Positions 1 to 64,000 of a DNA stretch of 64,000 bases are shown piece after piece. The notes under the pieces were generated by a model, which was not told where the DNA came from, searched no databases, and was given only the letters and a program-made list of their open reading frames with translations. Both the position numbers and the translations under genes were made by a program. Within the stretch, counting starts at the first letter, position 1, and each line of letters begins with the position of its first letter. Source of the DNA: Hymenobacter busanensis (lineage in GTDB: Bacteria; Bacteroidota; Bacteroidia; Cytophagales; Hymenobacteraceae); the NCBI RefSeq assembly GCF_008727865.1, contig NZ_VTWU01000001.1, forward strand, positions 682,001 to 746,000. Direction: 5' to 3'.

Positions 1-220
1 CTTCCTTGGCTAGCTTCTTCAGCTGCGAAATGATGTCGCGCTTGTCGGGCGACACCACGTACGTTGGCTTAAAGCCGTTCTTTATATCAATGGCATTGTT
101 GTCTTTCGGCAAATCCCGCACGTGGCCAAAACTGGATTTGACCACAAAGTCTTTCCCCAAGTAGCCTTCGATGGTTTTGGCTTTGGCGGGGGACTCCACA
201 ATGACAAGGTTCTTGACCAT
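1..220 (-). CDS. topA: DNA topoisomerase I, N-terminal fragment (cut by window start)
   Basis: Only the first 73 codons are visible; the gene runs off the left edge. The start is the ATG at 220. The protein opens with MVKNLVIVESPAKAKTIEGY, the TOPRIM opening of bacterial type IA topoisomerases, in which the Glu of the ESPAKA motif takes part in metal-dependent DNA cleavage. It continues with SSFGHVRDLPK, also typical of the family. The enzyme relaxes negative supercoils by single-strand passage. It is divergent from the chemosensory operon, across a 351-base gap. Identification is secure although the rest is not visible. Confidence 0.93.
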   Translation of the reverse strand, partial: MVKNLVIVESPAKAKTIEGYLGKDFVVKSSFGHVRDLPKDNNAIDIKNGFKPTYVVSPDKRDIISQLKKLAKE

Positions 221-571
221 ATAGTAAGCGAGTAGCAGGAGGAGCGAAGGGCGGGGAAACGGAAATGGGGGCGGCGCGCAAGGCCGAGTGCAGGGTTTTC
301 GGCCGCAAAGATGAACGAATAATCCTTCCAGCAGCGGCTGCTACCTATTTTGAATACGCAAGGAGGGGAACATCGGACGCCCCGCTACAGTTTCACCTTC
401 GCCAAACGAGCCAGGACCCGTCGCAAAAATTGCCTGCGTTTTTCCCACGGCTGCCCGTTTCATGCTAACCCTGAATTACTAACTTTGTCGGCTGCGCTTG
501 GCGCCCTGCGGGGCGTTTAGGCGCGGCCCACGTGCCTTCACCCGGCGTCACCGCGCTACTACTTCCTGTCT
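221..571. other. Divergent intergenic region between topA and the chemosensory operon
   Basis: This 351-base stretch separates the divergent topA and poly-HAMP genes. It holds a good Bacteroidota -7 box for the plus-strand operon (TAACTTTG, 480-487). On the minus strand it holds a weaker box (CATCTTTG read on the minus strand, 306-313) that could serve topA. Short open frames exist, but none resembles a known protein or has a convincing start, so no gene is called. Confidence 0.5.
480..487 (+). promoter_or_regulatory. Bacteroidota -7 box upstream of the chemosensory operon
   Basis: TAACTTTG matches the TAnnTTTG -7 consensus of the Bacteroidota primary sigma factor. A GTTTCA element lies about 18 bases upstream, in the -33 position. 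It would give a leader of roughly 80 bases before the ATG at 572. Confidence 0.5.
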
Positions 572-3500
572 ATGGCTTCTGCGAAGACCAACAAGACCGC
601 TACAAATCAACCTATTACCGATGTCGCCCAGCCGCAGCCCGCAACCAAGCCCTCGGCTTCGGGCAGCAGCCTGCTGAACGGCAACACCCCCGCTACCGAC
701 CAAACCCGCAAACGGGGTATTGCCCGCGGCAACGCTCAAATGGCGGCCCCCGACCAGGATTACGTCAACGAGCAGCTCAACCGGGTGCTCTACGCCCTCG
801 ATGCGTTTAAGAAAGGCGACATCTCGGTGCGCCTGACCAAGCAGAACGACGACATCTTCGCCGAAATTGCCGAGGCCTACAACTCGATGGTAGAGATGAT
901 CGGCGGGGTAGGCGGCGAAGTGTCGCGCATCTCGAAGGTGGCCGGGGTGGAAGGCAACCTGAAAGCGCGGGCCTCGGCCGAAAACGCGACGGGTTTCTGG
1001 CGCGACATGATCAACAACATCAACGGCCTGGTGGACTCCATTGCCGTGCCGGTGTTGGAAGTAGGGAAGGTACTGAAGAATATCAGCCGCGGTAACCTCG
1101 ACGAGTCGTTTCAGATTCCGGTATCGGGCGACTTCAAGGTGATGGCCGAAACCATCAACAAAACCATCGACAACCTGAACGTCTTCGCCGGCGAAGTAAC
1201 CCGCGTGGCGCAGGAAGTAGGCACCGAAGGCCGCCTCGGCGGCCAGGCCTCGGTACCGAACGTAGGCGGGGTGTGGAAGGACCTGACCGACAACGTAAAC
1301 ACGATGGCCTCGAACTTGACAAGCCAAGTTCGAGACATTGCCAACGTAGCCACCGCCGTTGCGCGCGGTGACTTGTCGCAGAAGATTACGGTAAACGTAA
1401 AAGGGGAGCTGCTACAGTTGAAGGAAAACCTCAACCAGATGGTGGACTCCTTGAACCTGTTCGCCGGCGAAGTAACCCGCGTGGCGCTTGAAGTAGGTAC
1501 GGAGGGTAAACTCGGCGGCCAAGCCTCGGTGCCGAACGTGGCCGGCGTGTGGAAGGACCTGACCGACAACGTAAACAACATGGCCTCGAACCTGACGAGT
1601 CAGGTGCGCGACATTGCCAACGTGGCCACCGCCGTAGCCCGCGGCGACCTAAGCCAGAAAATCACCGTCGATGTAAAAGGGGAGCTGCTGCAACTTAAGC
1701 AGAACCTGAACCAGATGGTGGACTCGCTGAACCTGTTTGCCGGCGAGGTAACCCGCGTGGCGCAGGAAGTAGGCACCGAAGGCCGCCTCGGCGGCCAAGC
1801 CGTGGTACCGAACGTGGCCGGCGTGTGGAAGCAGCTGACGGACAATGTAAACACGATGGCCTCGAACCTGACGAGCCAGGTGCGCGACATTGCCAACGTG
1901 GCTACGGCGGTTGCAAAGGGTGACCTGACCCAGAAAATTACGGTTGATGTTAAAGGCGAGCTGCTGCAACTCAAGCAGAACCTCAACCAGATGGTGGACT
2001 CGTTGAACCTGTTCGCCGGCGAAGTAACCCGCGTGGCGCTTGAAGTAGGTACCGAAGGTAAATTGGGTGGCCAAGCCGTAGTGCCCGGCGTTGGTGGGGT
2101 TTGGAAAGAACTCACCGACAACGTAAACAACATGGCCTCGAACCTGACTTCTCAGGTACGCGACATTGCCAACGTAGCTACCGCTGTTGCCCGCGGCGAC
2201 TTGTCGCAGAAGATGACGGTAAACGTGAAGGGCGAAATCCTGGAGCTCAAGAACATCTTGAACCAGATGGTGGACTCGCTCAACATCTTCGGTGACGAAG
2301 TAACCCGTGTGGCGCGTGAGGTAGGCACCGAAGGAAAGCTCGGCGGTCAAGCTAACGTGCCCCGCGTAGGTGGTACCTGGAAAGAGCTGACGGACAACGT
2401 AAACACGATGGCCTCGAACCTGACGAGTCAGGTGCGCGACATTGCCAACGTAGCTACGGCGGTTGCAAAAGGCGACTTGACCCAGAAAATTACGGTTGAT
2501 GTAAAAGGCGAGCTGCTGGATCTGAAGAACATTCTGAACCAGATGGTGGACTCCCTGAACATCTTCGCCGGCGAAGTAACCCGCGTGGCGCGTGAGGTAG
2601 GCACCGAGGGTATTCTGGGGGGCCAAGCCAACGTGCCAAACGTGGGTGGTACCTGGAAGGATTTGACCGACAACGTAAACACGATGGCCTCGAACCTGAC
2701 TTCTCAGGTACGGGACATTGCCAACGTAGCTACCGCCGTTGCCCGCGGTGACTTGAGTCAGAAAATCACTGTAAATGTGAAAGGTGAGCTTCTCCAGCTA
2801 AAGGAGAACTTGAACCAGATGGTGGACTCCCTGAACACGTTTGGTGACGAAGTAACCCGCGTAGCCCGCGAAGTAGGTACCGAAGGAAAGCTCGGCGGCC
2901 AAGCCGTAGTGCCCAACGTGCGCGGTACCTGGAAAGACCTCACCGACAACGTAAACTTTATGGCCGCGTCGCTCACCTCGCAGGTGCGCGACATTGCCAA
3001 CGTAACCACCGCCGTAGCCCGTGGCGACCTGAGCCAGAAGGTGTCGGTAGATGTTAAAGGCGAGCTGCTCGACCTGAAAGACAACATCAACCGCATGGTG
3101 GACTCGCTCAACATCTTCGCTGGCGAAGTAACCCGCGTGGCGCAGGAAGTAGGCACCGAAGGCCGCCTCGGTGGTCAGGCCAACGTGCCAAACGTGACCG
3201 GCGTGTGGAAGGACTTGACCGACAACGTAAACACGCTGGCGGCCAACCTCACCACCCAGGTACGGGGCATCGTGAAGGTAGTAACCGGGGTATCGAAGGG
3301 TGACCTGACCCAGAAGCTGACCCTGGAAGCCCGTGGCGAGGTGGCCGAACTGGCCGACACCATCAACCGCATGGTGGACGACCTGAACCGCTTGGCGCAG
3401 GAAGTTAGCCGCGTAGCCCGCGTAGCCGGGGTCGAGGGCAAGCTGACCGAACGTGCGTCGGTAGGTGGCGTGTCGGGTTCGTGGAAAGACATCGTGGACA

Positions 3501-5059
3501 CGCTCAACGACCTGATTGAATCCATTGCCTCGCCGGTACTCGAGGTGTCGCGCGTGGTGCGGGCCATTTCGGAAGGCGACCTGACCCAAAAAGTTGAGGT
3601 GCCCACCGCTGGTGACATCTACGCCATGGCCATTGCCTTGAACACGGCCGTGGACTCGCTCAACGAGTTGCTGGCCGAAATCAACGAGTCGTCGCAGGTG
3701 GTAGGGACGTCGTCGGAAGAAATGGCACAGAAAGGGCAGGAGATGAGCCGCGTGACGGTTGACGTGGCCCTGGCCATGCAGCAAATGGCCGAAGGCGCGC
3801 AGAACCAGGCTTTGAAAACCGACCAGGCCTTCAAGCTGATCGAGGAAATCATGCAGGCCACCAAGGAAACCGCCGGCAAAGCCGATGTGGTGAACAAATC
3901 GGCTATCCTGGGTGAGCAAACCTCGCAGCTGGGTCTGAAAACGGTGGCCGAAGTGGTAAAGAACATGGAGGAAATCTCGTCGGCAGCTGCCCAAACAGCC
4001 AAGACGATTGACGTACTCTCGGTTCGCTCGCAGGACATCAGCAAGTCGCTGAGCGTGATTACCGACATTGCCGCCCAAACCAACCTGCTGGCCCTGAACG
4101 CTGCCATCGAAGCCGCCCGCGCTGGGGAAGCCGGTCGGGGTTTCGCGGTAGTAGCCGAAGAAATTCGCAAGCTGGCCGAAGGCTCCCGCAAATCGGCCAA
4201 CGAGATTAACGTGCTCGTGGCCGATGTAAGCAAAGACACCGAATCGGCCGCCGCCGCTATTTCGACCATGGAAGGGCGGGTTCTGAAAGGCAAGAACGCC
4301 ACATTCGAAGCCAGCTCGGCCTTTAAAAACATTGCTACTTCCTCGGGCGAAACGCTCCGCACCTCGCGCGACATTCTCACGGCAACCGACGTGCAGAAAA
4401 CGTCGATTGGCGACGTGGTGAAGTACGTGGAAGAAGTAGTAGCCATTGCCGAGCAAACGGCCTCGGGCACGCAGCAGGTAGCCAGCACGGCCAAGCAGCT
4501 GTCGACCTCGATGCAGGAACTCACGGTGTCGAGCCAAAAGCTGACCGACATTGCCGACGACCTGCAGGTGGGCCTTTCGGCCTTCCAGCTGATGGACCAC
4601 TTGGCCGAGGAAATGTACTACGAGCCGGTACCGCAACGTGGCAACGGCCTGCGCCGCCTGCAACAGCAAGCAGCCGCAACCCGCGAGGAGGCGCTGCGCG
4701 GCAATAGCCGTCAGCCGCTGGCCCGGCCCGGCCGCGTGGGCATAATGCCCAACGGGGACCGGCGCGGTGCCACCCCGGCTCCTGCGGGTCGCAACATGCG
4801 GGAGGAAGCCGCTGGCAACCGCCCAACCGCCCGGCCCGGTCGCGTAACTCGGGCCGCCGATGCGGTGAACGAACGAAACGCAGCACCCTCAACAGCTCCC
4901 CAGCGGAAGCAGGTGCGGGCAGCAGCGCCGAAACCAGCTGAAACTCCTGTCGCCGCAGCTGCGGCGCCGGCTACCAAGCCCGCCCCGAAGGCAGCCTCTT
5001 CTCGCAAGGCAGCGCCTGCCGGCAAGCCCAATCCGGCGCCTAAACCCAAGAAAAAATAA
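572..5059 (+). CDS. Cytoplasmic poly-HAMP methyl-accepting chemotaxis protein
   Basis: The protein has 1495 residues with no signal peptide or membrane segment, so it should be a soluble receptor. Residues about 65 to 1050 are a chain of HAMP-like units repeating every 92 residues; ten copies of the marker (EVGTEG or VAGVEG) stay in exact register. The methyl-accepting signalling domain follows, with the conserved hairpin tip [20 protein letters not shown] near residues 1165-1187. The tail (about 1350-1495) is basic and rich in Ala and Pro, with two ARPGRV motifs, and is probably disordered. The 92-residue HAMP period recalls the Nik1/Os-1 sensor kinases of fungi, but here the output is a chemoreceptor hairpin that should dock CheA and CheW encoded downstream. 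Its ligand is unknown. The start ATG follows a plausible promoter. Confidence 0.9.
938..3430 (+). repeat. Tandem coding repeat, ten units of exactly 276 bp
   Basis: The codon following the QE/LE/RE position of each unit recurs at 938, 1214, 1490, 1766, 2042, 2318, 2594, 2870, 3146 and 3422, always 276 bases apart. The inner eight (1214-3146) are close to identical at the DNA level, while the first and last are diverged. No insertion or deletion disturbs the register. The repeats encode the HAMP chain of the receptor. Confidence 0.92.
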
Positions 5060-5124
5060 TCCGAACTGCATCGTGAGCCGGGCTTGTGCAAGCAAGCCCG
5101 GCCGTTGCAACCGTTCTGTAGCGC

Positions 5125-5667
5125 ATGACTGAACAAACCCCGGCACCGGAAAAAAAGACTTCGCGCCCCGAAGCTCCCATTCAGCTGATTGTTTTCCGGC
5201 TCGGCAACGAAGAATACGGCATTCGCATCGAGCAAGTGAAGGAGGTAACCATTACCCCTGAAGTTGCCCGCATGCCCAAAACGCCGCCCTTCGTGAAAGG
5301 CATTGCCAATTTGCGCGGCGACATCATTGCCATCATCGACTTGGAGGAGCGGTTTAAGCTGCGCCCGGCTGGCCAAAAACTGCCCGACCACAGCTTTACC
5401 TTGGCCATCGAAGCCCGCGACTACACCATTGGCATTGTGGTGCGCGAGGTGCCGCAGCCGTTGTCCATCCTCGCTTCCGCCATCGAAAAGGCCCCGGAAT
5501 TCATCCAGGACCTGAACGTGCACGACAAGTACATCGAAGGCATTGCCCGCACGGAGGGGCGCATCATCATCGTGCTGGACATGCTCAAACTGCTCACCCC
5601 CGAGGAAATCATGCAACTCAAGCCCAAGCCGGCATCTTCTGGAACTGCCGAGCGTAAACAGGCCTGA
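5125..5667 (+). CDS. cheW: CheW-type coupling protein
   Basis: This 180-residue protein is a single CheW domain. After a charged leader it reads QLIVFRLGNEEYGIRIEQVK, followed by the typical PPFVKGIANLRGDIIAIIDL stretch that forms the hydrophobic core of the paired SH3-like barrels. It should bridge the poly-HAMP receptor and CheA in the signalling array. It starts 65 bases after the receptor stop and is followed by cheY after 44 bases, consistent with one transcript. The last 20 residues are an unstructured Lys/Pro-rich tail. Confidence 0.93.
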   Translation: MTEQTPAPEKKTSRPEAPIQLIVFRLGNEEYGIRIEQVKEVTITPEVARMPKTPPFVKGIANLRGDIIAIIDLEERFKLRPAGQKLPDHSFTLAIEARDYTIGIVVREVPQPLSILASAIEKAPEFIQDLNVHDKYIEGIARTEGRIIIVLDMLKLLTPEEIMQLKPKPASSGTAERKQA

Positions 5668-5711
5668 TTTTTTCGACCCCAACTCTTTCCTCGTACCCTC
5701 ATCCGACTCTT

Positions 5712-6098
5712 ATGAAAAACCGCATCCTCATCGTAGACGACTCGTTCTACATGCGCACGATGCTCAAGAACATGCTCACCGACGCCGGGTACGACGTGGT
5801 AGGCGAAGCCGCCAACGGCCAACAGGCCCGCGAAATGGCGTTCGAATTCAAGCCCGACCTGATTACGCTTGACGTGATTCTGCCCGATAACACGGGGTTG
5901 GAGGTGCTGAAGGATATTCGCCAGGAGCTGCCGGATGTCAAGATTGTGATGTGCAGCGCCGTAGGCCAAGAAATTATCGTCAACGAAGCCCTTGAAAGCG
6001 GCGCTTCGGCTTACATCGTGAAGCCGTTTTCGGAAGACAAAGTGCTCGAAATTGTAAGCACCGCCCTGCAGTCCGACGGCGACGAAGCTTCCGCTTAA
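5712..6098 (+). CDS. cheY: CheY-like single-domain response regulator
   Basis: This 128-residue receiver domain has no output domain. All key residues are present: the acidic pair D9-D10, the phospho-acceptor D54 (in ITLDVILPD), S82 in the switch position and K104 in the VKPF motif. Phosphorylated by the CheA downstream, it should act by binding a partner. In gliding or twitching Bacteroidota that target need not be a flagellar motor, and no motility gene is visible here. The final residues (SDGDEASA) are a short acidic tail. Confidence 0.92.
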   Translation: MKNRILIVDDSFYMRTMLKNMLTDAGYDVVGEAANGQQAREMAFEFKPDLITLDVILPDNTGLEVLKDIRQELPDVKIVMCSAVGQEIIVNEALESGASAYIVKPFSEDKVLEIVSTALQSDGDEASA

Positions 6099-6159
6099 GC
6101 CAATTTTTTTCAGCTGAACCCTGCTTGGCCGCTTCGGCCGCAGGGCTAGCGCTTTTCTT

Positions 6160-7260
6160 TTGCCGCATTCCGTGCCCGCGTCTTCCGCCCATTTTTCCGT
6201 GTTGCTCAGCGACTTGCCCAGCCTGGTTCGGCTGGAGCTTAGCAAGCTGCTGCGCGACGAGGCGAATACGCACGTGGTAGCCTCGTCGCAAGGCGCCGAA
6301 GACCTGCTGGTGCAGGCCCGCCGCCACCGGCCCCGCCTGATTATCGTGGGCGAGCAGCGGCTGCTAACCCTGGAGCAGTTGATGAGCCACTACCGGGCTC
6401 CGGTGCTGGTCTACGGTGCTACGCCGCCCTGGCCCGGCGCGCTGCGCGAAGCGGCTCGTTGGGGTGTCTACGATTTTCTGACGCCCCTGCTCCCGGCATC
6501 GCACCCCAATTACTTTCAGCACCAACGCGAAGTCGTGCGGAAGGTGCGCGGGGCTTTTGCCCAAGCGGCCCCAACCACGCCTGCGTTGGAGTCGCCCGTG
6601 TCAGCGCTTTCGCGGCGGGTGGTGGCTACACCCCCGCGCGGGATTGTAGTGGTGGGTGGCTCCACCGGCGGTGCTGCTGCTGTAGAGCAACTCGTGCGCG
6701 GCTTGCGCCCCGGGCTGCCCTATACCGTAGTGGTTGCCGTGCATTTGCCTGCGGCCTTCACGGCGTCGTTGGTCGAGCGTCTGCGCCGGGCCTCGGCTTT
6801 GCCGGTGGTAGCAGGAACGGCTGGCTTGCGCTTGCACGCTGGTCAAGTGGCGGTAGTGCCGGGCGGCAGCAATATGGTAGTCAAAGGAACTGCAGCAACC
6901 GGTTGGCTCCTGCAGCCCAGCTCCGAGCCGGCGGCTTCTTTTGACGAACCCAGCATCGACCTGCTGATGAAATCGGCAGCTGCGGCGGCCGGGCGCCACA
7001 CCATTGGCGTTGTGCTATCTGGCTTGGGCCGTGATGGTACGCTAGGAGCCCAAGTAGTCCGCCACCACGGTGGGTTGGTGGTAGCTCAGAATGAGGATAC
7101 CGCAGCAGTGTTTGCCATGCCCAAATCGGTGATTCAGGCTGGCTTGGCCACCGCTACGCTAGCCCTGCCCGATATTGCCCCGTTCTTGAATGCGCACGCG
7201 CTTCCCTTGCGGAACCTAGTTGCCACCCGGCTCTTTCCGGTTACCCGTTCGATAAACTGA
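6160..7260 (+). CDS. cheB: CheB-like chemoreceptor glutamate methylesterase with a degenerate receiver
   Basis: The C-terminal half is a CheB methylesterase: S168 in the GGSTGG loop, H195 in VVAVHLPAAF and D292 in GLGRDG form the expected triad. It would remove methyl groups from receptor glutamates. The N-terminal half has the length and fold pattern of a receiver, but the phospho-acceptor Asp is replaced by G64 (LIIVGEQR), the switch Ser/Thr by Gly and the conserved Lys by Pro, so phosphorylation control is probably lost. No ATG fits: the start is TTG at 6160 or GTG at 6172. The stop overlaps the cheA start by one base (TGATG), suggesting translational coupling. No cheR lies in the window. 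Confidence 0.88.
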   Translation: MPHSVPASSAHFSVLLSDLPSLVRLELSKLLRDEANTHVVASSQGAEDLLVQARRHRPRLIIVGEQRLLTLEQLMSHYRAPVLVYGATPPWPGALREAARWGVYDFLTPLLPASHPNYFQHQREVVRKVRGAFAQAAPTTPALESPVSALSRRVVATPPRGIVVVGGSTGGAAAVEQLVRGLRPGLPYTVVVAVHLPAAFTASLVERLRRASALPVVAGTAGLRLHAGQVAVVPGGSNMVVKGTAATGWLLQPSSEPAASFDEPSIDLLMKSAAAAAGRHTIGVVLSGLGRDGTLGAQVVRHHGGLVVAQNEDTAAVFAMPKSVIQAGLATATLALPDIAPFLNAHALPLRNLVATRLFPVTRSIN

Positions 7261-8897
7261 TGAAGTCGCGCGAACAGGAGTACCGGGAAATATTTTTGGC
7301 CGAGGCACTGGAAGCCTACGACGCCATGAGCCAGCACATTTCGGTGCTGGAAAAGAAGCCCGACGACGAGGCGGCCCTGCACGAACTCTTCCGGTTGATG
7401 CACAACCTGAAGGCCAACGCGCGGGCCATGGGCTTTGCCGAAGTGGGAGAACTGGCCCACCGGATGGAAACCATCTTCGGGCTCATCCGCAGCAAAGAGC
7501 GTGCGTTCAGCGGTTCCCTCGTGCCTGTCATGTTTGATGGCGTCGACACGATGGGCAGCATGATTCGGGCGGTAAATGAAAACCAGCCGTTTCCGGATGT
7601 AAGTACGCTGCTGGAAAACCTCGACCGCTTGGTGAGCGGGGAAGAACTGCAGGTGGAAACGGCCGTGGTGGTTCCGTCCGATGAAGATGCCAACCGCAAG
7701 CTCGAACTCTCGGATCTGGTCTACATCCAGATCAAAAAGCTCGACCACTTGCTCAATCTGGTGGGGGAGTTGATTATCGACCGCGACCGGGTGCTCACGC
7801 TTAGCCAGGAAATCGGCGACCCGGCACTAGCCAACGTAGCGGCTCACCTTAGCCGCCTTGCCGACGACCTCCAGTACTCGGTGATGGATGCCCGCTTGGT
7901 GGGCGTGGGCACCTTGTTCAATAAATTTCCGCGGGTGGTGCGCGACGTGGCCACCGCCGAGCAAAAGGAAGTAGAGCTGAGCATCAGCGGGCAGGATATT
8001 CAGATTGACCGCAACATCCTGCAGATCATAACCGATGCGCTGCTCCACCTAGTGCGCAACGCCATCGGCCACGGCATGGAAACCCCGGCCGAACGCCGCA
8101 AAGCCGGCAAAACGCCTGAAGGCCACCTGAGCCTGTCGGCCCAAACCGAGCGCGACGACGTGCTCATTCGCATCAGCGACGACGGCCGCGGCATCGACGT
8201 GGAAGCAGTGCGGCGCAAGGCCGTGCAGCGCGGGCAGGTGTCGGCGGAAGTCGCCTCGCGGCTGAGCGAAGGCGAAGTATATGCCTTGCTGTTTGAAGCA
8301 GGCTTTTCTACCGCCGACCAAGTGACCGAAATATCGGGCCGGGGAGTGGGGCTCGATGTCGTAAAGCTGGCCATCGACTCGTTGGGCGGCCAGGTGCGGG
8401 TAGAATCGCGCCTGGGCGAGGGCACCACCTTTACGCTGGTGCTGCCGACGTCAATTGCCGTGAAAGGTGCGCTGCTGTTTGAATTGGAAGAGCATTCCTA
8501 CGCGCTGCCGCTCATGCACACCGATTCGGTGGTGTCGCTCTGGCCCGAACACCTGAACATCGTCGGCGGCATGCTGCTGGCCGAAATTCAGGGCGAGAAC
8601 GTGCCCGTGGTGAGTTTGCGCGAACTGCTTTCCGACACCGACGACACCTTGGTGCCCGCCAGCAAAGACACGCTGGTGGGCCGCCAAGACATCATCATTA
8701 CCAACTACAACAGCCGCAAACTGGGGCTGATTGTGGACCGGTTCCTGCGCCAGCAGGACATTGTAATTAAGCCCGTGAGCCAGCCGCTGGACATGATTGA
8801 CTTGTTCGGGGGCGTTACGCTCCTGGGCAGCGGGCAAGTGTGCCTGGTACTGGACGTACCGGCCCTCACGCGTTTATTTTTAGCCCGCCGCCCATGA
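7260..8897 (+). CDS. cheA: CheA-type chemotaxis histidine kinase (no P2 domain)
   Basis: At 545 residues this is shorter than E. coli CheA. An Hpt domain (about 1-105) carries the phosphorylated H48 in LMHNLKANARAMGF. It is followed, after a short linker with no recognisable P2 domain, by a dimerisation domain (about 150-215), an HATPase domain with the N box (LVRNAIGHG) and G1 box (ISDDGRGID), and a C-terminal CheW-like domain (about 400-540). It autophosphorylates under receptor control and passes phosphate to CheY. The start ATG overlaps the cheB stop. Lack of P2 implies that CheY docks elsewhere or with low affinity. Confidence 0.93.
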   Translation: MKSREQEYREIFLAEALEAYDAMSQHISVLEKKPDDEAALHELFRLMHNLKANARAMGFAEVGELAHRMETIFGLIRSKERAFSGSLVPVMFDGVDTMGSMIRAVNENQPFPDVSTLLENLDRLVSGEELQVETAVVVPSDEDANRKLELSDLVYIQIKKLDHLLNLVGELIIDRDRVLTLSQEIGDPALANVAAHLSRLADDLQYSVMDARLVGVGTLFNKFPRVVRDVATAEQKEVELSISGQDIQIDRNILQIITDALLHLVRNAIGHGMETPAERRKAGKTPEGHLSLSAQTERDDVLIRISDDGRGIDVEAVRRKAVQRGQVSAEVASRLSEGEVYALLFEAGFSTADQVTEISGRGVGLDVVKLAIDSLGGQVRVESRLGEGTTFTLVLPTSIAVKGALLFELEEHSYALPLMHTDSVVSLWPEHLNIVGGMLLAEIQGENVPVVSLRELLSDTDDTLVPASKDTLVGRQDIIITNYNSRKLGLIVDRFLRQQDIVIKPVSQPLDMIDLFGGVTLLGSGQVCLVLDVPALTRLFLARRP

Positions 8898-8959
8898 AAC
8901 TCGTACCAACCCATTCGGGCTCCTGCTGCCGCACCGCCCGCATGCTTAATTGATTCTGT

Positions 8960-9586
8960 ATGGACCTGCACATGACAGATCTGGAGCGGGACATCATCCG
9001 CGAAATACTCAACATCGGCCTGGCAAGGGCTGCCGACTCGTTTGCGGCCATTGCCCAGGAAAAGGTGTTGTTGGAAGTACCCAGCCTCGAGCTGGTGCGC
9101 GGCCGTGATATTCTGGAAATGGTGCGCAAGTACCAAGCCGAGCACGTTGCCATTCAGTCCGATATCAAAGGCGACTTCAACGGCACGACCCTGATGTTTT
9201 TCTCGGGCCAGCACGTCCAGCGCCTGGCGCGGGTGTGCTTGCGCCAAACGGTGGACGAAACCATCGTGCTTAACGAGATGCAGGAATCGTTGCTGCTGGA
9301 AATCAGCAACATCATTACGGGGGCTTTGGTCACGCAATTGGCCAATATCCTGAAAGCCAAAATCTACGGTGCGCCGCCCGTGGCCCCCAAAGGCGACATT
9401 GCCAACGCCCTCGACAATCTGCTGCTGAATCACCCGCTGATGCAGCCGCTGATATTCTCGGTGATTACGCAGTTCTCCGATCAAAACAGCAACGTGGAAC
9501 TCCCGCTGATGCTCTTCTTCGACCGCGAAACCTTCGTGAAAATCCTGGCTATCATTCGCACCTACGACCTCTCGGGCGGCAAGTAA
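8960..9586 (+). CDS. cheC: CheC-like CheY-P phosphatase
   Basis: This 208-residue protein carries two copies of the CheC/CheX/FliY active-site signature (ExxN): E15-N18 in REILNIG and E114-N117 in LEISNIITG. Two intact sites argue for CheC rather than CheX. It should speed dephosphorylation of CheY and so reset the signal. It is the last gene of the chemosensory operon and is followed by a strong terminator at 9600. The start could be the ATG at 8960 or an in-frame ATG at 8972. Confidence 0.85.
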   Translation: MDLHMTDLERDIIREILNIGLARAADSFAAIAQEKVLLEVPSLELVRGRDILEMVRKYQAEHVAIQSDIKGDFNGTTLMFFSGQHVQRLARVCLRQTVDETIVLNEMQESLLLEISNIITGALVTQLANILKAKIYGAPPVAPKGDIANALDNLLLNHPLMQPLIFSVITQFSDQNSNVELPLMLFFDRETFVKILAIIRTYDLSGGK

Positions 9587-9599
9587 GCCTCCTGTCCCG

Positions 9600-9652
9600 A
9601 ATCGGTGAGACCGAAGGCTTGCAGTGGGTCTTCCGTCTCACCGATTTCTTTT
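9600..9652 (+). terminator. Intrinsic terminator of the chemosensory operon
   Basis: A 17-base stem with one mismatch (arms 9600-9616 and 9630-9646) around a 13-base loop is followed by TTCTTTTTT. It lies 13 bases after the cheC stop. Confidence 0.85.
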
Positions 9653-9714
9653 TTGCTTTGTTCGTACCGTTCCCGGGCGCTTCAGCGCCTTTCTCACCCT
9701 AGACCTTGTCCGCT

Positions 9715-10812
9715 ATGCACGACCCAACGGTTCTGGCCCTTCAGCAAAAAATAGCCTCTTTCGACCCCAACGCCGTGGGCGACACGTCCGGCGGTTTGTT
9801 CGGCTTGCCATTCACGCCCGAAGAGGCGCAGGTGGTGGTGGTGCCCGTGCCGTGGGAAGTCACCGTGTCGTACCGCGCCGGCACGGCCCAGGGCCCGGCG
9901 GCCATTCACGAAGCCTCGGCGCAGGTAGACCTCTACGACCCGGACCTGCCCGACGCCTGGAAGCTGGGCTTGGCCATGGAAGATGTGGACACCGAATGGG
10001 AAGCCGAAAGCTCGCGCCTGCGCAAGCTGGCCGAACAGTACATCGGCTGGCTGGAAGACGGCAAGCCGAGCAAAGGTGCCGCCAACCTGCAAACGGTGCC
10101 GGCCAAAGTCACCGAGAGCGGCAAAGCCTTGCTCGAGTGGCTGAAGCAGAAAACCGGCGCGTACCTGGATGCCGGCAAAGGCGTGGTGCTGCTCGGCGGC
10201 GACCATAGCACCCCGCTGGGCTACATGCACGCGCTGGCCGAGCGCCACGAGGAGTTTGGCATCCTGCAGATTGACGCCCACTGCGACTTGCGCATCGCCT
10301 ACGAAGGGTTCGAGTACTCGCACGCGTCCATCATGTACAACGCCCTGCAACTGCCGCAGGTGAAGAAGCTCGTACAGGTAGGCATTCGCGACTTGTGCCA
10401 GCAAGAAGCTGATTTGATTGCCCAATCGGGCGGGCGCGTGGTGATGTTCCACCACCGCTTCCTGCGGGAAGAGCAGTTTGCCAAGAAGTCGTGGAAGAAA
10501 GTGTGCGGCAAAATCATTGCCCAGCTGCCCCAGAAGGTGTATCTGAGCTTCGACATCGACGGCCTCGACCCCAAGCTGTGCCCCGGCACCGGCACGCCCG
10601 TGCCCGGCGGACTGGAGTTTGAGGAAGCTCTATACCTGATTCGGGCCGTGGTGCGCTCGGGCCGCCAGATCATTGGCTGCGACCTGAACGAAGTGGCCCC
10701 CGGCGACACCGACTGGAATGGCAACGTGGGCGCCCGCCTGCTCTACCAAATGGCCAACTGGATGGCCGTATCGCAGGGCCGGCTGAAGGCCACCGGCATG
10801 GAAACGGAGTAG
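9715..10812 (+). CDS. Agmatinase/arginase-family ureohydrolase
   Basis: The protein has 365 residues from the ATG at 9715. It has the binuclear manganese signatures of ureohydrolases: GGDHSTPLG, DAHCDLR and SFDIDGLDP. The family hydrolyses guanidino compounds to urea plus an amine. In Bacteroidota this clade is usually annotated as agmatinase and acts in putrescine synthesis from arginine, but arginase or formimidoylglutamase activity cannot be excluded from sequence alone. No arginine decarboxylase lies nearby in the window. An insert (about residues 90-145) separates the N-terminal strand region from the first metal motif. Confidence 0.8.
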   Translation: MHDPTVLALQQKIASFDPNAVGDTSGGLFGLPFTPEEAQVVVVPVPWEVTVSYRAGTAQGPAAIHEASAQVDLYDPDLPDAWKLGLAMEDVDTEWEAESSRLRKLAEQYIGWLEDGKPSKGAANLQTVPAKVTESGKALLEWLKQKTGAYLDAGKGVVLLGGDHSTPLGYMHALAERHEEFGILQIDAHCDLRIAYEGFEYSHASIMYNALQLPQVKKLVQVGIRDLCQQEADLIAQSGGRVVMFHHRFLREEQFAKKSWKKVCGKIIAQLPQKVYLSFDIDGLDPKLCPGTGTPVPGGLEFEEALYLIRAVVRSGRQIIGCDLNEVAPGDTDWNGNVGARLLYQMANWMAVSQGRLKATGMETE

Positions 10813-10867
10813 AAAACGCGGTTGCGGCTGGTATGCTGCAGCCATGTATTCCAGATTTCGTATAGTT

Positions 10868-10910
10868 GCCCGGCGAGTTTGCGCGACGCAAGCCGCCGGG
10901 CTTCTTGTTT
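10868..10910 (+). terminator. Intrinsic terminator after the ureohydrolase gene
   Basis: The arms GCCCGGC (10868-10874) and GCCGGGC (10895-10901) enclose an inner TTGCG/CGCAA stem and are followed by TTCTTGTTTTCC. It lies upstream of the ATG at 10941, which supports that start over upstream in-frame alternatives. Confidence 0.7.
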
Positions 10911-10940
10911 TCCTTCACTTCCATTCCTTCCTCGGGTTCT

Positions 10941-11276
10941 ATGGGCTTCCTCCTGAAATTTCTGCTCACAGCCGTCATTACCTACTTGCTGGGCAAGTAC
11001 CTGCCTGGCGCCCATTTGGCAGGTTTCACCGATGCCATTTTGCTGGTTATCGTGCTGGCCGTGCTGAACGCCGTGCTCAAACCCATCCTCAAAATCATCG
11101 GCTTTCCTATCACCATCCTCACGCTGGGCTTGTTCCTGCTCGTCATTAACGCCGCCATCGTGGGGCTGGCAGCCTACATCCTGCCCGGTTTCAAACTCGA
11201 TGGGTTTGTGGCGGCGCTGTTGTTCAGCATCGTGCTGTCCATCGTCACGGCCATCATCGACTTGGTTATCGACTAA
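10941..11276 (+). CDS. Small four-helix membrane protein, phage-holin superfamily IV-like
   Basis: This 111-residue, almost wholly hydrophobic protein has four predicted membrane segments. The pattern LNAVLKPILKIIGFPITILTL matches the family usually called mycobacterial 4TMS phage holin (PF04020), which is common in bacterial chromosomes with no phage nearby. Its function is not established. It starts after the terminator at 10868-10910 and is followed by a bidirectional terminator. There is no sign of prophage here, so a role in lysis should not be assumed. Confidence 0.75.
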   Translation: MGFLLKFLLTAVITYLLGKYLPGAHLAGFTDAILLVIVLAVLNAVLKPILKIIGFPITILTLGLFLLVINAAIVGLAAYILPGFKLDGFVAALLFSIVLSIVTAIIDLVID

Positions 11277-11290
11277 CCCTAACAGTTTGC

Positions 11291-11336
11291 AAACCCGAAG
11301 GCCCGGTTCCTGCAGGAACCGGGCCTTCGGGTTTTA
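11291..11336. terminator. Bidirectional terminator between convergent genes
   Basis: A perfect 20-base stem (11291-11310 with 11315-11334) closes a TGCA loop, with A's on one side and T's on the other. It can serve the small membrane protein gene and the minus-strand DUF4349 gene. Confidence 0.8.
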
Positions 11337-11399
11337 GGAGACAAGTTGCCTACGCCGCCAACGCAGCAGCAGCAGCCAGTAGGCCCCGCCTCCTGGTAG

Positions 11400-12257
11400 C
11401 TACACGTGCGCGTTGCGCAGCTGCCACCGGCGGCGCCACCAAAAAACCACGGGTGCCAGCAGGACCAGAGGCCACCCGTAGGCCAGTACCAAGGCCAACC
11501 GCAAAAGCACCGACCAGCCTTGCTGAAAAGCCGCCGTAAACTCCGGCGCAACGTCGCGGGTGGGCGATGGTGCCGGCAGCACCTGGTGGTAGCGCAACGT
11601 GAGGCTGGCCCAAGCACTTTCTTCGCCCAACTCCTTCAACCGCGCCCGCACGGCCGCTATTTCGCCATTCAATTGCTGGTTCTGCGTCTGAAGCCGCTGG
11701 GTTTTGGCCGCATTCTTCGCGTGGGTTAGTTCCTGTTGATTACGCGCCACGGCTTGCTGCTTCACGTCGATAATGACGGCCGCGTTTAGCATGTCAGCCG
11801 TTACATCGGCCGAGGCTACGTCCTTGGTTTCGACCTGCCCAAACTGGCTTAACTCGGCCAGAAACGCCAGGTAGTTGGCGGGCGGCACCTTAATGGTCAT
11901 TTCCTGCTGGTGTTGGCCGTTGGCGCGGCTTTCGTGGGCCGTGCCCAGTACCGCCCGGTGCCGGCGAATCAGCTCGGTGACGCGCTGCGTGGTCTGGTCA
12001 AAATCATCAACCATCAGGCTCATCTGGCCGCGGTACACAATGTTGCGAGCTAATTCCGGCGTGGGCAGGGCCACTACAGAACCCGGGTTGTCGGCAAGCG
12101 CAGCCGAAGGAATAGCAGCGGCTGAAGAGGTAGCGGGTGATGCTTGAGTGGCTACTTGCGGGCTTTCCGCAGCATCGGCCACTTGGGTTTCACTTGGGGC
12201 TTGTCCGCAGGCGGCCAGGCCCAGTCCGAGAAGGACGGGATACAACAGACGTTTCAT
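11400..12257 (-). CDS. DUF4349 lipoprotein
   Basis: The protein has 285 residues from the ATG at 12257. It begins with a lipoprotein signal (LGLGLAACGQ, lipobox LAAC). After an Ala/Ser-rich linker comes the DUF4349 domain (about residues 75-240), including a coiled-coil stretch (AKNAAKTQRLQTQNQQLNGE). A C-terminal membrane helix (LVLAYGWPLVLLAPVVFWW) is followed by a basic end. The family is found in envelopes of many bacteria and its function is unknown. It is not obviously co-transcribed with murA upstream, since a terminator lies between. Confidence 0.82.
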   Translation of the reverse strand: MKRLLYPVLLGLGLAACGQAPSETQVADAAESPQVATQASPATSSAAAIPSAALADNPGSVVALPTPELARNIVYRGQMSLMVDDFDQTTQRVTELIRRHRAVLGTAHESRANGQHQQEMTIKVPPANYLAFLAELSQFGQVETKDVASADVTADMLNAAVIIDVKQQAVARNQQELTHAKNAAKTQRLQTQNQQLNGEIAAVRARLKELGEESAWASLTLRYHQVLPAPSPTRDVAPEFTAAFQQGWSVLLRLALVLAYGWPLVLLAPVVFWWRRRWQLRNAHV

Positions 12258-12350
12258 CGGAAAGGGGAGTGGGGAGAAAGATGAAAGCTGCGCAGCCTTT
12301 CTCTTTATCCAAACGCCCGCGGCGGGTAACCCACGAACCGGCAGCAAACA

Positions 12351-12381
12351 AAAAAGCCCCGCCGGAGGGGCAGGGCTTTTT
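12351..12381 (-). terminator. Terminator of the DUF4290-murA transcript
   Basis: Arms AAAAAGCCC (12351-12359) and GGGCTTTTT (12373-12381) form a G+C-rich hairpin. On the minus strand it is followed by a run of T's, 18 bases after the murA stop. Confidence 0.7.
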
Positions 12382-12398
12382 GCACGGAACTGCAGGAA

Positions 12399-13709
12399 CT
12401 ACTCCACGCGCTTTATCTGTGCGCCGAGGGCCTGCAGGCGGCCTTCGATGTTCTGATAGCCGCGGTCAATCTGCTCGATGTTGAGAATTTTGCTTTTGCC
12501 CTCAGCCGACAGGGCCGCAATCAGCAAGGCCACTCCGGCCCGAATGTCGGGCGAGGTCATGGTGATGCCGCGCAGCGAGCGACGCTTGTCGAGGCCGATG
12601 ACGATGGCGCGGTGTGGGTCGCAGAGGGTAATCTGCGCGCCCATGTCGATCAGCTTGTCGACAAAGAACAGGCGCGACTCGAACATCTTCTGGTGAATGA
12701 GCACCGTGCCTTTGGCCTGGGTAGCCACCACCAGCGCAATGCTCAGCAAGTCGGGCGTGAAACCGGGCCAGGTGTGGTCCGACACCGTCAGGATGGAGCC
12801 GTCGAGGTAGGTGGCAATTTCGTACTGGTCCTGCGCCGGCACAAAAATATCGTCGCCACGGAATTCCAGCTTGATGCCCAGCTTGCGGAAGGTGTCGGGA
12901 ATGAGGCCCAGCTCCGGAATCTGGCAGTCCTTGATGGTAATTTCCGAACCCGTCATGGCCGCGAGGCCGATGAAGGAGCCGATTTCAATCATGTCGGGCA
13001 GCATGCGGTGCTCGGTGCCGCCGAGCGAGTCCACGCCTTCGATGACAAGCAAATTGGAGCCGATGCCCTGGATGTTGGCACCCATGCGCACCAGCATTTT
13101 GCAGAGCTGCTGCAGGTACGGTTCGCAGGCCGCGTTGTAAATCGACGTCGTGCCTTCGGCCAGCACCGCGCCCATCAGAATGTTGGCCGTGCCGGTTACG
13201 GAGGCTTCGTCGAGCAGCATGTAGGCGCCGCGCAGCTTGCCCTGCACCGACATCTTGTAGAAATCGGGGCCTTCCACTTTCAGGTCGCAGCCGAGCTTTT
13301 GCAGGCCCCAAAAGTGCGTATCGAGCGGCCGGCGGCCAATTTTGTCGCCGCCCGGCTTGGGCAGCTGGCACTTGCCGAAGCGGCCGAGCATGGGACCCAG
13401 AATCATCACCGAGCCGCGCAGCTCGCGGGCCTGTTTGATGAACTCCTCGGTGTCGAGGTACTCGAGGTTTACGGCATCGGCCTGGAAGCGGTAGGTATCG
13501 GCCGAAAGGCGCTCCACTTTTACGCCCATGCTACCCAGCAGCTCGATGAGCTTGTTGACGTCGCGGATGTCGGGGATGTTGCTGATCGTGACCGGCTCGG
13601 CGGTGAGCAGAACGGCACAAAGGATTTGCAGGGCCTCGTTTTTGGCTCCTTGCGGCACAATCTCGCCGCGCAGCGGTTTCCCGCCGATTACTTCAAATGC
13701 TGCAGCCAT
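12399..13709 (-). CDS. murA: UDP-N-acetylglucosamine 1-carboxyvinyltransferase
   Basis: At 436 residues this is the normal length for MurA, the first committed enzyme of peptidoglycan synthesis. It transfers enolpyruvate from PEP to UDP-GlcNAc in the cytoplasm. The N-terminal GAKNEAL motif includes the substrate-binding Lys and Asn. The loop that carries Cys115 in E. coli reads KPGGDKIGRRPLDTH here, with D122 where the Cys would be. MurA enzymes with Asp at this place are active but not alkylated by fosfomycin. It starts 6 bases after the DUF4290 stop, so the two are co-transcribed. Confidence 0.95.
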   Translation of the reverse strand: MAAAFEVIGGKPLRGEIVPQGAKNEALQILCAVLLTAEPVTISNIPDIRDVNKLIELLGSMGVKVERLSADTYRFQADAVNLEYLDTEEFIKQARELRGSVMILGPMLGRFGKCQLPKPGGDKIGRRPLDTHFWGLQKLGCDLKVEGPDFYKMSVQGKLRGAYMLLDEASVTGTANILMGAVLAEGTTSIYNAACEPYLQQLCKMLVRMGANIQGIGSNLLVIEGVDSLGGTEHRMLPDMIEIGSFIGLAAMTGSEITIKDCQIPELGLIPDTFRKLGIKLEFRGDDIFVPAQDQYEIATYLDGSILTVSDHTWPGFTPDLLSIALVVATQAKGTVLIHQKMFESRLFFVDKLIDMGAQITLCDPHRAIVIGLDKRRSLRGITMTSPDIRAGVALLIAALSAEGKSKILNIEQIDRGYQNIEGRLQALGAQIKRVE

Positions 13710-13715
13710 GCTTAC

Positions 13716-14447
13716 TTATTGCGGCGCTTGTTGCTGTTCACGTCCTCCCTTTTTGCCCCGCCGCTTGTCGCGGCCGCGGTCGTTCTTGCCGCCACCGCCT
13801 CCGCGACGTTGTTCCCGGTCGCCGCGCGGCTGCGGCACCACAAAGGCGCCTTGCCGGCTACCGCCCCCGCCGCCTTGGCTGGCCGAGCCGGTCATGGTGT
13901 CGAACCCGCCGGCCGCATCGACCTGCGCTTGGTCCAGCGCGATTTTACCGCCCGACAGGTCTTTCAGGTGCTTGATGATGGTCAGATCCTTCGGCACGTC
14001 CTTGCTGTGCATACGGTGCAGGAACTTCATCACCCGCCCGATGGTAAGCGCTGCTTGCTCCCGCTCGGTGGCATCCTCCATGGCGGTGGCTTTGGCTACC
14101 ATTTCCTCCACGTTTTTGCCGTAGGGGCGTAGCTTGGGGCCTTTCACCGGGTAGCCGATGGGCGTGGGCTTGTTGTTGAACTGCTCCAGGCCGGTAAGCG
14201 GAAAAGGCGCGTCCACTTCCAGCTTGTTGCCGGTCATGGCGTAGAGGTGGTTCCAGAGCTTGTGCTGGTAGTCCTGTTGCTCGCGCACACCGGGGTTCAG
14301 GCGGAACATGAGCTGTACCACCTGGGTGGCGCGCTTGGTGCGCTCGGCGCGGTCTTCCACCGTCAGCAGCATCTGGGCCAGCTGGAAGGTGTTTTGCCCG
14401 TACTCCCGAACCAACAGTTCGAGTTGCGGGGAAAGGGTTTCGGTCAT
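13716..14447 (-). CDS. DUF4290 family protein with a Gly/Arg-rich tail
   Basis: The protein has 243 residues from the ATG at 14447. The first 180 residues match the DUF4290 family, restricted to Bacteroidota as far as I know, with conserved stretches such as LVREYGQNTFQLAQ and KLWNHLYAMTGNKLEVD. The last 60 residues are low complexity, with Gly runs and Arg/Lys clusters (GDREQRRGGGGGKNDRGRD), resembling RGG-type RNA-binding tails. Function is unknown. It sits directly upstream of murA, a pairing that suggests a cell-wall or growth role, but that is inference. Confidence 0.82.
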   Translation of the reverse strand: MTETLSPQLELLVREYGQNTFQLAQMLLTVEDRAERTKRATQVVQLMFRLNPGVREQQDYQHKLWNHLYAMTGNKLEVDAPFPLTGLEQFNNKPTPIGYPVKGPKLRPYGKNVEEMVAKATAMEDATEREQAALTIGRVMKFLHRMHSKDVPKDLTIIKHLKDLSGGKIALDQAQVDAAGGFDTMTGSASQGGGGGSRQGAFVVPQPRGDREQRRGGGGGKNDRGRDKRRGKKGGREQQQAPQ

Positions 14448-14701
14448 TGTCAGAGAGAAAATAGCTCCGGCGGCGGGTGGAATCAACCTACGGGATAGGC
14501 GGGAGGCCAGCCGAAGAACCGAGCGGAAAACGGCTCGGCTATTTGCAGGGCTAAATATACGGCAGTTGGCCGGGTTCGATTGGAAAGAGGTAGCGCTAAC
14601 TTTCCGTTCGCGCATTGGTGCAGCCGTCCGCACGAGCGTCGTTCAACCGTACGCGCACTGAAAGTTAGCTTCGTTGCTCTGCGATGCGCGCTACCCGCGG
14701 G

Positions 14702-16939
14702 CTACAATATTCGCAGCTTGGCGAAGCTCAGCAGCAGTGTCTTTTCGCCCACTTCGTCAAACTGAATGACGGCCTTGGTCTGCCCGGCCTGGGTTTCCAT
14801 TTTGGTTACCGTGCCGTAGCCGAACTTGGGGTGCTCGACCTTGTTGCCGGCGGCCAGGTTGGTGGTATCGGAGGGCTTGAAATCGGCCGAAGGCACGTAA
14901 GCTTTGGCGACGGTCAGGCGGGGCTTCTGCACGGCCACCAAGTTGGAGCGGCGCTCCAAAACCGGCGCAAACGGGCTTTCTTCGGTGCCGTACTTGAAGT
15001 CGACGTACGTGGGGTCGATTTCGTCGATAAAGCGGCTTTTCTCGCAACTGCGCAGGTTGCCCCACTGGTAGCGCGAGGTAGCGTAGCTGAGCGTGAGCTT
15101 CTTCTCGGCCCGCGTAATGGCCACGTAGAACAGGCGGCGCTCCTCTTCCAAATCGGCCCGCGAGGTAATCATCATTTGGGAAGGGAAGAGGTTTTCTTCC
15201 ATGCCCACGATGTACACGTTGCGGAACTCCAGGCCCTTGGCCGAGTGAATGGTCATCATCGTCACCGAGTCGCCCTCGTCCTTGGCGTCTTTCAGGTCGG
15301 TGTCGGTAACCAGGGCAATGTCTTGCAGGAAGGCGGCCAGCGACTTGTCCTCGCGCTCGGGGTCTTCCACGAAGGCCTTCACGCCGTTCAGCAGTTCCTG
15401 GATGTTCTCGTAGCGCGAGAGGCCCTCGATGCTCTTGTCGGCGTAGAGGTCCTCGATCATGCCCGAGTTCTTGGCAATGAACTTGGCCGCTTCGAAGGCG
15501 TCGTCCTTGGTCGCTACCACGGCGTAGCTCTTGATCTGGTCGCCGAACTGCTGCACGGCCCCGGCAATGCGGGCGGGCAGAAACTGCTGGGCGTTGCACA
15601 CCACATCGTAGAGCGTCTCGTTCATCTCGTCGGCCGTCGTGATGATTTTGGCCACCGTGGTGTCGCCGATGCCGCGCTTGGGGTAGTTGATGACGCGCCG
15701 CAGGGCTTGCTCGTCGTTGGGGTTTACCGTCAGGCGCAGGTAGGCCACCAAATCCTTGATTTCCTTGCGCTGGTAGAACGACAGGCCCCCGACGATTTTG
15801 TACTTGATGTTGAGCTTGCGCAGGGCTTCTTCCATCGCGCGGCTTTGCGCGTTGGTGCGGTACAGGATGGCAAAGTCTTCGTAGGACAGATGGTGGTTCA
15901 TCTTGTCCTCGTAGATGCTGTTGGCCACTAGCTTGCCTTCCTCGTTGTCCGACGCGGCGCGAATCACCTCAATCTTGGTGCCTTCCTCGTTGTCGGAAAA
16001 TACGCTTTTGCGCAGCTGGGCCTGGTTGTTCTTGATGACTGAGTTGGCCGCCTTCACGATGTTCTTCGTGCTGCGGTAGTTCTGCTCCAGCTTGAAGATG
16101 GCCAGCTCGGGGTAGTCCTTCTCGAAGTTGAGAATGTTCTGGATGTCGGCGCCGCGGAAGGCGTAGATGCTTTGCGCGTCGTCGCCCACCACGCAAATGT
16201 TGCGGTTTTTGGCCGCCAACTTTCGCGTAATCAGGTACTGCGAGTAGTTGGTGTCCTGATACTCGTCCACCATCACGTGGTGGAAGATGTTCTGGTACTT
16301 GTTGAGCACGTCCACGTGGTCCTTGAAGAGCACGTTGGTTTGGTACAACAAATCGTCGAAGTCCATGGCGCCGGCCTTGAAGCAGCGCTGCTGGTACTGC
16401 TGGTAGAGCACCCCAATCTTGGGGCGCAGCGCCGCCTCGTCGTCCTGCCGAATGACGGGGTCCTGCAAGTACTGCTCCACCGAAATCAGTTTGTTTTTGG
16501 CGGCCGAAATGCGGCTGAGCACCGTGCTGGGCTTGTAGAGCTTGTCGTCGAGGTCCAGCTCCTTCACAATCTGGGTGATGAGCGTCTTGGTGTCCTGCGT
16601 ATCGTAGATGGTGAAGTGGCGCGGGTAGCCAATCTTGTCGGCCTCCGAGCGCAGAATGCGGGCGAAAATCGAGTGAAAAGTGCCCATCCAGAGGTTCTTG
16701 GCCTCGGGGCCCACCACCTTCTCAATACGAGCACGCATTTCGCGGGCGGCTTTGTTGGTAAACGTCAGGGCCAGTATGTTGAACGGGTCGACGCCCTGTT
16801 CCAGTAGGTGAGCAATGCGGTAGGTGAGTACCCGCGTTTTGCCCGAGCCTGCGCCCGCAATAATCATGGCCGGGCCCTCGGTGTGCAACACCGCGCCGCG
16901 CTGCGACTCGTTCAGTAGGTTGATATAATCCAGTGCCAT
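14702..16939 (-). CDS. pcrA: PcrA/UvrD-type ATP-dependent DNA helicase
   Basis: This 745-residue superfamily 1A helicase has all the motifs: Walker A AGAGSGKT (28-35), LTFTNKAAREM (Ia), VDEYQDTN (II), GDDAQSIYAFRGAD (III) and VAITRAEKKL (VI). The C-terminal 60 residues form the Tudor-like module of PcrA (VEHPKFGYGTVTKM). Such enzymes unwind DNA 3' to 5' in nucleotide excision and mismatch repair and remove stalled polymerases. The gene stands alone, with a -7 box (TACCTTTG on the minus strand) 36 bases upstream of its start. Confidence 0.94.
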   Translation of the reverse strand: MALDYINLLNESQRGAVLHTEGPAMIIAGAGSGKTRVLTYRIAHLLEQGVDPFNILALTFTNKAAREMRARIEKVVGPEAKNLWMGTFHSIFARILRSEADKIGYPRHFTIYDTQDTKTLITQIVKELDLDDKLYKPSTVLSRISAAKNKLISVEQYLQDPVIRQDDEAALRPKIGVLYQQYQQRCFKAGAMDFDDLLYQTNVLFKDHVDVLNKYQNIFHHVMVDEYQDTNYSQYLITRKLAAKNRNICVVGDDAQSIYAFRGADIQNILNFEKDYPELAIFKLEQNYRSTKNIVKAANSVIKNNQAQLRKSVFSDNEEGTKIEVIRAASDNEEGKLVANSIYEDKMNHHLSYEDFAILYRTNAQSRAMEEALRKLNIKYKIVGGLSFYQRKEIKDLVAYLRLTVNPNDEQALRRVINYPKRGIGDTTVAKIITTADEMNETLYDVVCNAQQFLPARIAGAVQQFGDQIKSYAVVATKDDAFEAAKFIAKNSGMIEDLYADKSIEGLSRYENIQELLNGVKAFVEDPEREDKSLAAFLQDIALVTDTDLKDAKDEGDSVTMMTIHSAKGLEFRNVYIVGMEENLFPSQMMITSRADLEEERRLFYVAITRAEKKLTLSYATSRYQWGNLRSCEKSRFIDEIDPTYVDFKYGTEESPFAPVLERRSNLVAVQKPRLTVAKAYVPSADFKPSDTTNLAAGNKVEHPKFGYGTVTKMETQAGQTKAVIQFDEVGEKTLLLSFAKLRIL

Positions 16940-16974
16940 TCGGTCTCCTTGAAGCTAGCTCTGCGGCTAAACAA

Positions 16975-16982
16975 CAAAGGTA
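16975..16982 (-). promoter_or_regulatory. -7 box for the pcrA helicase gene
   Basis: The plus strand reads CAAAGGTA, i.e. TACCTTTG on the minus strand, matching TAnnTTTG. It lies 36 bases before the pcrA ATG. Confidence 0.5.
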
Positions 16983-17066
16983 GGGCGAAAGGTGCGGGGG
17001 AAGAAGTACCGCGGCGGCTAATCTGGTTAGTCGGCGGGCTTCTTTGCCACGGGCACCAAACCTCGA

Positions 17067-18257
17067 CTATTTCATCAGGTTTCGGTTCAGGCGCAGGCTT
17101 AGTTTCAAAGAGTCTTGGCGCCAGCGCCCCAATAGGCGCAAGGAGTCGGGCTGAACGGCATGGTATACCCAGCGGCGCGGCTCCGCGAAGTCATTGGATT
17201 CATTGCGGGCTACCATCAGGAGGGCTTCGTCGGGTCGGGCCGAATCCAGCTCGGTCACAAACCGGTCGCGGCGCGCGGCGTTGCGCAGCACGGCTTGGGC
17301 GGCCTGAAAATATGCTCGAGTAGGATAAGCCGAGTCGGCAGGCGCGAGGGGTTGCCAGCGGCCATCGGTCCAACGGGCGGCCTGGATGGTTTCCCAAACG
17401 CCCGTGTAGGGAAAAACGGACTTCTGCGAGGCAGCGTATTCGCGGATACCTTGCAGATCCTGAGCAGTTAAACCAATTACTCCCAACGTCAGCAGCACCC
17501 CCAAGCCGCGGTATAGCACGCGGCCGCGCTTGCCGAAGCGGGCGGCCGTAGCTGGCAAGGTGCGCAGGGCAGTCGGGCGGTGCGCCACAAAAAACTGCCA
17601 CATCCGGTCTGCGTCCTGGCTAAGCAGCAGCAGCGCGAAGAACAAGTAACTGCCGGAGCCAATTTTGACGCATACATCGAAGAAGATGTTGACCAGGAAC
17701 ACGTTTAGCATGACCACCGCCGCTATGAACGCGCCCAGTGTTCGGGTACGCCGAAACAGCAGCAGCACGCCTGGCAGCACCTCGCCCCAACCCAGGAATT
17801 GTTGATACGCCGCCGAATACCCAAAAAACTGCCAAGCTACACGCATGGGCGTGAGTTCGGCCGGCGGCGTGTCTAGGTTTGCCCACAAGCGCGGAAACTG
17901 CGTGCCCAACACCTTTACAAACCCGTATTTCAGCAGCGTAAGGCTCAGAAAGAGGGCCACGACATCGAGCACCACATCCGGCACTACCCAACGCTGCCTG
18001 CGCACTACCTGGCCCGCCACCAGCGCAACCCCCGTTACTAAACCCCAGATGATTCCTACTCGCACGGCTGCCCATTCGGCTGGAGTATCACCGCAACTAG
18101 ACCGCACAGCTTCCGCCGGAGCCACGATGCCGTTGGCTACGGCCAATTCGTAGAGAAAGGGGCTCAGCATCAGCCCCAATGCAACACCAGCGGCGATGGT
18201 GTTAAGCAAATGCCACACGGACACGGTGGTAAAAGCAGGAGTAACGCCAGCAGTCAT
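17067..18257 (-). CDS. DoxX-like multi-spanning membrane protein
   Basis: The protein has 396 residues with about eight hydrophobic segments in the first 290, followed by a soluble C-terminal part of about 110 residues. The stretch YGFVKVLGTQFP and the following FFGYSAAYQQFLGWGEVLPG resemble the DoxX/DoxD-like family of small quinone-associated membrane proteins, but this protein is much longer. The C-terminal part (EPRRWVYHAVQPDSLRLLGRW) looks like a beta-rich extracytoplasmic domain. It is a single gene with the ATG at 18257. Function unknown. Confidence 0.6.
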   Translation of the reverse strand: MTAGVTPAFTTVSVWHLLNTIAAGVALGLMLSPFLYELAVANGIVAPAEAVRSSCGDTPAEWAAVRVGIIWGLVTGVALVAGQVVRRQRWVVPDVVLDVVALFLSLTLLKYGFVKVLGTQFPRLWANLDTPPAELTPMRVAWQFFGYSAAYQQFLGWGEVLPGVLLLFRRTRTLGAFIAAVVMLNVFLVNIFFDVCVKIGSGSYLFFALLLLSQDADRMWQFFVAHRPTALRTLPATAARFGKRGRVLYRGLGVLLTLGVIGLTAQDLQGIREYAASQKSVFPYTGVWETIQAARWTDGRWQPLAPADSAYPTRAYFQAAQAVLRNAARRDRFVTELDSARPDEALLMVARNESNDFAEPRRWVYHAVQPDSLRLLGRWRQDSLKLSLRLNRNLMK

Positions 18258-18395
18258 ATAGTTTCAGGTCAGGCCAAGCTCAACAATAAATGTATAAGTA
18301 ATTGCCTATGTTGAAAGTGTTAAAGTCTGCGCCCGGCAACGTGGGCAACGAACTTCGCACAACAAGCTTCTGTTTCACCCCGAACCCCGACGCCG

Positions 18396-18403
18396 TATCT
18401 TTG
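18396..18403 (+). promoter_or_regulatory. -7 box for the DUF3109 gene
   Basis: TATCTTTG lies 23 bases ahead of the ATG at 18427. A GTTTCA element, similar to that ahead of the chemosensory operon, lies about 19 bases upstream in the -33 place. Confidence 0.6.
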
Positions 18404-18426
18404 CGGTCCGCTTTTCGGAACCCATC

Positions 18427-19008
18427 ATGATTGTCATCCAGAATACCATTGTTTCCGACGACGTCCGCGACGAGTTTTTCGTCTGCAACCTGGAGCGCTG
18501 CAAGGGCGCCTGCTGCGTGGAAGGCGACCTGGGCGCGCCGCTCGAAGAAGCCGAGCTGAAGATTTTAGAGCAAGAATACGAGAACATCAAGCCCTTCCTG
18601 ACCCACGCCGGCCGCCACGCCATCGAGGAGCAAGGCCTTTACGTGAAGGATTGGGAAGACGACTACTCCACCACCACCATCGATAACCGGGAGTGCGCCT
18701 ACGCCCTTTACGACGAGCGGGGCATACTGAAGTGCGGCATCGAGCAGGCTTATCTGGCCGGGGCCACCACCTTCAAAAAGCCCATCAGCTGCCACCTGTA
18801 CCCCATTCGCATCAGCAAGTACGACGAGTTCGACGCCCTGAACTACGACCGGTGGGACATTTGCAACCCGGCCTGCGCCTTCGGCGCTTCATTGGGCGTG
18901 CCGGTGTATAAGTTTCTGAAGGAACCGCTGATTCGCAAGTACGGCCCGGCGTGGTACGGCGAGCTGGTGCATGAAATCGAGAACCCCAAGCCCGCCACGG
19001 AAGCGTAA
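18427..19008 (+). CDS. DUF3109 cysteine-rich protein
   Basis: This 193-residue protein of the DUF3109 family is common in Bacteroidota and related to the YkgJ-type zinc/iron-binding proteins. Cysteines cluster in [14 protein letters not shown] (C20, C25, C29, C30), with further ones in [26 protein letters not shown] and [10 protein letters not shown], suggesting a bound metal or cluster. No enzyme activity is established for the family. It is flanked by a strong promoter and terminator, so it is probably its own transcript. Confidence 0.88.
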
Positions 19009-19012
19009 ATGA

Positions 19013-19040
19013 AAGCCGGCTCACCAGCCGGCTTTTTTTG
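19013..19040 (+). terminator. Terminator of the DUF3109 gene
   Basis: An 8-base stem AAGCCGGC/GCCGGCTT (19013-19020, 19027-19034) with loop TCACCA is followed by five T's. Confidence 0.85.
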
Positions 19041-19181
19041 TGGACTCTGGCGCTGCCTTTTTTGGCTCGGTTGGATTCTGGAACTGGTTGGTAGAGTGCA
19101 GAAGCCTGTTCATCGACTAAGCAGCAGAAAATGCTTTTGCTGTGGTAAGTTCTGCCTGTCAACGTTTCCCCCCGTTTTCCC

Positions 19182-20381
19182 ATGAAAGCACATTTTCTCC
19201 CCGTTGTACTGTTGTTCGGTGCCCTATTGGTTGGTTCCGGGCAGTCCAGCTATGCCCAAACCGACGCCGACACCAAGCACCAAGCCGTGGTGGCCATTTA
19301 CCCGTTAATGCTGCAGGCGGTGCAAGACCGCAACCTGGGTAACGCCCGCACTCTGTGCATGCAGGCCATTGGCTACGAGCCGCGCGACCCCACGCACCGC
19401 TACAACCTGGCCTGTATCGAGTCGTTGGCCGGCAATGCCACTGCGGCCTTTGCGGCCCTCAACCAAGCTACCGCCTTGGGCTATGCCGATGCCCGTAGTC
19501 TGCAAACCGACGCCGACCTAGCGGCCGTACGCCCCGACGCCCGATTTGCGGGAATCGTGCAGGCGGCCACGCGCAACGCGGGCGGCGCAGCAACCGCAGC
19601 ACGTCCGGCTGCTGCGCCGGCTGGGGCATCCACCATTCGGCCGGTAGGGGCCCGCCCGGCAGCGGCTGCGGCAGTCAAACCGCCAGCGTCCCCAGCGGCT
19701 CCCAAGTCCGCCGCACTAGGCGCCGCCACGCCTCCCGTGCCGGCCAAAATGATGGGTAACAAACCCGTGGGTCTGTTCTTCATGACTCGGTACTGGATTG
19801 CCACCGGCTCCCTGGAAAAGCGCGTGTGGTACTTCGCCCCCGATGGGCGCGTGTACTGGGACCCTACCGGCTTCTCGGCGGCTGAGCTAGCAGCGCACCG
19901 CGGCACCAAAGGCACCTATCAGGTCAGCGGCAACCAGATGACCATCAAGTGGTCGGACGGCACGACCACCAAGGGCGAGGTAGAAGCCCAGGCCCGTTCG
20001 TTTGGGTGGGATATGGGCCTGTTTTCGGCGGTGAAGCCCTTCACCAGCGCCAACCAGTTGGTCGGCAGCTACGAGGGCGGCGAGTCGGTGAGCAGCGGTA
20101 GTGGCTCCATCATTACCTCCAACACCATTCGGCTGAACGCCGACGGCACGTTCTCGCGCGACGGGGTAGCCTCTGTCAAAAGCGTGTCGAGCGAATCCAC
20201 GGTATCGGGTGGGTCGCAGAGCAAAAACGCCGGCCGCTGGCAGTGGCAGGGCTACTACCTCACCCTCACCGACGGCACCGGCAAAACCACCCGCGGCATC
20301 ACGTTTCCCTTCGACGACGAGAAAACCAAAGTGTTTCCCGACCGGCTGTACTTCAACGGAACCATGTTCAAGCGGCAGTAA
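19182..20381 (+). CDS. Secreted TPR-like protein with a lipocalin-like C-terminal domain
   Basis: This 399-residue protein has a signal peptide ending near SSYAQ. Residues about 30-130 form two helical TPR-like units including AIGYEPRDPTHRYNLACIES. An Ala/Pro-rich linker (about 130-190) leads to a beta-rich domain (about 190-399) with Trp/Tyr/Gly spacing (YFAPDGRVYWDPTGF, GRWQWQGYYLTLTDGTGK) suggestive of a calycin/lipocalin-like barrel. The N-terminal half is duplicated in the next gene, 51 bases downstream. Function is unknown; a periplasmic or surface role is inferred from the signal peptide. Confidence 0.7.
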   Translation: MKAHFLPVVLLFGALLVGSGQSSYAQTDADTKHQAVVAIYPLMLQAVQDRNLGNARTLCMQAIGYEPRDPTHRYNLACIESLAGNATAAFAALNQATALGYADARSLQTDADLAAVRPDARFAGIVQAATRNAGGAATAARPAAAPAGASTIRPVGARPAAAAAVKPPASPAAPKSAALGAATPPVPAKMMGNKPVGLFFMTRYWIATGSLEKRVWYFAPDGRVYWDPTGFSAAELAAHRGTKGTYQVSGNQMTIKWSDGTTTKGEVEAQARSFGWDMGLFSAVKPFTSANQLVGSYEGGESVSSGSGSIITSNTIRLNADGTFSRDGVASVKSVSSESTVSGGSQSKNAGRWQWQGYYLTLTDGTGKTTRGITFPFDDEKTKVFPDRLYFNGTMFKRQ

Positions 20382-20432
20382 ACCGTGGGTGGCGAAACCG
20401 CAGGGAGTGTAGAACCGCTGTAACTTGCGGGT

Positions 20433-20909
20433 ATGAAGCACGCTGTATTGACTTGGGCCGTATGCCTGCTGCTGGTAGTTTCGGCCCAAGCCCAGTCGCC
20501 CGACGCCGTAGCCAAGCACCAGGCCGTCATTGCCACTTACCCCAACCTGATGCAGGCGCTCCGCTCCGGCGACTACCGGAAGGCGCGCGCGTTGTGTCAG
20601 CAGGTCATTGGCTACGAGCCGCGCGACCCGATGCACCGTTACAACCTAGCCTGCATCGAGTCGTTGGCTGGCAACGTCACTGCTGGTTTGGCCGCGCTAC
20701 AGCAAGCCAATGCGCTGGGCTACGCCGACGTGAACGGCCTGCGCACGGACCCCGATTTGGCGTTGCTTCGTGCCGACAAGCGTTTCGACAGTGTATTGCA
20801 GGGCACCACCCGCAATGCGCTTCGCGCTCCGGTGCGCAAGGCATCGACCCCATTGACCCAAGTCCCTAAAGCCCAATCCCCAACCCCGCAGCCGGCAAAA
20901 AAACAGTAG
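20433..20909 (+). CDS. Secreted TPR-like protein, short paralogue of the preceding gene
   Basis: This 158-residue protein has a signal peptide (VSAQAQ) followed by the same helical region as its neighbour: the two share GYEPRDP.HRYNLACIESLAGN and the spacing up to TRNA. After that it has only a short Ala/Pro/Lys tail, with no C-terminal beta domain. The pair is a tandem duplication in which one copy lost, or the other gained, the second domain. Function is unknown. A TAACTTGC box near 20420 could be its own promoter. Confidence 0.7.
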   Translation: MKHAVLTWAVCLLLVVSAQAQSPDAVAKHQAVIATYPNLMQALRSGDYRKARALCQQVIGYEPRDPMHRYNLACIESLAGNVTAGLAALQQANALGYADVNGLRTDPDLALLRADKRFDSVLQGTTRNALRAPVRKASTPLTQVPKAQSPTPQPAKKQ

Positions 20910-20947
20910 GGGGTGGCCGGCGAGAACCACAGGTTACAACTATAAAT

Positions 20948-20983
20948 AACAACGCCCGGCAGAATCCGGCCGGGCGTTGTTGC
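20948..20983. terminator. Terminator between convergent genes
   Basis: A 13-base stem AACAACGCCCGGC/GCCGGGCGTTGTT (20948-20960, 20969-20981) sits between the short repeat-protein gene and the end of accC. It can serve both strands. Confidence 0.75.
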
Positions 20984-21001
20984 ACTCCAGTAAATCGATT
21001 T

Positions 21002-22345
21002 CTACAGCGTCGAGAAGTCAAATGACTCCAGAAACTTCGTGGTGAAGTTGCCGGCTTTGAAGTCCTCGTTGTCCATCAGCTTCAGGTGGAAGGGAATCGT
21101 GGTTTTTACGCCTTCTACCACAAATTCCGACAAGGCGCGCTTCATCTTCACCACGCATTCCTCACGGGTCTGGGCCACGGTGATGAGCTTGGCAATCATC
21201 GAGTCGTAGTTCGACGGGATGGTGTAGCCAGCATACACGTGGGTATCCACGCGCACGCCGTGGCCCCCGGGAATGTGCAGCACGGTAATTTTGCCGGGAG
21301 AGGGGCGGAAGTCGCGTTGCGGGTCCTCGGCGTTGATGCGGCACTCCATAGCGTGCATCGTGGGCGTGTAGTTTTTGCCCGAAATGGCAATGCCCGCGGC
21401 CACCTTAATCTGCTCCTTGATGAGGTCGTAGTTGATGACTTCCTCCGTCACGGGGTGCTCCACCTGAATGCGGGTGTTCATCTCCATGAAGTAGAAGTCA
21501 CGGTTCTTGTCGACCAGGAACTCGATGGTGCCCACGCCCTCGTAGCTGATGGCGGCAGCACCGGCCACGGCGGCCTTGCCCATCTTCTCGCGCAGCTCCG
21601 GCGTCATAAACGGCGACGGGGCTTCTTCCACCAGCTTCTGGTGGCGGCGCTGAATCGAGCAGTCGCGCTCCGACAGGTGGCAAACGGTGCCGAACTGGTC
21701 GCCTACAATCTGGATTTCGATGTGGCGGGGCTCCTCCACAAACTTCTCCAGGTACACGCCGTCGTTGCCGAACGCGGCTTTGGCTTCGGTGCGGGCGTCG
21801 TTCCAGGCCTTTTCGAACTCATCCTCGGCCCGAATGATGCGCATGCCGCGCCCGCCGCCGCCGGCCGTAGCCTTCAGAATAACGGGGTACTTCATCTTGG
21901 CGGCCACCTTGATACCTTCCTGCATCGACGAGAGCAGGCCCTCGGAACCGGGTATGGTGGGCACGCCGGCCTTTTTCATAGTCGCCTTGGCCGAAGCCTT
22001 GTCGCCCATGCCGTTGATCATTTCGGGCGAAGCGCCGATGAACTTAATGCCGTTTTCGCGGCAGATGCGCGAGAATTCCGCGTTTTCGCTCAGGAATCCG
22101 TAACCAGGGTGAATGGCGTCGGCGTTGGTGATTTCCGCGGCGGCAATCAGGTTCGGAATGTTCAGGTACGAGTCGCGCGAGGCCGGCGGGCCGATGCACA
22201 CGGCCTCGTCGGCGAAACGTACGTGCAGGCTTTCCTTGTCGGCGGTGGAGTACACGGCCACCGTCTTGATGCCCATTTCGCGGCAGGTACGAATCACGCG
22301 GAGCGCAATTTCGCCGCGGTTGGCAATGAGTATTTTCTTGAACAT
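21002..22345 (-). CDS. accC: Acetyl-CoA carboxylase, biotin carboxylase subunit
   Basis: At 447 residues it is full length. It starts [20 protein letters not shown], then has the ATP-grasp glycine-rich loop [12 protein letters not shown] and the catalytic region [14 protein letters not shown]. It carboxylates the biotin carried by AccB using ATP and bicarbonate, the first step of fatty acid synthesis. It lies downstream of accB, but the 170-base gap between them holds a palindromic repeat that could affect the mRNA. Confidence 0.96.
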
Positions 22346-22387
22346 GGTGTGGCTGGGGAAAGGATATCAAGAACCGCCCAAAAGCAG

Positions 22388-22485
22388 CTGTCATCCTGAG
22401 CAACGCGAAAGACCTTCCCCGCTTGGTTACTCGCAGGCGAGTTGTTCACGCGGGAGAAGGTCCTTCGCGTTGCTCAGGATGACAG
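22388..22485. repeat. Dispersed palindromic repeat, copy A
   Basis: A 98-base imperfect palindrome whose ends are CTGTCATCCTGAGC and GCTCAGGATGACAG. The arms continue with GCGAAAGACCTTC/GAAGGTCCTTCGC, and a small inner hairpin (CTCGCAGGCGAG) sits at the centre. It lies between accB and accC. Related copies are at 28474 and 38644. No transposase is present. Confidence 0.85.
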
Positions 22486-22515
22486 AAACCACTGTTTCGG
22501 CAAGTTTCCGAACAA

Positions 22516-23058
22516 TTACATCGGCTCGATGAGGAACAGCGGCTGGTCGTACTCCACGGGGGAGGCGTTTTCCACCAGCACCTTCACCACGCGGCCGTTC
22601 TGCTCCGACTCGATTTCGTTGAAGAGCTTCATGGCTTCGATGATGCAAATCACCTGGCCTTTCTCCACCACGTCGCCCACGCTCACGAAGGGCGGGTTGT
22701 CGGGGCTGCCCGAGCGGTAGAATGTACCGATCATCGGCGCCTTGATGGCTTCGGTATTGCTGCTGGCAGCGGCGGGAGCCGCGGCCGGGGCGGCAGCGGG
22801 TGCGGCGGCCGGAGCAGCAGCTTGCGGAGCCGGGGAGGCCGCCGCTGCCGGTGCCGGAGCGTGGTGTACGGGCGCGGCGTGGCTCATCACCTGCTTGGTG
22901 TTGGGCTCGCGCTGTACCGAAATCTTAAATTCTTCGGTCTCGATGTTGACCTTGTTCAGACCAGACTTGGCAATGAAGTCGATCAGTTCCTGCAGTTCTT
23001 TGGCTTTCATGGCGGCGGGGCTAGGCTTCTGCGGCAGCTTATTTGACTCTTTCGACAT
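22516..23058 (-). CDS. accB: Biotin carboxyl carrier protein of acetyl-CoA carboxylase
   Basis: The 180-residue protein has an N-terminal helical region ([18 protein letters not shown]), an Ala/Pro linker of about 40 residues with AAPA repeats, and a biotinyl domain with K144 in [10 protein letters not shown] as the biotinylation site. The start ATG at 23058 lies inside the end of efp (20-base overlap). An alternative ATG at 23010 would begin at MKAKEL, where many AccB proteins begin, so the first 16 residues are uncertain. Confidence 0.94.
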
Positions 23059-23602
23059 AGGAGTAGTCGCGGGTGTCCACGCGAATTTTCTGGTCTTGGT
23101 CGATGAACAGGGGCACCTGAATGCGGGCGCCGGTTTCTACGGTGGCGGGCTTCAGGGTGTTGGTGGCCGTGTCGCCGCGCAGGCCCGGCTCGGTGTAGGT
23201 CACCACCAGTTCCACAAACGATGGCAGTTCGGCCGTGAGGGGCTGCTCGGTTTCGGCGTGGAACAGGATGGTTACTTCCTGGCCTTCCTTCATCAAGTCG
23301 GCAAAGGGCACCATGGCTTCGGGCAACACCACTTGTTCAAACGAGGCGTTGTCCATGAAGGTGTAGCCGTAGTCGTCTTTGAACAGGTACTGGTGGGGGC
23401 GCTGCTCTACGCGGGCCGTTTCCACTTTCACCCCGGCGTTAAAGGTGTTGTCGAGAACCTTGCCGGTTTTGATGTTGCGCAGCTTGGTGCGCACGAAGGC
23501 GGGGCCTTTGCCCGGCTTCACGTGTTGGAATTCGGTGATGACGTGCAACTCGCCGTTGTAGTTGAGCACGAGACCGTTGCGAAAATCCGCGGTGGTGGCC
23601 AT
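23039..23602 (-). CDS. efp: Translation elongation factor P
   Basis: The 187-residue protein has three beta domains. The loop [10 protein letters not shown] carries K32, the residue that reaches the peptidyl-transferase centre and is modified in some bacteria. EF-P rescues ribosomes at polyproline stretches. It lies in the fatty-acid cluster between fabH and accB, an arrangement seen widely in bacteria, and its 3' end overlaps accB. Confidence 0.96.
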
Positions 23603-23797
23603 GTTGGTTGATTTAAGCTGTTGGCTAATAGCTGTTGGCTAATAGCTATGGGGAAAACGATCTGGAATTCGGAAGGAAAAAGCTAATAGCCATCAACGAA
23701 CAGCTACGAGCGAAACAAAACGTGCCGACCCGGTACTTGGCGGGGCGGCACGTCGGGGGTGCAAGTATAGGAGTTTCCCGCGTCTGGGCCGCCGTGC

Positions 23798-24811
23798 TTA
23801 GGCGTTTTGCGGGCCAGGTTTCGGGTCGTAGGCCCACTTCACGTAGAGCGCACCCCACGTAAAGCCGCCGCCGAAAGCCGCCACAATCAGGTCGTCGCCT
23901 TTGCGCAGCCGGCTCTCGTAGTCGGAGAGACACAGCGGAATGGTGGCGTTGGTGGTGTTGCCGTACTTGTGGATGTTCAGCATCACTTTTTCGGGTCCGA
24001 TACCCACGCGGTTGGCGGTAGCATCGATGATGCGCTTGTTGGCTTGGTGCGGCACCAACCATTTGATGGTGTCGGGCGTAAGGTTGTTGCGCTCGGCCAC
24101 AGTACCAGCTACGTCGGCCATGCCTTTCACGGCGAACTTGTAGACCGTCGCGCCTTCCTGGTACACAAAATGCTCCCGGTTGGTCACCGTTTCGATGGAC
24201 GGCGGGCGGCGCGAACCGCCGGCTTTCTGGAACAGGTAGTTCTCACCAATGCCATCGGCGCGCAGCTCTTGGTCGAGGATGCCGTAGCCGTCGGTGCTCG
24301 GCTCCAGCATAACGGCGCCGGCGCCATCGCCGAACAGGATGCAGGTCGTGCGGTCGGTGTAGTCGGTAATGGCCGACATTTTATCGGCCCCCACCACGAT
24401 TACCTTTTTGTAGAGGCCCGCGCGGATGAAGGAAGCCCCGGTGGCCAGCGCAAACAGGAAGCCCGAACACGCAGCCGAAATATCGTAGCTGAAGGCGTTT
24501 TTGATGCCCACGCCCTCCGAAATGATGTTGGCTGTGGCCGGGAAGACCATGTCCGGGGTGGTGGTGGCGCAAATCAGCAGCTGCACTTCCTCGGGGCGGG
24601 TGCCGGTTTTGTCCAGCAACTGCTGCACGGCCTTGATGGCCATTACCGAGGTGCCCTGGTTTTCACCCTTCAGAATGCGCCGTTCCTTGATGCCGGTGCG
24701 GGACTGAATCCACTCGTCGTTGGTTTCCACCAAACGTTCGAGTTCTTCGTTCGTGAGCACGTAGTCGGGTACGTAGGCGCCTACGCCGGTAATGGCAGCG
24801 GTCAGCTTCAT
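23798..24811 (-). CDS. fabH: 3-oxoacyl-ACP synthase III
   Basis: The 337-residue protein runs from the ATG at 24811. The catalytic triad is visible: C115 in [12 protein letters not shown], His in [10 protein letters not shown] and Asn in [10 protein letters not shown]. It condenses acetyl-CoA with malonyl-ACP to start fatty acid chains. A 99-base gap with a terminator-like hairpin separates it from plsX upstream. The 195 bases between it and efp hold short AGCTATTAGC-type repeats and no gene. Confidence 0.95.
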
Positions 24812-24862
24812 GCTGGAAGGTAAAAGCGGCAAAAGGAAAGGAAAAGGTGGCGCAAGGTAGCA

Positions 24863-24893
24863 AAAAGCCCGGCCCGCCGGGGCCGGACTTTGC
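24863..24893 (-). terminator. Terminator-like hairpin between plsX and fabH
   Basis: On the minus strand an 11-base stem with one G-U pair around a CGGC loop is followed by TTTTT. It would end or reduce transcription between plsX and fabH. Confidence 0.6.
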
Positions 24894-24910
24894 CCAATGC
24901 TTGGGGTAGG

Positions 24911-25852
24911 TTAGGACTTGAACGTGTCCTTGATCTGGTCGGCAATGCCGGCGTGGGCCATCTGGTAGCCCTGAATCAGCATGTTGCAGATGGCCAGCGG
25001 CGTGCTCACGCCGTGGCCGATGATGGCGTTGTCGTTGATGCCCAGAATGGGCGAACCGCCGACCGATTCGTAGTTGAACCGGTCGAAGAAGGGGTCGTGC
25101 ATGTTGCGGGCGTCGAGCAAATCGTAGATGCTCTCGGCCAGCTTCAGAATCACGTTGCCGGTGTAGCCGTCGCACACAATAACGTCGGCCTTGTCGTTGA
25201 ACAGGTCGCGACCTTCGATGTTGCCGATAAAGTCGATGTGCGGATTCACCTTCAGCAGCTGATGGGCGGCTTGCAGCAGGGGCGTACCCTTGCCTTCTTC
25301 CTCGCCCATGTTCATCAGGCCCACTTTCGGCCGCTCGATGCCCAGCACGTACTGCGCGTACAACGAGCCCAACTCGCCGAACTGCTCCAGCATTTCGGGC
25401 TTGCACTCAGCGTTGGCGCCGGCGTCGAGCATGATGCCGTAGCCACCGTGCAGCTTGGGAACGAAGTTGGCAATGGCCGGGCGAATAACCCCGGATACGG
25501 GCTTCACCGAGAACATGGCGCCCACGAGCATGGCGCCCGTGTTGCCGGCCGAGCAGAAGGCCTCGACCTCGCCCGCATGCAGCATGCGGTAGCCCACCGC
25601 AATGCTCGAATCCTGCTTCTGCTGGTAGGCTTTGGCGGGATGCTCGCCCATCTCAATGATTTGCGAGGCGGCAATGAGTTCAAGCGAAGCAGCGGCGTCG
25701 CCGTGGGCCTGCAGAAGGGGCCGCACGGCATCTTCCTGGCCGATGAGCACGATCTGGGCTTTGCCGGCCAGCTTTTCAGCGGCCAGCACGGCACCATCCA
25801 CGGCAGCTTGGGGGGCAAAGTCGCCTCCCATGGCGTCGAGGGCTATTTTCAT
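24911..25852 (-). CDS. plsX: Phosphate acyltransferase PlsX
   Basis: The 313-residue protein starts MKIALDAMGGDFAPQAAVDG, the typical PlsX opening. It converts acyl-ACP to acyl-phosphate, the first step of phospholipid synthesis in most bacteria. It also has FCSAGNTGAMLVGA and DGYTGNVILKLAES, both conserved in the family. Its position between rpmF and fabH is the common bacterial arrangement. Confidence 0.95.
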   Translation of the reverse strand: MKIALDAMGGDFAPQAAVDGAVLAAEKLAGKAQIVLIGQEDAVRPLLQAHGDAAASLELIAASQIIEMGEHPAKAYQQKQDSSIAVGYRMLHAGEVEAFCSAGNTGAMLVGAMFSVKPVSGVIRPAIANFVPKLHGGYGIMLDAGANAECKPEMLEQFGELGSLYAQYVLGIERPKVGLMNMGEEEGKGTPLLQAAHQLLKVNPHIDFIGNIEGRDLFNDKADVIVCDGYTGNVILKLAESIYDLLDARNMHDPFFDRFNYESVGGSPILGINDNAIIGHGVSTPLAICNMLIQGYQMAHAGIADQIKDTFKS

Positions 25853-25887
25853 GTAAGCGGTGTTCGGGGGAGGGCAGATAGGAAAAA

Positions 25888-25914
25888 ACCGGCGGCCGGG
25901 CTGCGGCCGCCGGT
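25888..25914 (-). terminator. Terminator between rpmF and plsX
   Basis: On the minus strand ACCGGCGGCCG/CGGCCGCCGGT form a perfect 11-base stem around a 5-base loop, followed by six T's. It lies 20 bases after rpmF, so plsX either depends on read-through or has its own promoter. Confidence 0.75.
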
Positions 25915-25933
25915 CTAGTCGGGGCGGGTCAGG

Positions 25934-26155
25934 CTATTCTTCGTCGGTAGAAGGAGCGGCCGCGGCTACGGGAGCGTAGTCTTTGATGGCCACTTTGCCG
26001 TTGAGGTACAGGTCGCCGTCTACCACGTAAGCGCGGTGACGCAGGTGGGTCTCGCCGGTGGTCTGGCAGGTCGACACAGCCTTCGGGTCGAGCTTGTAGT
26101 GGGTGCGGCGCTTGTCGCGGCGGGTGGAGGAAATGCGGCTCTTAGGATGTGCCAT
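25934..26155 (-). CDS. rpmF: Ribosomal protein bL32, Cys-poor type
   Basis: The 73-residue protein starts MAHPKSRISSTRRDKRRTHY, clearly L32. Only one of the four zinc-binding cysteines is left (STCQTTGETHLRHRAYV), so it does not bind zinc in the usual way. This form is common in Bacteroidota. An acidic tail follows. It is preceded by DUF177, as in most bacteria. Confidence 0.95.
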   Translation of the reverse strand: MAHPKSRISSTRRDKRRTHYKLDPKAVSTCQTTGETHLRHRAYVVDGDLYLNGKVAIKDYAPVAAAAPSTDEE

Positions 26156-26221
26156 GAGTGAAAAACAGGTTGGAAAGCGAAGGAAAAGATTTTCGGCAGA
26201 AAAAGCGAAGCGTAGCCGCGC

Positions 26222-26758
26222 TTAGTTGAGGTTGCGCAGGGCATTCCAGCGCGGGTCGCTGGTATCCTCATCGTCGTCCTCGTCGTCGGTGGCCGTGCCC
26301 GAGGAGTAAATGAGCTTGACCTCAGAATCGGGGTTGTCGTCTTCCTCATTCTGGAAGCGCGGGTGCAGCTTCTTCATGGGCAAGGCCAGACCGATGTAGT
26401 CGAACAAGTGCTGGGCCAGCGGCAGAACCTGCGTGTCGGGCGTGATTTGCAGCACGTCGTCGTCCAGCTCCTCGGTGTGGTCGCCGTAGCGCACCAGCAA
26501 CTGGTGCTGCACGTCGATGGGCTGGTCGAACTCGTCGAGGCTCCGGTCGCAAATCAGCTGCACGGTACCGTGAATGTGGATGTCGAGCACCATGCGGCGG
26601 TCGTTTTTGTCCAGCTTCACGTCGGCCAGCAGCTTGCCGTCCGGAATCAGGGTCTGGTCGAACTGCTCGAAGAAGGCCTTGTCGAGGTCGAAACCGAAGT
26701 CGTGCGTTTTCTCGCTCAGGCTGGCAATCGGCAGATCGTAGCGAAGGTCCTTTTTCAC
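26222..26758 (-). CDS. DUF177 (YceD-like) protein
   Basis: This DUF177 protein has 178 residues if started at the GTG at 26758. It has the family motif CDRSLDEFDQP in the middle, where the Cys is usually conserved, and an acidic C-terminus. The family is almost always next to rpmF and is linked to 23S rRNA accumulation in plants and bacteria. A TTG at 26770 is a possible start, but a promoter box at 26781 would leave almost no leader, and the protein form VKKDLRYDLP fits the family start better. Confidence 0.87.
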   Translation of the reverse strand: MKKDLRYDLPIASLSEKTHDFGFDLDKAFFEQFDQTLIPDGKLLADVKLDKNDRRMVLDIHIHGTVQLICDRSLDEFDQPIDVQHQLLVRYGDHTEELDDDVLQITPDTQVLPLAQHLFDYIGLALPMKKLHPRFQNEEDDNPDSEVKLIYSSGTATDDEDDDEDTSDPRWNALRNLN

Positions 26759-26780
26759 GGGTTGGGGCAAATGCAGGGGG

Positions 26781-26788
26781 CAAAAGTA
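26781..26788 (-). promoter_or_regulatory. -7 box for the DUF177-rpmF-fab cluster
   Basis: The plus strand reads CAAAAGTA, i.e. TACTTTTG on the minus strand. A transcript would begin near 26775, giving a leader of about 17 bases to the GTG at 26758. Confidence 0.55.
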
Positions 26789-26837
26789 GGAAGATTTCCG
26801 CGTTTTGCGCAGCGCCTGCGGGTTTGGGATGAGCGGG

Positions 26838-27206
26838 TTATGCTGTTTTGAGGATGAATTCGGGGCTGATGCCGAGCCGCTCGTAGAGCTTCTTGGCTAG
26901 GTCCAGCGTCACGCGACGCTTGCCGCTGAGAATCTGGGAAAGGCGCCCGGCCGGCACTTCCAGCAGCTGCGCTAGGTCCTTTTGCTTGAGGCGCATCTGC
27001 TGCCGTTTCAGCTCAATCATGTCGGCCAGGGTGGTCGGCAGATTGGGAATGGGCAGCAAACCCAGCTTGTCCTCGTAGGTGTCAATGGCTACAATCAGCT
27101 CCCGAAACTCGGCTTCCAGCTCCGGGTTGCCTTCGAAACCGGCCGCTACCAACGCATCGAGGCGACGCAGGGCTGCTCTGTAATCGGCGGGTTCTTGGAG
27201 AGTCAT
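26838..27206 (-). CDS. HigA-type XRE-family antitoxin or regulator, no toxin partner visible
   Basis: The 122-residue protein's N-terminal half (ADYRAALRRLDALVAAG, LIVAIDTYEDK) and C-terminal XRE helix-turn-helix (LKQKDLAQLLEVPAGRLSQILSGKRR) match the COG5499 HigA group, normally encoded after a higB toxin. The 188 bases upstream hold no open frame resembling HigB, and neither flank has a RelE-like gene. It may be an orphan antitoxin or a regulator of its own. The start is the ATG at 27206. Confidence 0.8.
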   Translation of the reverse strand: MTLQEPADYRAALRRLDALVAAGFEGNPELEAEFRELIVAIDTYEDKLGLLPIPNLPTTLADMIELKRQQMRLKQKDLAQLLEVPAGRLSQILSGKRRVTLDLAKKLYERLGISPEFILKTA

Positions 27207-27342
27207 GAAAGCGAGTTAGAAGCTGAGCAGAAGGCCGACCATAGTGGTCGAACTACGCTAAGCGGCTGCAAAGATGGGGTGCGAATTCTGAAAGCACAAA
27301 CAAAGTTTCGATTTTGAAAAGATTGTTTCGTTCGCAGCAAAA

Positions 27343-27376
27343 AGCCCGGCACTGTTTTTTACACCAGTGCCGGGCT
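27343..27376 (-). terminator. Terminator of pdxA
   Basis: A 12-base stem AGCCCGGCACTG/CAGTGCCGGGCT (27343-27354, 27365-27376) lies 18 bases after the pdxA stop. On the minus strand it is followed by TTTTTGC. Confidence 0.8.
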
Positions 27377-27394
27377 CGGAGAGGAAACCACAAA

Positions 27395-28408
27395 CTATTT
27401 GGCAGCGGCGGCCGTGCGGTTTTTGATCAGGTCGCAGGCCAGGTAGAGGGCCTCGCGGAACGAGGTGGGGTCGGCGGCGAACTTGCCGGCCAGGCCGTAG
27501 GCGGTGCCGTGGTCGGGTGAGGTGCGAACGACGGGCAGACCGGCCGTGTAGTTCACGCCGCGCTCGAAGGCGAGGGTTTTGAACGGAATCAGGCCCTGGT
27601 CGTGGTAGAGGGCCAGGGTAGCGTCGAACTGCTGGTACTGCCGGGTGCCGAAGAAGCCGTCGGCGGGGTAGGGGCCGTACACGAGGTGGCCTTCGTTGAG
27701 AAACTGCTGGATGACGGGCTGCACCAAATCCTGCTCTTCGCGCCCCAGCAGGCCGTTTTCGCCGGCGTGCGGGTTCAGGCCCAGCACGGCCACGCGCGGC
27801 TTGGCAATGCCGAAATCGTGACGCAGGGAGTGCAGCAGCATGCGCAGCTTGCCGCTGAGCACTTCGGGCGTGAGGCGAGCGGGCACATCCTTTAGGGCAA
27901 TATGGCCGGTGGCGGTGGCCACGCGCAACTCGTCGGCCACCAGCAGCATCAGGCTGTCGTTGTGCGGGCTGAAGTGGTGAGCCAGAAACTCGGTGTGGCC
28001 GGGAAAATTGAATCCTTCGCCCTGGGTGTTGTCTTTGCTGATGGGCGCGGTAACGAGGCCGTCAAGCAGCCCGGCTTTCATGTCGCGCACGGCAGCCAGC
28101 AACGAGAGGCGGGCGGCGCGGCCCGAAGCTTCGGAAGGCTGGCCGGGGGTGAGGGTGAAGTCTTCCTCGTCCCAGCAGGTCACGGCATTGATTTTCCCTT
28201 CGACGATGTCGGCGGCTTCGCGCACCTGGCGAAAAGCCATGGGCGTGTGCTGCTTGTCCTGCGGAAAGTCGTCGAACAGCGTGGCAGCGGTGCCGTAGAC
28301 GACCGGCGTGCAGAAGCGCAGCATGCGTGCATCCTGTAGGGTACGGTAAATGATTTCGGGGCCGATGCCGGCCAGGTCGCCGGTGGTTATGGCTATGCGG
28401 GGGAGCAT
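27395..28408 (-). CDS. pdxA: 4-hydroxythreonine-4-phosphate dehydrogenase
   Basis: The 337-residue protein starts MLPRIAITTGDLAGIGPEI, the family opening, at the ATG at 28408. Metal-binding histidines are in NFPGHTEFLAHH, TGHIALKD and LYHDQGLIPFK. The enzyme oxidises 4-phosphohydroxy-threonine in the DXP-dependent pathway to pyridoxal phosphate. The frame stays open upstream, but that extension crosses a palindromic repeat and is not coding. pepA lies upstream on the same strand, 172 bases away. Confidence 0.94.
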   Translation of the reverse strand: MLPRIAITTGDLAGIGPEIIYRTLQDARMLRFCTPVVYGTAATLFDDFPQDKQHTPMAFRQVREAADIVEGKINAVTCWDEEDFTLTPGQPSEASGRAARLSLLAAVRDMKAGLLDGLVTAPISKDNTQGEGFNFPGHTEFLAHHFSPHNDSLMLLVADELRVATATGHIALKDVPARLTPEVLSGKLRMLLHSLRHDFGIAKPRVAVLGLNPHAGENGLLGREEQDLVQPVIQQFLNEGHLVYGPYPADGFFGTRQYQQFDATLALYHDQGLIPFKTLAFERGVNYTAGLPVVRTSPDHGTAYGLAGKFAADPTSFREALYLACDLIKNRTAAAAK

Positions 28409-28473
28409 GAGAAGGGGTGGGGGCTTGAGGCGAGCTTGAAGCAGCCAATTAGCTGTTAGCAGATGAACATGGT

Positions 28474-28565
28474 CGTCATGCTGAGCATGGCGAAGCATCT
28501 CTACCGCTTCGTTGAATAGTATCAGGCGAAGCGGTAGAGATGCTTCGACTCCGCTCAGCATGACG
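28474..28565. repeat. Dispersed palindromic repeat, copy B
   Basis: This 92-base palindrome has ends CGTCATGCTGAGC and GCTCAGCATGACG and an inner stem of about 20 bases (CGAAGCATCTCTACCGCTTCG with its complement). It lies between pepA and pdxA. The ends differ from copy A by one base per arm (ATGCTGAGC in place of ATCCTGAGC), and the change is compensated in the other arm. Confidence 0.85.
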
Positions 28566-28581
28566 GTCTGATATAACCTGA

Positions 28582-30030
28582 CTACGCGCGGCTGGTCAGG
28601 AATGTGTAGAGCAGCCGCACGGCGGAGCCGGTGCCGCCTTTGCCGCGGTAGTTGTCGGGGGCGGTGAGGAAGGCCGGGGCAGCAATGTCGAGGTGAATCC
28701 ACGGGTAGCCTTCGGTGAAGCGTTCCAGGAATTTGCCGGCCGAAATGGCGCCGGCTTCGGCTTTGCCCAGGTTGTTGATGTCGGCAATGTCGCTCTTGAT
28801 GTGCTCGGCGTACTCGTCCCAGAGCGGAAACTCCACCACGCGCTCGTGGGTGCGGCGGCCGGCGCGGGCCAGCTGCTGCATCACCTCCTCGTCGGCGGTG
28901 CCCATGGCTACGATGCCTTCTTTGCCAATGGCGCGGGCGGCCGAGCCGGTGAGCGTGGCGGCGTCGATGACGAGTTCAGGCTGGTATTTCTTGGCGAAGC
29001 TCAGCGCATCGGCCAGAATCAGGCGGCCTTCGGCGTCGGTATTGAGCACTTCCACCGTCAGGCCCGAATGCATGGTAATCACGTCGCCGGGGGCCAGGGC
29101 GTTGCCGCCGGGGCGGTTGTCGGTGGCGGGCACCAGGGCAATGACGTGCAGCGGCACCTGGTTTTTGGCTAAGGCGTACATCACGCCCGTCATGGCAGCG
29201 GCGCCGGCCATGTCGCACTTCATCATGTCCATGCTCGCGGGCGTGGGCTTCAGGCTCAGGCCGCCGGTGTCGAACACCACACCTTTGCCCACGAGCACCA
29301 CAGGCTTTGCGTTTTTGGCGCCTTCGGGCTTCCACTCCATAATGGTGAAGGTGGGCGGCTCGGGGCTGCCCAGGTTCACGGCCAGCAGGCCGCCCATGCG
29401 CAGCGACTCGATGTGGGTGAAGTCGAGGATTTCGGTGGTGAAGCCGGCCCGCTCGCCCGCAGCGGCCATCTGCTCGGCAAATTCGGTGGCATTGAGCTTG
29501 TTCTGCGGCATGTTCACCAAGTCGCGGGCCAGGGCCACGCCTTGCAGCAGGTTGTCGAGCTGCTGCACGTCGGCCTCGGCGGCGCCTACGAGCGTCACCT
29601 GCTCCAGCGCCGCCGGTTTCTTCGATTTCTCGTCGGTTTTGTAGCCTTCGAACTGGTACGCCGTCAGGTACAGCCCCTCGGCCAGGGGCAGCGCGGCTTG
29701 CTTGTCGGCGGTCAGATCAACGATGTGCAGGGCCTTCACTTTAGCTGCGACTAGCTTGGCGTGCAACTGGTGGCCGCTGCGGCGCAGCTGTTCGGCGGTG
29801 AGGTCGGCGGTTTTCTTTTCGTTCACCACCACCACGTAGAGCCGATGCGTGTACAGGTTCACGGCAAACAGCTTGCTTTCGGCGGCCAGTTGCTCGTCGG
29901 CGTAGCGCTGGGCCGCCTCGGGCAGCAGCGGCACTTCGGGCGGCAGCGACGTAGTGCCAGCGGGCAGAATCACGACGGTATCGGCGGGGCCCTGGGGCAG
30001 CGCGGCGGCGGAAGCAAGGTGGAGTGGCAT
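28582..30030 (-). CDS. pepA: Leucyl aminopeptidase, M17 family
   Basis: The 482-residue protein has the M17 metal and catalytic motifs in the C-terminal half: VGKGVVFDTGGLSLKP, DMMKCDMAGAAAM and the signature NTDAEGRLILADAL. It removes N-terminal residues from peptides in the cytoplasm and is usually a hexamer. No signal peptide is present. It starts at the ATG at 30030, and the 160-base gap to the divergent rsmA holds promoter-like sequences for both. Confidence 0.92.
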   Translation of the reverse strand: MPLHLASAAALPQGPADTVVILPAGTTSLPPEVPLLPEAAQRYADEQLAAESKLFAVNLYTHRLYVVVVNEKKTADLTAEQLRRSGHQLHAKLVAAKVKALHIVDLTADKQAALPLAEGLYLTAYQFEGYKTDEKSKKPAALEQVTLVGAAEADVQQLDNLLQGVALARDLVNMPQNKLNATEFAEQMAAAGERAGFTTEILDFTHIESLRMGGLLAVNLGSPEPPTFTIMEWKPEGAKNAKPVVLVGKGVVFDTGGLSLKPTPASMDMMKCDMAGAAAMTGVMYALAKNQVPLHVIALVPATDNRPGGNALAPGDVITMHSGLTVEVLNTDAEGRLILADALSFAKKYQPELVIDAATLTGSAARAIGKEGIVAMGTADEEVMQQLARAGRRTHERVVEFPLWDEYAEHIKSDIADINNLGKAEAGAISAGKFLERFTEGYPWIHLDIAAPAFLTAPDNYRGKGGTGSAVRLLYTFLTSRA

Positions 30031-30139
30031 AGGTGTGGGCTAGGGCTTAGGTGGCGCAAGTTATCCGGTTATGCGCAACTGCGGCGTGCGGGGCAATGTG
30101 GCTGCGAAGCGGCGTAGGCTTGACCCGGCGGGGCTTTCG

Positions 30140-30147
30140 TACTTTTG
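30140..30147 (+). promoter_or_regulatory. Promoter of rsmA
   Basis: TACTTTTG matches the -7 consensus, and a TTG (30120-30122) lies 17 bases upstream in the -33 place. The box shows that coding starts downstream, at the TTG at 30191, not at the upstream in-frame ATG at 30071. Confidence 0.65.
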
Positions 30148-30190
30148 CGGCCTACACTATCGGCGGAATAGCATTCTGCCCACCCGCTCC

Positions 30191-30991
30191 TTGGACCGCG
30201 TCGCCCCCAAAAAACACCTGGGCCAGCACTTTCTGGCCGACCTGAACATTTCCCGCCGCATTGCCGAGTCGCTGCGCCTGCCCGAGGGCGTGCGCCACGT
30301 GCTGGAAGTGGGGCCGGGCATGGGCGTGCTCACGCAGTTTTTGCTGGAGCGCACGGCCGACTACGAAACGACGGTCGTGGAAATTGACCGCGAATCGGTG
30401 GCGTACCTGAAAGTGCACTTTCCGGGCTTGCAGGGCCGGATTCTGGAGGCCGACTTCCTGAAAATGGACCTGGGCAAGCAGTTCGACGGCGCACCCTTGA
30501 GCGTCATCGGCAACTTCCCCTACAACATCAGTTCCCAGATTTACTTCCGCATTCTGGCGCACCGCCAGCAAGTGCGCGAGTCGGTGGGCATGATTCAGAA
30601 GGAAGTGGCCGAGCGCATTGCGGCCGGGCCGGGCTCCAAAACCTACGGCATCCTGAGCGTGCTGGTGCAAGCTTGGTACGACGTGGAATTGCTGTTTCTG
30701 GTGCCGCCGCACGTGTTTATTCCGCCGCCCAAGGTGCAAAGCGCGGTGCTGCGCCTCACCCGCAACAAGGTCGAAAAGCTCGATTGCGACGAGGTGCTGT
30801 TTTTTCGAGTGGTGAAGCAAGCCTTTGCCACGCGCCGCAAAACCCTGCGCAACTGCATGAAAATGTTTGGCCTCTCGGCCGAGGTAACCGCCGACCCGCT
30901 CTTCGACAAGCGCGCCGAACAACTCAGTGTGGCCGATTTTGTGGGCCTGACGCAACTCGTGTCGGCCCAGATGCAATCGGCTAACCAGTAG
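30191..30991 (+). CDS. rsmA: 16S rRNA dimethyladenosine transferase
   Basis: The protein has 266 residues from a TTG start. The beginning MDRVAPKKHLGQHFLADLNI is the family's N-terminus; VLEVGPGMGVLT is the SAM-binding loop and GNFPYNISSQI the catalytic N(F/L)PY motif. It dimethylates two adenines near the 3' end of 16S rRNA (the KsgA reaction). There is no ATG between the promoter box and the conserved N-terminus, so TTG is the best start. Confidence 0.94.
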   Translation: MDRVAPKKHLGQHFLADLNISRRIAESLRLPEGVRHVLEVGPGMGVLTQFLLERTADYETTVVEIDRESVAYLKVHFPGLQGRILEADFLKMDLGKQFDGAPLSVIGNFPYNISSQIYFRILAHRQQVRESVGMIQKEVAERIAAGPGSKTYGILSVLVQAWYDVELLFLVPPHVFIPPPKVQSAVLRLTRNKVEKLDCDEVLFFRVVKQAFATRRKTLRNCMKMFGLSAEVTADPLFDKRAEQLSVADFVGLTQLVSAQMQSANQ

Positions 30992-31078
30992 GCGCGTTCG
31001 ATGCACCGGGGCCACTGGTTTTGGAGGTAGCCGCTGCGCCGCCGTTCCGGATAACAACCACCTGTTTCGGTCATTGCT

Positions 31079-32020
31079 ATGAGTATTTGCCTCGTTATCG
31101 ACGAAATGCACCCCACGCTCAAAGCCTTGCTCAAGGCCGAGGGCGTGCAGATTGACTACGACCCCGACCTGCTGCCCGCCGAGGTGCCCGCCGCCCTGGC
31201 CGAGAAGCCCTACGAAGGCCTCATCGTGCGCAGCAAAGTGCAGGTAACCGCGCAGCTGCTGCGCCACGGCAAGCACCTGCGCTACGTGGCCCGCGCCGGC
31301 GCCGGCATCGACAACATCGACATGGCGGCGCTGGATGCGGCGGGCGTGCAGCTTATCAACGCGCCCGAAGGCAACTCCCAGGCCGTGGGCGAGTTTACCG
31401 TGGGCCTGCTGCTGGCGCTGCTGCGCAAGGTAGCCGCGGCCGACGCCGAAGTGCGCAACGGGCAATGGCGCCGCGAAGCCAACCGGGGCTACGAGCTGAG
31501 TGCCCGCACGGTGGGCATCATCGGCTGCGGCCACATGGGCCAGAGCTTCGCCAGCTGCCTGCGCGGTTTTGGCTGCCAGGTGCTGGGCTTCGACAACGAC
31601 CCCGCCGTGCAACCCACCGACTACCTGCCGCTGGTGCCGCTGGACGAGCTGCAGCAGCGCGCCGACGTGCTCAGCATCCATATTCCCTACAGCACGGCCA
31701 ACCACGGCTTCGTGAACGAGGGTCTGTTGCGCGGTTTCCGGCGGCCGCTGTGGCTGCTCAACACGGCCCGCGGCGAAGTGCTCGACCACGCGGCCCTGGC
31801 GGCGCTGCTGCAGCAAGGCCACGTGCGCGGCGCCGCCCTCGACGTGCTCGATAACGAACGAATCGGCGCCCTGAAGCCCGAGCAACAAGCCCGATTTGGC
31901 TACCTGCGCACGGCACCCAACGTGGTGCTTACCCCGCACGTAGCGGGCTGGACGCACGAGTCTTACCAGCGCATAAACGAGGTGCTGGCCCGTAAAATAG
32001 GGGAATTGATGCGCGGCTAG
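31079..32020 (+). CDS. D-isomer 2-hydroxyacid dehydrogenase, phosphoglycerate dehydrogenase-like
   Basis: This 313-residue protein has a Rossmann motif VGIIGCGHMG, followed by the catalytic Arg in LLNTARGEVLDH, Glu in ALDVLDNE and His in LTPHVAGWTHE. The substrate-binding region (RSKVQVTAQLL, ARAGAGIDNID) resembles 3-phosphoglycerate dehydrogenase, without the ACT domain of SerA. It may act in serine synthesis or on another 2-hydroxyacid. No serC is in the window. It is about 90 bases downstream of rsmA. Confidence 0.87.
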   Translation: MSICLVIDEMHPTLKALLKAEGVQIDYDPDLLPAEVPAALAEKPYEGLIVRSKVQVTAQLLRHGKHLRYVARAGAGIDNIDMAALDAAGVQLINAPEGNSQAVGEFTVGLLLALLRKVAAADAEVRNGQWRREANRGYELSARTVGIIGCGHMGQSFASCLRGFGCQVLGFDNDPAVQPTDYLPLVPLDELQQRADVLSIHIPYSTANHGFVNEGLLRGFRRPLWLLNTARGEVLDHAALAALLQQGHVRGAALDVLDNERIGALKPEQQARFGYLRTAPNVVLTPHVAGWTHESYQRINEVLARKIGELMRG

Positions 32021-32102
32021 CCTGTGCCTGCCTGTTCGCAGAACGGGCCTCTGCTAGGGCTGGCCTGTATGCCGCAGCTTGCGCACTGTGGGCACCAATT
32101 CG

Positions 32103-32110
32103 TATATTTG
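32103..32110 (+). promoter_or_regulatory. -7 box upstream of greA
   Basis: TATATTTG fits TAnnTTTG, with a TTG 21 bases upstream (32079-32081). It lies ahead of the hairpin at 32125, which would therefore be inside the greA leader. Confidence 0.6.
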
Positions 32111-32124
32111 CTCTTGCCTGTTCG

Positions 32125-32167
32125 GGAGAACGGCTGGCACCGCCGGCCGTTCTCCTTGTTTTTTACC
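32125..32167 (+). terminator. Hairpin with T-run in the greA leader (possible attenuator)
   Basis: Arms GGAGAACGGC (32125-32134) and GCCGTTCTCC (32146-32155) are followed by TTGTTTTTT. It lies between the -7 box at 32103 and the greA ATG at 32187. It either ends the upstream dehydrogenase transcript or attenuates greA. Confidence 0.65.
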
Positions 32168-32186
32168 TGTTGCCCCTTCCCTCGTC

Positions 32187-32657
32187 ATGGCCGTTAATTA
32201 TTATACCCCCGAAGGCTTGCAGAAGCTCAAGGACGAACTGCAGGACCTCAAAATCCGCGGCCGCGCCGAAGCTGCCGAGCAGCTGCGCGAGGCCCGCGAC
32301 AAAGGCGACCTGAGTGAAAACGCCGAATACGATGCCGCCAAAGAAGCCCAGGGCTTGTTGGAGCTGAAAATCTCCAAGCTGGAAGAAGTTATCGGCAACG
32401 CCCGCGTTATCGACGACTCCAACTTGGATGCCACCAAGGTGCTCATTCTGAGCAAGGTGAAGCTCAAGAACCTGAAGAACAACATGATTCTCGACTACCT
32501 GCTGGTGGCCGAGGAAGAAGCCAACCTGGCCGCCGGCAAAATCTCGGTGAAGTCGCCCATCGGCAAAGGCCTGCTGGGCAAGTCGGCCGGCGACGTGGCC
32601 GAAATTACCGTGCCCGCCGGCAAGCTGCAGTTCGAAATCCTGGAAGTAAGCCGCTAG
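32187..32657 (+). CDS. greA: Transcription elongation factor GreA
   Basis: The 156-residue protein has the two domains of Gre factors: an N-terminal coiled coil (YTPEGLQKLKDELQDLK, KGDLSENAEYDAAKEAQ) with the acidic tip residues, and a C-terminal FKBP-like domain (ISVKSPIGKGLLGKSAGD). It binds the secondary channel of RNA polymerase and stimulates transcript cleavage at stalls. It starts at the ATG at 32187; upstream in-frame codons cross the leader hairpin and are not coding. Confidence 0.94.
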   Translation: MAVNYYTPEGLQKLKDELQDLKIRGRAEAAEQLREARDKGDLSENAEYDAAKEAQGLLELKISKLEEVIGNARVIDDSNLDATKVLILSKVKLKNLKNNMILDYLLVAEEEANLAAGKISVKSPIGKGLLGKSAGDVAEITVPAGKLQFEILEVSR

Positions 32658-32720
32658 CTGCAGCAGCTATTGGCTGTTAGCTGATGGCCTTTCGCTTGTC
32701 AGCCGGCTTTGGTAACACCC

Positions 32721-32755
32721 CGAAAAGGCTTCTGTGAAAAACAGAAGCCTTTTCG
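32721..32755 (+). terminator. Terminator of greA
   Basis: A perfect 15-base stem (32721-32735 with 32741-32755) closes a GAAAA loop. The arms end in AAAA/TTTT. Confidence 0.8.
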
Positions 32756-32803
32756 CGTTCTTGGCCGCTCCTAACCGCCAACCGCTAAAAGCCAACCGCC
32801 AAC

Positions 32804-33673
32804 ATGCCTTCCATCTTTTCCCGCATCGTCTCGGGCGAGCTGCCCGCCTACAAAGTAGCCGAAGACGACCAGCACCTGGCCTTCCTCGACATCACGCCCC
32901 TGGTAGAAGGCCACACGCTGGTGATTCCCAAGCGCGAAGTCGATTACATCTTCGACCTGCCCGCCGACGAGCTAGCCGCACTCCACCAGTTTGCCCAGCG
33001 CGTAGCCAAGGGCGTGAAGGCGGCCGTGCCGTGCAAGCGCATTGGCGTGGCCGTGATTGGGCTGGAGGTGCCGCACGCCCACATTCACCTGATTCCGATG
33101 AACCGGGTATCGGACATGAACTTCGCCAACCCCAAGATTAAGGTGGCCGAAAAACGCATGCAGGAGCTGGCCGAAGCCATTGCCGCCCAAGTGTCAGGCG
33201 CCGACGGTGCTTCCGTCAAGGCGGCTTCCAGCCCCGCCCCGCACGCGGCCGAGGGCAAAGCCGCCAAGGCAGGCGGCAAGCAAGATCCTGCCCTCGAACA
33301 GTTGGAGCTCCTCACCAAAGACCTGCTTTTCCTGAGCGAGTCGGAGTCGCCGCTGACGGTGGTGAGCTACGACGCGCCAAGTGGTGAGGTGACGCCGAAA
33401 GACGTGCTGAAGCTGCTCGACAAGCCTGCCGACACCAAAGTGGACGTGCAGGACCTGATGTTCTTCCTGCGCAACCACACCGCCGACGACGGTGTGCTGG
33501 GCAACCCCGACCTGGCCAACCGCTACAAGGCCCTGCAGATGTACCTCAAGCAGGAGCTGGAAAACACGCAAGTGTACCGCGTGGGCACCGGCCCGCAGCT
33601 GGAAGCCTACGCGCTGGGCAAAACCAGCACCGGCAAGCTGGCGGGCTTCAAGGTGACGCTGGTGGAAACCTGA
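32804..33673 (+). CDS. HIT-domain protein fused to a NuiA-like nuclease inhibitor domain
   Basis: The protein has 289 residues. Residues 1-125 are a HIT-family nucleotide-binding domain, with the histidine triad at H91, H93 and H95 (PHAHIHLIPM), as in HINT-type phosphoramidate hydrolases. Residues about 130-162 are an Ala/Lys-rich linker. Residues 163-289 match NuiA, the Anabaena inhibitor of the nuclease NucA: LLFLSESESP, NTQVYRVG and the end GKTSTGKLAGFKVTLVET all follow it closely. In NuiA, the Glu of the SES.E motif and the C-terminal Thr are reported to reach the nuclease active site; both are kept here. There is no signal peptide, so it is cytoplasmic. A NucA-like nuclease is encoded at 34306-35769. 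I do not know of a description of this fusion. Confidence 0.85.
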   Translation: MPSIFSRIVSGELPAYKVAEDDQHLAFLDITPLVEGHTLVIPKREVDYIFDLPADELAALHQFAQRVAKGVKAAVPCKRIGVAVIGLEVPHAHIHLIPMNRVSDMNFANPKIKVAEKRMQELAEAIAAQVSGADGASVKAASSPAPHAAEGKAAKAGGKQDPALEQLELLTKDLLFLSESESPLTVVSYDAPSGEVTPKDVLKLLDKPADTKVDVQDLMFFLRNHTADDGVLGNPDLANRYKALQMYLKQELENTQVYRVGTGPQLEAYALGKTSTGKLAGFKVTLVET

Positions 33674-33824
33674 GCCCGGTTGGGGCTGGTTTGGAGCGGT
33701 TTATGCAGGGTAGGTAGCGGCGCATCGGCGAGCAGCGGGTGAAAACGGCTGACCACGGCACGTAAGAACCGGTAACTCGCGTTGATGCGTACGTCTGCCT
33801 CGTTCACCCCTCGCACCCACCGTT

Positions 33825-34232
33825 ATGTTGAAACTTCTTTTGGGCTTGATGCTGCTGGCTTGCAGCACCGCCGGCTTGGCGCAAAACCAGGCCGCCGCCG
33901 TACCCGCCCCGGCCGAAACCTCGGTGCCAACGACGGCCGCTGCCCCGGCCCCGGCCAACATCGAAGCCTACGTGCGCGAGCAGACCAAGGGCGGCGAGCT
34001 GGATTTCACCAAAATGCTGGCCTCGAAAAAGCAGAGCATGTTTTTGCACGACGGCAACATGTACACCAAGCCCGAATACGCCTTGGTGCTGTGGGGGCTG
34101 CGCGTAAAAGCCCTCGGCATCGAATCGGCGGAACGGGCCTGCGCGTTGTACGCGGCCGCCAGCAACCGCCCGCTCACGCCCGCCGAGAAGAAGGCGCTGG
34201 TGCAGGGCTTCGACAGCGGCACCCGCGACTAG
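33825..34232 (+). CDS. Small secreted protein or lipoprotein between inhibitor and nuclease genes
   Basis: This 135-residue protein begins MLKLLLGLMLLACSTAGLAQ. It could be a lipoprotein (lipobox LLAC) or be cleaved by signal peptidase I after GLA. An Ala/Pro linker (about 20-48) leads to a compact domain of about 85 residues, predicted helical, with no family I recognise. It ends at a palindromic terminator shared with the convergent nuclease gene. Function is unknown; a link to the nuclease is only positional. Confidence 0.6.
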   Translation: MLKLLLGLMLLACSTAGLAQNQAAAVPAPAETSVPTTAAAPAPANIEAYVREQTKGGELDFTKMLASKKQSMFLHDGNMYTKPEYALVLWGLRVKALGIESAERACALYAAASNRPLTPAEKKALVQGFDSGTRD

Positions 34233-34247
34233 CTCCCCGTACCTTTC

Positions 34248-34289
34248 AACGAAAAGCCCCGCCCGATGCATCGGGCGGGGCTTTTCGTT
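34248..34289. terminator. Perfect palindromic bidirectional terminator
   Basis: The 42-base sequence is a perfect palindrome (arms 34248-34268 and 34269-34289) with AAAA and TTTT in the arms. It lies between the convergent small secreted protein gene and the nuclease gene. Confidence 0.85.
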
Positions 34290-34305
34290 GTTTGGCCTGC
34301 GTCGT

Positions 34306-35769
34306 TTAGCGCGTGGGGCCGCTGTCGACTTTGGCTTCGAGCTGGGCCTGTACCTCCACGGGCAGCTTGCTGAGCAGGTCGTAGCCGGTGGCGTTTTCGA
34401 TGGCGTCGACGCTCACGCGGTAGCGGGCCCAGTCGGGGTCGATGGTGTTGTCGTTGGGGGTGTCGACGGCAATGAGGCGGGCCTGGCCGGCGGCTACGCG
34501 CTGCAGGTCGTTGTCGCCCTGGGGCAGCACTACCAGCACTTTCCAGATGCGCTTGGGCACCGTCACGCGGCCCTGGTCGAGCGTGGTCATGAGGCCATTG
34601 GTGCCGGTGCCGCCCTTGCCGTAGCTGCCCATGAGCACATATACCTCGTTGCCGGCGGCCACCAAGTCGCGGCTGTAGTCTTCCAGATGATTCCAGGTGC
34701 GCTGGTTGTTGTTGGGCGCCTGCGGAATCATGTTGGTCATCAGAAACGTGCTGGAGTTGTCGTCGAGGTCGAATGAGCGGTCGGCCGAGGGGCAGTTGTG
34801 CCCTTTGTCGAAGCCCGAACCCGAGTAGGAATTGCGCGTGACCTGGTACCAGCCGCGGGGCAGGGCCGGGTCGGGGCGAAAATCATCCTGCCGCGGAGCC
34901 GCACCCAGCCAGGCTTTGTTCAGGTGCCAGAGTACCCAGTTGGGAATGCCCCGGTCGCGGGAGTAGCTCAGGGTGTACTGGGGCTTCACCATGAGGTAGT
35001 TGTTGGGCGACAGGTCGGGGTTCGAGGTGGCGCCGCTGGGGTTGCCGAAAGTGAGCGGGTCGTCGCGGCGGGCGGCGCCGGTGGCCTGAGCCGCCGCGGG
35101 CGTGGTGGGCTGTGGGGCGGGCGTAACGGTTTGGGTGGTGGTGGTGACGGTGGAGCCGGCGGGCGGCTTGGTGCCGGCGCGGTAGGGCTCCACGGTGAAG
35201 TCGTCGAGGTTTAGCCGGTCGTCGCCGCCGTCGGTTTTGCGGATTTCGAGGCGCAGCGGCCCGGGGCGGTTCACCTGCACCGCCACGGGCAGGCCGGGGC
35301 CTTCCACTTTCACCTCGGTGCCGGCGGGCTGCCAGCTGCGGCCGCGGTCGGCAGAGTACCAAAGCTGCCAGCGCACGGCGCCATCCTTGCCGTAGCTGGC
35401 GGTGAATACGCGCACCGTGCCGGCGCCGGTGGCCAGGTCGAAGCGCATTTGGGCGCGGCCCTTGCCGCGCAGGCGCAGGGCCTTCTGGCCGTGCTTGTGG
35501 TCTTGCTCGGCCGCGCCAATGAGGGCGTCGTCGAGCAGCCACTTGCCCGAGGCCAGTTGCTCTTCGTCGGGGGCATAGCCGCCTTTGCTGCCCGTTTCAA
35601 AGGTTTCGAGCAGGGCACGGCCGGCTTGTTGGGCGGGAGCTTCGGCGGCCGGCGGCGCGGGGGCCGACGCGGCGGTGCGGTCGTCGTCGGCGGTGCGCTG
35701 GAAGCAGGCGGCTAAGACGCCGGTGGCCAGCAGCAGGCCGGAAAGCAGGGGAGAGGCAGTAAGGCGCAT
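34306..35769 (-). CDS. Lipoprotein DNA/RNA non-specific endonuclease, NucA-like
   Basis: The protein has 487 residues from the ATG at 35769. It has a lipoprotein signal (GVLAAC, C22), then a beta-rich N-terminal domain (about 45-210, with LLETFETGSKGGYAP and SYGKDGAVRWQLWYSADRG) and a Thr/Pro linker. The C-terminal half is a nuclease of the beta-beta-alpha-metal NUC family: DKGHN (D321-H324), FLMTNMIPQAPNNNQRTWNHLE (split here as N355 and E363). By alignment from memory these match H124, N155 and E163 of Anabaena NucA. Arg of the usual DRGH is Lys here. It should be tethered outside the cytoplasm and degrade DNA and RNA. A TATCTTGC box lies just upstream on the minus strand. Confidence 0.9.
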   Translation of the reverse strand: MRLTASPLLSGLLLATGVLAACFQRTADDDRTAASAPAPPAAEAPAQQAGRALLETFETGSKGGYAPDEEQLASGKWLLDDALIGAAEQDHKHGQKALRLRGKGRAQMRFDLATGAGTVRVFTASYGKDGAVRWQLWYSADRGRSWQPAGTEVKVEGPGLPVAVQVNRPGPLRLEIRKTDGGDDRLNLDDFTVEPYRAGTKPPAGSTVTTTTQTVTPAPQPTTPAAAQATGAARRDDPLTFGNPSGATSNPDLSPNNYLMVKPQYTLSYSRDRGIPNWVLWHLNKAWLGAAPRQDDFRPDPALPRGWYQVTRNSYSGSGFDKGHNCPSADRSFDLDDNSSTFLMTNMIPQAPNNNQRTWNHLEDYSRDLVAAGNEVYVLMGSYGKGGTGTNGLMTTLDQGRVTVPKRIWKVLVVLPQGDNDLQRVAAGQARLIAVDTPNDNTIDPDWARYRVSVDAIENATGYDLLSKLPVEVQAQLEAKVDSGPTR

Positions 35770-35937
35770 GATGCGGGCAAGATACGGAACGGCGGCGGTG
35801 CCCTCATGCAGATGAAAGGCGGTTGGTGCGCGGAAGGAGTATAGTTCGGGTTCCCCAAGCGGTGCTTGCATATTTATCAGCCAAGGCCGCTTTTGCCGCC
35901 TACCTTGCTGCCCGAACGCCTCCTTCACCTGCTACCG

Positions 35938-37704
35938 ATGCCCCAACTCTACCCGCGCACCCTGCTGGCCCTGGCCGCCGCCTTGGCCACCACCGCCTGC
36001 CAGTCGACCACCGACACGACCTCAATCGAAACGGCCGCTACCGCCGACCAGGCCTTCGAGCGGTACAAAGCCCGCTTCGTGGATTCGCTCTGGTACTACA
36101 ACCCCACCTGGGCCAGCAGCCAGGGCTACCACCGCTACGACTCAATGCTGGTGCTGCCCACGGCCGGGCGGCGGCAGCTGGAGGCCAAAACCAACGCCCG
36201 CTGGCAGCGGGAGCTGGCCGGGTTTAAGGTAGGAGAGCTGTCGGTAAACAACCAGACCGACTACCGCCTGATGGTGAACGAGCTGCGCTCGGAGCAATGG
36301 TACGCCGACACGCTACGGCAGTGGGAGTGGAACCCGGCGCTTTACAACGTGAGCGAACCGGTGGCCGACATCCTGAACGGCCGCTACCAACCGCTCGACC
36401 ACCGCCTGCGCAGCATTTCCATGAAAATCAGCCGGGCGCCGGAGTACTACGAGGCGGCTGAAACCAACCTGAAGAACCCCACCAAGGAGCACCTCACGCT
36501 GGGCATCAACCAAAACCGGGGCGGGCTCGACGTATTTGGCAAGGCGCTGGAAGACAGCATTGCCCGCTCGGGGTTGTCGGCACGCGAGAAGGAGGAGTTT
36601 CGGGGGCGCATTGCCACTACGCGGCTGGCCATCGAAAACTACATCAGTTTCCTCGACAAGCAGTTGCGGCCCCGCGCCACGCGCAGCTTCCGCATCGGGC
36701 CGGAGCTGTTCCGCCAGAAGTTTGCCTACGACATTCAGTCGGCCTACTCGGCCGATGCGGTGTACCAGAAAGCCCTGCGCCACAAGCAGGAACTGCTGCA
36801 GGACATGGCCGTGCGCGCCACCCGCCTGTGGCCGAAATACTTCGGCCAGCAAGCCATGCCCGCCGATACGCTGACGCGCATCCGGCAGGTTATCGGCAAG
36901 CTCACCCAAACCCACGCTACGCCGGCGGGCTTCGTAGCGGCCGTGCGCCAGCAGATTCCGGCCCTGGTGAAATTCGTGGACGACAAAAAGCTGCTGACCC
37001 AGGACCCCTCGAAGCCGCTGGTGGTGCGCGAAACCCCGCTGTACATGCGCGGCTCGGGCGCGTCGGTGTCGGCCCCCGGGCCCTACGACAAGTCGGCCAA
37101 CACCTACTACAACGTGGAGCCGCTGACCGGCACGCCCGCCGCCCAAGCCGAAAGCTACTTGCGCGAGTACAACCAGTACACGCTGCAGATTCTCAACATT
37201 CACGAGGCCATTCCGGGCCACTACACCCAATTGGTGTATTCCAACCAGTCGCCGAGCATCATCAAGGCGGTGCTGGGCAACGGGGCCATGGTGGAGGGCT
37301 GGGCCGTGTACGCCGAGCGCATGATGCTGGAAAACGGCTACGGCGGCGGTTCCGACGAAATCTGGCTGATGTGGGACAAGTGGAACATGCGCGTGACGCT
37401 CAACACCATTCTCGACCACCAAGTGCAGGCCGGCGCCATCACCGAGCCGCAAGCCGTACAGATGTTGCAACGGGAAGGCTTTCAGGAAGAAGCCGAGGCG
37501 CGCAACAAGTGGCTGCGCGCCACCCTCTCGCAGGTGCAGCTCAGCAGCTACTTTACGGGCTACACCGAAATCTACGACCTGCGCGAGGAGCTGAAACGGC
37601 AGCAGGGCAAGAGCTTCGATTTGAAAGCCTTCCACGAGCAGTTCCTGAGCTACGGCTCGGCGCCGGTGAAATACATTCGGCAGATGATGCTTCAGAAACA
37701 ATAA
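35938..37704 (+). CDS. DUF885 family lipoprotein (putative metallopeptidase)
   Basis: The protein has 588 residues from the ATG at 35938. It begins with a lipoprotein signal (ALATTACQ, lipobox TTAC). The DUF885 domain fills the rest, with the metal-binding motif HEAIPGHY at residue 422 and a downstream VEGWAVYAER stretch that should give the third ligand. DUF885 proteins are probable M32-like carboxypeptidases. The signal implies a location in the envelope, where it could trim peptides for uptake. A TACCTTGC box lies 30 bases upstream. Confidence 0.87.
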   Translation: MPQLYPRTLLALAAALATTACQSTTDTTSIETAATADQAFERYKARFVDSLWYYNPTWASSQGYHRYDSMLVLPTAGRRQLEAKTNARWQRELAGFKVGELSVNNQTDYRLMVNELRSEQWYADTLRQWEWNPALYNVSEPVADILNGRYQPLDHRLRSISMKISRAPEYYEAAETNLKNPTKEHLTLGINQNRGGLDVFGKALEDSIARSGLSAREKEEFRGRIATTRLAIENYISFLDKQLRPRATRSFRIGPELFRQKFAYDIQSAYSADAVYQKALRHKQELLQDMAVRATRLWPKYFGQQAMPADTLTRIRQVIGKLTQTHATPAGFVAAVRQQIPALVKFVDDKKLLTQDPSKPLVVRETPLYMRGSGASVSAPGPYDKSANTYYNVEPLTGTPAAQAESYLREYNQYTLQILNIHEAIPGHYTQLVYSNQSPSIIKAVLGNGAMVEGWAVYAERMMLENGYGGGSDEIWLMWDKWNMRVTLNTILDHQVQAGAITEPQAVQMLQREGFQEEAEARNKWLRATLSQVQLSSYFTGYTEIYDLREELKRQQGKSFDLKAFHEQFLSYGSAPVKYIRQMMLQKQ

Positions 37705-37728
37705 GCCGCTTAAAGCTCCAAAGCCAGC

Positions 37729-37764
37729 AACGCCCCGCCGGATATTCTCGGCGGGGCGTTTTGC
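37729..37764 (+). terminator. Terminator of the DUF885 gene
   Basis: A perfect 12-base stem AACGCCCCGCCG/CGGCGGGGCGTT (37729-37740, 37749-37760) is followed by TTT. Confidence 0.8.
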
Positions 37765-37852
37765 CGATAGAGTAGCCTGCCTGGCGTTGTTTCGGTCACG
37801 CGGCTCACTGGGCACATGTGCCGAAAACCGTCGCACCGCGTAGCTTCGCGCC

Positions 37853-38629
37853 GTGTTTTTCGTGCTTTCCAAAATTCTCGACGCGGCCCTGTCGCCGGCG
37901 CTGTGGCTGGTGGCGGTGCTGCTAGCCGCTGTGCTGGCCCGTGGGCCGCGCTGGCGCCGCCGCTGGCTGTGGCTGGCCCTGGGCCTAACCGTGGTGCTGA
38001 CCAACAACGGCCTGAGCAACCTGGCCATGCGTGCCTGGGAGCTGCCGCCCGTGCGCCTCGCGCAGCTGCACCCCGCCCCCTACGACGCCGCCGTGCTGCT
38101 CACCGGCATTACCGAAACCCGCCAGCAGCCCCGCGACCGGGTGTACATCGACCGCGGCGCCGACCGGCTGCTGCACACGCTGTGGCTGTACCGGGCGGGC
38201 AAGGTGCGGCGCATCATCATTACCGGCGGTTCGGGCGCGCTCAATCCCGACCCGCGGGCCCGCACCGAAGCCCGCGAGCTGGCCGTGCTGTTGCGCCTGG
38301 CCGGCGTACCCGCCCAGGCCATCTGGCTGGAAGAGCGCAGCCGCAACACCCACGAAAACGCCGAGTTTACCCGGCAGCTGCTGCAGGCGCACCCCGAAGT
38401 AAAGCGTTTGGTCTTAGTCACCTCCGCCTTTCACATGCGCCGGGCCGCAGGCTGTTTCCACCGCGCCGGGCTGCAGGCTACGCCCTTTCCGGCTACCTAC
38501 AACTCCGTGCCGCCCGACGCCTCGCCCGGGACCTGGCTGCTGCCCGATGCCGATGCGCTGGTGCGTTGGGGCACGCTGGTGCACGAAATGGTTGGGTATG
38601 CTGTGTACCGGCTGCAGGGGTATTGCTAA
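37853..38629 (+). CDS. YdcF/ElyC/SanA-family (DUF218) membrane protein
   Basis: The 258-residue protein starts at a GTG. It has two N-terminal membrane helices (about 10-30 and 36-55) followed by the DUF218 domain, with YDAAVLLTGITE, RIIITGGSGALNPD, WLEERSRNTHENAEFTRQLL and LVTSAFHMRRA. In E. coli, relatives such as ElyC and SanA affect envelope integrity and peptidoglycan precursor (lipid carrier) metabolism. The domain lies outside the cytoplasm by topology. It stands alone between a terminator and a palindromic repeat. Confidence 0.85.
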   Translation: MFFVLSKILDAALSPALWLVAVLLAAVLARGPRWRRRWLWLALGLTVVLTNNGLSNLAMRAWELPPVRLAQLHPAPYDAAVLLTGITETRQQPRDRVYIDRGADRLLHTLWLYRAGKVRRIIITGGSGALNPDPRARTEARELAVLLRLAGVPAQAIWLEERSRNTHENAEFTRQLLQAHPEVKRLVLVTSAFHMRRAAGCFHRAGLQATPFPATYNSVPPDASPGTWLLPDADALVRWGTLVHEMVGYAVYRLQGYC

Positions 38630-38643
38630 GTCGATAATTTCCG

Positions 38644-38745
38644 GTCATCCTGAGCGTGAGCGAAGGGCCTTTTCCGTTAGAACGGATGTCGTTGCAATGA
38701 CTCGTTCGGCGGAGAAAAGGCTCTTCGCTGCGTTCAGGCTGACAG
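38644..38745. repeat. Dispersed palindromic repeat, copy C
   Basis: A 102-base imperfect palindrome starts with GTCATCCTGAGC and ends with GTTCAGGCTGACAG. The arms are more decayed than in copies A and B, but AGCGAAGGGCCTTTTCC pairs partly with GGAGAAAAGGCTCTTCGCT. It sits between the convergent ydcF-like and aldehyde dehydrogenase genes, where it may also act as terminator. Confidence 0.75.
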
Positions 38746-38771
38746 ATAAGAAGGTTTCGGTGTAGGTGCAA

Positions 38772-40172
38772 CTACTCGGCTTTCTTTCGCGCCGTCGGCT
38801 GCTTTTCGCCGCCAATCCAGATGCTTTTCTGATTGACAAACTCGCGGATGCCCAGGTGCGACAACTCGCGGCCGTAGCCCGATTTCTTGATGCCGCCGAA
38901 GGGCATTTCGGGCGACGAAGCCACCAGCGCATTTACAAACACAGCCCCGGCTTCTACCTGCCGCGCCACCCGTTCGCCGCGCCGTTCGTCGCTCGTCCAC
39001 ACGGCCCCGCCCAGGCCAAAGCGCGAGTCGTTGGCCAGCTCGATGGCGTGCTGCTCGTCGCGGGCGATGAGCACGGAGGCCACCGGGCCAAACAGCTCCT
39101 CGTCGTAGGCGGGCATGCCGGGCCGCAGGTTGGTCAGGATCATGGGCGCGAAGCGAGCCGAGCCGGGAGCCGACTGCCCGCCGTACAGCTCCACTTTGGC
39201 GCCGAGCTGCACGGAGGCTTCAACTTGCTTGGTGAGGTCGTCGGCGAGGTCGGGGCGGGCGAGGGGGCCGTACTGCGTGTTTTCGTCGAGTGGGTCGCCG
39301 CCACGCAGGGCCAGCAGGTGCGTTTTCATCTGCGCAACGAACTCGCGAGCCACGGGCTTCTCCACGATGAAGCGCTTGGCCGCAATGCAGCTCTGCCCGG
39401 CGTTGATCATGCGCGCCTGGGCGGCGGTTTTGGCGGCCAGCTCCAGGTCGGCATCGGCCAGCACAATGAAGGCATCGGAGCCGCCCAGCTCCAGCACGGT
39501 TTTCTTGATGTTGCGGCCCGCGGCGGCGCCCACCTGGCTGCCGGCGCCTTCGCTGCCCGTGAGCGTAACGGCCTGCACCCGGTCGTCTGCAATCAATGCC
39601 GCCACATCTTTCGATTCCAGCAGCAGGGTACGGAAGGCGGCGCGGGGCAGGCCGGCGTCGTGAAATATTTTTTCCAGCGCGAGGGCACACTGCGGCACGT
39701 TGGAGGCGTGCTTGAGCAAGCCCACGTTGCCGGCCATGAGGGCCGGCGCGGCAAACCGAATGGCCTGCCAGAAGGGGAAGTTCCACGGCATCACGGCCAG
39801 CACCACGCCCAGCGGCTCGTGAGCAATGAAGCTGCGCCGGGCCTGGGTTTCGATGATTTCGTCGGCCAGCATCTGCTCGGCCCGGTCGGCGTAGAAGTCG
39901 CAGGTGAGGGCGCATTTCTGTACTTCGCCGCGGCCGTCGCGCAGGGGCTTGCCCATTTCCAGCGCCATGAGGCGGGCCAGCTCGTTTTGCCGCTCGCGCA
40001 GCAGGTCGGCGGCGCGGTGCAGCACGGTGGCCCGCTGGGCAAAGGTGGTGCGGCGCCAGGTGCGGGCGGCTTTGTGGGCCTGGGCCACGATGCGCTCCAC
40101 TTGCGCGGCGGTGTGGGGCTTGAAGCGGCGCAGCAGGCGGCCGGTGTAGGGGTTGAAGGATTCGATGGGCAT
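38772..40172 (-). CDS. Aldehyde dehydrogenase, succinate-semialdehyde dehydrogenase type
   Basis: The protein has 466 residues from the ATG at 40172. It has PWNFPFWQAIRFAAPALMAGN (NAD(P)-binding region), the catalytic Glu in VLELGGSD and catalytic Cys in NAGQSCIAAKR, and the C-terminal PFGGIKKSGYGRELS. The overall pattern fits the shorter GabD-like succinate-semialdehyde dehydrogenases of Bacteroidota. No GABA transaminase is nearby, so the exact aldehyde is uncertain. It is divergent from the sigma factor gene. Confidence 0.87.
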   Translation of the reverse strand: MPIESFNPYTGRLLRRFKPHTAAQVERIVAQAHKAARTWRRTTFAQRATVLHRAADLLRERQNELARLMALEMGKPLRDGRGEVQKCALTCDFYADRAEQMLADEIIETQARRSFIAHEPLGVVLAVMPWNFPFWQAIRFAAPALMAGNVGLLKHASNVPQCALALEKIFHDAGLPRAAFRTLLLESKDVAALIADDRVQAVTLTGSEGAGSQVGAAAGRNIKKTVLELGGSDAFIVLADADLELAAKTAAQARMINAGQSCIAAKRFIVEKPVAREFVAQMKTHLLALRGGDPLDENTQYGPLARPDLADDLTKQVEASVQLGAKVELYGGQSAPGSARFAPMILTNLRPGMPAYDEELFGPVASVLIARDEQHAIELANDSRFGLGGAVWTSDERRGERVARQVEAGAVFVNALVASSPEMPFGGIKKSGYGRELSHLGIREFVNQKSIWIGGEKQPTARKKAE

Positions 40173-40301
40173 GAGTTCGGGACCTAAGGCGGAAAAGGTA
40201 CGCAGGGCCGGGCGGCAGAGATATACGTCTGCGAAAACCATATATAGGGCAAGGCCGTTTGCGTTGCATCCGGTGCAAGAAGGAAGTTGCCGCGTATCGT
40301 G

Positions 40302-40309
40302 TAGTTTTG
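40302..40309 (+). promoter_or_regulatory. -7 box for the ECF sigma/anti-sigma operon
   Basis: TAGTTTTG matches TAnnTTTG and lies 60 bases before the GTG at 40369. No clear -33 element is seen at normal spacing, so an ECF-type self-regulated promoter is possible. Confidence 0.4.
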
Positions 40310-40368
40310 GGCACTGTCCTGCTTGCACTACCTTCCCCCGGAGCTGTTTCCTCACCACACCCCTTTCT

Positions 40369-40926
40369 GTGTCTAGCTTGCTAACAGAGCCGCAGCCCAC
40401 CGCCGCCGAAGAACAGCTCGTCGCCCGATTACGGGCCCACGACGAGTCCGCCATGACGGAGTTCTACGACAAATATTCGTCAGCCCTCTACGGCGTCATT
40501 CTGCGCATTGTGCGGCGCGAAGAAGAAGCCGAAGACGTGTTGCAGGAAAGTTTGGTCAAAATCTGGAATTCGTTTCATTCCTACGACGCCTCCAAAGGGC
40601 GTTTGTTTACGTGGGTGCTGAACGTGAGCCGGAATTTAGCCATCGACAAAATCCGCTCCCGACAGTACCGCGTAGGTAGTCGTACCCAGCCATTGGATGA
40701 TAGCCCGGCCGAGCATACCCCCGCGGTAGCCACGTTCCGGCCCGAGCACATTGGCTTGCAGGACATGACGCGCCAGTTGAACCCGGACCAACAGCAAATC
40801 ATTGACCTGCTGTATTTCGGCGGCTACACCCAGAGTGAAGCGGCCGAGGAACTCAACTTGCCCTTAGGAACCGTGAAGACCCGCGCCCGAGCAGCCCTCA
40901 AAGTCCTTTCAAAATTGATCCGGTAG
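40369..40926 (+). CDS. ECF-type RNA polymerase sigma factor
   Basis: The protein has 185 residues from the GTG at 40369. Region 2 spans about 25-95 (FYDKYSSALYGVILRIV, EEAEDVLQESLVKIWNSF, FTWVLNVSRNLAIDKIRSRQ) and region 4 about 125-185 (LNPDQQQIIDLLYFGGYTQSE, LNLPLGTVKTRARAALKVL). The pattern is that of SigK/RpoE-like ECF factors that pair with RskA-type anti-sigma proteins. The gene after it, 2 bases away, encodes such a protein. Target promoters are not known. Confidence 0.92.
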   Translation: MSSLLTEPQPTAAEEQLVARLRAHDESAMTEFYDKYSSALYGVILRIVRREEEAEDVLQESLVKIWNSFHSYDASKGRLFTWVLNVSRNLAIDKIRSRQYRVGSRTQPLDDSPAEHTPAVATFRPEHIGLQDMTRQLNPDQQQIIDLLYFGGYTQSEAAEELNLPLGTVKTRARAALKVLSKLIR

Positions 40927-40928
40927 CC

Positions 40929-41801
40929 GTGAACATCGAGGAATATATCGAATCAGGTCAACTGGAGCTTTATGTGCTACAGCAACTCGCCCCGGCCGAG
41001 CAGGCCGAGGTGGAGCAGCTGGCAACGCAATACCCAGAGGTGCGCGCCGAGTTGGCCCGCATCCGCCAAACCCTTGAAGGCTACGCCGAAGCCCATGCCG
41101 TGCAGCCTCCCGCCGCCATGCGGGAGCGGGTGCTCGGTGGCTGGCAGCAAGCCATACGCAGCACGGAGCCAATCGTTACGGCTCCGCAACCCGCCCAAGC
41201 GCAAACGCCCGCCCAACCCGAAGCCGTAGTGCGCCCCATTTCGGCCGCCGAACCCGCCGAAACCGGCAGCAGCTGGTACCGCTGGCTGGCTGCTGCCGCC
41301 GTGGCGCTGCTGGTGCTGAGCGCCGGTGCCAACATGGTGTTTTACAACCGCTGGCGCGACGCCGAGGCCAACTTGCTGGCCATGCAAAGCGACCAGGCCC
41401 GCGTGGCGTCTACCATGCAGGTGATGGAAAAACGCCTTGGTGCCCGCACCCAGGAGCTGGCCGTGCTGCGCAACGAACAGTTTGCCCCGGTGGTGCTGAA
41501 GGGTGTGCCCGCCGCGCCCGGCGCCCGGGCCCGCGTGCTCTACAACGCCAGCACCCACGCCGTGTACCTTGACGTGAACAACCTGCCCGCCGCCCCTGCC
41601 GGCAAGCAGTACCAGCTGTGGGCCCTCGACAAAGGCAAGCCCGTGGATGCCGGCATGCTCACCGCCCGAACCGCCGCCGGCGACAGCCTGCAGCAGATGA
41701 AGGACATTGCCAGCGCCCAGGCCTTTGCCATAACGCTGGAAGATGCCGGCGGCCACCCCACGCCCAACCTGTCGGCACTCACCGTGATGGGCCAGATATA
41801 A
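40929..41801 (+). CDS. RskA-type membrane anti-sigma factor
   Basis: The protein has 290 residues from the GTG at 40929. An N-terminal zinc-less anti-sigma domain (about 1-75, EEYIESGQLELYVLQQLAPAEQ) is followed by a Pro/Ala-rich linker, one membrane helix (119-138) and a periplasmic part with a coiled coil and the RskA domain (LYNASTHAVYLDVNNLPAAP, KQYQLWALDKGKPVDAGML). It should hold the sigma factor at the membrane until an envelope signal triggers release. It is translationally close to the sigma gene (2-base gap). Confidence 0.9.
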   Translation: MNIEEYIESGQLELYVLQQLAPAEQAEVEQLATQYPEVRAELARIRQTLEGYAEAHAVQPPAAMRERVLGGWQQAIRSTEPIVTAPQPAQAQTPAQPEAVVRPISAAEPAETGSSWYRWLAAAAVALLVLSAGANMVFYNRWRDAEANLLAMQSDQARVASTMQVMEKRLGARTQELAVLRNEQFAPVVLKGVPAAPGARARVLYNASTHAVYLDVNNLPAAPAGKQYQLWALDKGKPVDAGMLTARTAAGDSLQQMKDIASAQAFAITLEDAGGHPTPNLSALTVMGQI

Positions 41802-41824
41802 GCCCGGTCCGAATCCCTATCTTT

Positions 41825-41858
41825 AAAGCCTCCGTCGAGTTATCGGCGGAGGCTTTTT
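41825..41858 (+). terminator. Terminator after the anti-sigma gene, 9 bases before the H-NOX start
   Basis: A 10-base stem AAAGCCTCCG/CGGAGGCTTT (41825-41834, 41847-41856) ends in TTTTT. The next ATG is at 41868. A TATCTTTA box just upstream (41818) means it could also be a leader hairpin of the H-NOX gene. Confidence 0.75.
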
Positions 41859-41867
41859 CTCTGGTTT

Positions 41868-42410
41868 ATGCACGGTTCTATCTTCACACTGCTCAAGCGC
41901 TACGTCCAAACCCAATACGACCACAGCACCTGGGTGCAGCTGCTGGAAGCCAGCGGGCTGGATTCAGGCGACTTCGACCACAAAACCGTGTATCCCGACG
42001 AGCACATGTATGCGCTGGTGGGCAAGGCGGCGGAAATGACCGGCATTCCGGCCGAGACGCTGCAGGAGAAATTTGGCGAGTACCTCGTGCCCGACCTTAT
42101 GTACATGTACGCCAAGCTGGTGCAGCCCGAGTGGCGGACGATGGAGATGATAGAAAACACCGAAAAGGTGATGCACAAGCGCGTGCGCGAAGAGCACAGC
42201 GAAAATGCCCCGCCGGTGCTCGATGTCACCCGCGTGTCGGCCAACGAGCTGCTGATTGAGTACGTGTCGCGGCGGCGCATGGGCGCGTTGGCGGTGGGCA
42301 TTGTGCGCGGGCTAGCTGTGTACTTCGACGAGGCCGACCAGATTCAGGTAGAGCCCACCACCCGCGAAGACGGGCAGCACGTGCAGATTCGGGTGCGCCG
42401 CCGGGCCTGA
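41868..42410 (+). CDS. H-NOX (heme NO-binding) domain protein
   Basis: At 180 residues it is the full length of a stand-alone H-NOX domain. It starts MHGSIFTLLKRYV, as these proteins do. The proximal heme ligand should be H103 (KVMHKRVREEH) and the heme-propionate motif YxSxR is Y132-S134-R136 (YVSRRR). Such proteins bind NO, and sometimes O2, through ferrous heme and control a partner kinase or cyclase. No partner is adjacent here: the neighbours are an anti-sigma factor upstream and a CMD-type protein downstream. There are no extra domains. Confidence 0.88.
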   Translation: MHGSIFTLLKRYVQTQYDHSTWVQLLEASGLDSGDFDHKTVYPDEHMYALVGKAAEMTGIPAETLQEKFGEYLVPDLMYMYAKLVQPEWRTMEMIENTEKVMHKRVREEHSENAPPVLDVTRVSANELLIEYVSRRRMGALAVGIVRGLAVYFDEADQIQVEPTTREDGQHVQIRVRRRA

Positions 42411-42478
42411 TGTTTTGATTGTGTTGCGGAAGCCGGGCCAATCCGAACCTGCCGGACTTTCGTTTGTTGCGCTGACGT

Positions 42479-42814
42479 ATGGAAAACACCTACTACAACC
42501 CGGCCGACCTGGCCAAATTCGGCAACATCACGGAGTGGCAAGCCGACATGGGCAATAAGTTTTTTGCCTACTACGCCGAGGTCTTCAAGGAAGGCGCCCT
42601 CACGGAACGCGAAAAGTCGTTGATAGCCCTGGCCGTGGCCCACGCCGTGCAATGCCCTTACTGCATCGACGCCTACACCACCGACTCGCTGCAAAAAGGC
42701 GCCGATGAGGCCCAGATGATGGAAGCCGTGCACGTAGCGGCGGCTATCAAAGGCGGCTCGGCCCTGGTGCACGGCGTGCAGATGATGAACAAAGCCAAAG
42801 GGCTGAGCATGTAG
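42479..42814 (+). CDS. Carboxymuconolactone decarboxylase-family protein, arsenosugar-associated peroxidase-like type
   Basis: This 111-residue single CMD/AhpD-like domain has the redox pair C59-C62 in AVQCPYCIDAYT, with a preceding conserved Glu and His. The N-terminal MENTYYNPADLAKFGNITEWQ is, from memory, the signature of a subgroup found next to the radical-SAM enzyme ArsS in arsenosugar clusters. ArsS is not in this window. It may be a small peroxidase. The gene follows the H-NOX gene by 68 bases. Confidence 0.8.
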   Translation: MENTYYNPADLAKFGNITEWQADMGNKFFAYYAEVFKEGALTEREKSLIALAVAHAVQCPYCIDAYTTDSLQKGADEAQMMEAVHVAAAIKGGSALVHGVQMMNKAKGLSM

Positions 42815-42947
42815 GGTAGCGGAGCCGGCTGGGTTCGTGTGGAGTTCAGTTCTGCTGAATTTTCCAGGCAAGCCGGCCGACGGAGTTCAACTGGTCAGTG
42901 CACTACTTGCCCAACGGGCGCCGCCGCACGCGGCGCTTTCTCTCGTT

Positions 42948-43481
42948 ATGCGGAAAAAAATAGGTCTGGGCGTTGCCGCCGCGTTGCTGCTGACGGCCCT
43001 GCCCAGCTGCGGCCACCGCAAACCCGCTTCCGGACCCGATCCGGCCTACGACCGGCTGCTGCGCACCCTCTACCATGCCGACATGCCCACCGTGCAACCG
43101 GCCGAGCTGGCGGCGGAGTTGCGCCGGCAGGCCGCGCCCGTGGTGCTGCTCGATACCCGCACGCCGGCTGAGTACGCCGTCAGTCACCTGCAAGGCGCGC
43201 GGCTGATCGATGCCGAGCAGTTCAGCCCCGCGGCTGTGCGCGACCTGGCGCGCGACCAAACCGTGGTGGTGTACTGCTCGGTTGGGGCCCGCAGCCAGCG
43301 GATCGGGGAAGAGTTGCGAGCATTGGGCTTTCGCGACGTGCGCAACCTCTACGGGGGGCTGTTTGAATGGGTAAACCAGGGGCTGCCCGTGTACGACGCC
43401 CACGGCCCCACCCAGCGCGTGCATCCGTATTCGGCCCTGTGGGGCATCTGGCTGAAGCGGGGCGAGGCCGCGTATCGATAA
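42948..43481 (+). CDS. Rhodanese-domain lipoprotein
   Basis: The protein has 177 residues from the ATG at 42948. It has a lipoprotein signal (TALPSC, C21). The rhodanese domain (about 45-155) has the active-site Cys C110 in VVYCSVGARS, and LLDTRTPAEYAVSHLQGARLI. It would transfer sulfur in the envelope; the natural substrate is unknown. The C-terminal end (TQRVHPYSALWGIWLKRGEAAYR) is extra to the domain. It comes 133 bases after the CMD-type gene and may share its transcript. Confidence 0.85.
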   Translation: MRKKIGLGVAAALLLTALPSCGHRKPASGPDPAYDRLLRTLYHADMPTVQPAELAAELRRQAAPVVLLDTRTPAEYAVSHLQGARLIDAEQFSPAAVRDLARDQTVVVYCSVGARSQRIGEELRALGFRDVRNLYGGLFEWVNQGLPVYDAHGPTQRVHPYSALWGIWLKRGEAAYR

Positions 43482-43574
43482 ACATAAAGGCCGAAGAAGC
43501 CACCGTAAATCCGGGTAGCGGTGCCCAGGGCGTTGTACCTTGCTGGCCGATTCATTGTTTTTGCCGCCTACTTC

Positions 43575-44456
43575 ATGCGCGTCTGCCGTCTTTGTTGGTC
43601 TTGGTTTCCGGTAGTGCTGGTGCTGGCGGCCGTAAGCAGTTGCCAGCAACCGAAGCCCGAAACAGCAAGTACCCAACCGGCCCCGGCCTACGCGGCTCGT
43701 TTCGATGCCAACTGGGCCCAACACAAGCTCTGGGACGACGGCCTGGCCGAAGTAGCTACCTACGAGGCCGAGCGGGTCATCTACCAAAAGCCGCGGGCTT
43801 TTGAGTTGACTATGATTACGGTGAAGGAAGACTTCAACCGGGCCTTCGACGTGAAAACCGACGACTACCAGCGGCCGGATTTGTTTCCGGTGATGAAAGT
43901 CAATCAGTTTTGTCGCATTCCGACCGATAACTACCCCTACCACTTTCTCACCTCGCTGTTCTTCCCGCGCGCCGCCCCCGCGCACTTGCACAAGCTCACC
44001 ACGTCGTCGCAGGAATGGTGCGGCACTACGTTCAAGGCCATTGGCGAAGGCAACGGGTCGGGCTATCAGCTCGCCTTCAATTCTTACTGGGACCAGCAGG
44101 GCGTGGGCAGTTACGACCTTCCCAATGGAGTGCTGTTTGAAGATGCGCTGCCTTACACTTTGCGTAGCCTCACGGCCGCTGACACCAGCGCGTTTGAGGC
44201 CCCAGTGGTAGAATTACAGCAAACCAGCAAAGCCACCCGGCCGGTGGTGTACCAGGCCCGCATCAGCCAGCAACTGGAAGCCCCGAGCGAAGACGGCAGC
44301 CGACGCCAGCGCGTGACGGTGCACCTAGCTCCCGGCAAGGCAAACGAGTACGTATTTGCGGCCGATTATCCGAATTTGTTGCAGGAGCAGCACACTTGGG
44401 ACGGCCGTACGCTGCGCCTGAAAAGCGTGCGGCGCTTTGCCTACTGGCAGCACTAG
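43575..44456 (+). CDS. Conserved lipoprotein of unknown function
   Basis: The protein has 293 residues from the ATG at 43575. It has a lipoprotein signal (LAAVSSCQQ, lipobox SSC). The rest is one predicted beta-rich domain including AEVATYEAERVIYQKPRAFELTMITV (split by me as two strands) and VKTDDYQRPDLFPVMKVNQ. I do not recognise a named family. A TACCTTGC box lies 37 bases upstream. Its stop codon shares the bases CTAG with the stop of the convergent glycosyltransferase gene. Confidence 0.7.
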   Translation: MRVCRLCWSWFPVVLVLAAVSSCQQPKPETASTQPAPAYAARFDANWAQHKLWDDGLAEVATYEAERVIYQKPRAFELTMITVKEDFNRAFDVKTDDYQRPDLFPVMKVNQFCRIPTDNYPYHFLTSLFFPRAAPAHLHKLTTSSQEWCGTTFKAIGEGNGSGYQLAFNSYWDQQGVGSYDLPNGVLFEDALPYTLRSLTAADTSAFEAPVVELQQTSKATRPVVYQARISQQLEAPSEDGSRRQRVTVHLAPGKANEYVFAADYPNLLQEQHTWDGRTLRLKSVRRFAYWQH

Positions 44457-45802
44457 CCCAACGGGTCTATCGGCAAAGTTGCCCGCGGAGCTGCCGGTCG
44501 GTGGTTTCTGTAATCGAGCCACATGGCAACCGCCACGCCCGCGTATTCCAGAGCTGTCAACCGTAGGTCTTCGTGGTAGGCGGGGGTGCGGTAAGTGGCG
44601 TAGGAAAGCGCGGCCAATGCAGCCCATACCGCTGGATACCGCCACCCGGTGAAGCAGCTCAATGCTACCAGCGGAGCCAAATACCACGGATGCACGGTGG
44701 TTGCCAGCAGGTAGTAACCGGTCAGTACCAGGAGCGTTGCATGGGGGAGAGTTGACAACGTGGGGCGCCGCTCAGCCCAGGCAAATACCAGCGTGCCCAC
44801 ACCCGCCAGCATGGCCAGCGCCGTGCCGATGCGAGCTATCTGGTTGTAGCCCGTCAGCCAATACCCGAGCTGGCGCAGCAGGTAGTAGAAGCTGGCATTG
44901 AACTCAAACGAGTGGAAGTACAGATCGAGGCTGCGGCCGATGTTCTGGGCCAGCTCCAGCGAGGCGAAGGGTAGAAAAAGGGCGACAACTGCCAGCAACA
45001 GGCTCAGGCCAACCAGCAGCGCCCGCACCCAACCCAGCCGCCGCAGCAAGAGCGGCAGCACCAGCAACGGCAGCAATTTGGTTGCCACCGCCACGCCCAA
45101 GGCCGTTGCGGCGCCCACGAGGCGCCGCGTGACCAGCAGCCAAAGCGCCAGCAGAACTCCGGCAATCAAAACGGCTTCGAAATGCAGATTGCCGACCATC
45201 TCGACCACAACCATCGGGTGCAACAGGTACCACAAGGCGCGCTCGGGCGGCCATTGCCAGTGCCGCAGCAGCCGAAGTAAAAGCACGGCGGTACCGAGTT
45301 CTGCCAAGCACAGCACGGCGCGGAGCACCAGCAGGAAACCGGTTTCGGAAGCGGGGTACAGCGCGGCGCCCAAGCCGAAAACCGCTTGGCACACCGGCGG
45401 GTACACGGAGTAATAATGCGGGGAATTCAGCTGCTGGTAGAGCTGCCGCGTGAGGCTGGGCGGGGCCACCACCTTTCCGCCGCCGGGCTGAAATTCGTCG
45501 GGGCGGTGTTGGAACGGGCTTTGGCCAGCCGCTACCAGCACACCGTCCCAACGGAAGCGGTGGAAGTCGTCGGACAAGGCCGGGCGGGCAGGCAGCCACA
45601 ACAGGCGCAAAACCACGGCCAGCACCAGGCCAGCGCGCAACGACACCTGCCCGCGCAACAGCAGCCCGTACCCCAGCGTGGCCAAGCCCAGCAGGCCCAG
45701 CAACTGGCCGGTCTCGGTGCGCGGCGTGGCGTAGGCCAGCAGGGCGGTGGCCGTCAGCAGCAGGGCCGCGCCACCCCAACGCATGGTATTGCTCCACGTC
45801 AT
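44453..45802 (-). CDS. Multi-spanning glycosyltransferase, GT87-like (mannosyltransferase type)
   Basis: The 449-residue protein has about eleven predicted membrane helices. A conserved early motif with acidic residues (ALSDDFHRFRWDG) matches the DD motif of GT-C enzymes that use polyprenyl-phosphate sugars; HPMVVVEMVGNLHFEA and TTVHPWYLAPLVAL also fit. It would work on the outer face of the inner membrane, with the DPM-like enzyme at 47351 a likely source of its lipid-linked sugar. It starts by a one-base overlap with the stop of the gene at 45802-47265. Confidence 0.75.
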   Translation of the reverse strand: MTWSNTMRWGGAALLLTATALLAYATPRTETGQLLGLLGLATLGYGLLLRGQVSLRAGLVLAVVLRLLWLPARPALSDDFHRFRWDGVLVAAGQSPFQHRPDEFQPGGGKVVAPPSLTRQLYQQLNSPHYYSVYPPVCQAVFGLGAALYPASETGFLLVLRAVLCLAELGTAVLLLRLLRHWQWPPERALWYLLHPMVVVEMVGNLHFEAVLIAGVLLALWLLVTRRLVGAATALGVAVATKLLPLLVLPLLLRRLGWVRALLVGLSLLLAVVALFLPFASLELAQNIGRSLDLYFHSFEFNASFYYLLRQLGYWLTGYNQIARIGTALAMLAGVGTLVFAWAERRPTLSTLPHATLLVLTGYYLLATTVHPWYLAPLVALSCFTGWRYPAVWAALAALSYATYRTPAYHEDLRLTALEYAGVAVAMWLDYRNHRPAAPRATLPIDPLG

Positions 45803-47265
45803 CAGGCGCGGCGGGCGTGGAGCACCGAATACCACACGATGGCCCCGTAGCCGGTGGCAACCAGCGCGTGAAACGGCACCAGTCCGTAGTTGCCGGTGCG
45901 CAATGCCAGCCCGATGCCACCCAGCGCATACAGACACAGCAGCGCCTCGCAGAGGGTAAGCCAGCCCAGGCCACCGGTGCGGTAGCGCCGCCGAATGCGG
46001 CCCCGAATGCCGCGGCCAAGCTTCGGGGTGCGCACAAACTCGCTGGCCTGCCCCGCCAGACCCGATAATACGGCGCCCGTGTTGTGCAGTGCCAGCCCCA
46101 TCGATACCGATAGAAACAGCAGGAACTGCGCGACAAAGCCCAGCGGTGCCCCGCGCCGGCCGCCGCTCCAGCGCCACGAGGCGTGGTAGTACACCATGAG
46201 AGGCGCAAACCCGAGCATGAACACCGAAGCAAACTGGAACGCCGGCCGCAGGCGCGCCACGCTTTGCAGCACTACCAAGGGCACACTCAGCAGCGTCATC
46301 AGCAGAATGGCCACAAACACGGTGCTGTTGAGCAAGTGAAAAACCGCGTGCCGCTTGGTGGCGGCCGGCACTTGTGGGTCGCGCAGTACCCGGCCTAGGT
46401 GCTTGCGGGCGGTTTCGGCCGCGCCCTTGGTCCAGCGGTACTGCTGCGACTTGAGCGCGTCCATCTGCTCGGGCAGCTCGGCGGGCGTCACCACCTGGGG
46501 CAGGTACACGAACTGCCAGTTGCGCAGCTGGGCGCGGTAGCTCAGGTCGAGGTCTTCGGTGAGGGTGTCGGTGTGCCAGCCGCCGGCGTCGGCAATGCAG
46601 GTGCGGCGCCACACGCCGCCCGTGCCGTTGAAATTGATGAAGTGCCCGCCCTGGCTGCGGCCCGACTGCTCCACCAGAAAGTGGGCGTTTAGGGCAAACG
46701 CCTGCAAGCGCGTGAGCAGCGAATCGGTTTCGTTGAGGTGGCCCCAGCGGGTTTGCACCACGCCCACCTCCGGCGAATCGAAATAGGGCAGGGTGCGGCG
46801 CAAAAAATCGGGGTCGGGTACGAAGTCGGCGTCGAAAATGGCAATGAACTCGCCATCGGTTTCGTCGAGGCCGTGGCGCAGGGCACCGGCCTTGTACCCC
46901 TGGCGGCTGGGGCGCCGCACGTGGCTGATGCGCAGGCCCTGGGCCTGATGCTGCGCTACGCGGGCGGCGGCCAAGGCCACACTTTCGTCGGTGGAGTCGT
47001 CGAGCACCTGGATGTGCAACCGGTCGGGCGGGTAATCAAGCGCTGCCGCCGCGTCGATAACGCGCTCCACCACGTTCAGCTCGTTGTATACCGGCAGCTG
47101 CACCGTCACGCGGGGCCATTCGGCTGGCGCGGGGGGCGGGGCCTGGGGCTGCTGGCGTGCTTGGGTGGCCAGGCGCGTCAGCTGCCATTGCGTGAGGCTG
47201 AACCCGAGAATGAAGGCTAGGCACAGCCCGTAGAGGACCAGCACCAGAATTTCCAGTCCCATCAT
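45802..47265 (-). CDS. Membrane glycosyltransferase, family 2 (cellulose synthase-like)
   Basis: The 487-residue protein has an N-terminal membrane helix, then a processive-type GT2 domain: VLDDSTDESVAL, IAIFDADFVPDPDF, TEDLDLSYRAQL and the QxxRW motif (QQYRWTKG). Four C-terminal membrane helices follow. It resembles glucomannan/beta-mannan or cellulose synthase-like enzymes that polymerise and export a beta-linked polymer. No BcsB- or PilZ-type protein is in the window. The stop overlaps the GT87-like start (ATGA). Confidence 0.86.
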   Translation of the reverse strand: MMGLEILVLVLYGLCLAFILGFSLTQWQLTRLATQARQQPQAPPPAPAEWPRVTVQLPVYNELNVVERVIDAAAALDYPPDRLHIQVLDDSTDESVALAAARVAQHQAQGLRISHVRRPSRQGYKAGALRHGLDETDGEFIAIFDADFVPDPDFLRRTLPYFDSPEVGVVQTRWGHLNETDSLLTRLQAFALNAHFLVEQSGRSQGGHFINFNGTGGVWRRTCIADAGGWHTDTLTEDLDLSYRAQLRNWQFVYLPQVVTPAELPEQMDALKSQQYRWTKGAAETARKHLGRVLRDPQVPAATKRHAVFHLLNSTVFVAILLMTLLSVPLVVLQSVARLRPAFQFASVFMLGFAPLMVYYHASWRWSGGRRGAPLGFVAQFLLFLSVSMGLALHNTGAVLSGLAGQASEFVRTPKLGRGIRGRIRRRYRTGGLGWLTLCEALLCLYALGGIGLALRTGNYGLVPFHALVATGYGAIVWYSVLHARRA

Positions 47266-47350
47266 GCGCGGGTAGTTTGAAGCAGTAGCTCAGCGGTAAG
47301 CCGCTGACATACCGGCGGGCTACCCATAGAGCCAGTGGAGGTAGGCAGCA

Positions 47351-48070
47351 TTACAGGTAGCGGAATATCGTCCAGAGAATCTTGTAGCCGGCGCCCAAAG
47401 TGCCTTTCACGGTGCCCGATACCTTGGAAAACCCGATGCGGCGGCGGTAGCGAACGGGTACTTCGGTGCAGCGCAGCTTGTGCTGGGCCGCCTTGAGCTG
47501 CATTTCCACCGTCCACCCGTAGGTTTTGTCGGCCATCTGCAGCCGCTGTAAAGCATCGGCCCGAATGGCACGAAAGGGGCCCAGATCGGTGAAGTGCACG
47601 CCGTAGAGCCTGCGCAAGAGCGAAGTGGCCAGCCAGTTGCCAAAAATCTGCTGCGGCAGCATGGAGCCCGGCTCGCGCTGGCCCAGGGCCCGGGAGCCGA
47701 TGACGAAGTCGGCTTCCTGGGTAAGCAGAGGCTGCACCAGAGCGGGCAGCTCCTCGGGGTAGTCGGAATAGTCGCCGTCGAGAAACACGATGATGGCCGG
47801 TTGCTGGGTGGCGGGGCGGGCGTAGCAGTGGGCCATGCCACGCAGGCAGGCCCAGCCGTAGCCGGGGCGGTCTTCGCGCAATACGGTGGCGCCGGCTTCC
47901 GCGGCCGCTTCGGCGGTGTGGTCGGTGCAGGCGTTGGCCACCACAATGATGTCGCGCACCCAGTTGCGGGGAATTTCGGCCAGCACCCGCCCAATGCTGA
48001 GTGCTTCGTTGTGGGCCGGAATGATAACGTCGATGAGCGGGAGGGAAGCGGGCGGGGCGGCTGGGGGCAT
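47351..48070 (-). CDS. Polyprenyl-phosphate glycosyltransferase, DPM1-like (GT2)
   Basis: The protein has 239 residues from the ATG at 48070. A GT2 domain begins DVIIPAHNEALSIGRVLAEIP and has VFLDGDYSDYPEELP for the DxD-like metal motif. The end (RYRRRIGFSKVSGTVKGTLGAGYKIL) fits dolichyl/polyprenyl-phosphate mannose or glucose synthases. It has no C-terminal membrane pair. It likely loads a sugar onto a lipid carrier for the GT-C enzyme encoded downstream. Confidence 0.85.
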   Translation of the reverse strand: MPPAAPPASLPLIDVIIPAHNEALSIGRVLAEIPRNWVRDIIVVANACTDHTAEAAAEAGATVLREDRPGYGWACLRGMAHCYARPATQQPAIIVFLDGDYSDYPEELPALVQPLLTQEADFVIGSRALGQREPGSMLPQQIFGNWLATSLLRRLYGVHFTDLGPFRAIRADALQRLQMADKTYGWTVEMQLKAAQHKLRCTEVPVRYRRRIGFSKVSGTVKGTLGAGYKILWTIFRYL

Positions 48071-48137
48071 GTACGCGAAAAGAACTGAGCCGCCCGCGGC
48101 GGCTAGCAGGGCGGAGGCGCCAAGCGCCGCGGTAAAG

Positions 48138-48560
48138 TTAAGGGGTTCGGCGCCGGGCCGTGAGGCGGTGCCAGCGCCCGGCGCGGTTGCTGGCAATGAG
48201 CTTGGCATCTTCCGACAGGAGCACGTAGATGCCCGAACCGAACACGGCGGCCGGCCCGGCACTCACGGCCCACAGCCAGCTGTTGGTCAGCATCATGTAA
48301 ACATCGTAGCCCACCACCAGGGCGGGCGGTACGGCGGCCAGCAGGGCCGTGCGGCGCGTGGGGTGGGGCTTTTCGAACAACAGCGCGGCCAAGTAGGCGC
48401 ACAGCAGCACGGTTTGGTGTACGGCCTCGCCCAGCCAAGGCGGCAGCAGCAACGACAACCCGGTGTAGCGCGACACCGAGCGCAGCACATACGCCACGAC
48501 CAAGGCCTGAAGAATTGCCAGCGGCAAAAACACAACGGAGCGAAACGGAAGCCGAGCCAT
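48138..48560 (-). CDS. Four-helix membrane protein of unknown function
   Basis: The 140-residue protein has four predicted membrane helices and a basic C-terminus (RAGRWHRLTARRRTP). I recognise no family. It is the first gene of the minus-strand glycosyltransferase cluster, 67 bases before the DPM1-like gene, which suggests a supporting role such as a scaffold or flippase-like helper, but this is only positional. Confidence 0.6.
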   Translation of the reverse strand: MARLPFRSVVFLPLAILQALVVAYVLRSVSRYTGLSLLLPPWLGEAVHQTVLLCAYLAALLFEKPHPTRRTALLAAVPPALVVGYDVYMMLTNSWLWAVSAGPAAVFGSGIYVLLSEDAKLIASNRAGRWHRLTARRRTP

Positions 48561-48764
48561 GAACGGGGGCGTGGGGTGCCAGAAGAAAACGCTGAAAACC
48601 GCGGGGGAGCAACGCCAAGGTACCAGTTGGCGCCAAACTATTTCGGCCTCGCAGACTTATTGCACCGTTGCTGCTTACGCAAACGCGGCGCCCGGCGGAT
48701 TTACCCTGCCCGTTTTGCCGCGCCAGCCGTACGCTTTTCGTTTGTTCACCGACACTCCCCACCC

Positions 48765-49223
48765 ATGCTTCAGGTAGGCGACCCTGCTCCCGATTTCACC
48801 CTGACCACCACCGACGGCACCCCGTTTCGCCTCGCCGACCAGCGCGGCCGCAGCGTAGTGCTGTATTTCTACCCCAAAGACGACACGCCCGGCTGCACCG
48901 CCCAGGCCTGCTCGTTTCGCGACCAGTACGAGGAGTTTCAAGACCTCGGCGCGGAGGTGGTAGGCATCAGCTCCGACGACGAAGCTTCGCACCAGAAATT
49001 TACCAAGAAGCACCGCCTGCCGTTTCCGCTGCTGGCCGATGCCGGGGGGCAGGTGCGCAAGCTGTACGAAGTGCCGCGTGCCCTGCTGGGGCTGCTGCCC
49101 GGCCGCGTCACCTACGTCATCGACCCGGAAGGCACCATCCGCTACATCTTCAACTCCCTGCAGCGGGCCACCGACCACGTGGCCGAAGCCAAAAAGATGC
49201 TTCAGCAGCTGCAGCCCCGGTAA
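48765..49223 (+). CDS. bcp: Bcp/PrxQ-type thiol peroxidase
   Basis: The protein has 152 residues from the ATG at 48765. The peroxidatic Cys C44 (DDTPGCTAQAC) and resolving Cys C49 are in the PrxQ arrangement five residues apart. VGISSDDEASHQKF and TYVIDPEGTIRYIF are typical of the family. It reduces hydroperoxides with thioredoxin. The gene is divergent from the glycosyltransferase cluster. Confidence 0.94.
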   Translation: MLQVGDPAPDFTLTTTDGTPFRLADQRGRSVVLYFYPKDDTPGCTAQACSFRDQYEEFQDLGAEVVGISSDDEASHQKFTKKHRLPFPLLADAGGQVRKLYEVPRALLGLLPGRVTYVIDPEGTIRYIFNSLQRATDHVAEAKKMLQQLQPR

Positions 49224-49270
49224 AGCCCGGCCTCGTTTGTCCCTGAACGGGAGCGGGCAAAACCTCTCCG

Positions 49271-49300
49271 AAAGCCCGGCAATACACATTGTCGGGCTTT
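49271..49300 (+). terminator. Hairpin after bcp
   Basis: A 13-base stem with one G-U pair (49271-49283, 49288-49300) closes an ACAC loop. The T-run after it is weak, so its strength is uncertain. Confidence 0.5.
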
Positions 49301-49391
49301 GGCATTTGATAGGCGAACAAGCGGAATGGGTGCTTTCGGGCCTTACCTTGCACCGGATACCATGCCGCAGCGGCGGCCTCACGCTGGTTTA

Positions 49392-49946
49392 ATGGGAGCT
49401 TTACTGACTGATTTATTGCAGCGGGCGCAGCGCAGCCGCCGGGTGGTGGCGCTGCAAACCGGAGGCGGGTTGTTTCTGGGCTATGTGCTTAGCCACAACC
49501 CCGACCTAGTGGTGCTGCGCACCATCACCCGCCAAGGCATGCTCACGGGCGTGCGCAGCCTCCATTTACACGAAGTGTCGCAGGTGCATTTCGACGACCA
49601 ATACGTGCGCCTGATTGAGTTCAAGGAGCACAACCCCGAAGTCGTGTTTGGCTTGCCCAGTGCGCCCGACGGGATGGAAAACCAGTATTTGTCGGTGCCG
49701 GTGCTGCTGCAGCGGGCCCAGGAGGTGCGCCAGCTGGTGCAGCTGGTAACCACCACCGACAACGACCCCTACGGCTACGTGGTGCGCGTGACGGAAGACG
49801 AATTACTGCTGGAAGCTTACACCCAATTCGGCCAGCCCGATGGCCATTCGGTGCTGCAAGTAGACGACGTGCGCAGCGTGGTGTGGAGCGACGAAGACAC
49901 GCGTACCATTGAGCTGCTGCTGAAGCAGCGCGCCGCGGGCGAGTAG
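49392..49946 (+). CDS. Hypothetical protein with an internal duplication
   Basis: The 184-residue cytoplasmic protein has no signal peptide. Two similar beta-rich halves can be seen: one at about 17-75 (VVALQTGGGLFLGYVLSH...VSQVHFDD) and one at about 128-180 (YGYVVRVTEDELLLEAY...VRSVVWSDEDTRTIEL). The pattern is like paired Sm- or SH3-like barrels. No family is recognised. A TACCTTGC box lies about 50 bases upstream. Confidence 0.6.
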   Translation: MGALLTDLLQRAQRSRRVVALQTGGGLFLGYVLSHNPDLVVLRTITRQGMLTGVRSLHLHEVSQVHFDDQYVRLIEFKEHNPEVVFGLPSAPDGMENQYLSVPVLLQRAQEVRQLVQLVTTTDNDPYGYVVRVTEDELLLEAYTQFGQPDGHSVLQVDDVRSVVWSDEDTRTIELLLKQRAAGE

Positions 49947-50050
49947 CTTCGCCGGGCGCTACGAGAAGAAGCGGGCGTGGGCGTTCAGGGCCCGGCAGCA
50001 GCCAAAAAGGCCATAGGTGCGTAAGCAGGCAGGCAACCTCCTTGCCTGCC

Positions 50051-51034
50051 ATGCCCCGTATGCTTTTGCTGCTGGCCGCGCTGCTGCTATTGCTGCGCGC
50101 CGCTGAGGCCCAGCCCGCTCTCAACGCTACCCTCGACGGGTACACGTATCCGTACCCGGTCAAGTACCTGCCCTTGCGCCTCGAAGGTCAGCGGGTGCGC
50201 ATGGCGTACATGGATGTGCCGCCCGCCGGCCGCGCCAACGGCCGCACGGTGGTACTGCTGCACGGCAAGAACTTTTTCGGGGCCTATTGGCGCGGCACGG
50301 TGCAGGTGCTTGCCAAAGCCGGTTTCCGCGTGGTAGTGCCCGATCAGGTGGGCTTCGGCAAATCCGATAAGCCGGCGCTGCACTATTCGTTTCATCTGCT
50401 GGCCCGCAACACCAAGCACCTGCTCGATACCTTGGGCGTCTCCAAAGCCGTGGTAGTGGGCCACAGCATGGGCGGCATGCTGGCCACGCGCTTTGCCATC
50501 GAATACCCCGCCGCCACCGAACGGTTGGTGCTCGAAAACCCCATCGGCCTCGAAAACTACCGGCGCGGTGTGCCTTTTCAGTCCGTCGACCAAGCCGAGG
50601 CTACCGAGCTGAAAAGCACCGAAGCCAGCATTCGGAAGTACCACGCAACCTATTACCCCAACGGCTACCCCGCCGCCCACGACGAGTGGCTGCTGCCGTT
50701 GGCCGCTCAAACCCGCCACCCCGACTTCCCGCTGGTAGCCCGCGCCAACGCCCTGACCTACGACATGATTTACCAGCAGCCCGTGGCCTACGAGTTCGAC
50801 TGCGTGCGGGTGCCCACGTTGCTCATCATCGGCCAGGCCGACCGCACGGTGGTGGGAAAAGCGCTGGTGAAGGACGAAAAAGTATTAGCCACGCTGGGTC
50901 AATACCCGGCGCTGGGCAAGCGCACGGCAGCCCAAATCAACGGCAGCAAGCTGGTGGAGTTGCCGAACGTCGGGCACATCCCGCACCTGGAAGCGGCCGA
51001 GCAATTTCACAAGGCGCTGCTGGCGTTTTTATAA
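50051..51034 (+). CDS. Secreted alpha/beta hydrolase
   Basis: The protein has 327 residues from the ATG at 50051. A signal peptide (LLLLRAAEAQ) precedes an alpha/beta-hydrolase fold: oxyanion region VVLLHGKNFFG, nucleophile Ser in VVVGHSMGGMLA, Asp in LIIGQADRTV and His in LPNVGHIPHLE. Substrates could be esters or lactones; sequence does not say which. It is exported, most likely to the periplasm. It is followed by an A+T-rich gap. Confidence 0.85.
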   Translation: MPRMLLLLAALLLLLRAAEAQPALNATLDGYTYPYPVKYLPLRLEGQRVRMAYMDVPPAGRANGRTVVLLHGKNFFGAYWRGTVQVLAKAGFRVVVPDQVGFGKSDKPALHYSFHLLARNTKHLLDTLGVSKAVVVGHSMGGMLATRFAIEYPAATERLVLENPIGLENYRRGVPFQSVDQAEATELKSTEASIRKYHATYYPNGYPAAHDEWLLPLAAQTRHPDFPLVARANALTYDMIYQQPVAYEFDCVRVPTLLIIGQADRTVVGKALVKDEKVLATLGQYPALGKRTAAQINGSKLVELPNVGHIPHLEAAEQFHKALLAFL

Positions 51035-51114
51035 AAAAATTTAAGGGCTGTGCCGCAGCTTAGTTAGAGAAATTGAGTCTTTCGTCAGCATATCCACCTT
51101 AACCTTTCTTGATT

Positions 51115-51456
51115 ATGAAAGCCAGCTTATTAAGTGTGTTGTTGGTCTTTGAAACCTTGGCAGTGCAAGGCCAATCTCGCAGCCGCATAATGCCACTTTT
51201 GCCGGATCCATCACCCGATACCGTGCTCCATCAGCCACCCACGTCTGGAAGCGGCTTAGCAGAACTGCCTAATCGACCATTGCCGCCCGGCACGTATTCC
51301 AGCCAGCCGTTTGCGCTGCGCATTTGTGTACCCTCACACGACGGCCGCATGCCTGCATTCGTGCCAAGCGCGCCGAACCGCTGCCACCTGCCAATACAAC
51401 CCTTAGGTAAGGTGGATTTCGTGCCCGACAAGCAACCGAGACGTCCGCTACCCTAG
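51115..51456 (+). CDS. Small secreted protein of unknown function
   Basis: The 113-residue protein has a probable signal peptide (LLSVLLVFETLAVQGQ) and a short Pro-rich mature part with two cysteines. I see no relation to a known family. The upstream 80 bases are much richer in A+T than the surroundings, and the codon choice in the first third is less GC-rich than the neighbours. Its end overlaps the end of the convergent polyferredoxin gene by 9 bases. It could be a real gene or a decayed remnant. Confidence 0.45.
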   Translation: MKASLLSVLLVFETLAVQGQSRSRIMPLLPDPSPDTVLHQPPTSGSGLAELPNRPLPPGTYSSQPFALRICVPSHDGRMPAFVPSAPNRCHLPIQPLGKVDFVPDKQPRRPLP

Positions 51457-52806
51457 TATCCGCAGGCTGTCGGCATGAATGAGCGGCGACGCCTGATAAC
51501 GGCCTTCGCGCGGGCCGTTTTCCAGGTTGAGCACGCCACGCGGGCAGGCGGTGCTGCACATACCGCAGCCCACGCAGGAGGCCCGGATTATTGGTTCCCC
51601 GCGCTGGGCATACTGCTTCACGTCGATGCCCATTTCGCACACGTTGGAGCAGTTGCCGCACGAAATGCACTGCCCGCCGTTGGTGCTGATGCGGAAGCGC
51701 GAAAAATGTTTTTGCAGCAAGCCCAGGTAGGCCGCCATGGGGCAGCCAAAGCGGCACCATACCCGGTTGCCCAGAATAGGGTAGAAGCCCACCCCAATGA
51801 CACCCGAAAACACCGAGCCGATGGCAAAGCCGTAGAAGCGGCCCAAGCCCTCGGCGGCGGGCTGCAAGGCCGGTACCCGGCCCGAAGCCGCCAGCCAGAG
51901 CAGCACAGTAACCAGCACAATCAGCCCCAGAATGGGGTAGATGAGGCGTACTTCCAAGCGCCAAGCGGCGCGGCTTTTGTCGGAGAGGTGACGGTACGGG
52001 TCGCCGGCGGTTTCGGCCAGGCCACCGCAGCCGCACACCCACGAGCAATACCAGCGTTTGCCGAAGAAATAAGTGAGAACGGGCGTGGCCACCAACGACA
52101 GTACCGCGCCCCAAAACACCATGAACACGCCCAGGGCCTGCCCATCACGCACCAGATACTCGACGGTGCCCGGGAACAGGTAGTCGTACTTCAGCGGCCA
52201 GAAGTAGCTGAAATAGAATTCCGGTTTTTGCAGGGCCAGCAGCAGCCCCGGCAGCAGCCACGCAAACCCTAGCTGGAAGAACACCACCGACGCCGTGCGC
52301 ACCAGGTGGTAGGGCGAATGGCGGTATTTGTAGCCCGCCCGTGCGCCCATCAGCAGCACGGCCAGCGAGTAGAAGGTGCCGTAGAGAAACCACTGGTCGG
52401 CGGGCTTGCGGCGCAGGGTTTGGCTCAGCCCTTCCAGCGGGCGAATAAGGTGCGTGAGGTACTCGGGCCACCAGTACAGCACCACGTAGAAGCCAGTGAG
52501 CAGCACACCGGTCAGCCATGCCACTGCGCCGCGGCTGGTACTGCCGCGCCACCACAGGTAATTTTGGTGCACGCCGGCGGGCCGCTGGCCGTATTTGTAG
52601 CGGCTCCAGCCAACGGTGCCCAAGCTCAGCAGCGCCAGGCCTACCCAAAACACGGTGTAGCCGGCCTCAGGCGCCGTGGTAAGGCCCGCCGCTGCCAGCG
52701 CTAACAGGCCCAGGGCCACAAACGTGAGCCACAACCGCTCCGGCCAATCGGTATCGGGCGGGGTTTGGGTGAGCGAAAGGCTGGAAGCAGGGGCGGCAGA
52801 AGCCAT
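51448..52806 (-). CDS. Membrane polyferredoxin, NapH/CcoG-like
   Basis: The protein has 452 residues from the ATG at 52806. About six membrane helices carry Cys motifs near WYCSWVCGCGG and VWCRFGCPM, followed by two 4Fe-4S ferredoxin motifs (QCISCGNCSNVCEMG and SCVGCGMCSTACPRG). It should pass electrons across or along the membrane. It is encoded last in a three-gene unit with a FAD oxidoreductase and a small membrane protein. No nitrate reductase or copper-handling gene is near, so NapH or CcoG function is not implied. Confidence 0.86.
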   Translation of the reverse strand: MASAAPASSLSLTQTPPDTDWPERLWLTFVALGLLALAAAGLTTAPEAGYTVFWVGLALLSLGTVGWSRYKYGQRPAGVHQNYLWWRGSTSRGAVAWLTGVLLTGFYVVLYWWPEYLTHLIRPLEGLSQTLRRKPADQWFLYGTFYSLAVLLMGARAGYKYRHSPYHLVRTASVVFFQLGFAWLLPGLLLALQKPEFYFSYFWPLKYDYLFPGTVEYLVRDGQALGVFMVFWGAVLSLVATPVLTYFFGKRWYCSWVCGCGGLAETAGDPYRHLSDKSRAAWRLEVRLIYPILGLIVLVTVLLWLAASGRVPALQPAAEGLGRFYGFAIGSVFSGVIGVGFYPILGNRVWCRFGCPMAAYLGLLQKHFSRFRISTNGGQCISCGNCSNVCEMGIDVKQYAQRGEPIIRASCVGCGMCSTACPRGVLNLENGPREGRYQASPLIHADSLRILG

Positions 52807-52850
52807 GACGGGAGCAGAAAAAACAGCCGGCGCACACCGCGCCAGCAGGG

Positions 52851-53081
52851 TTAATGATGGTGGTCTTCGTCGGGCTTGCCGAAGAGGTTGGTCAGCGAGC
52901 CAACCACGTACAGCGCCGTCCAGCACACGTAGAGCCAGTTGAAGCCGGCCGGGCGGCTATGGCCCAGCAGAACCAGAATCACGTGCGCGGCTGCGCTCAT
53001 AATCAGTCCGGTTACGGCAATGGTTTGCCACGAATTGAGGGCCGCCGGCACGTAAAGTTTGCGCAGATCGAGTTTGTCCAT
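52851..53081 (-). CDS. Small two-helix membrane protein of the redox cluster
   Basis: The 76-residue protein starts at the ATG at 53081 (MDKLDLRKLYVPAALNSWQT). Two membrane helices are followed by a short tail ending DEDHHH. I recognise no family. It lies between the FAD oxidoreductase (25-base gap) and the polyferredoxin (44-base gap) on the same strand, so it is likely part of the same complex. The terminal histidines could bind a metal. Confidence 0.7.
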   Translation of the reverse strand: MDKLDLRKLYVPAALNSWQTIAVTGLIMSAAAHVILVLLGHSRPAGFNWLYVCWTALYVVGSLTNLFGKPDEDHHH

Positions 53082-53106
53082 GACAGCAAGTACGGCAATG
53101 CCCACG

Positions 53107-54450
53107 TCAGCGGGCAAGCAGACGGCTGAGCAAGCCCTTGCGCCGCCGCAACGGCCCTACTCCCACGTCTGGAAACCGCTCCCGAAAAGCCGCGACAAAC
53201 TGCTCCTCATACTGCGGGAAAAACTCCGGGTCGAAATTGGCGGCCCCCAACTGCTCTACCACTTCCCGCACCGGCGTTTGGGCGCTCAGCCAAGCGGCGC
53301 AAGTGTCGTGGCGGAGGCGTACGCCCATGCTGTTAAAGCCCCGCACCGCGTAGGGAGGCGCCGCATCGAAGGCAATGCGCACAGCCTGGGCTCCGACGAA
53401 ACTTTCCCAGTAAAAGCTTTCCAGACCCGGCTCGGGTGCGGCGGGCACCCGGCCGTAGGTCTGGTATTCAAGGTCGAAGAACTTGGCTGAGTTGAACCAC
53501 ACGCCGCGGCGGTAGGCAGTGGGCTGGCCGCTGAGAGTATGCGCCACGGTTTCGCCCTGCATGCGGCCCGTGTACCACAGCTGCTCTATGGGCACTTCGC
53601 CGACGCCGGGCTGGCGGTGCTGGGCGCAGTCGCCGGCGGCGTATACCTCGGGCGCCGAGGTTTGCAGCAGCTCGTCTACCAATATTCCCCGGTCGGTTTC
53701 GATGCCCGCGGCGGCGGCCAACGTGGCGTTGGGCCTCACGCCCGTAGCCAAGCCCACCCACTCACACGCTATTTCTTCGCCGGTTCCCGTCACCACGCCC
53801 CGCACCCGGCCCTCGGCATCGCCCAAAATTTCGCGTAGCTCGGTAGCGTAGCGCACGTCCACCTGATGCAGCTCCAACTGCCGGTTAACCAAGCGGGCTT
53901 CTTCGGGCGGAAGCACCGAGCCCCAGTAATGGGCGTCGCGCACGAGCAGCGTGACGGCAATGCCCCGGCTGCGCAGCATTTCGGCCAGCTCGATGCCAAT
54001 GAGCCCGCCGCCCACCACCACTGCCTGCCGAATGTGGCGGGTGTCGCGCTCCATACTAGCTAAGTCGGGCAGGCCGTAGAGGCCCTGCACGCCGCGCAAT
54101 TCCTGGCCGGGCCAATCGACCACGCGGCCGACGGAGCCCGTGGCCAGCAACAACTTGTCGTAGGTCAGCACGGCGCCCGTACCAAGGTGCACTTCGCGGC
54201 GGGCCGTGTCGAGCGACGACGCAGTGGCCTGCACCAGTTCCAGGCAGTTTTCCGGCCAGTACCAGTCCTCGTACGGCTTGATGTCCTGCAGCCGCAAATG
54301 CCCCATGTACACGTACATAAGTGCCGTGCGGGCGTAGTGGTGGGCGCTTTCATCGGATACCAGCGTAATGCGGGCCTCCGGGCGCAGGTGTCGCACGGTT
54401 TGCGCGCAGGTAAGTCCGGTTATGCCGTTGCCAATGATGACCAGGTGCAT
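53107..54450 (-). CDS. FAD-dependent pyridine nucleotide-disulfide-type oxidoreductase
   Basis: The 447-residue protein has an N-terminal FAD motif (VIIGNGITGLTCA), a second nucleotide-binding motif for NAD(P)H (AVVVGGGLIGIELAEML) and the C-terminal FAD motif (EVYAAGDCAQHR). It resembles the NirB N-terminal region and rubredoxin or ferredoxin reductases. It has no Cys pair for disulfide chemistry in the usual place. As the first gene of the cluster it probably passes electrons from NAD(P)H to the polyferredoxin. The last 60 residues are extra and basic at the end. Confidence 0.85.
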   Translation of the reverse strand: MHLVIIGNGITGLTCAQTVRHLRPEARITLVSDESAHHYARTALMYVYMGHLRLQDIKPYEDWYWPENCLELVQATASSLDTARREVHLGTGAVLTYDKLLLATGSVGRVVDWPGQELRGVQGLYGLPDLASMERDTRHIRQAVVVGGGLIGIELAEMLRSRGIAVTLLVRDAHYWGSVLPPEEARLVNRQLELHQVDVRYATELREILGDAEGRVRGVVTGTGEEIACEWVGLATGVRPNATLAAAAGIETDRGILVDELLQTSAPEVYAAGDCAQHRQPGVGEVPIEQLWYTGRMQGETVAHTLSGQPTAYRRGVWFNSAKFFDLEYQTYGRVPAAPEPGLESFYWESFVGAQAVRIAFDAAPPYAVRGFNSMGVRLRHDTCAAWLSAQTPVREVVEQLGAANFDPEFFPQYEEQFVAAFRERFPDVGVGPLRRRKGLLSRLLAR

Positions 54451-54617
54451 GAAATTGCTATGAGAAATACGGCCGACTGAATACTGAGTCGGGCCGGGAC
54501 GCGTAGGAGGGATGGCGCGGGCGCGACTTTCCGGGTTCCGAAACTTTGCACATTTTTTGAGTAGTTGCTCAACTCGGCTCCAGATCCAGTACGTTTGGCG
54601 GCTCTACCTACTCCTGC

Positions 54618-55379
54618 ATGACCCATTTTGGATTTGCCCGCTCCTTTTGCCGGCTGATTTTTATTGCCCTGCTGGCCGCCTCGTCGGCTCTTACGCATCG
54701 CGCCACTGCCAAAGCCAGCGGGGCGGCACCCGGTTTTGCCGATCAGACCAGCGCGTTCCTGAAAAAATACGTGGCGGCCGACGGAACCGTAGGCTACGCG
54801 GCCATTCAGCGCAACCCGGCCGAACTCAAAGCCCTGCTGAAGCGCATCGAAACCTTCGAGGCCAAAAAAGCCCCGGCCGCCGAACGCAAGGCTTTCTACC
54901 TGAATGCCTACAACCTGCTCGTTATTGCGGCGGTGGTGGAGCGCTACCCCACGACGTCGGTCATGAAACTGCCCGGTTTTTTCGATACCCAGCGGCATAA
55001 AGTAGCAGGCGAAAACATGACCCTCAACGGTCTGGAAGCCAATAAGCTTATGCGCGCCTACAACGACCCGCGCGTGCATTTTGCCCTGGTGTGCGCCGCC
55101 AAAGGCTGCCCCAAGCTGACGCCCGAGGCCTACCGGGCCGAGCGCCTCGAAGACCAACTGACCGAGCGGGCCCGGCAGGTGTTGCGCGACCCGCAGTTCA
55201 TCCGCCGCGACGACGCGGCCGGCAAAGTGCTGCTCTCCGAAATCTTCAAGTGGTATGCCGGCGACTTCAAGGCCGCTGGCAAAACGGCGGTGGGCTACAT
55301 CAACCGGTTTCTGGCGCAGCCCATCCCGGCCAGCTACAAAGTCGATTATTACCCTTACGACTGGAGCCTGAACGAATAG
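54618..55379 (+). CDS. DUF547 secreted protein
   Basis: The 253-residue protein has a signal peptide (LIFIALLAASSALTHRATA) and a DUF547 domain with KAFYLNAYNLLVIAAVV, RVHFALVCAAKGCPKL and YINRFLAQPIPASYKVDYYPYDWSLNE, all typical. The conserved Cys in CAAKGCP is shared by the family. The family is widespread in bacteria and plants with no proven function. A weak AAACTTTG box lies 70 bases upstream. It is divergent from the FAD oxidoreductase gene. Confidence 0.85.
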   Translation: MTHFGFARSFCRLIFIALLAASSALTHRATAKASGAAPGFADQTSAFLKKYVAADGTVGYAAIQRNPAELKALLKRIETFEAKKAPAAERKAFYLNAYNLLVIAAVVERYPTTSVMKLPGFFDTQRHKVAGENMTLNGLEANKLMRAYNDPRVHFALVCAAKGCPKLTPEAYRAERLEDQLTERARQVLRDPQFIRRDDAAGKVLLSEIFKWYAGDFKAAGKTAVGYINRFLAQPIPASYKVDYYPYDWSLNE

Positions 55380-55440
55380 CGCCTTCACAACGCACCATCG
55401 AAGGCTTGCGTAGGTACTCCGACTACTAATCTGTACCACC

Positions 55441-55845
55441 ATGGCCACTCCCCTCAACCTGAATACCGAAGGTACCACCAACGACGAGAACGAACGCATC
55501 AAGCGCGACCAAAAAGGCCCGAAGCGCGACGAGCAACAGGAACAGGAGCGCGACTTCCAGCAAATCGTCAACAACAATACCGACGTCGACAAAGACCCCA
55601 CGGCCTACCGCAGCGCGGGGGCGCACGGCTACAGCCAGCGCGCCGGGCAGAAAGACGACCTGCGCAACCTGCGCATCACCGGTGACGAAACCACCCCGCA
55701 GGGCGGCAACTCGCAAAGCACAGCCGGGCAAGGCGCTGGTTTCGAGAACGAAGGCAGCTACGAAAAAGACATGGACCTACGTACCCGCGAACAAAAGTTT
55801 GGCGAGGCGGCCCCAAGCGGCGAGCCGAAAACGCCGCGTGATTAA
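55441..55845 (+). CDS. Small hydrophilic, probably disordered protein
   Basis: The 134-residue protein has no hydrophobic stretch, no Cys and no Trp, and is rich in Gln, Asp, Glu, Arg, Gly and Asn (RIKRDQKGPKRDEQQEQERD). It looks like a hydrophilin or general-stress protein. I recognise no domain. The start ATG is 61 bases after the DUF547 stop, and a strong terminator follows it. A stress-protection role is inferred from composition only. Confidence 0.65.
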   Translation: MATPLNLNTEGTTNDENERIKRDQKGPKRDEQQEQERDFQQIVNNNTDVDKDPTAYRSAGAHGYSQRAGQKDDLRNLRITGDETTPQGGNSQSTAGQGAGFENEGSYEKDMDLRTREQKFGEAAPSGEPKTPRD

Positions 55846-55853
55846 CTGCCTGT

Positions 55854-55905
55854 AATTCACAAAAAAGCCCCGGTTCTGCCCTGAGCCGGGGCTTTTTTGT
55901 GAATT
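55854..55905. terminator. Strong terminator after the hydrophilic protein gene
   Basis: A 20-base perfect stem (55854-55873 with 55886-55905) includes AAAAAAGCCCCGG and its complement. The T-run is within the stem, as in many bidirectional terminators. Confidence 0.85.
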
Positions 55906-56025
55906 TATTTCTGGACTCGTTGGAGGCTGTAGCACTAAACCGATATATTTAGGGACCAGACAGAGCGGGCCAAGCTGTAATCAACCCCAAACGGGTTCAT
56001 TTGGCTTCTCTAGTCCGCGTCTTTC

Positions 56026-56033
56026 CCCACCTT
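56026..56033 (+). promoter_or_regulatory. Probable -7 box for the carboxypeptidase-regulatory-like gene
   Basis: CACCTTTG differs from TAnnTTTG by one base and lies 23 bases before the ATG at 56057. Confidence 0.4.
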
Positions 56034-56056
56034 TGCCCATTTACCACCCCGCGCTT

Positions 56057-56749
56057 ATGAGTGCTGATTACGAACCCACTAACACCGACGAACAACTGCA
56101 CGACGAAGAAGAGTCGCTTGATTCGGGCAACCGCAAACTGGCTATTATTGCCGGCGCAGTCCTGCTGCTTGGAGGCTTGGCGTTTGCGTTTGCTCCCGCC
56201 GAAAACCGCCAGCGCATTGCCAACGGCCAAATGCCCACGTTTGAGTTGATGGAAGCCAACGTGGTGGGCACCCGCGAGGCAGAAGAAGAGCCGACCGCGA
56301 CGGAAACGCCTGCGCAGGCCACAGCGTCGGCGGCTACGCCCGTGGCGCAGCCGGTTGCCGTGCGCCCCGCGCCGCGCACTACCCGCCCCGCCCCGGTCGA
56401 CAATGCCCAGCCGAGCACCCCCGAAGTTGCTGCTGCTCCTGCGCCCGAGCCTGTGGCTGCCGCCCCGGCACCAGCCGTGGAGGAGGCCCCGCGCAACGTA
56501 ACCATGTCCGGGCGCGTGCTCGACGAAAACGGCAAGCCCCTGGCCGGCGCCACAATATTTGTGAAAGGCACTCGCAAGTTTGCCAGCACCGACCAAAACG
56601 GTAACTACTCAGTAGAAGTACCTGCCGGCGAAAACAGCCTCGTGTACGGCTACGGCGGCTACGAAGACCAGGAAGTACGTGCCCGCAGCGGCCAACCTTC
56701 CAACGTTACGCTGATTCCCAGCGAAACCGGCCGCCGCCGGAAGCGCTAA
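56057..56749 (+). CDS. Membrane-anchored protein with a carboxypeptidase regulatory-like domain
   Basis: The protein has 230 residues from the ATG at 56057. An acidic N-terminus precedes one membrane helix (about residues 29-45, LAIIAGAVLLLGGLAFAF), then an Ala/Pro-rich spacer of about 90 residues. A C-terminal beta-sandwich of the CarboxypepD_reg-like type (about 150-215) has VTMSGRVLDENGKPLAGATIFVKG and DQNGNYSVEVPAG. Such domains sit at the N-terminus of SusC/TonB-dependent receptors; here the domain is alone on a stalk. Function is unknown. Confidence 0.78.
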   Translation: MSADYEPTNTDEQLHDEEESLDSGNRKLAIIAGAVLLLGGLAFAFAPAENRQRIANGQMPTFELMEANVVGTREAEEEPTATETPAQATASAATPVAQPVAVRPAPRTTRPAPVDNAQPSTPEVAAAPAPEPVAAAPAPAVEEAPRNVTMSGRVLDENGKPLAGATIFVKGTRKFASTDQNGNYSVEVPAGENSLVYGYGGYEDQEVRARSGQPSNVTLIPSETGRRRKR

Positions 56750-56760
56750 GCTTCGAAACC

Positions 56761-56817
56761 AATAGCAAAGTAAACGGCCGCCCTTACGTTGGTAAGGGCG
56801 GCCGTTTGCTTTGCTAT
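56761..56817. terminator. Long palindromic terminator
   Basis: A 26- to 27-base stem with one G-U pair closes a GTTG loop (56761-56787 with 56791-56817). It lies between convergent genes and can serve both. Confidence 0.85.
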
Positions 56818-56838
56818 TGACAACAGATTCGACTCCGA

Positions 56839-58317
56839 CTATCCCGCAGGCGTGCGGTTGGCGAAACGGTTGCGAAACACCCAGAACACCGGCACACCCA
56901 GCGCCACCAGCAGCAGGCCGTAACGCGAATACTCGGCCGTATCGGGCGCGATGAGGAGAATGATGCAGAAGATGGAAGCCAGCAGCACGTAGATGCCCGG
57001 CACCAGCGGGTAGCCCCAAGCCCGGTAGGGGCGCGATGCCGTGGGTCGGGTGCGGCGTAGCACGAAAATGCCCACGATGGTGACGACGTAAAACAGGATT
57101 ACCGAGAACATTACGTAGTTAAGCAGTTGCCCGTAGGAACCACTCAGGCAGAGCAAGCTGGCCCACAGGCACTGCAGCCACAAGGCCCGCGCCGGCACCC
57201 CGGCCGCGTTCAGGCGGGCTAGACCGGGGAAAAACAGGCCGTCTTTGGCCATGGCGAAGTAGGCGCGTGCCCCGCTGAGGATGATGCCGTTGTTGGCACC
57301 GAACGTGCTAAGCATGATCAGCACGGCCATAACCACGGCCCCAACTGGGCCCAGCACGTGTTCGGCCACGGCCGTTGCCACCCGGTCGTCGGTGGCGTAC
57401 TGGATGCCGCGGCCGGCAATGGTGGTGGCCTCGGGCGAACCTACCAGCGGCAGGGCTAGCAGGTACACCACGTTCACCAGAATGTAGAGCGCCGTCACGA
57501 TGGCCGTGCCGGTGGCCATGCTGCGCACCAGCGTCCGCTCCGGATTCACGATTTCCTCGCCCGCAAAGCCGATGTTGTTCCAGGAGTCGGAGGAAAACAG
57601 GGAGCCGGTCATGGCCATGCCGATGGCAACCACAAGGCCCGAAATGCTCAGGGGCAGGGGTGCGGCGGAGGCGCCCGGAGCCGGGTAGCGCACGGCCGTC
57701 CACATATCGGTAAAGTTGGCTTGCACGGCTTCGGCGTTCAGGCCCAACACCAATCCGCCGATGATGAGCAGTGCCAGAGCAATGAGCTTGGTAGAGCCCA
57801 ATACGTTCTGAATAAGTTTGCCAGTGCGCACGCCACGGGCGTTGAGCGCCGTAATGGCCACGATGAGAATAATGGCCAGCAGCTGCACGCTGCTGAAAGC
57901 AAACGGCCCGAGCTGAAACAGCACGTTTTTGACGCTGAACCAAGGCACGAGCACGCCGGTAAACTTGGCAAAAGCCACGGCCACGGCGGCAATTACGCCG
58001 GTCTGGATGACCAGAAAGAGCGTCCAGCCATACAGGAACGCAGTGAGCTTGCCGAAAGCTTCCCGCAGATACACGTACTGCCCGCCCACTTTGGGAAACA
58101 TCGACGCCAGCTCGCCATAGCTCACGGCCCCGGCCAGCGTGATGACGCCGGTGAGCAGCCACACCACCAGCAGCCAGCCGCTGGAGCCTACCTGCCGGGA
58201 AATGTCGGCCGAGACGATGAAGATACCGGAGCCAATCATGCTGCCGGTCACAATCATAATGGCGTCGAAAAGAGTAATGGCGCGTTGAAAATGGCCTTGA
58301 GGTTGTGGGTCGCTCAT
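56839..58317 (-). CDS. Amino acid permease, APC family
   Basis: The protein has 492 residues from the ATG at 58317. It has twelve predicted membrane helices. Helix 1 carries VTGSMIGSGIFIVSADISR, the conserved G-S/A-G substrate-binding motif, and ELASMFPKVGGQYVYLREAFG follows as in the LAT/YfnA-like group. It should bring in an amino acid by exchange or with protons. Which one cannot be said. It is probably its own transcript. Confidence 0.9.
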   Translation of the reverse strand: MSDPQPQGHFQRAITLFDAIMIVTGSMIGSGIFIVSADISRQVGSSGWLLVVWLLTGVITLAGAVSYGELASMFPKVGGQYVYLREAFGKLTAFLYGWTLFLVIQTGVIAAVAVAFAKFTGVLVPWFSVKNVLFQLGPFAFSSVQLLAIILIVAITALNARGVRTGKLIQNVLGSTKLIALALLIIGGLVLGLNAEAVQANFTDMWTAVRYPAPGASAAPLPLSISGLVVAIGMAMTGSLFSSDSWNNIGFAGEEIVNPERTLVRSMATGTAIVTALYILVNVVYLLALPLVGSPEATTIAGRGIQYATDDRVATAVAEHVLGPVGAVVMAVLIMLSTFGANNGIILSGARAYFAMAKDGLFFPGLARLNAAGVPARALWLQCLWASLLCLSGSYGQLLNYVMFSVILFYVVTIVGIFVLRRTRPTASRPYRAWGYPLVPGIYVLLASIFCIILLIAPDTAEYSRYGLLLVALGVPVFWVFRNRFANRTPAG

Positions 58318-58377
58318 GCGGGCAGGGTAGGATTTTAGCCCGGAAGATAGATGTTTGCCCAGGAACTGAATCAATAA

Positions 58378-58406
58378 AAAAAGCTCATCGAATGGATGAG
58401 CTTTTT
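58378..58406 (-). terminator. Terminator downstream of the lipoprotein at 58470
   Basis: A 12-base stem AAAAAGCTCATC/GATGAGCTTTTT (58378-58389, 58395-58406) closes a GAATG loop. On the minus strand the T-rich arm follows the 58470-59018 gene. Confidence 0.8.
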
Positions 58407-58469
58407 GCGAGGGGCAATAGTGAATCGGCTGTCGAATTGCTGGAATCTGAAAACGGCCGGTTGATGCGG

Positions 58470-59018
58470 TCAGAATTCACTCCGGTCGTACCAGCTTTTC
58501 ATGCGCCAGGGGTCGTTGCGGTTTTTGCGCACCAGCACCAGGCGTGCCGTGCCGGTGCCGTCGTAGCGGGTGTTGTCGCGCTGCTCGATGCTGAGCGAGA
58601 AGCCGCGCTCCACGTAGGCCAGGGTATCGGAGTAGGCCGTGTCGGAAGTGGGCAGGTACTGCGTCCACTGCAGGTTGGCCGTGCGGGCCGCGCGAAAGAG
58701 TTTGTAGGTGGTGGTGGCATCCACGTCGCGGTTCCAGCTGCGGTCGGCGTTGGCGGCAAAGTCGCGGTAAGTAAACTGGAAGCGCGGCGTGAGCAGCTGG
58801 CCATAGAGCGTTGAGTCGCGCAACTGGTAGGCCGCCCGAAAACGGTCGAAGAAACCGCGCACCGTGGCCGGGTTGCCCAGCAGCTGGTTGGCGTCGGTAA
58901 TTTCGTCGTCGATGGCCGGGGCAAAGGGGTTACAGGAGGCCATCAGCAGCGTCGTGCCTACTACCGGAACCAGCCGGGAAAGCAGATGAGCAGCATACAA
59001 GCGGGGCTTCTGACGCAC
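58470..59018 (-). CDS. NTF2-like lipoprotein of unknown function (copy 1)
   Basis: The 182-residue protein starts at a GTG. It has a lipoprotein signal (LLMASCNP, lipobox MASC). The mature part (about 45-182) shows an alpha helix rich in aromatic residues (VRGFFDRFRAAYQLRDST) followed by beta strands and an RKNRNDPWRMKSWYD end, the pattern of NTF2-like or DUF4440-type cones. The next gene upstream encodes a similar lipoprotein. Function is unknown. Confidence 0.65.
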   Translation of the reverse strand: MRQKPRLYAAHLLSRLVPVVGTTLLMASCNPFAPAIDDEITDANQLLGNPATVRGFFDRFRAAYQLRDSTLYGQLLTPRFQFTYRDFAANADRSWNRDVDATTTYKLFRAARTANLQWTQYLPTSDTAYSDTLAYVERGFSLSIEQRDNTRYDGTGTARLVLVRKNRNDPWRMKSWYDRSEF

Positions 59019-59151
59019 GAAACAGCAGTTAGTGAGAAGGAAAAGTACGCAACGGCATGAGCTTGCGCAACATTAGCCGGCGACAATATTGCAGCTATTC
59101 ATCCGCCGCGGTTTCACAACGCGCCCCGTGGGCCTGCTGTTTTGCGGGCAG

Positions 59152-59730
59152 TTAGTTTCGGATGAAATATTTTTTCGCCTCCGTCCACACCGGCTTGCCC
59201 GAGGTGGCCAGGTCTCGCCAGGCGGCTACCTGCCACTCGTTGTTGCGCCGGCGCAGTAGCAGTCGAATGTTGCCTTCGAGCACCTTGTAGCGAAACGCGG
59301 TGTCCTGCTGGGCCAGCGTGAGCTGGTACTGCGCCGACACCTCGGCCGAGTCGGTGGTGAACAGCTGGTCGCGGCGGGCGGTGAGCAGCAGCTGGTTTTG
59401 GCCGGCGCCCGGCGAGTGGCGCTTCAGGCTGTTGAAGTAATCCAGCTCTTCACGCACGCCCCAGTTGGCAAACAGTGCGGCGCTGGTCGAGCCGGCCGCG
59501 GCCGGATCGGGGTAGAAGCGGTATTGCGGGGCAAAGCACCGTTCGTAATTGGCGGGGTTCATGCGCTGCACCGCCGTTACAAAGTTGGTGATGAGCACAT
59601 CGACGCTGGTGGGCTGCACCCACTCGCCGGGCGCCCCGGCCGGTTCCGGTTCGCGCAAATCGAAGCAGCCCGTGAGCGTGCCCGGCAAGGCACCCAGCAG
59701 CATACAGCGGAAGAAAAGGCGGCGGAGCAT
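59152..59730 (-). CDS. NTF2-like lipoprotein of unknown function (copy 2)
   Basis: The protein has 192 residues from the ATG at 59730. It has a lipoprotein signal (GTLTGCFD, lipobox LTGC). The helix VLITNFVTAVQRMNPANYERCF and the end LLRRRNNEWQVAAWRDL parallel the neighbouring lipoprotein in order and spacing, though overall identity is low. The two are tandem on the same strand, 133 bases apart, and may be an old duplication. Confidence 0.65.
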   Translation of the reverse strand: MLRRLFFRCMLLGALPGTLTGCFDLREPEPAGAPGEWVQPTSVDVLITNFVTAVQRMNPANYERCFAPQYRFYPDPAAAGSTSAALFANWGVREELDYFNSLKRHSPGAGQNQLLLTARRDQLFTTDSAEVSAQYQLTLAQQDTAFRYKVLEGNIRLLLRRRNNEWQVAAWRDLATSGKPVWTEAKKYFIRN

Positions 59731-59809
59731 CGGGCAGGAATTCGCTTATCTTTCCGAAGATACAAGACGGCGCCGTAGCCACTGCCGGCGTCTTATCTTT
59801 TGCAACCGC

Positions 59810-60454
59810 TTGAAGCGCCACCTGGGTTTTCTGCTGCTGATTTGGAGCCTGTCGATTGGCTGGGTACACGGGCAGCGCCGCGCCATAGCCGCGCCGGTGC
59901 GACCCCGGCTGCCGGCGCGCAGCCTGCACTGCACCCTGGAGGCCATTACCCCCGATTACCTGGCGTACGAGCCCGTGGTGCTGCGGGTGCGCATTCACAA
60001 CCGCGCCGATTCGACCCTGACGCTAATCAGTGCCTTGCCCGGCTCCGAGGCCCGGCGCAGCCCGCGGGCTACGTTTTATGTATCGGTAATAGCTCTCGAC
60101 GGCCCCAAACCCCAACCGGCTCTGGCCGGGGCCGAATTCAGCGGCATTGCGCCGGCCGACTTCGTACTGCTGGGGCCGGGGCAAAGCTTCAACCCGCTGG
60201 AGCGTATGACGCGCTTCCCAATGGCGGCTCCATTGGTGTATCCCACGCTGCCGCCGGGGGTGTATGACATTCACTTTCTGTACTCCACCAACGAGCCGGA
60301 CCCGGCGAAGTGGGGGCTGCCCACTGCACCACGCACAGCGCTCCACGACAGCGCGGCCGTGCGCCTGCAGCGCGTGCCGCGCGTGTTTCTGACCAGCAAC
60401 ACCGTGCGGGTGGTGGTGCGGGCGCAGCCAACCGGGAACCTTGCGCGGCCGTAG
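59810..60454 (+). CDS. Secreted protein, probable immunoglobulin-like fold
   Basis: The protein has 214 residues from a TTG at 59810 (MKRHLGFLLLIWSLSIGWVHGQ, a good signal peptide); no ATG fits. A TATCTTTT box lies just upstream, leaving a very short leader. The mature part reads like a beta-sandwich (YEPVVLRVRIHNRADSTLTL, PPGVYDIHFLYSTNE), as in periplasmic or surface proteins. No family is recognised. It is followed after 62 bases by the 920-residue gene. Confidence 0.6.
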   Translation: MKRHLGFLLLIWSLSIGWVHGQRRAIAAPVRPRLPARSLHCTLEAITPDYLAYEPVVLRVRIHNRADSTLTLISALPGSEARRSPRATFYVSVIALDGPKPQPALAGAEFSGIAPADFVLLGPGQSFNPLERMTRFPMAAPLVYPTLPPGVYDIHFLYSTNEPDPAKWGLPTAPRTALHDSAAVRLQRVPRVFLTSNTVRVVVRAQPTGNLARP

Positions 60455-60468
60455 CCCGAATAGCTGGC

Positions 60469-60476
60469 TACCTTTG
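60469..60476 (+). promoter_or_regulatory. -7 box for the 920-residue protein gene
   Basis: TACCTTTG lies 40 bases before the ATG at 60517 and fits TAnnTTTG. Confidence 0.55.
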
Positions 60477-60516
60477 CCGCCTTCGCGCCACCTTTTTTCT
60501 CCGAGCCTGCCGCTGC

Positions 60517-63279
60517 ATGTCGCAACGCCTACTGGTTTTTCTTGCGGGTTTGCTGCTCGTCTCGGCCGTCGTGTCGTGGGTGTACTACCGCCGCACGGTG
60601 GCCCGTACGCCCGTCGACCTGTGGGCGCTGGTGCCCGATGACGCGGTGCTGGTGGCCGCCACCCGCGACCATCCTACACTGGTGCGCCACCTGAAGGAAA
60701 CCCAGCTGTGGGAAAACCTGGCCACGGTGCGCTACTTCCAGCAGGTGGAAGAAAGCGTGACTCTAGCCGATAGCCTGGCCGGCCCCAACAAGCGCAACTC
60801 CCTGCTCAACTTTCTGGGCACCAAAACGGTGCTGACCTCGGTGCACGTCACCAGCCCCGAGCAGTTTGACTTGCTGTTTCTGGTGCCGGTAAGCAGCGTG
60901 CGGCAGCACCGCCAAGTGCGCACCATCACCGAGGCGCTGGCCAAAGACCCCCGCTTTCGGGTGACGGAGCGCGAGTACCACGGCCAACTGCTGATGCGCG
61001 TGGAGCAGCGCGGCACCGGCGCCGGGCTTACCTACTTCAACTACCGCAATACGCTGGTCATGAGTGCCAGCACGAGCCTGGTAGAAGCTGTGGTGCGGCG
61101 GGAGGAGCACCCCGGGCAGCCTTCCATTGCCGCCGATTTCAAGGATACCGACTACCTCAAGCTCAAAGACGTAGACGCTACTGTGCTGGTGAATTACCGG
61201 CAGCTGCCCGCGTTTCTCGGCGTGTTTTTCCGGCCCGAGCTGCTGCCCGCGTTCCAGCAATTCAGCAGCCTGAGCCGCAACGGCCTGTTGGAAATGAAGC
61301 TTACCGGCAACCGGGTGCTGTTCAACGGCTTCTCCAACCCCGAAACCGCGGCCCGCTCGCTGCACCAGCAGTTGCACGGCCAGCCCGCGGCGCGCCTGCG
61401 CATGGCCGACGTGCTGAGCCTACGTACCGCCGCGCTCCTGCATTTCGGCTCCAGCCCGGCGGCCCTGCGTGGTGCCGCCCCCGCCGATACGCTGGCCGGC
61501 GGCCTGGTCGACAGCGTAGCGGCTTCGTTGGGCACCGAGGCGGCGCTGTGCTACCTTGCTTCGCCCTCGGCGCGGGTGCCGGCGGCGCGGGTGGCTTTGG
61601 TGCATAGCCCCAACCCGGCCCGCACGGCGCTGCTGCTCGGCCGCTTGCGGCGGGCCACCAGCGCCAGTCCGTCCTTCGAGCGAGTGGGCGCCTACCAACT
61701 CCACCAAGCCGGCGCGCCCGGCTTGGCGTACCGGTTGCTGGGGCCGCTGTTTGCGCGCAGCTCGGCCGAAACCAACACCCCAGGCTCCACCGCCCTGATC
61801 GGTGACTACTTGGCTCTGGCCGACGACCCGGCCGCCCTCCGGGCTTTGCTGACGGATGTGGCGGCGGGAGCGGTCTGGAGCCGGTCGCCCACGCAAGTGG
61901 CTTTTCTGCAGGAAACCGCGCCGCTGGCTCGCCTCAGCATCGTGCTCGACACCCGCAACAGCTGGAATGTGCTGCTGCGGGCCTTGGGGGAAAGCCGCCG
62001 GGCCGGGCTGCTGCGCAACGAAACCCTTTTTCAGCGCTTTCCGCAAGTGGCGCTGCAGTTTGTGCCGCACGATGCGGCCCAGCCCCAGCAAGATGGGCAG
62101 TATTACACGCAGCTGGTCCTGCGCCACCCGCCGGTAGGGCCGGCCGTTGCGCGGCCGCAAACCCAAGCCGGGGCCGGCAGCGCCCTGAGTTTTCGGGCCG
62201 GCTTGGCGCCCGTGGGCCCGGTACTGGCCGCCCCGGCGGCCAATGGGGCGGCGGGGGTGCTGGTGCAGGACCGCGCCGGGGTGCTCCACTTCGTCACGCC
62301 CGACAACACGGTGGCGTGGTCTGATTCGCTGGGGGGCATGCTGCTGGCGCCGCCCATGCCGCTGGTGCGCATTCCGGGCCGGCGACCGGAGCACCTGATG
62401 GCTACGGCCCGCCGCGTATTCCTGCTCGATGAGCGGGGCCGCACGGCACCCAATTTTCCCTTCAACCTGCCCGATACGGTGCAGGCCGCACAAATCAGCA
62501 GTGCCCCGGCCGCCGATGGCCTGCCGGCGCGGGTGCTGGTGGCCGACCGCTACGCCAACCTCTTCCTTTTCGATGCCAACGGCAACGCCCCGGCCGGCTG
62601 GCAGCCCAAACGCCTCGACTTTCCGCTGGCGGCGGCTCCGGTGCTGCTGAGCGTGGGCGGGCGCCAGGTGGTGGTGACGCTGTTGCAAAACGGCTACGTG
62701 TACGCCTTCGACGGCTCGGGCACCGCGCTTCCGGGCTTTCCCATCAGTGTGGGCGCCCGCCTGAACAGCCCCGCGTTTGTGGAAAGCGGCCCCACGCTGC
62801 GCCGCACCCGGCTGACCGTGGCCAGCCAACACGGTGAGCTGGTGACCTTCACGCTCGATGGCGACATTGTGCAGCGCCGCCGCGTGACCACCTGGAGCCG
62901 CACCAGCACCTTCCGCGTGGTGCCTGACCAAGCCGGGCAGCGCTACGTGGTGGTGCGCGACGACGGACAGGGCGTGCTGACGGTGTTTGACCCCAACGGA
63001 CGGACATTGGTCAGCCAGCGGTTTGTCACGTCGGCCGAAAAACCCGTGCAGTTCTTCGACTTTGGAGCCGGGCGGCAAGTACTCGTACTCACCGAAACCG
63101 GCCCCGGCAAAGCCTACCTCTACGACGCCCGCGGCCGCCTGCTCGGCGGCGCTCCGTTCGACAGCCAGGCGCCCACGCTGCAACTGGCCTACGAGGCGGG
63201 CACCAATTCCTACCAACTCTACCGCGTGGTGGGCAACGAGTTGAAGCGGCTGGCCCTCAAGCTGGAGGCCGGGCCGTAA
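60517..63279 (+). CDS. Membrane-anchored protein, DUF3352-like region plus probable beta-propeller
   Basis: The protein has 920 residues from the ATG at 60517. One N-terminal membrane helix (LVFLAGLLLVSAVVSWVYY) anchors a large extracytoplasmic part. Residues about 40-540 resemble DUF3352 (DLWALVPDDAVLVAATRD and alternating helix-strand pattern). Residues about 560-915 show repeated blades of the PQQ/WD-like kind (GVLHFVTPDNTVAWSD, NLFLFDANGNAPAGWQPK, GYVYAFDGSGTALPGF, GVLTVFDPNGRTLVS, AYLYDARGRLLGG). A propeller attached to DUF3352 suggests a scaffold or binding role at the cell envelope. No enzyme motif is seen. Confidence 0.7.
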   Translation: MSQRLLVFLAGLLLVSAVVSWVYYRRTVARTPVDLWALVPDDAVLVAATRDHPTLVRHLKETQLWENLATVRYFQQVEESVTLADSLAGPNKRNSLLNFLGTKTVLTSVHVTSPEQFDLLFLVPVSSVRQHRQVRTITEALAKDPRFRVTEREYHGQLLMRVEQRGTGAGLTYFNYRNTLVMSASTSLVEAVVRREEHPGQPSIAADFKDTDYLKLKDVDATVLVNYRQLPAFLGVFFRPELLPAFQQFSSLSRNGLLEMKLTGNRVLFNGFSNPETAARSLHQQLHGQPAARLRMADVLSLRTAALLHFGSSPAALRGAAPADTLAGGLVDSVAASLGTEAALCYLASPSARVPAARVALVHSPNPARTALLLGRLRRATSASPSFERVGAYQLHQAGAPGLAYRLLGPLFARSSAETNTPGSTALIGDYLALADDPAALRALLTDVAAGAVWSRSPTQVAFLQETAPLARLSIVLDTRNSWNVLLRALGESRRAGLLRNETLFQRFPQVALQFVPHDAAQPQQDGQYYTQLVLRHPPVGPAVARPQTQAGAGSALSFRAGLAPVGPVLAAPAANGAAGVLVQDRAGVLHFVTPDNTVAWSDSLGGMLLAPPMPLVRIPGRRPEHLMATARRVFLLDERGRTAPNFPFNLPDTVQAAQISSAPAADGLPARVLVADRYANLFLFDANGNAPAGWQPKRLDFPLAAAPVLLSVGGRQVVVTLLQNGYVYAFDGSGTALPGFPISVGARLNSPAFVESGPTLRRTRLTVASQHGELVTFTLDGDIVQRRRVTTWSRTSTFRVVPDQAGQRYVVVRDDGQGVLTVFDPNGRTLVSQRFVTSAEKPVQFFDFGAGRQVLVLTETGPGKAYLYDARGRLLGGAPFDSQAPTLQLAYEAGTNSYQLYRVVGNELKRLALKLEAGP

Positions 63280-63312
63280 GCCCGGCAACGAACGGGCTGG
63301 GCAGCGCCTCGA

Positions 63313-64000
63313 TCAGCTGGTAAGCCAGCCTTTGCGGTAGAAGTACACCAGCATGCCAATGGCAATGGCGGCCATGATGAACAGCACAATAGGGTAGCCA
63401 AACGGGTCGTAGAGCTCGGGCATGTTCAGGTGGTTGACGCCGCCGTGCGGGTTTTCGCGCGAGAAGTTCATGCCGTAGACGCCCGCAATGAAGCTCAGCG
63501 GAATGAACACGGCGCTGATCATGGTCAGCACTTTCATTACCTCGTTCATGCGGTTGCTTTGGTCCGACATGTAGAGGTCTACCAGGCTCGATACCGATTC
63601 GCGGTAGCTTTCGGACAGGTCCATGGCCTGGATGGCGTGGTCGTAACAGTCGCGGAAAAAGACCTTCATTTCCTCGGGCACCACTTCGTCATGCAGGCGC
63701 AACAGTTCCAGAATCTTGTCGCGCTCGGGGTACACCAGCCGGCGGAAGCGCACGATGTCTTTCTTGATTTGCAGGATGCGGGCCAGCAGCCGCTTCGTAG
63801 GGCGCCCCCGAATGATGAGCGTTTCCAGTTCCTCGATATAGTCGCCGATGGCGGCCATGGTGGGGTAGTAGTGGTCAAGCACCACGTCGGTGAGGGCGTA
63901 GGCAAGGTAGAGCGGCGGCCGCACCTTAATTTGGCTGAAACCTGAGCGGATGCGCTGGCGCACGGCGTCGAGGCAGTCGTCGTAGTCGTCCTGAAACGAG
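63313..64000 (-). CDS. corA: CorA-family magnesium/divalent-metal channel (N-terminal part beyond the window)
   Basis: The C-terminal 228 residues or so are visible; the gene continues past the right edge. The long helix (RLLARILQIKKDIVRFRRLV, LRLHDEVV) leads to the pore with the signature YGMNF, the second membrane helix (IVLFIMAAIAIGMLVYFY) and a short basic end. The protein is a pentameric Mg2+ channel of the inner membrane, gated by cytoplasmic Mg2+. A GTG near 63963 is internal, since the frame stays open upstream with CorA-like sequence. Confidence 0.93.
   Translation of the reverse strand, partial: SFQDDYDDCLDAVRQRIRSGFSQIKVRPPLYLAYALTDVVLDHYYPTMAAIGDYIEELETLIIRGRPTKRLLARILQIKKDIVRFRRLVYPERDKILELLRLHDEVVPEEMKVFFRDCYDHAIQAMDLSESYRESVSSLVDLYMSDQSNRMNEVMKVLTMISAVFIPLSFIAGVYGMNFSRENPHGGVNHLNMPELYDPFGYPIVLFIMAAIAIGMLVYFYRKGWLTS

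What the first reader, a model, noticed from the sequence alone, without database searches (positions are those of the whole stretch)
32804..35769. HIT-NuiA fusion next to a NucA-like lipoprotein nuclease: a possible nuclease/inhibitor system
The protein at 32804-33673 joins a HIT nucleotide hydrolase (H91-H93-H95) to a domain matching NuiA, the Anabaena inhibitor of the sugar-non-specific nuclease NucA. Within 640 bases, convergent, is a lipoprotein NUC nuclease whose D321-H324, N355 and E363 align with NucA H124, N155 and E163. The key inhibitor residues (SES.E and C-terminal Thr) are kept. The inhibitor has no signal peptide while the nuclease does, so it would protect the cytoplasm before export, or act on leaked enzyme. 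Fusing the inhibitor to a HIT domain could link protection to nucleotide (e.g. dinucleotide or AMP-adduct) metabolism from degraded nucleic acid. I know of no description of this fusion.
Basis: partly seen in the sequence, partly recalled or inferred. Interest (0 to 1): 0.85.

Follow-up and report, generated by a model that had tools for sequence, protein, structure and literature searches.

The report
Nuclease antidote fused to HIT enzyme
A bacterium that exports a DNA/RNA-shredding enzyme appears to protect its own interior with an antidote that has become part of an unrelated everyday enzyme, and the same pairing seems to have arisen twice, which hints that the everyday enzyme may matter to the protection.

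Summary
Window 32804-33673 encodes a HIT domain followed by NuiA (PF07924, 2e-31). Its convergent neighbour is a lipoprotein nuclease closest to NucA among solved structures (2e-77). The fusion is the HINT orthologue behind greA with NuiA added; fused NuiA domains group together (100/99), so one event in the Hymenobacter/Solirubrum lineage suffices. Other genera of the family carry separate nuiA genes, beside the nuclease in 16 of 21 loci. In 200 family genomes, all 192 with a NucA-like nuclease also have NuiA; 5 have NuiA alone, 3 neither. Outside the family pairing is looser. The Glu and C-terminal Thr that I recall as NuiA's metal-bridge residues are kept (E in 61, T or S in 62 of 63 fused proteins). 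New: a second HIT-NuiA fusion in a distant family with another HIT branch (24% identity), and in a sister genus the two genes overlap by ATGA. Most likely it is a cytoplasmic antidote to exported NucA-type nucleases carried on a HIT protein. Inhibition and any HIT role are untested.

The parts
32187..32657 (+). greA (transcription elongation factor), the conserved upstream neighbour of the HIT gene in Bacteroidota
   Evidence: ORF (MAVNYYTPEG... start chosen by me; gene name recalled); greA-like match upstream of the HIT gene in 23 of 23 unfused Cytophagales loci and 65 of 67 other Bacteroidota loci
32721..32755 (.). 14-bp perfect inverted repeat (terminator-like hairpin) between greA and HIT-NuiA
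   Evidence: script; 38 of 67 fused loci (some species twice) have a stem of 7 or more in this gap, median gap 168 bases; the unfused loci L072-L094 have 3-57 bases between the tblastn match ends
32804..33673 (+). HIT-NuiA fusion protein, 289 aa
32834..33100 (+). HIT domain (aa 11-99), motif H91-A-H93-I-H95-L
   Evidence: HAHIHL[IV] in 63 of 63 non-identical fused proteins
33188..33289 (+). variable linker, aa 129-162
   Evidence: median pairwise dN/dS 0.58, mean identity 32%
33290..33670 (+). NuiA domain, aa 163-289; E179 equals Glu24 and T289 equals Thr135 of Anabaena NuiA
   Evidence: the role of the two residues is recalled from the NucA-NuiA structure paper, which is not held
33825..34232 (+). 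small ORF, 135 aa, signal-peptide-like start, no Pfam match up to E 1; not claimed as part of the system
34250..34287 (.). 38-base palindrome between the convergent genes, terminator-like in both directions
   Evidence: read by eye from the sequence; not among the sites listed by the consensus scan
34306..35769 (-). NucA-like lipoprotein nuclease, 487 aa
34360..35010 (-). DNA/RNA non-specific endonuclease domain PF01223 (aa 254-470) with D321, H324, N355, E363
35704..35769 (-). lipoprotein signal peptide, Cys22
   Evidence: sequence MRLTASPLLSGLLLATGVLAAC; lipobox rule recalled

Best explanation
The protein is a cytoplasmic antidote. Its C-terminal NuiA domain binds NucA-type nucleases that the cell makes for export and blocks their active site, so that precursors, misfolded copies or leaked enzyme cannot destroy the cell's own nucleic acids. 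By homology with Anabaena NuiA, E179 and the free C-terminal T289 would reach the catalytic metal; this requires NuiA to be the last domain, as it is in the three fusion architectures seen here. The N-terminal part is the ordinary HINT enzyme of Bacteroidota, with intact histidines. E. coli and human HINT are homodimers, so the fusion may carry two inhibitor domains and be made along with a housekeeping protein. Shown here: domain identity, kept residues, co-occurrence in the family, convergent linkage, grouping of fused NuiA on one branch, purifying selection on NuiA, correlated divergence with the nuclease. Inferred: inhibition, metal bridge, dimer, cellular location and expression.
For: NuiA profile 2.1e-31 and fold match to NuiA of the NucA complex. 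Nuclease closest to NucA. Same 200 family genomes: both 192, NuiA only 5, nuclease only 0, neither 3 (Fisher 4e-5). Order draw, 212 genomes after leaving out 29 own-family rows, nuclease threshold 1e-40: 45 both, 7 NuiA only, 10 nuclease only, 150 neither. The Glu24 equivalent is E in 61 and D in 2 of 63 fused proteins, E in 26 of 26 standalone; the last residue is T in 59, S in 3, D in 1 of 63 fused, T in 26 of 26 standalone. Of 64 hand-transcribed nuclease places in g1/g5, 60 are on the NuiA contig and all 60 are convergent, 56 within 20 kb. Median dN/dS 0.34 for NuiA, 0.58 for the linker, 0.11 for HIT. NuiA distances correlate 0.74 with the nuclease and 0.57 with the fused HIT domain; partial 0.52 against 0.19. 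Standalone nuiA of the family has a nuclease within 1.5 kb in 16 of 21 loci and is convergent with it in the two cyanobacterial plasmids opened. Anabaena NuiA is a competitive NucA inhibitor (PMC5758888, passages).
Against: No assay and no complex model. The Fisher tests ignore shared ancestry, and the convergent linkage is partly plain inheritance. Outside the family many NucA-like nucleases have no PF07924 partner: 10 of 55 in the order draw, 20 of 35 in the phylum draw, and none of 20 further standalone NuiA loci from the order and phylum had the nuclease within about 2 kb (L256-L275). Five family genomes keep NuiA without a detected nuclease. The own genome has three NucA-like matches for one NuiA, so specificity is open. 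In one search the control pairs also have positive partial correlations (0.19-0.29, above nearly all permutations), and NuiA and the nuclease both evolve fast, which may raise theirs. The HIT part of the structure model is poor (pLDDT mostly under 50).
Confidence: 0.82

Rival explanations
1. HIT is a working partner, not just a carrier. It binds or hydrolyses nucleotides or AMP adducts that appear when nucleic acid is cut, and so gates the inhibitor or repairs the consequences of nuclease escape. The fusion links inhibition to that activity.
For: Two fusions use two different HIT branches: the Hymenobacter HINT, and an ATP-adenylyltransferase-like HIT in family f47 (3 of 3 held genomes of genus g190), with 24% identity between the two HIT parts. 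In sister genome G540 the HIT and nuiA genes are separate but overlap by 4 bases, ATGA. Of three fusion partners found, two are HIT and one is chorismate synthase. Under an assumed 3 HIT genes in 3000, at least one HIT among the other two partners has a chance of about 0.2% (my estimate). HIT histidines are kept in 63 of 63. The C-terminus of E. coli HinT affects its catalysis (PMC3130732, passages).
Against: No ligand, assay or contact between the domains is shown. The linker is long and fast-changing. Among the standalone NuiA loci scanned, a separate HIT ORF lies next to NuiA only in G540, and two genes downstream in G675 where two relatives lack it. In G532 and G673 the nuclease lies on another contig. 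Only three fusions are known, so chance cannot be dismissed firmly.
Confidence: 0.3
2. The NuiA domain is a passenger that became fused by loss of a stop codon, kept because a housekeeping protein gives steady expression. HIT and NuiA do not talk to each other.
For: HIT is the HINT orthologue of the phylum, strongly conserved, and its place behind greA is ancestral. A variable linker joins the two. A different housekeeping enzyme, AroC, carries NuiA in G337. NuiA follows the nuclease more than HIT.
Against: HIT was joined twice, from different branches.
Confidence: 0.55
3. The NuiA domain has been repurposed and no longer inhibits nucleases.
For: Five of 197 NuiA-bearing family genomes lack a detected NucA-like nuclease. 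Three of the four of these that I read keep a terminal Thr (G090, G100 VET; G187 TQT), which could mean another use.
Against: Metal-bridge residues and the free C-terminus are kept. No nuclease-only genome was seen among the 200 family genomes. NuiA-nuclease distances are correlated. In one nuclease-less genome, G045, the last residue has changed to N, as expected for decay (L235).
Confidence: 0.1

Closest known systems
NucA/NuiA of Anabaena sp. PCC 7120 (PDB 2o3b, 1j57, 1zm8)
   Same: Homologous nuclease and inhibitor with the key residues kept; nuiA and nuclease genes are convergent neighbours in the two cyanobacterial plasmids opened (Nostoc sp. PCC 7524 and Gloeothece, not PCC 7120 itself)
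   Different: Here the inhibitor is the C-terminal domain of a HIT enzyme, and the nuclease is a longer lipoprotein with an extra N-terminal region
HINT (histidine triad nucleotide-binding protein), e.g. E. coli HinT
   Same: HIT domain with intact histidines; HINT orthologue behind greA as in other Bacteroidota
   Different: Carries a 127-residue nuclease-inhibitor domain at its C-terminus
Barnase/barstar and B. subtilis NucA/Nin (barnase recalled; Nin from PMC5758888 passages)
   Same: Nuclease paired with a dedicated protein inhibitor
   Different: Nin shares no meaningful sequence or structural similarity with NuiA (PMC5758888 passages); no fusion to a metabolic enzyme (recalled)

Membership tests
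NuiA (PF07924) | profile match over the curated cut-off, full length | tested here: met
   109.3 bits against 22.1, profile positions 3-130 of 130
NuiA (PF07924) | Glu24 and C-terminal Thr135 (roles recalled) | tested here: met
   E179 and T289 aligned
NuiA (PF07924) | NuiA fold | tested here: met
   Foldseek 2o3b_B E 2.2e-10, TM 0.85 on target
NuiA (PF07924) | inhibits a NucA-type nuclease | not testable with these tools
   no complex prediction or assay available
NucA-type nuclease (PF01223) | profile match, D-x-x-H, N, E catalytic residues | tested here: met
   1.3e-52; D321, H324, N355, E363; NucA 2e-77
HINT/HIT | HIT profile and H-x-H-x-H triad | tested here: met
   1.7e-18; HAHIHL[IV] in 63 of 63
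HINT/HIT | NCBIfam equivalog cut-off for a named HIT enzyme | tested here: not met
   best matches M_plasma_HinT 54 bits against 130, PRK10687 30 against 206: HIT family yes, no named equivalog
HINT/HIT | nucleotide hydrolase activity | not testable with these tools
   no assay
Toxin-antitoxin / polymorphic toxin immunity | toxin delivered into rival cells, with immunity gene | not tested
   the nuclease has a lipoprotein-like signal; no delivery module was sought

The most novel reading that the evidence does not exclude
HIT proteins have been recruited at least twice, from different HIT branches, as functional partners of NuiA-type nuclease inhibitors, so that a HIT nucleotide-binding site senses or repairs the effects of nuclease escape and tunes the inhibitor. 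This would give a concrete cellular role to a bacterial HINT protein.
Probability: 0.28. Interest if true: 0.82.

Novelty: new variant of a known kind. Interest (0 to 1): 0.6.

Why it matters
NuiA is known to me from one cyanobacterium, as a lone gene (recalled; searches found no other study). Here it is present in 197 of 200 genomes drawn from a bacterial family, and in all 192 of them that have the nuclease, and in two genera it is built into a ubiquitous enzyme whose reason for conservation was called a mystery in 2011 (PMC3130732, abstract). The two HIT-NuiA fusions turn 'what is HINT for?' into a testable question: does HIT activity change nuclease inhibition?

Tried and rejected
A second inhibitor family as the partner of nuclease-only genomes: PF23151 (NuiA_2) was sought in 30 nuclease-only and 30 comparison genomes and rang in 0 of 60, and in none of the 14 controls, so it says little.

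HIT as a regular neighbour of standalone NuiA: in the loci a separate HIT ORF appears beside NuiA only in G540 (L241 and L250, the same place) and two genes downstream in G675 (L271). It is absent near NuiA in G683 and G740 of the same genus, so I treat G675 as coincidence.

A promoter for the fusion: no sigma-70-like site in 32500-36000, which is uninformative for this phylum.

Plasmid records (PLSDB): 24 records hold a NuiA match, all of cyanobacterial genera (taxonomy of the ten genera recalled); most are annotated 'nuclease A inhibitor family protein' or 'nuclease inhibitor homolog', three have no annotation under the match. I opened two of the 24. No record covered 80% of the window fusion.

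The nuclease-inhibitor complex could not be predicted: the tool folds single chains of window or locus proteins only.

Seven bore on NuiA, Hymenobacter or fusion terms (9, 12, 13, 57, 58, 64, 79). I saw their listings, and passages of three listed papers; none showed a HIT-NuiA fusion. Most subscription papers are not in that library, and domain databases, which I could not query, may list the architecture.
Full report
What is there. The window ORF 32804-33673 encodes 289 aa with two Pfam domains, HIT (aa 11-99, 1.7e-18) and NuiA (aa 163-289, 2.1e-31). Sequence search of solved structures puts the second domain next to Anabaena NuiA (2o3b_B 6.7e-13, 1j57 8e-13). An AlphaFold2 model from 13 fused sequences is confident for NuiA (ten-residue blocks 74-91 pLDDT) but poor for HIT; Foldseek finds NuiA of the NucA complex first (E 2.2e-10, TM 0.85 on target) and a HIT protein third. 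The nuclease on the other strand, 34306-35769, is 487 aa, has PF01223 at 1.3e-52 and NucA as its closest solved relative (2e-77), with D321, H324, N355 and E363 in place and a lipoprotein-like signal (lipobox rule recalled).

Origin of the fusion. In Bacteroidota the HIT gene lies behind greA: 23 of 23 unfused Cytophagales loci and 65 of 67 other Bacteroidota loci. All 35 genomes tested have this HINT orthologue, 33 of them with no other match (a more distant HIT match exists in the own genome). In genera g1 and g5 of the window's family this same gene continues into NuiA: 52 of 53 fetched g1/g5 stretches, the window, G187 and all 13 named full-length matches (Hymenobacter species, Solirubrum puertoriconensis, two uncultured bins; some are the same species as g1/g5 stretches) read as one HIT-NuiA frame behind greA. 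The exception, L188 from G196, has an odd 5' end. The 78 g1/g5 NuiA places listed lie in open frames of 254 aa or more; places of the other g1/g5 genomes were cut from that list, and 12 of them were seen. Fused NuiA domains fall on one side of a branch with support 100/99 (63 fused, 26 standalone, Anabaena; 128 columns, which the program calls few), so one fusion event suffices. In fused loci the greA-HIT gap has a median of 168 bases, with a hairpin stem of 7 or more in 38 of 67, against 3-57 bases between match ends in the 23 unfused loci.

Pairing with the nuclease. PF07924 is found in 197 of 200 family genomes and a NucA-like nuclease (E 1e-5 or better) in 192 of the same 200. Both occur in 192, NuiA alone in 5 (G045, G090, G100, G130, G187), the nuclease alone in none, neither in 3 (G007, G032, G062); Fisher 4e-5, not corrected for ancestry. 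In the order draw of 241 genomes, taking only nuclease matches below 1e-40 (a threshold chosen by eye) and leaving out the 29 own-family rows with matches, 45 have both, 7 NuiA only, 10 nuclease only and 150 neither. In the phylum draw of 345, three of them own-family: 15, 5, 20 and 305. So outside the family the nuclease is often found without a recognised NuiA. Neighbourhood tells the same: of the 21 standalone nuiA loci of the family among L002-L031, 16 have a nuclease within 1.5 kb, two of the five misses coming from nuclease-less genomes, while none of 20 standalone loci from the order and phylum (L256-L275) has one within about 2 kb, although G295 (L234) and G680 (L246) outside the family do. 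Orders are both head-to-tail and convergent; in the two cyanobacterial plasmids opened they are convergent (76 bases apart in Nostoc sp. PCC 7524, overlapping by 27 in Gloeothece). In g1/g5, 64 hand-transcribed nuclease places gave 60 on the NuiA contig, all 60 convergent, 56 within 20 kb; 1 lay on another contig and 3 had no listed NuiA place. g1 and g5 genomes average 3.4 and 3.5 nuclease matches (some may be distant relatives, since the limit was 1e-5), with one NuiA match in all but G189 and G199, so one inhibitor may have to serve several nucleases.

Is NuiA still an inhibitor? From the NucA-NuiA structure paper (recalled; not held) the catalytic metal is bridged by Glu24 and the C-terminal Thr135 of NuiA. 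The aligned residues here are E179 and T289. Across 63 non-identical fused proteins the first is E in 61 and D in 2; the last residue is T in 59, S in 3 and D in 1. In 26 standalone proteins both are kept in 26 of 26. Because the last residue is needed, NuiA should be C-terminal in any fusion, and it is in the three architectures seen. Of four nuclease-less genomes' NuiA proteins that I read, G045 has lost the terminal Thr (VVEN) and three keep it; G130 was not read. Pairwise dN/dS medians are 0.11 for HIT, 0.58 for the linker and 0.34 for NuiA (61 sequences, 719 pairs, 616 usable for the linker). NuiA distances correlate better with the nuclease (0.74, partial 0.52) than with the HIT domain in the same protein (0.57, partial 0.19) over 58 loci. 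Control pairs also show partial correlations (NuiA-GreA 0.20, nuclease-HIT 0.29, nuclease-GreA 0.27), each above nearly all of 500 permutations, so shared ancestry is not fully removed, and the fast rate of both NuiA and nuclease is a possible confounder.

A second HIT-NuiA fusion. Reading long NuiA frames of the phylum draw turned up two proteins in family f47, G532 and G673, with an N-terminal HIT domain and a C-terminal NuiA domain (Pfam HIT 1.6e-13 and NuiA 1.9e-41 for G532). The third held genome of that genus, G744 (13% contamination), has it too; the five other f47 genomes with NuiA have no fusion. This HIT is closest to ATP adenylyltransferase in NCBIfam (2.5e-51, below that model's cut-off) and only 24% identical to the window HIT; its NuiA is 47-49% identical to standalone NuiA of its own family and 32% to the window's, so I take the two fusions as independent; no joint tree was built. 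In G540 of a sister genus the two genes are separate and overlap by ATGA; in G487 and G544 they lie apart. G532 and G673 have a nuclease match at about 9e-51, on other contigs. A third fusion, chorismate synthase-NuiA, occurs in one fragmented genome, G337, and may be an assembly effect. Two HIT partners out of three is more than I expect by chance under rough assumptions (about 0.2% for at least one HIT among the other two partners if 3 of 3000 genes are HIT), but the sample is small; frames of 176-213 aa in G340, G403, G395, G255 and G054 were not read, and one search's list was cut.

How it most likely works. The cell makes NucA-type lipoprotein nucleases for export, probably to use or clear outside nucleic acid (inferred; nucleases of this type are believed to serve nutrition and sometimes as bactericides, PMC4890671 passages). 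The HIT-NuiA protein shows no signal peptide and would stay inside, where NuiA plugs the active site of any nuclease that folds before export. [quoted passage not shown] E. coli and human HINT are homodimers and the C-terminus of E. coli HinT affects its catalysis (PMC3130732 passages), so the fusion may be bivalent and the HIT enzyme itself altered. I put carrier-only at 0.55 and a functional HIT role at about 0.3.

Novelty. NuiA, NucA and HINT are known; the fusion, its conserved convergent nuclease and its second appearance on another HIT branch were not found in my paper searches, which cover only openly licensed papers. I class it as a new variant of a known kind.

Noticed in passing
L239 2078-3127 (-), L240 2234-3139 (-), L249 979-1881 (+), L241 2192-3171 (-): Second HIT-NuiA fusion in family f47 genus g190 with a different HIT branch; in sister genome G540 the HIT and nuiA genes are separate with a 4-base ATGA overlap.
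   Followed up: yes
L062 3618-5117 (-): NuiA at the C-terminus of chorismate synthase (AroC) in one fragmented Cytophagales genome, G337; real stop loss or assembly effect not resolved.
   Followed up: partly
33825-34232 (+): Small secreted-looking ORF of 135 aa without a Pfam match between the fusion and the nuclease.
   Followed up: partly
L236 113-826 (-): A second, broken NuiA copy about 1.5 kb downstream of the intact fusion in G187, the one g1/g5 genome with no NucA-like nuclease detected.
   Followed up: no
32721-32755: In fused loci the HIT gene lies further from greA (median 168 bases, a hairpin in 38 of 67) than in the 23 unfused loci (3-57 bases between match ends); possibly an own transcription unit.
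   Followed up: partly
L063 4209-5393 (-) and G000:C5:477646-478380: Two further NucA-like nucleases in the own genome, besides the window's, with only one NuiA match in the genome.
   Followed up: partly
G215, G225, G254, G292, G301, G305, G328, G348, G353, G408 and 20 phylum genomes: NucA-type nucleases without any PF07924 match; these may use an unrecognised inhibitor or none.
   Followed up: partly
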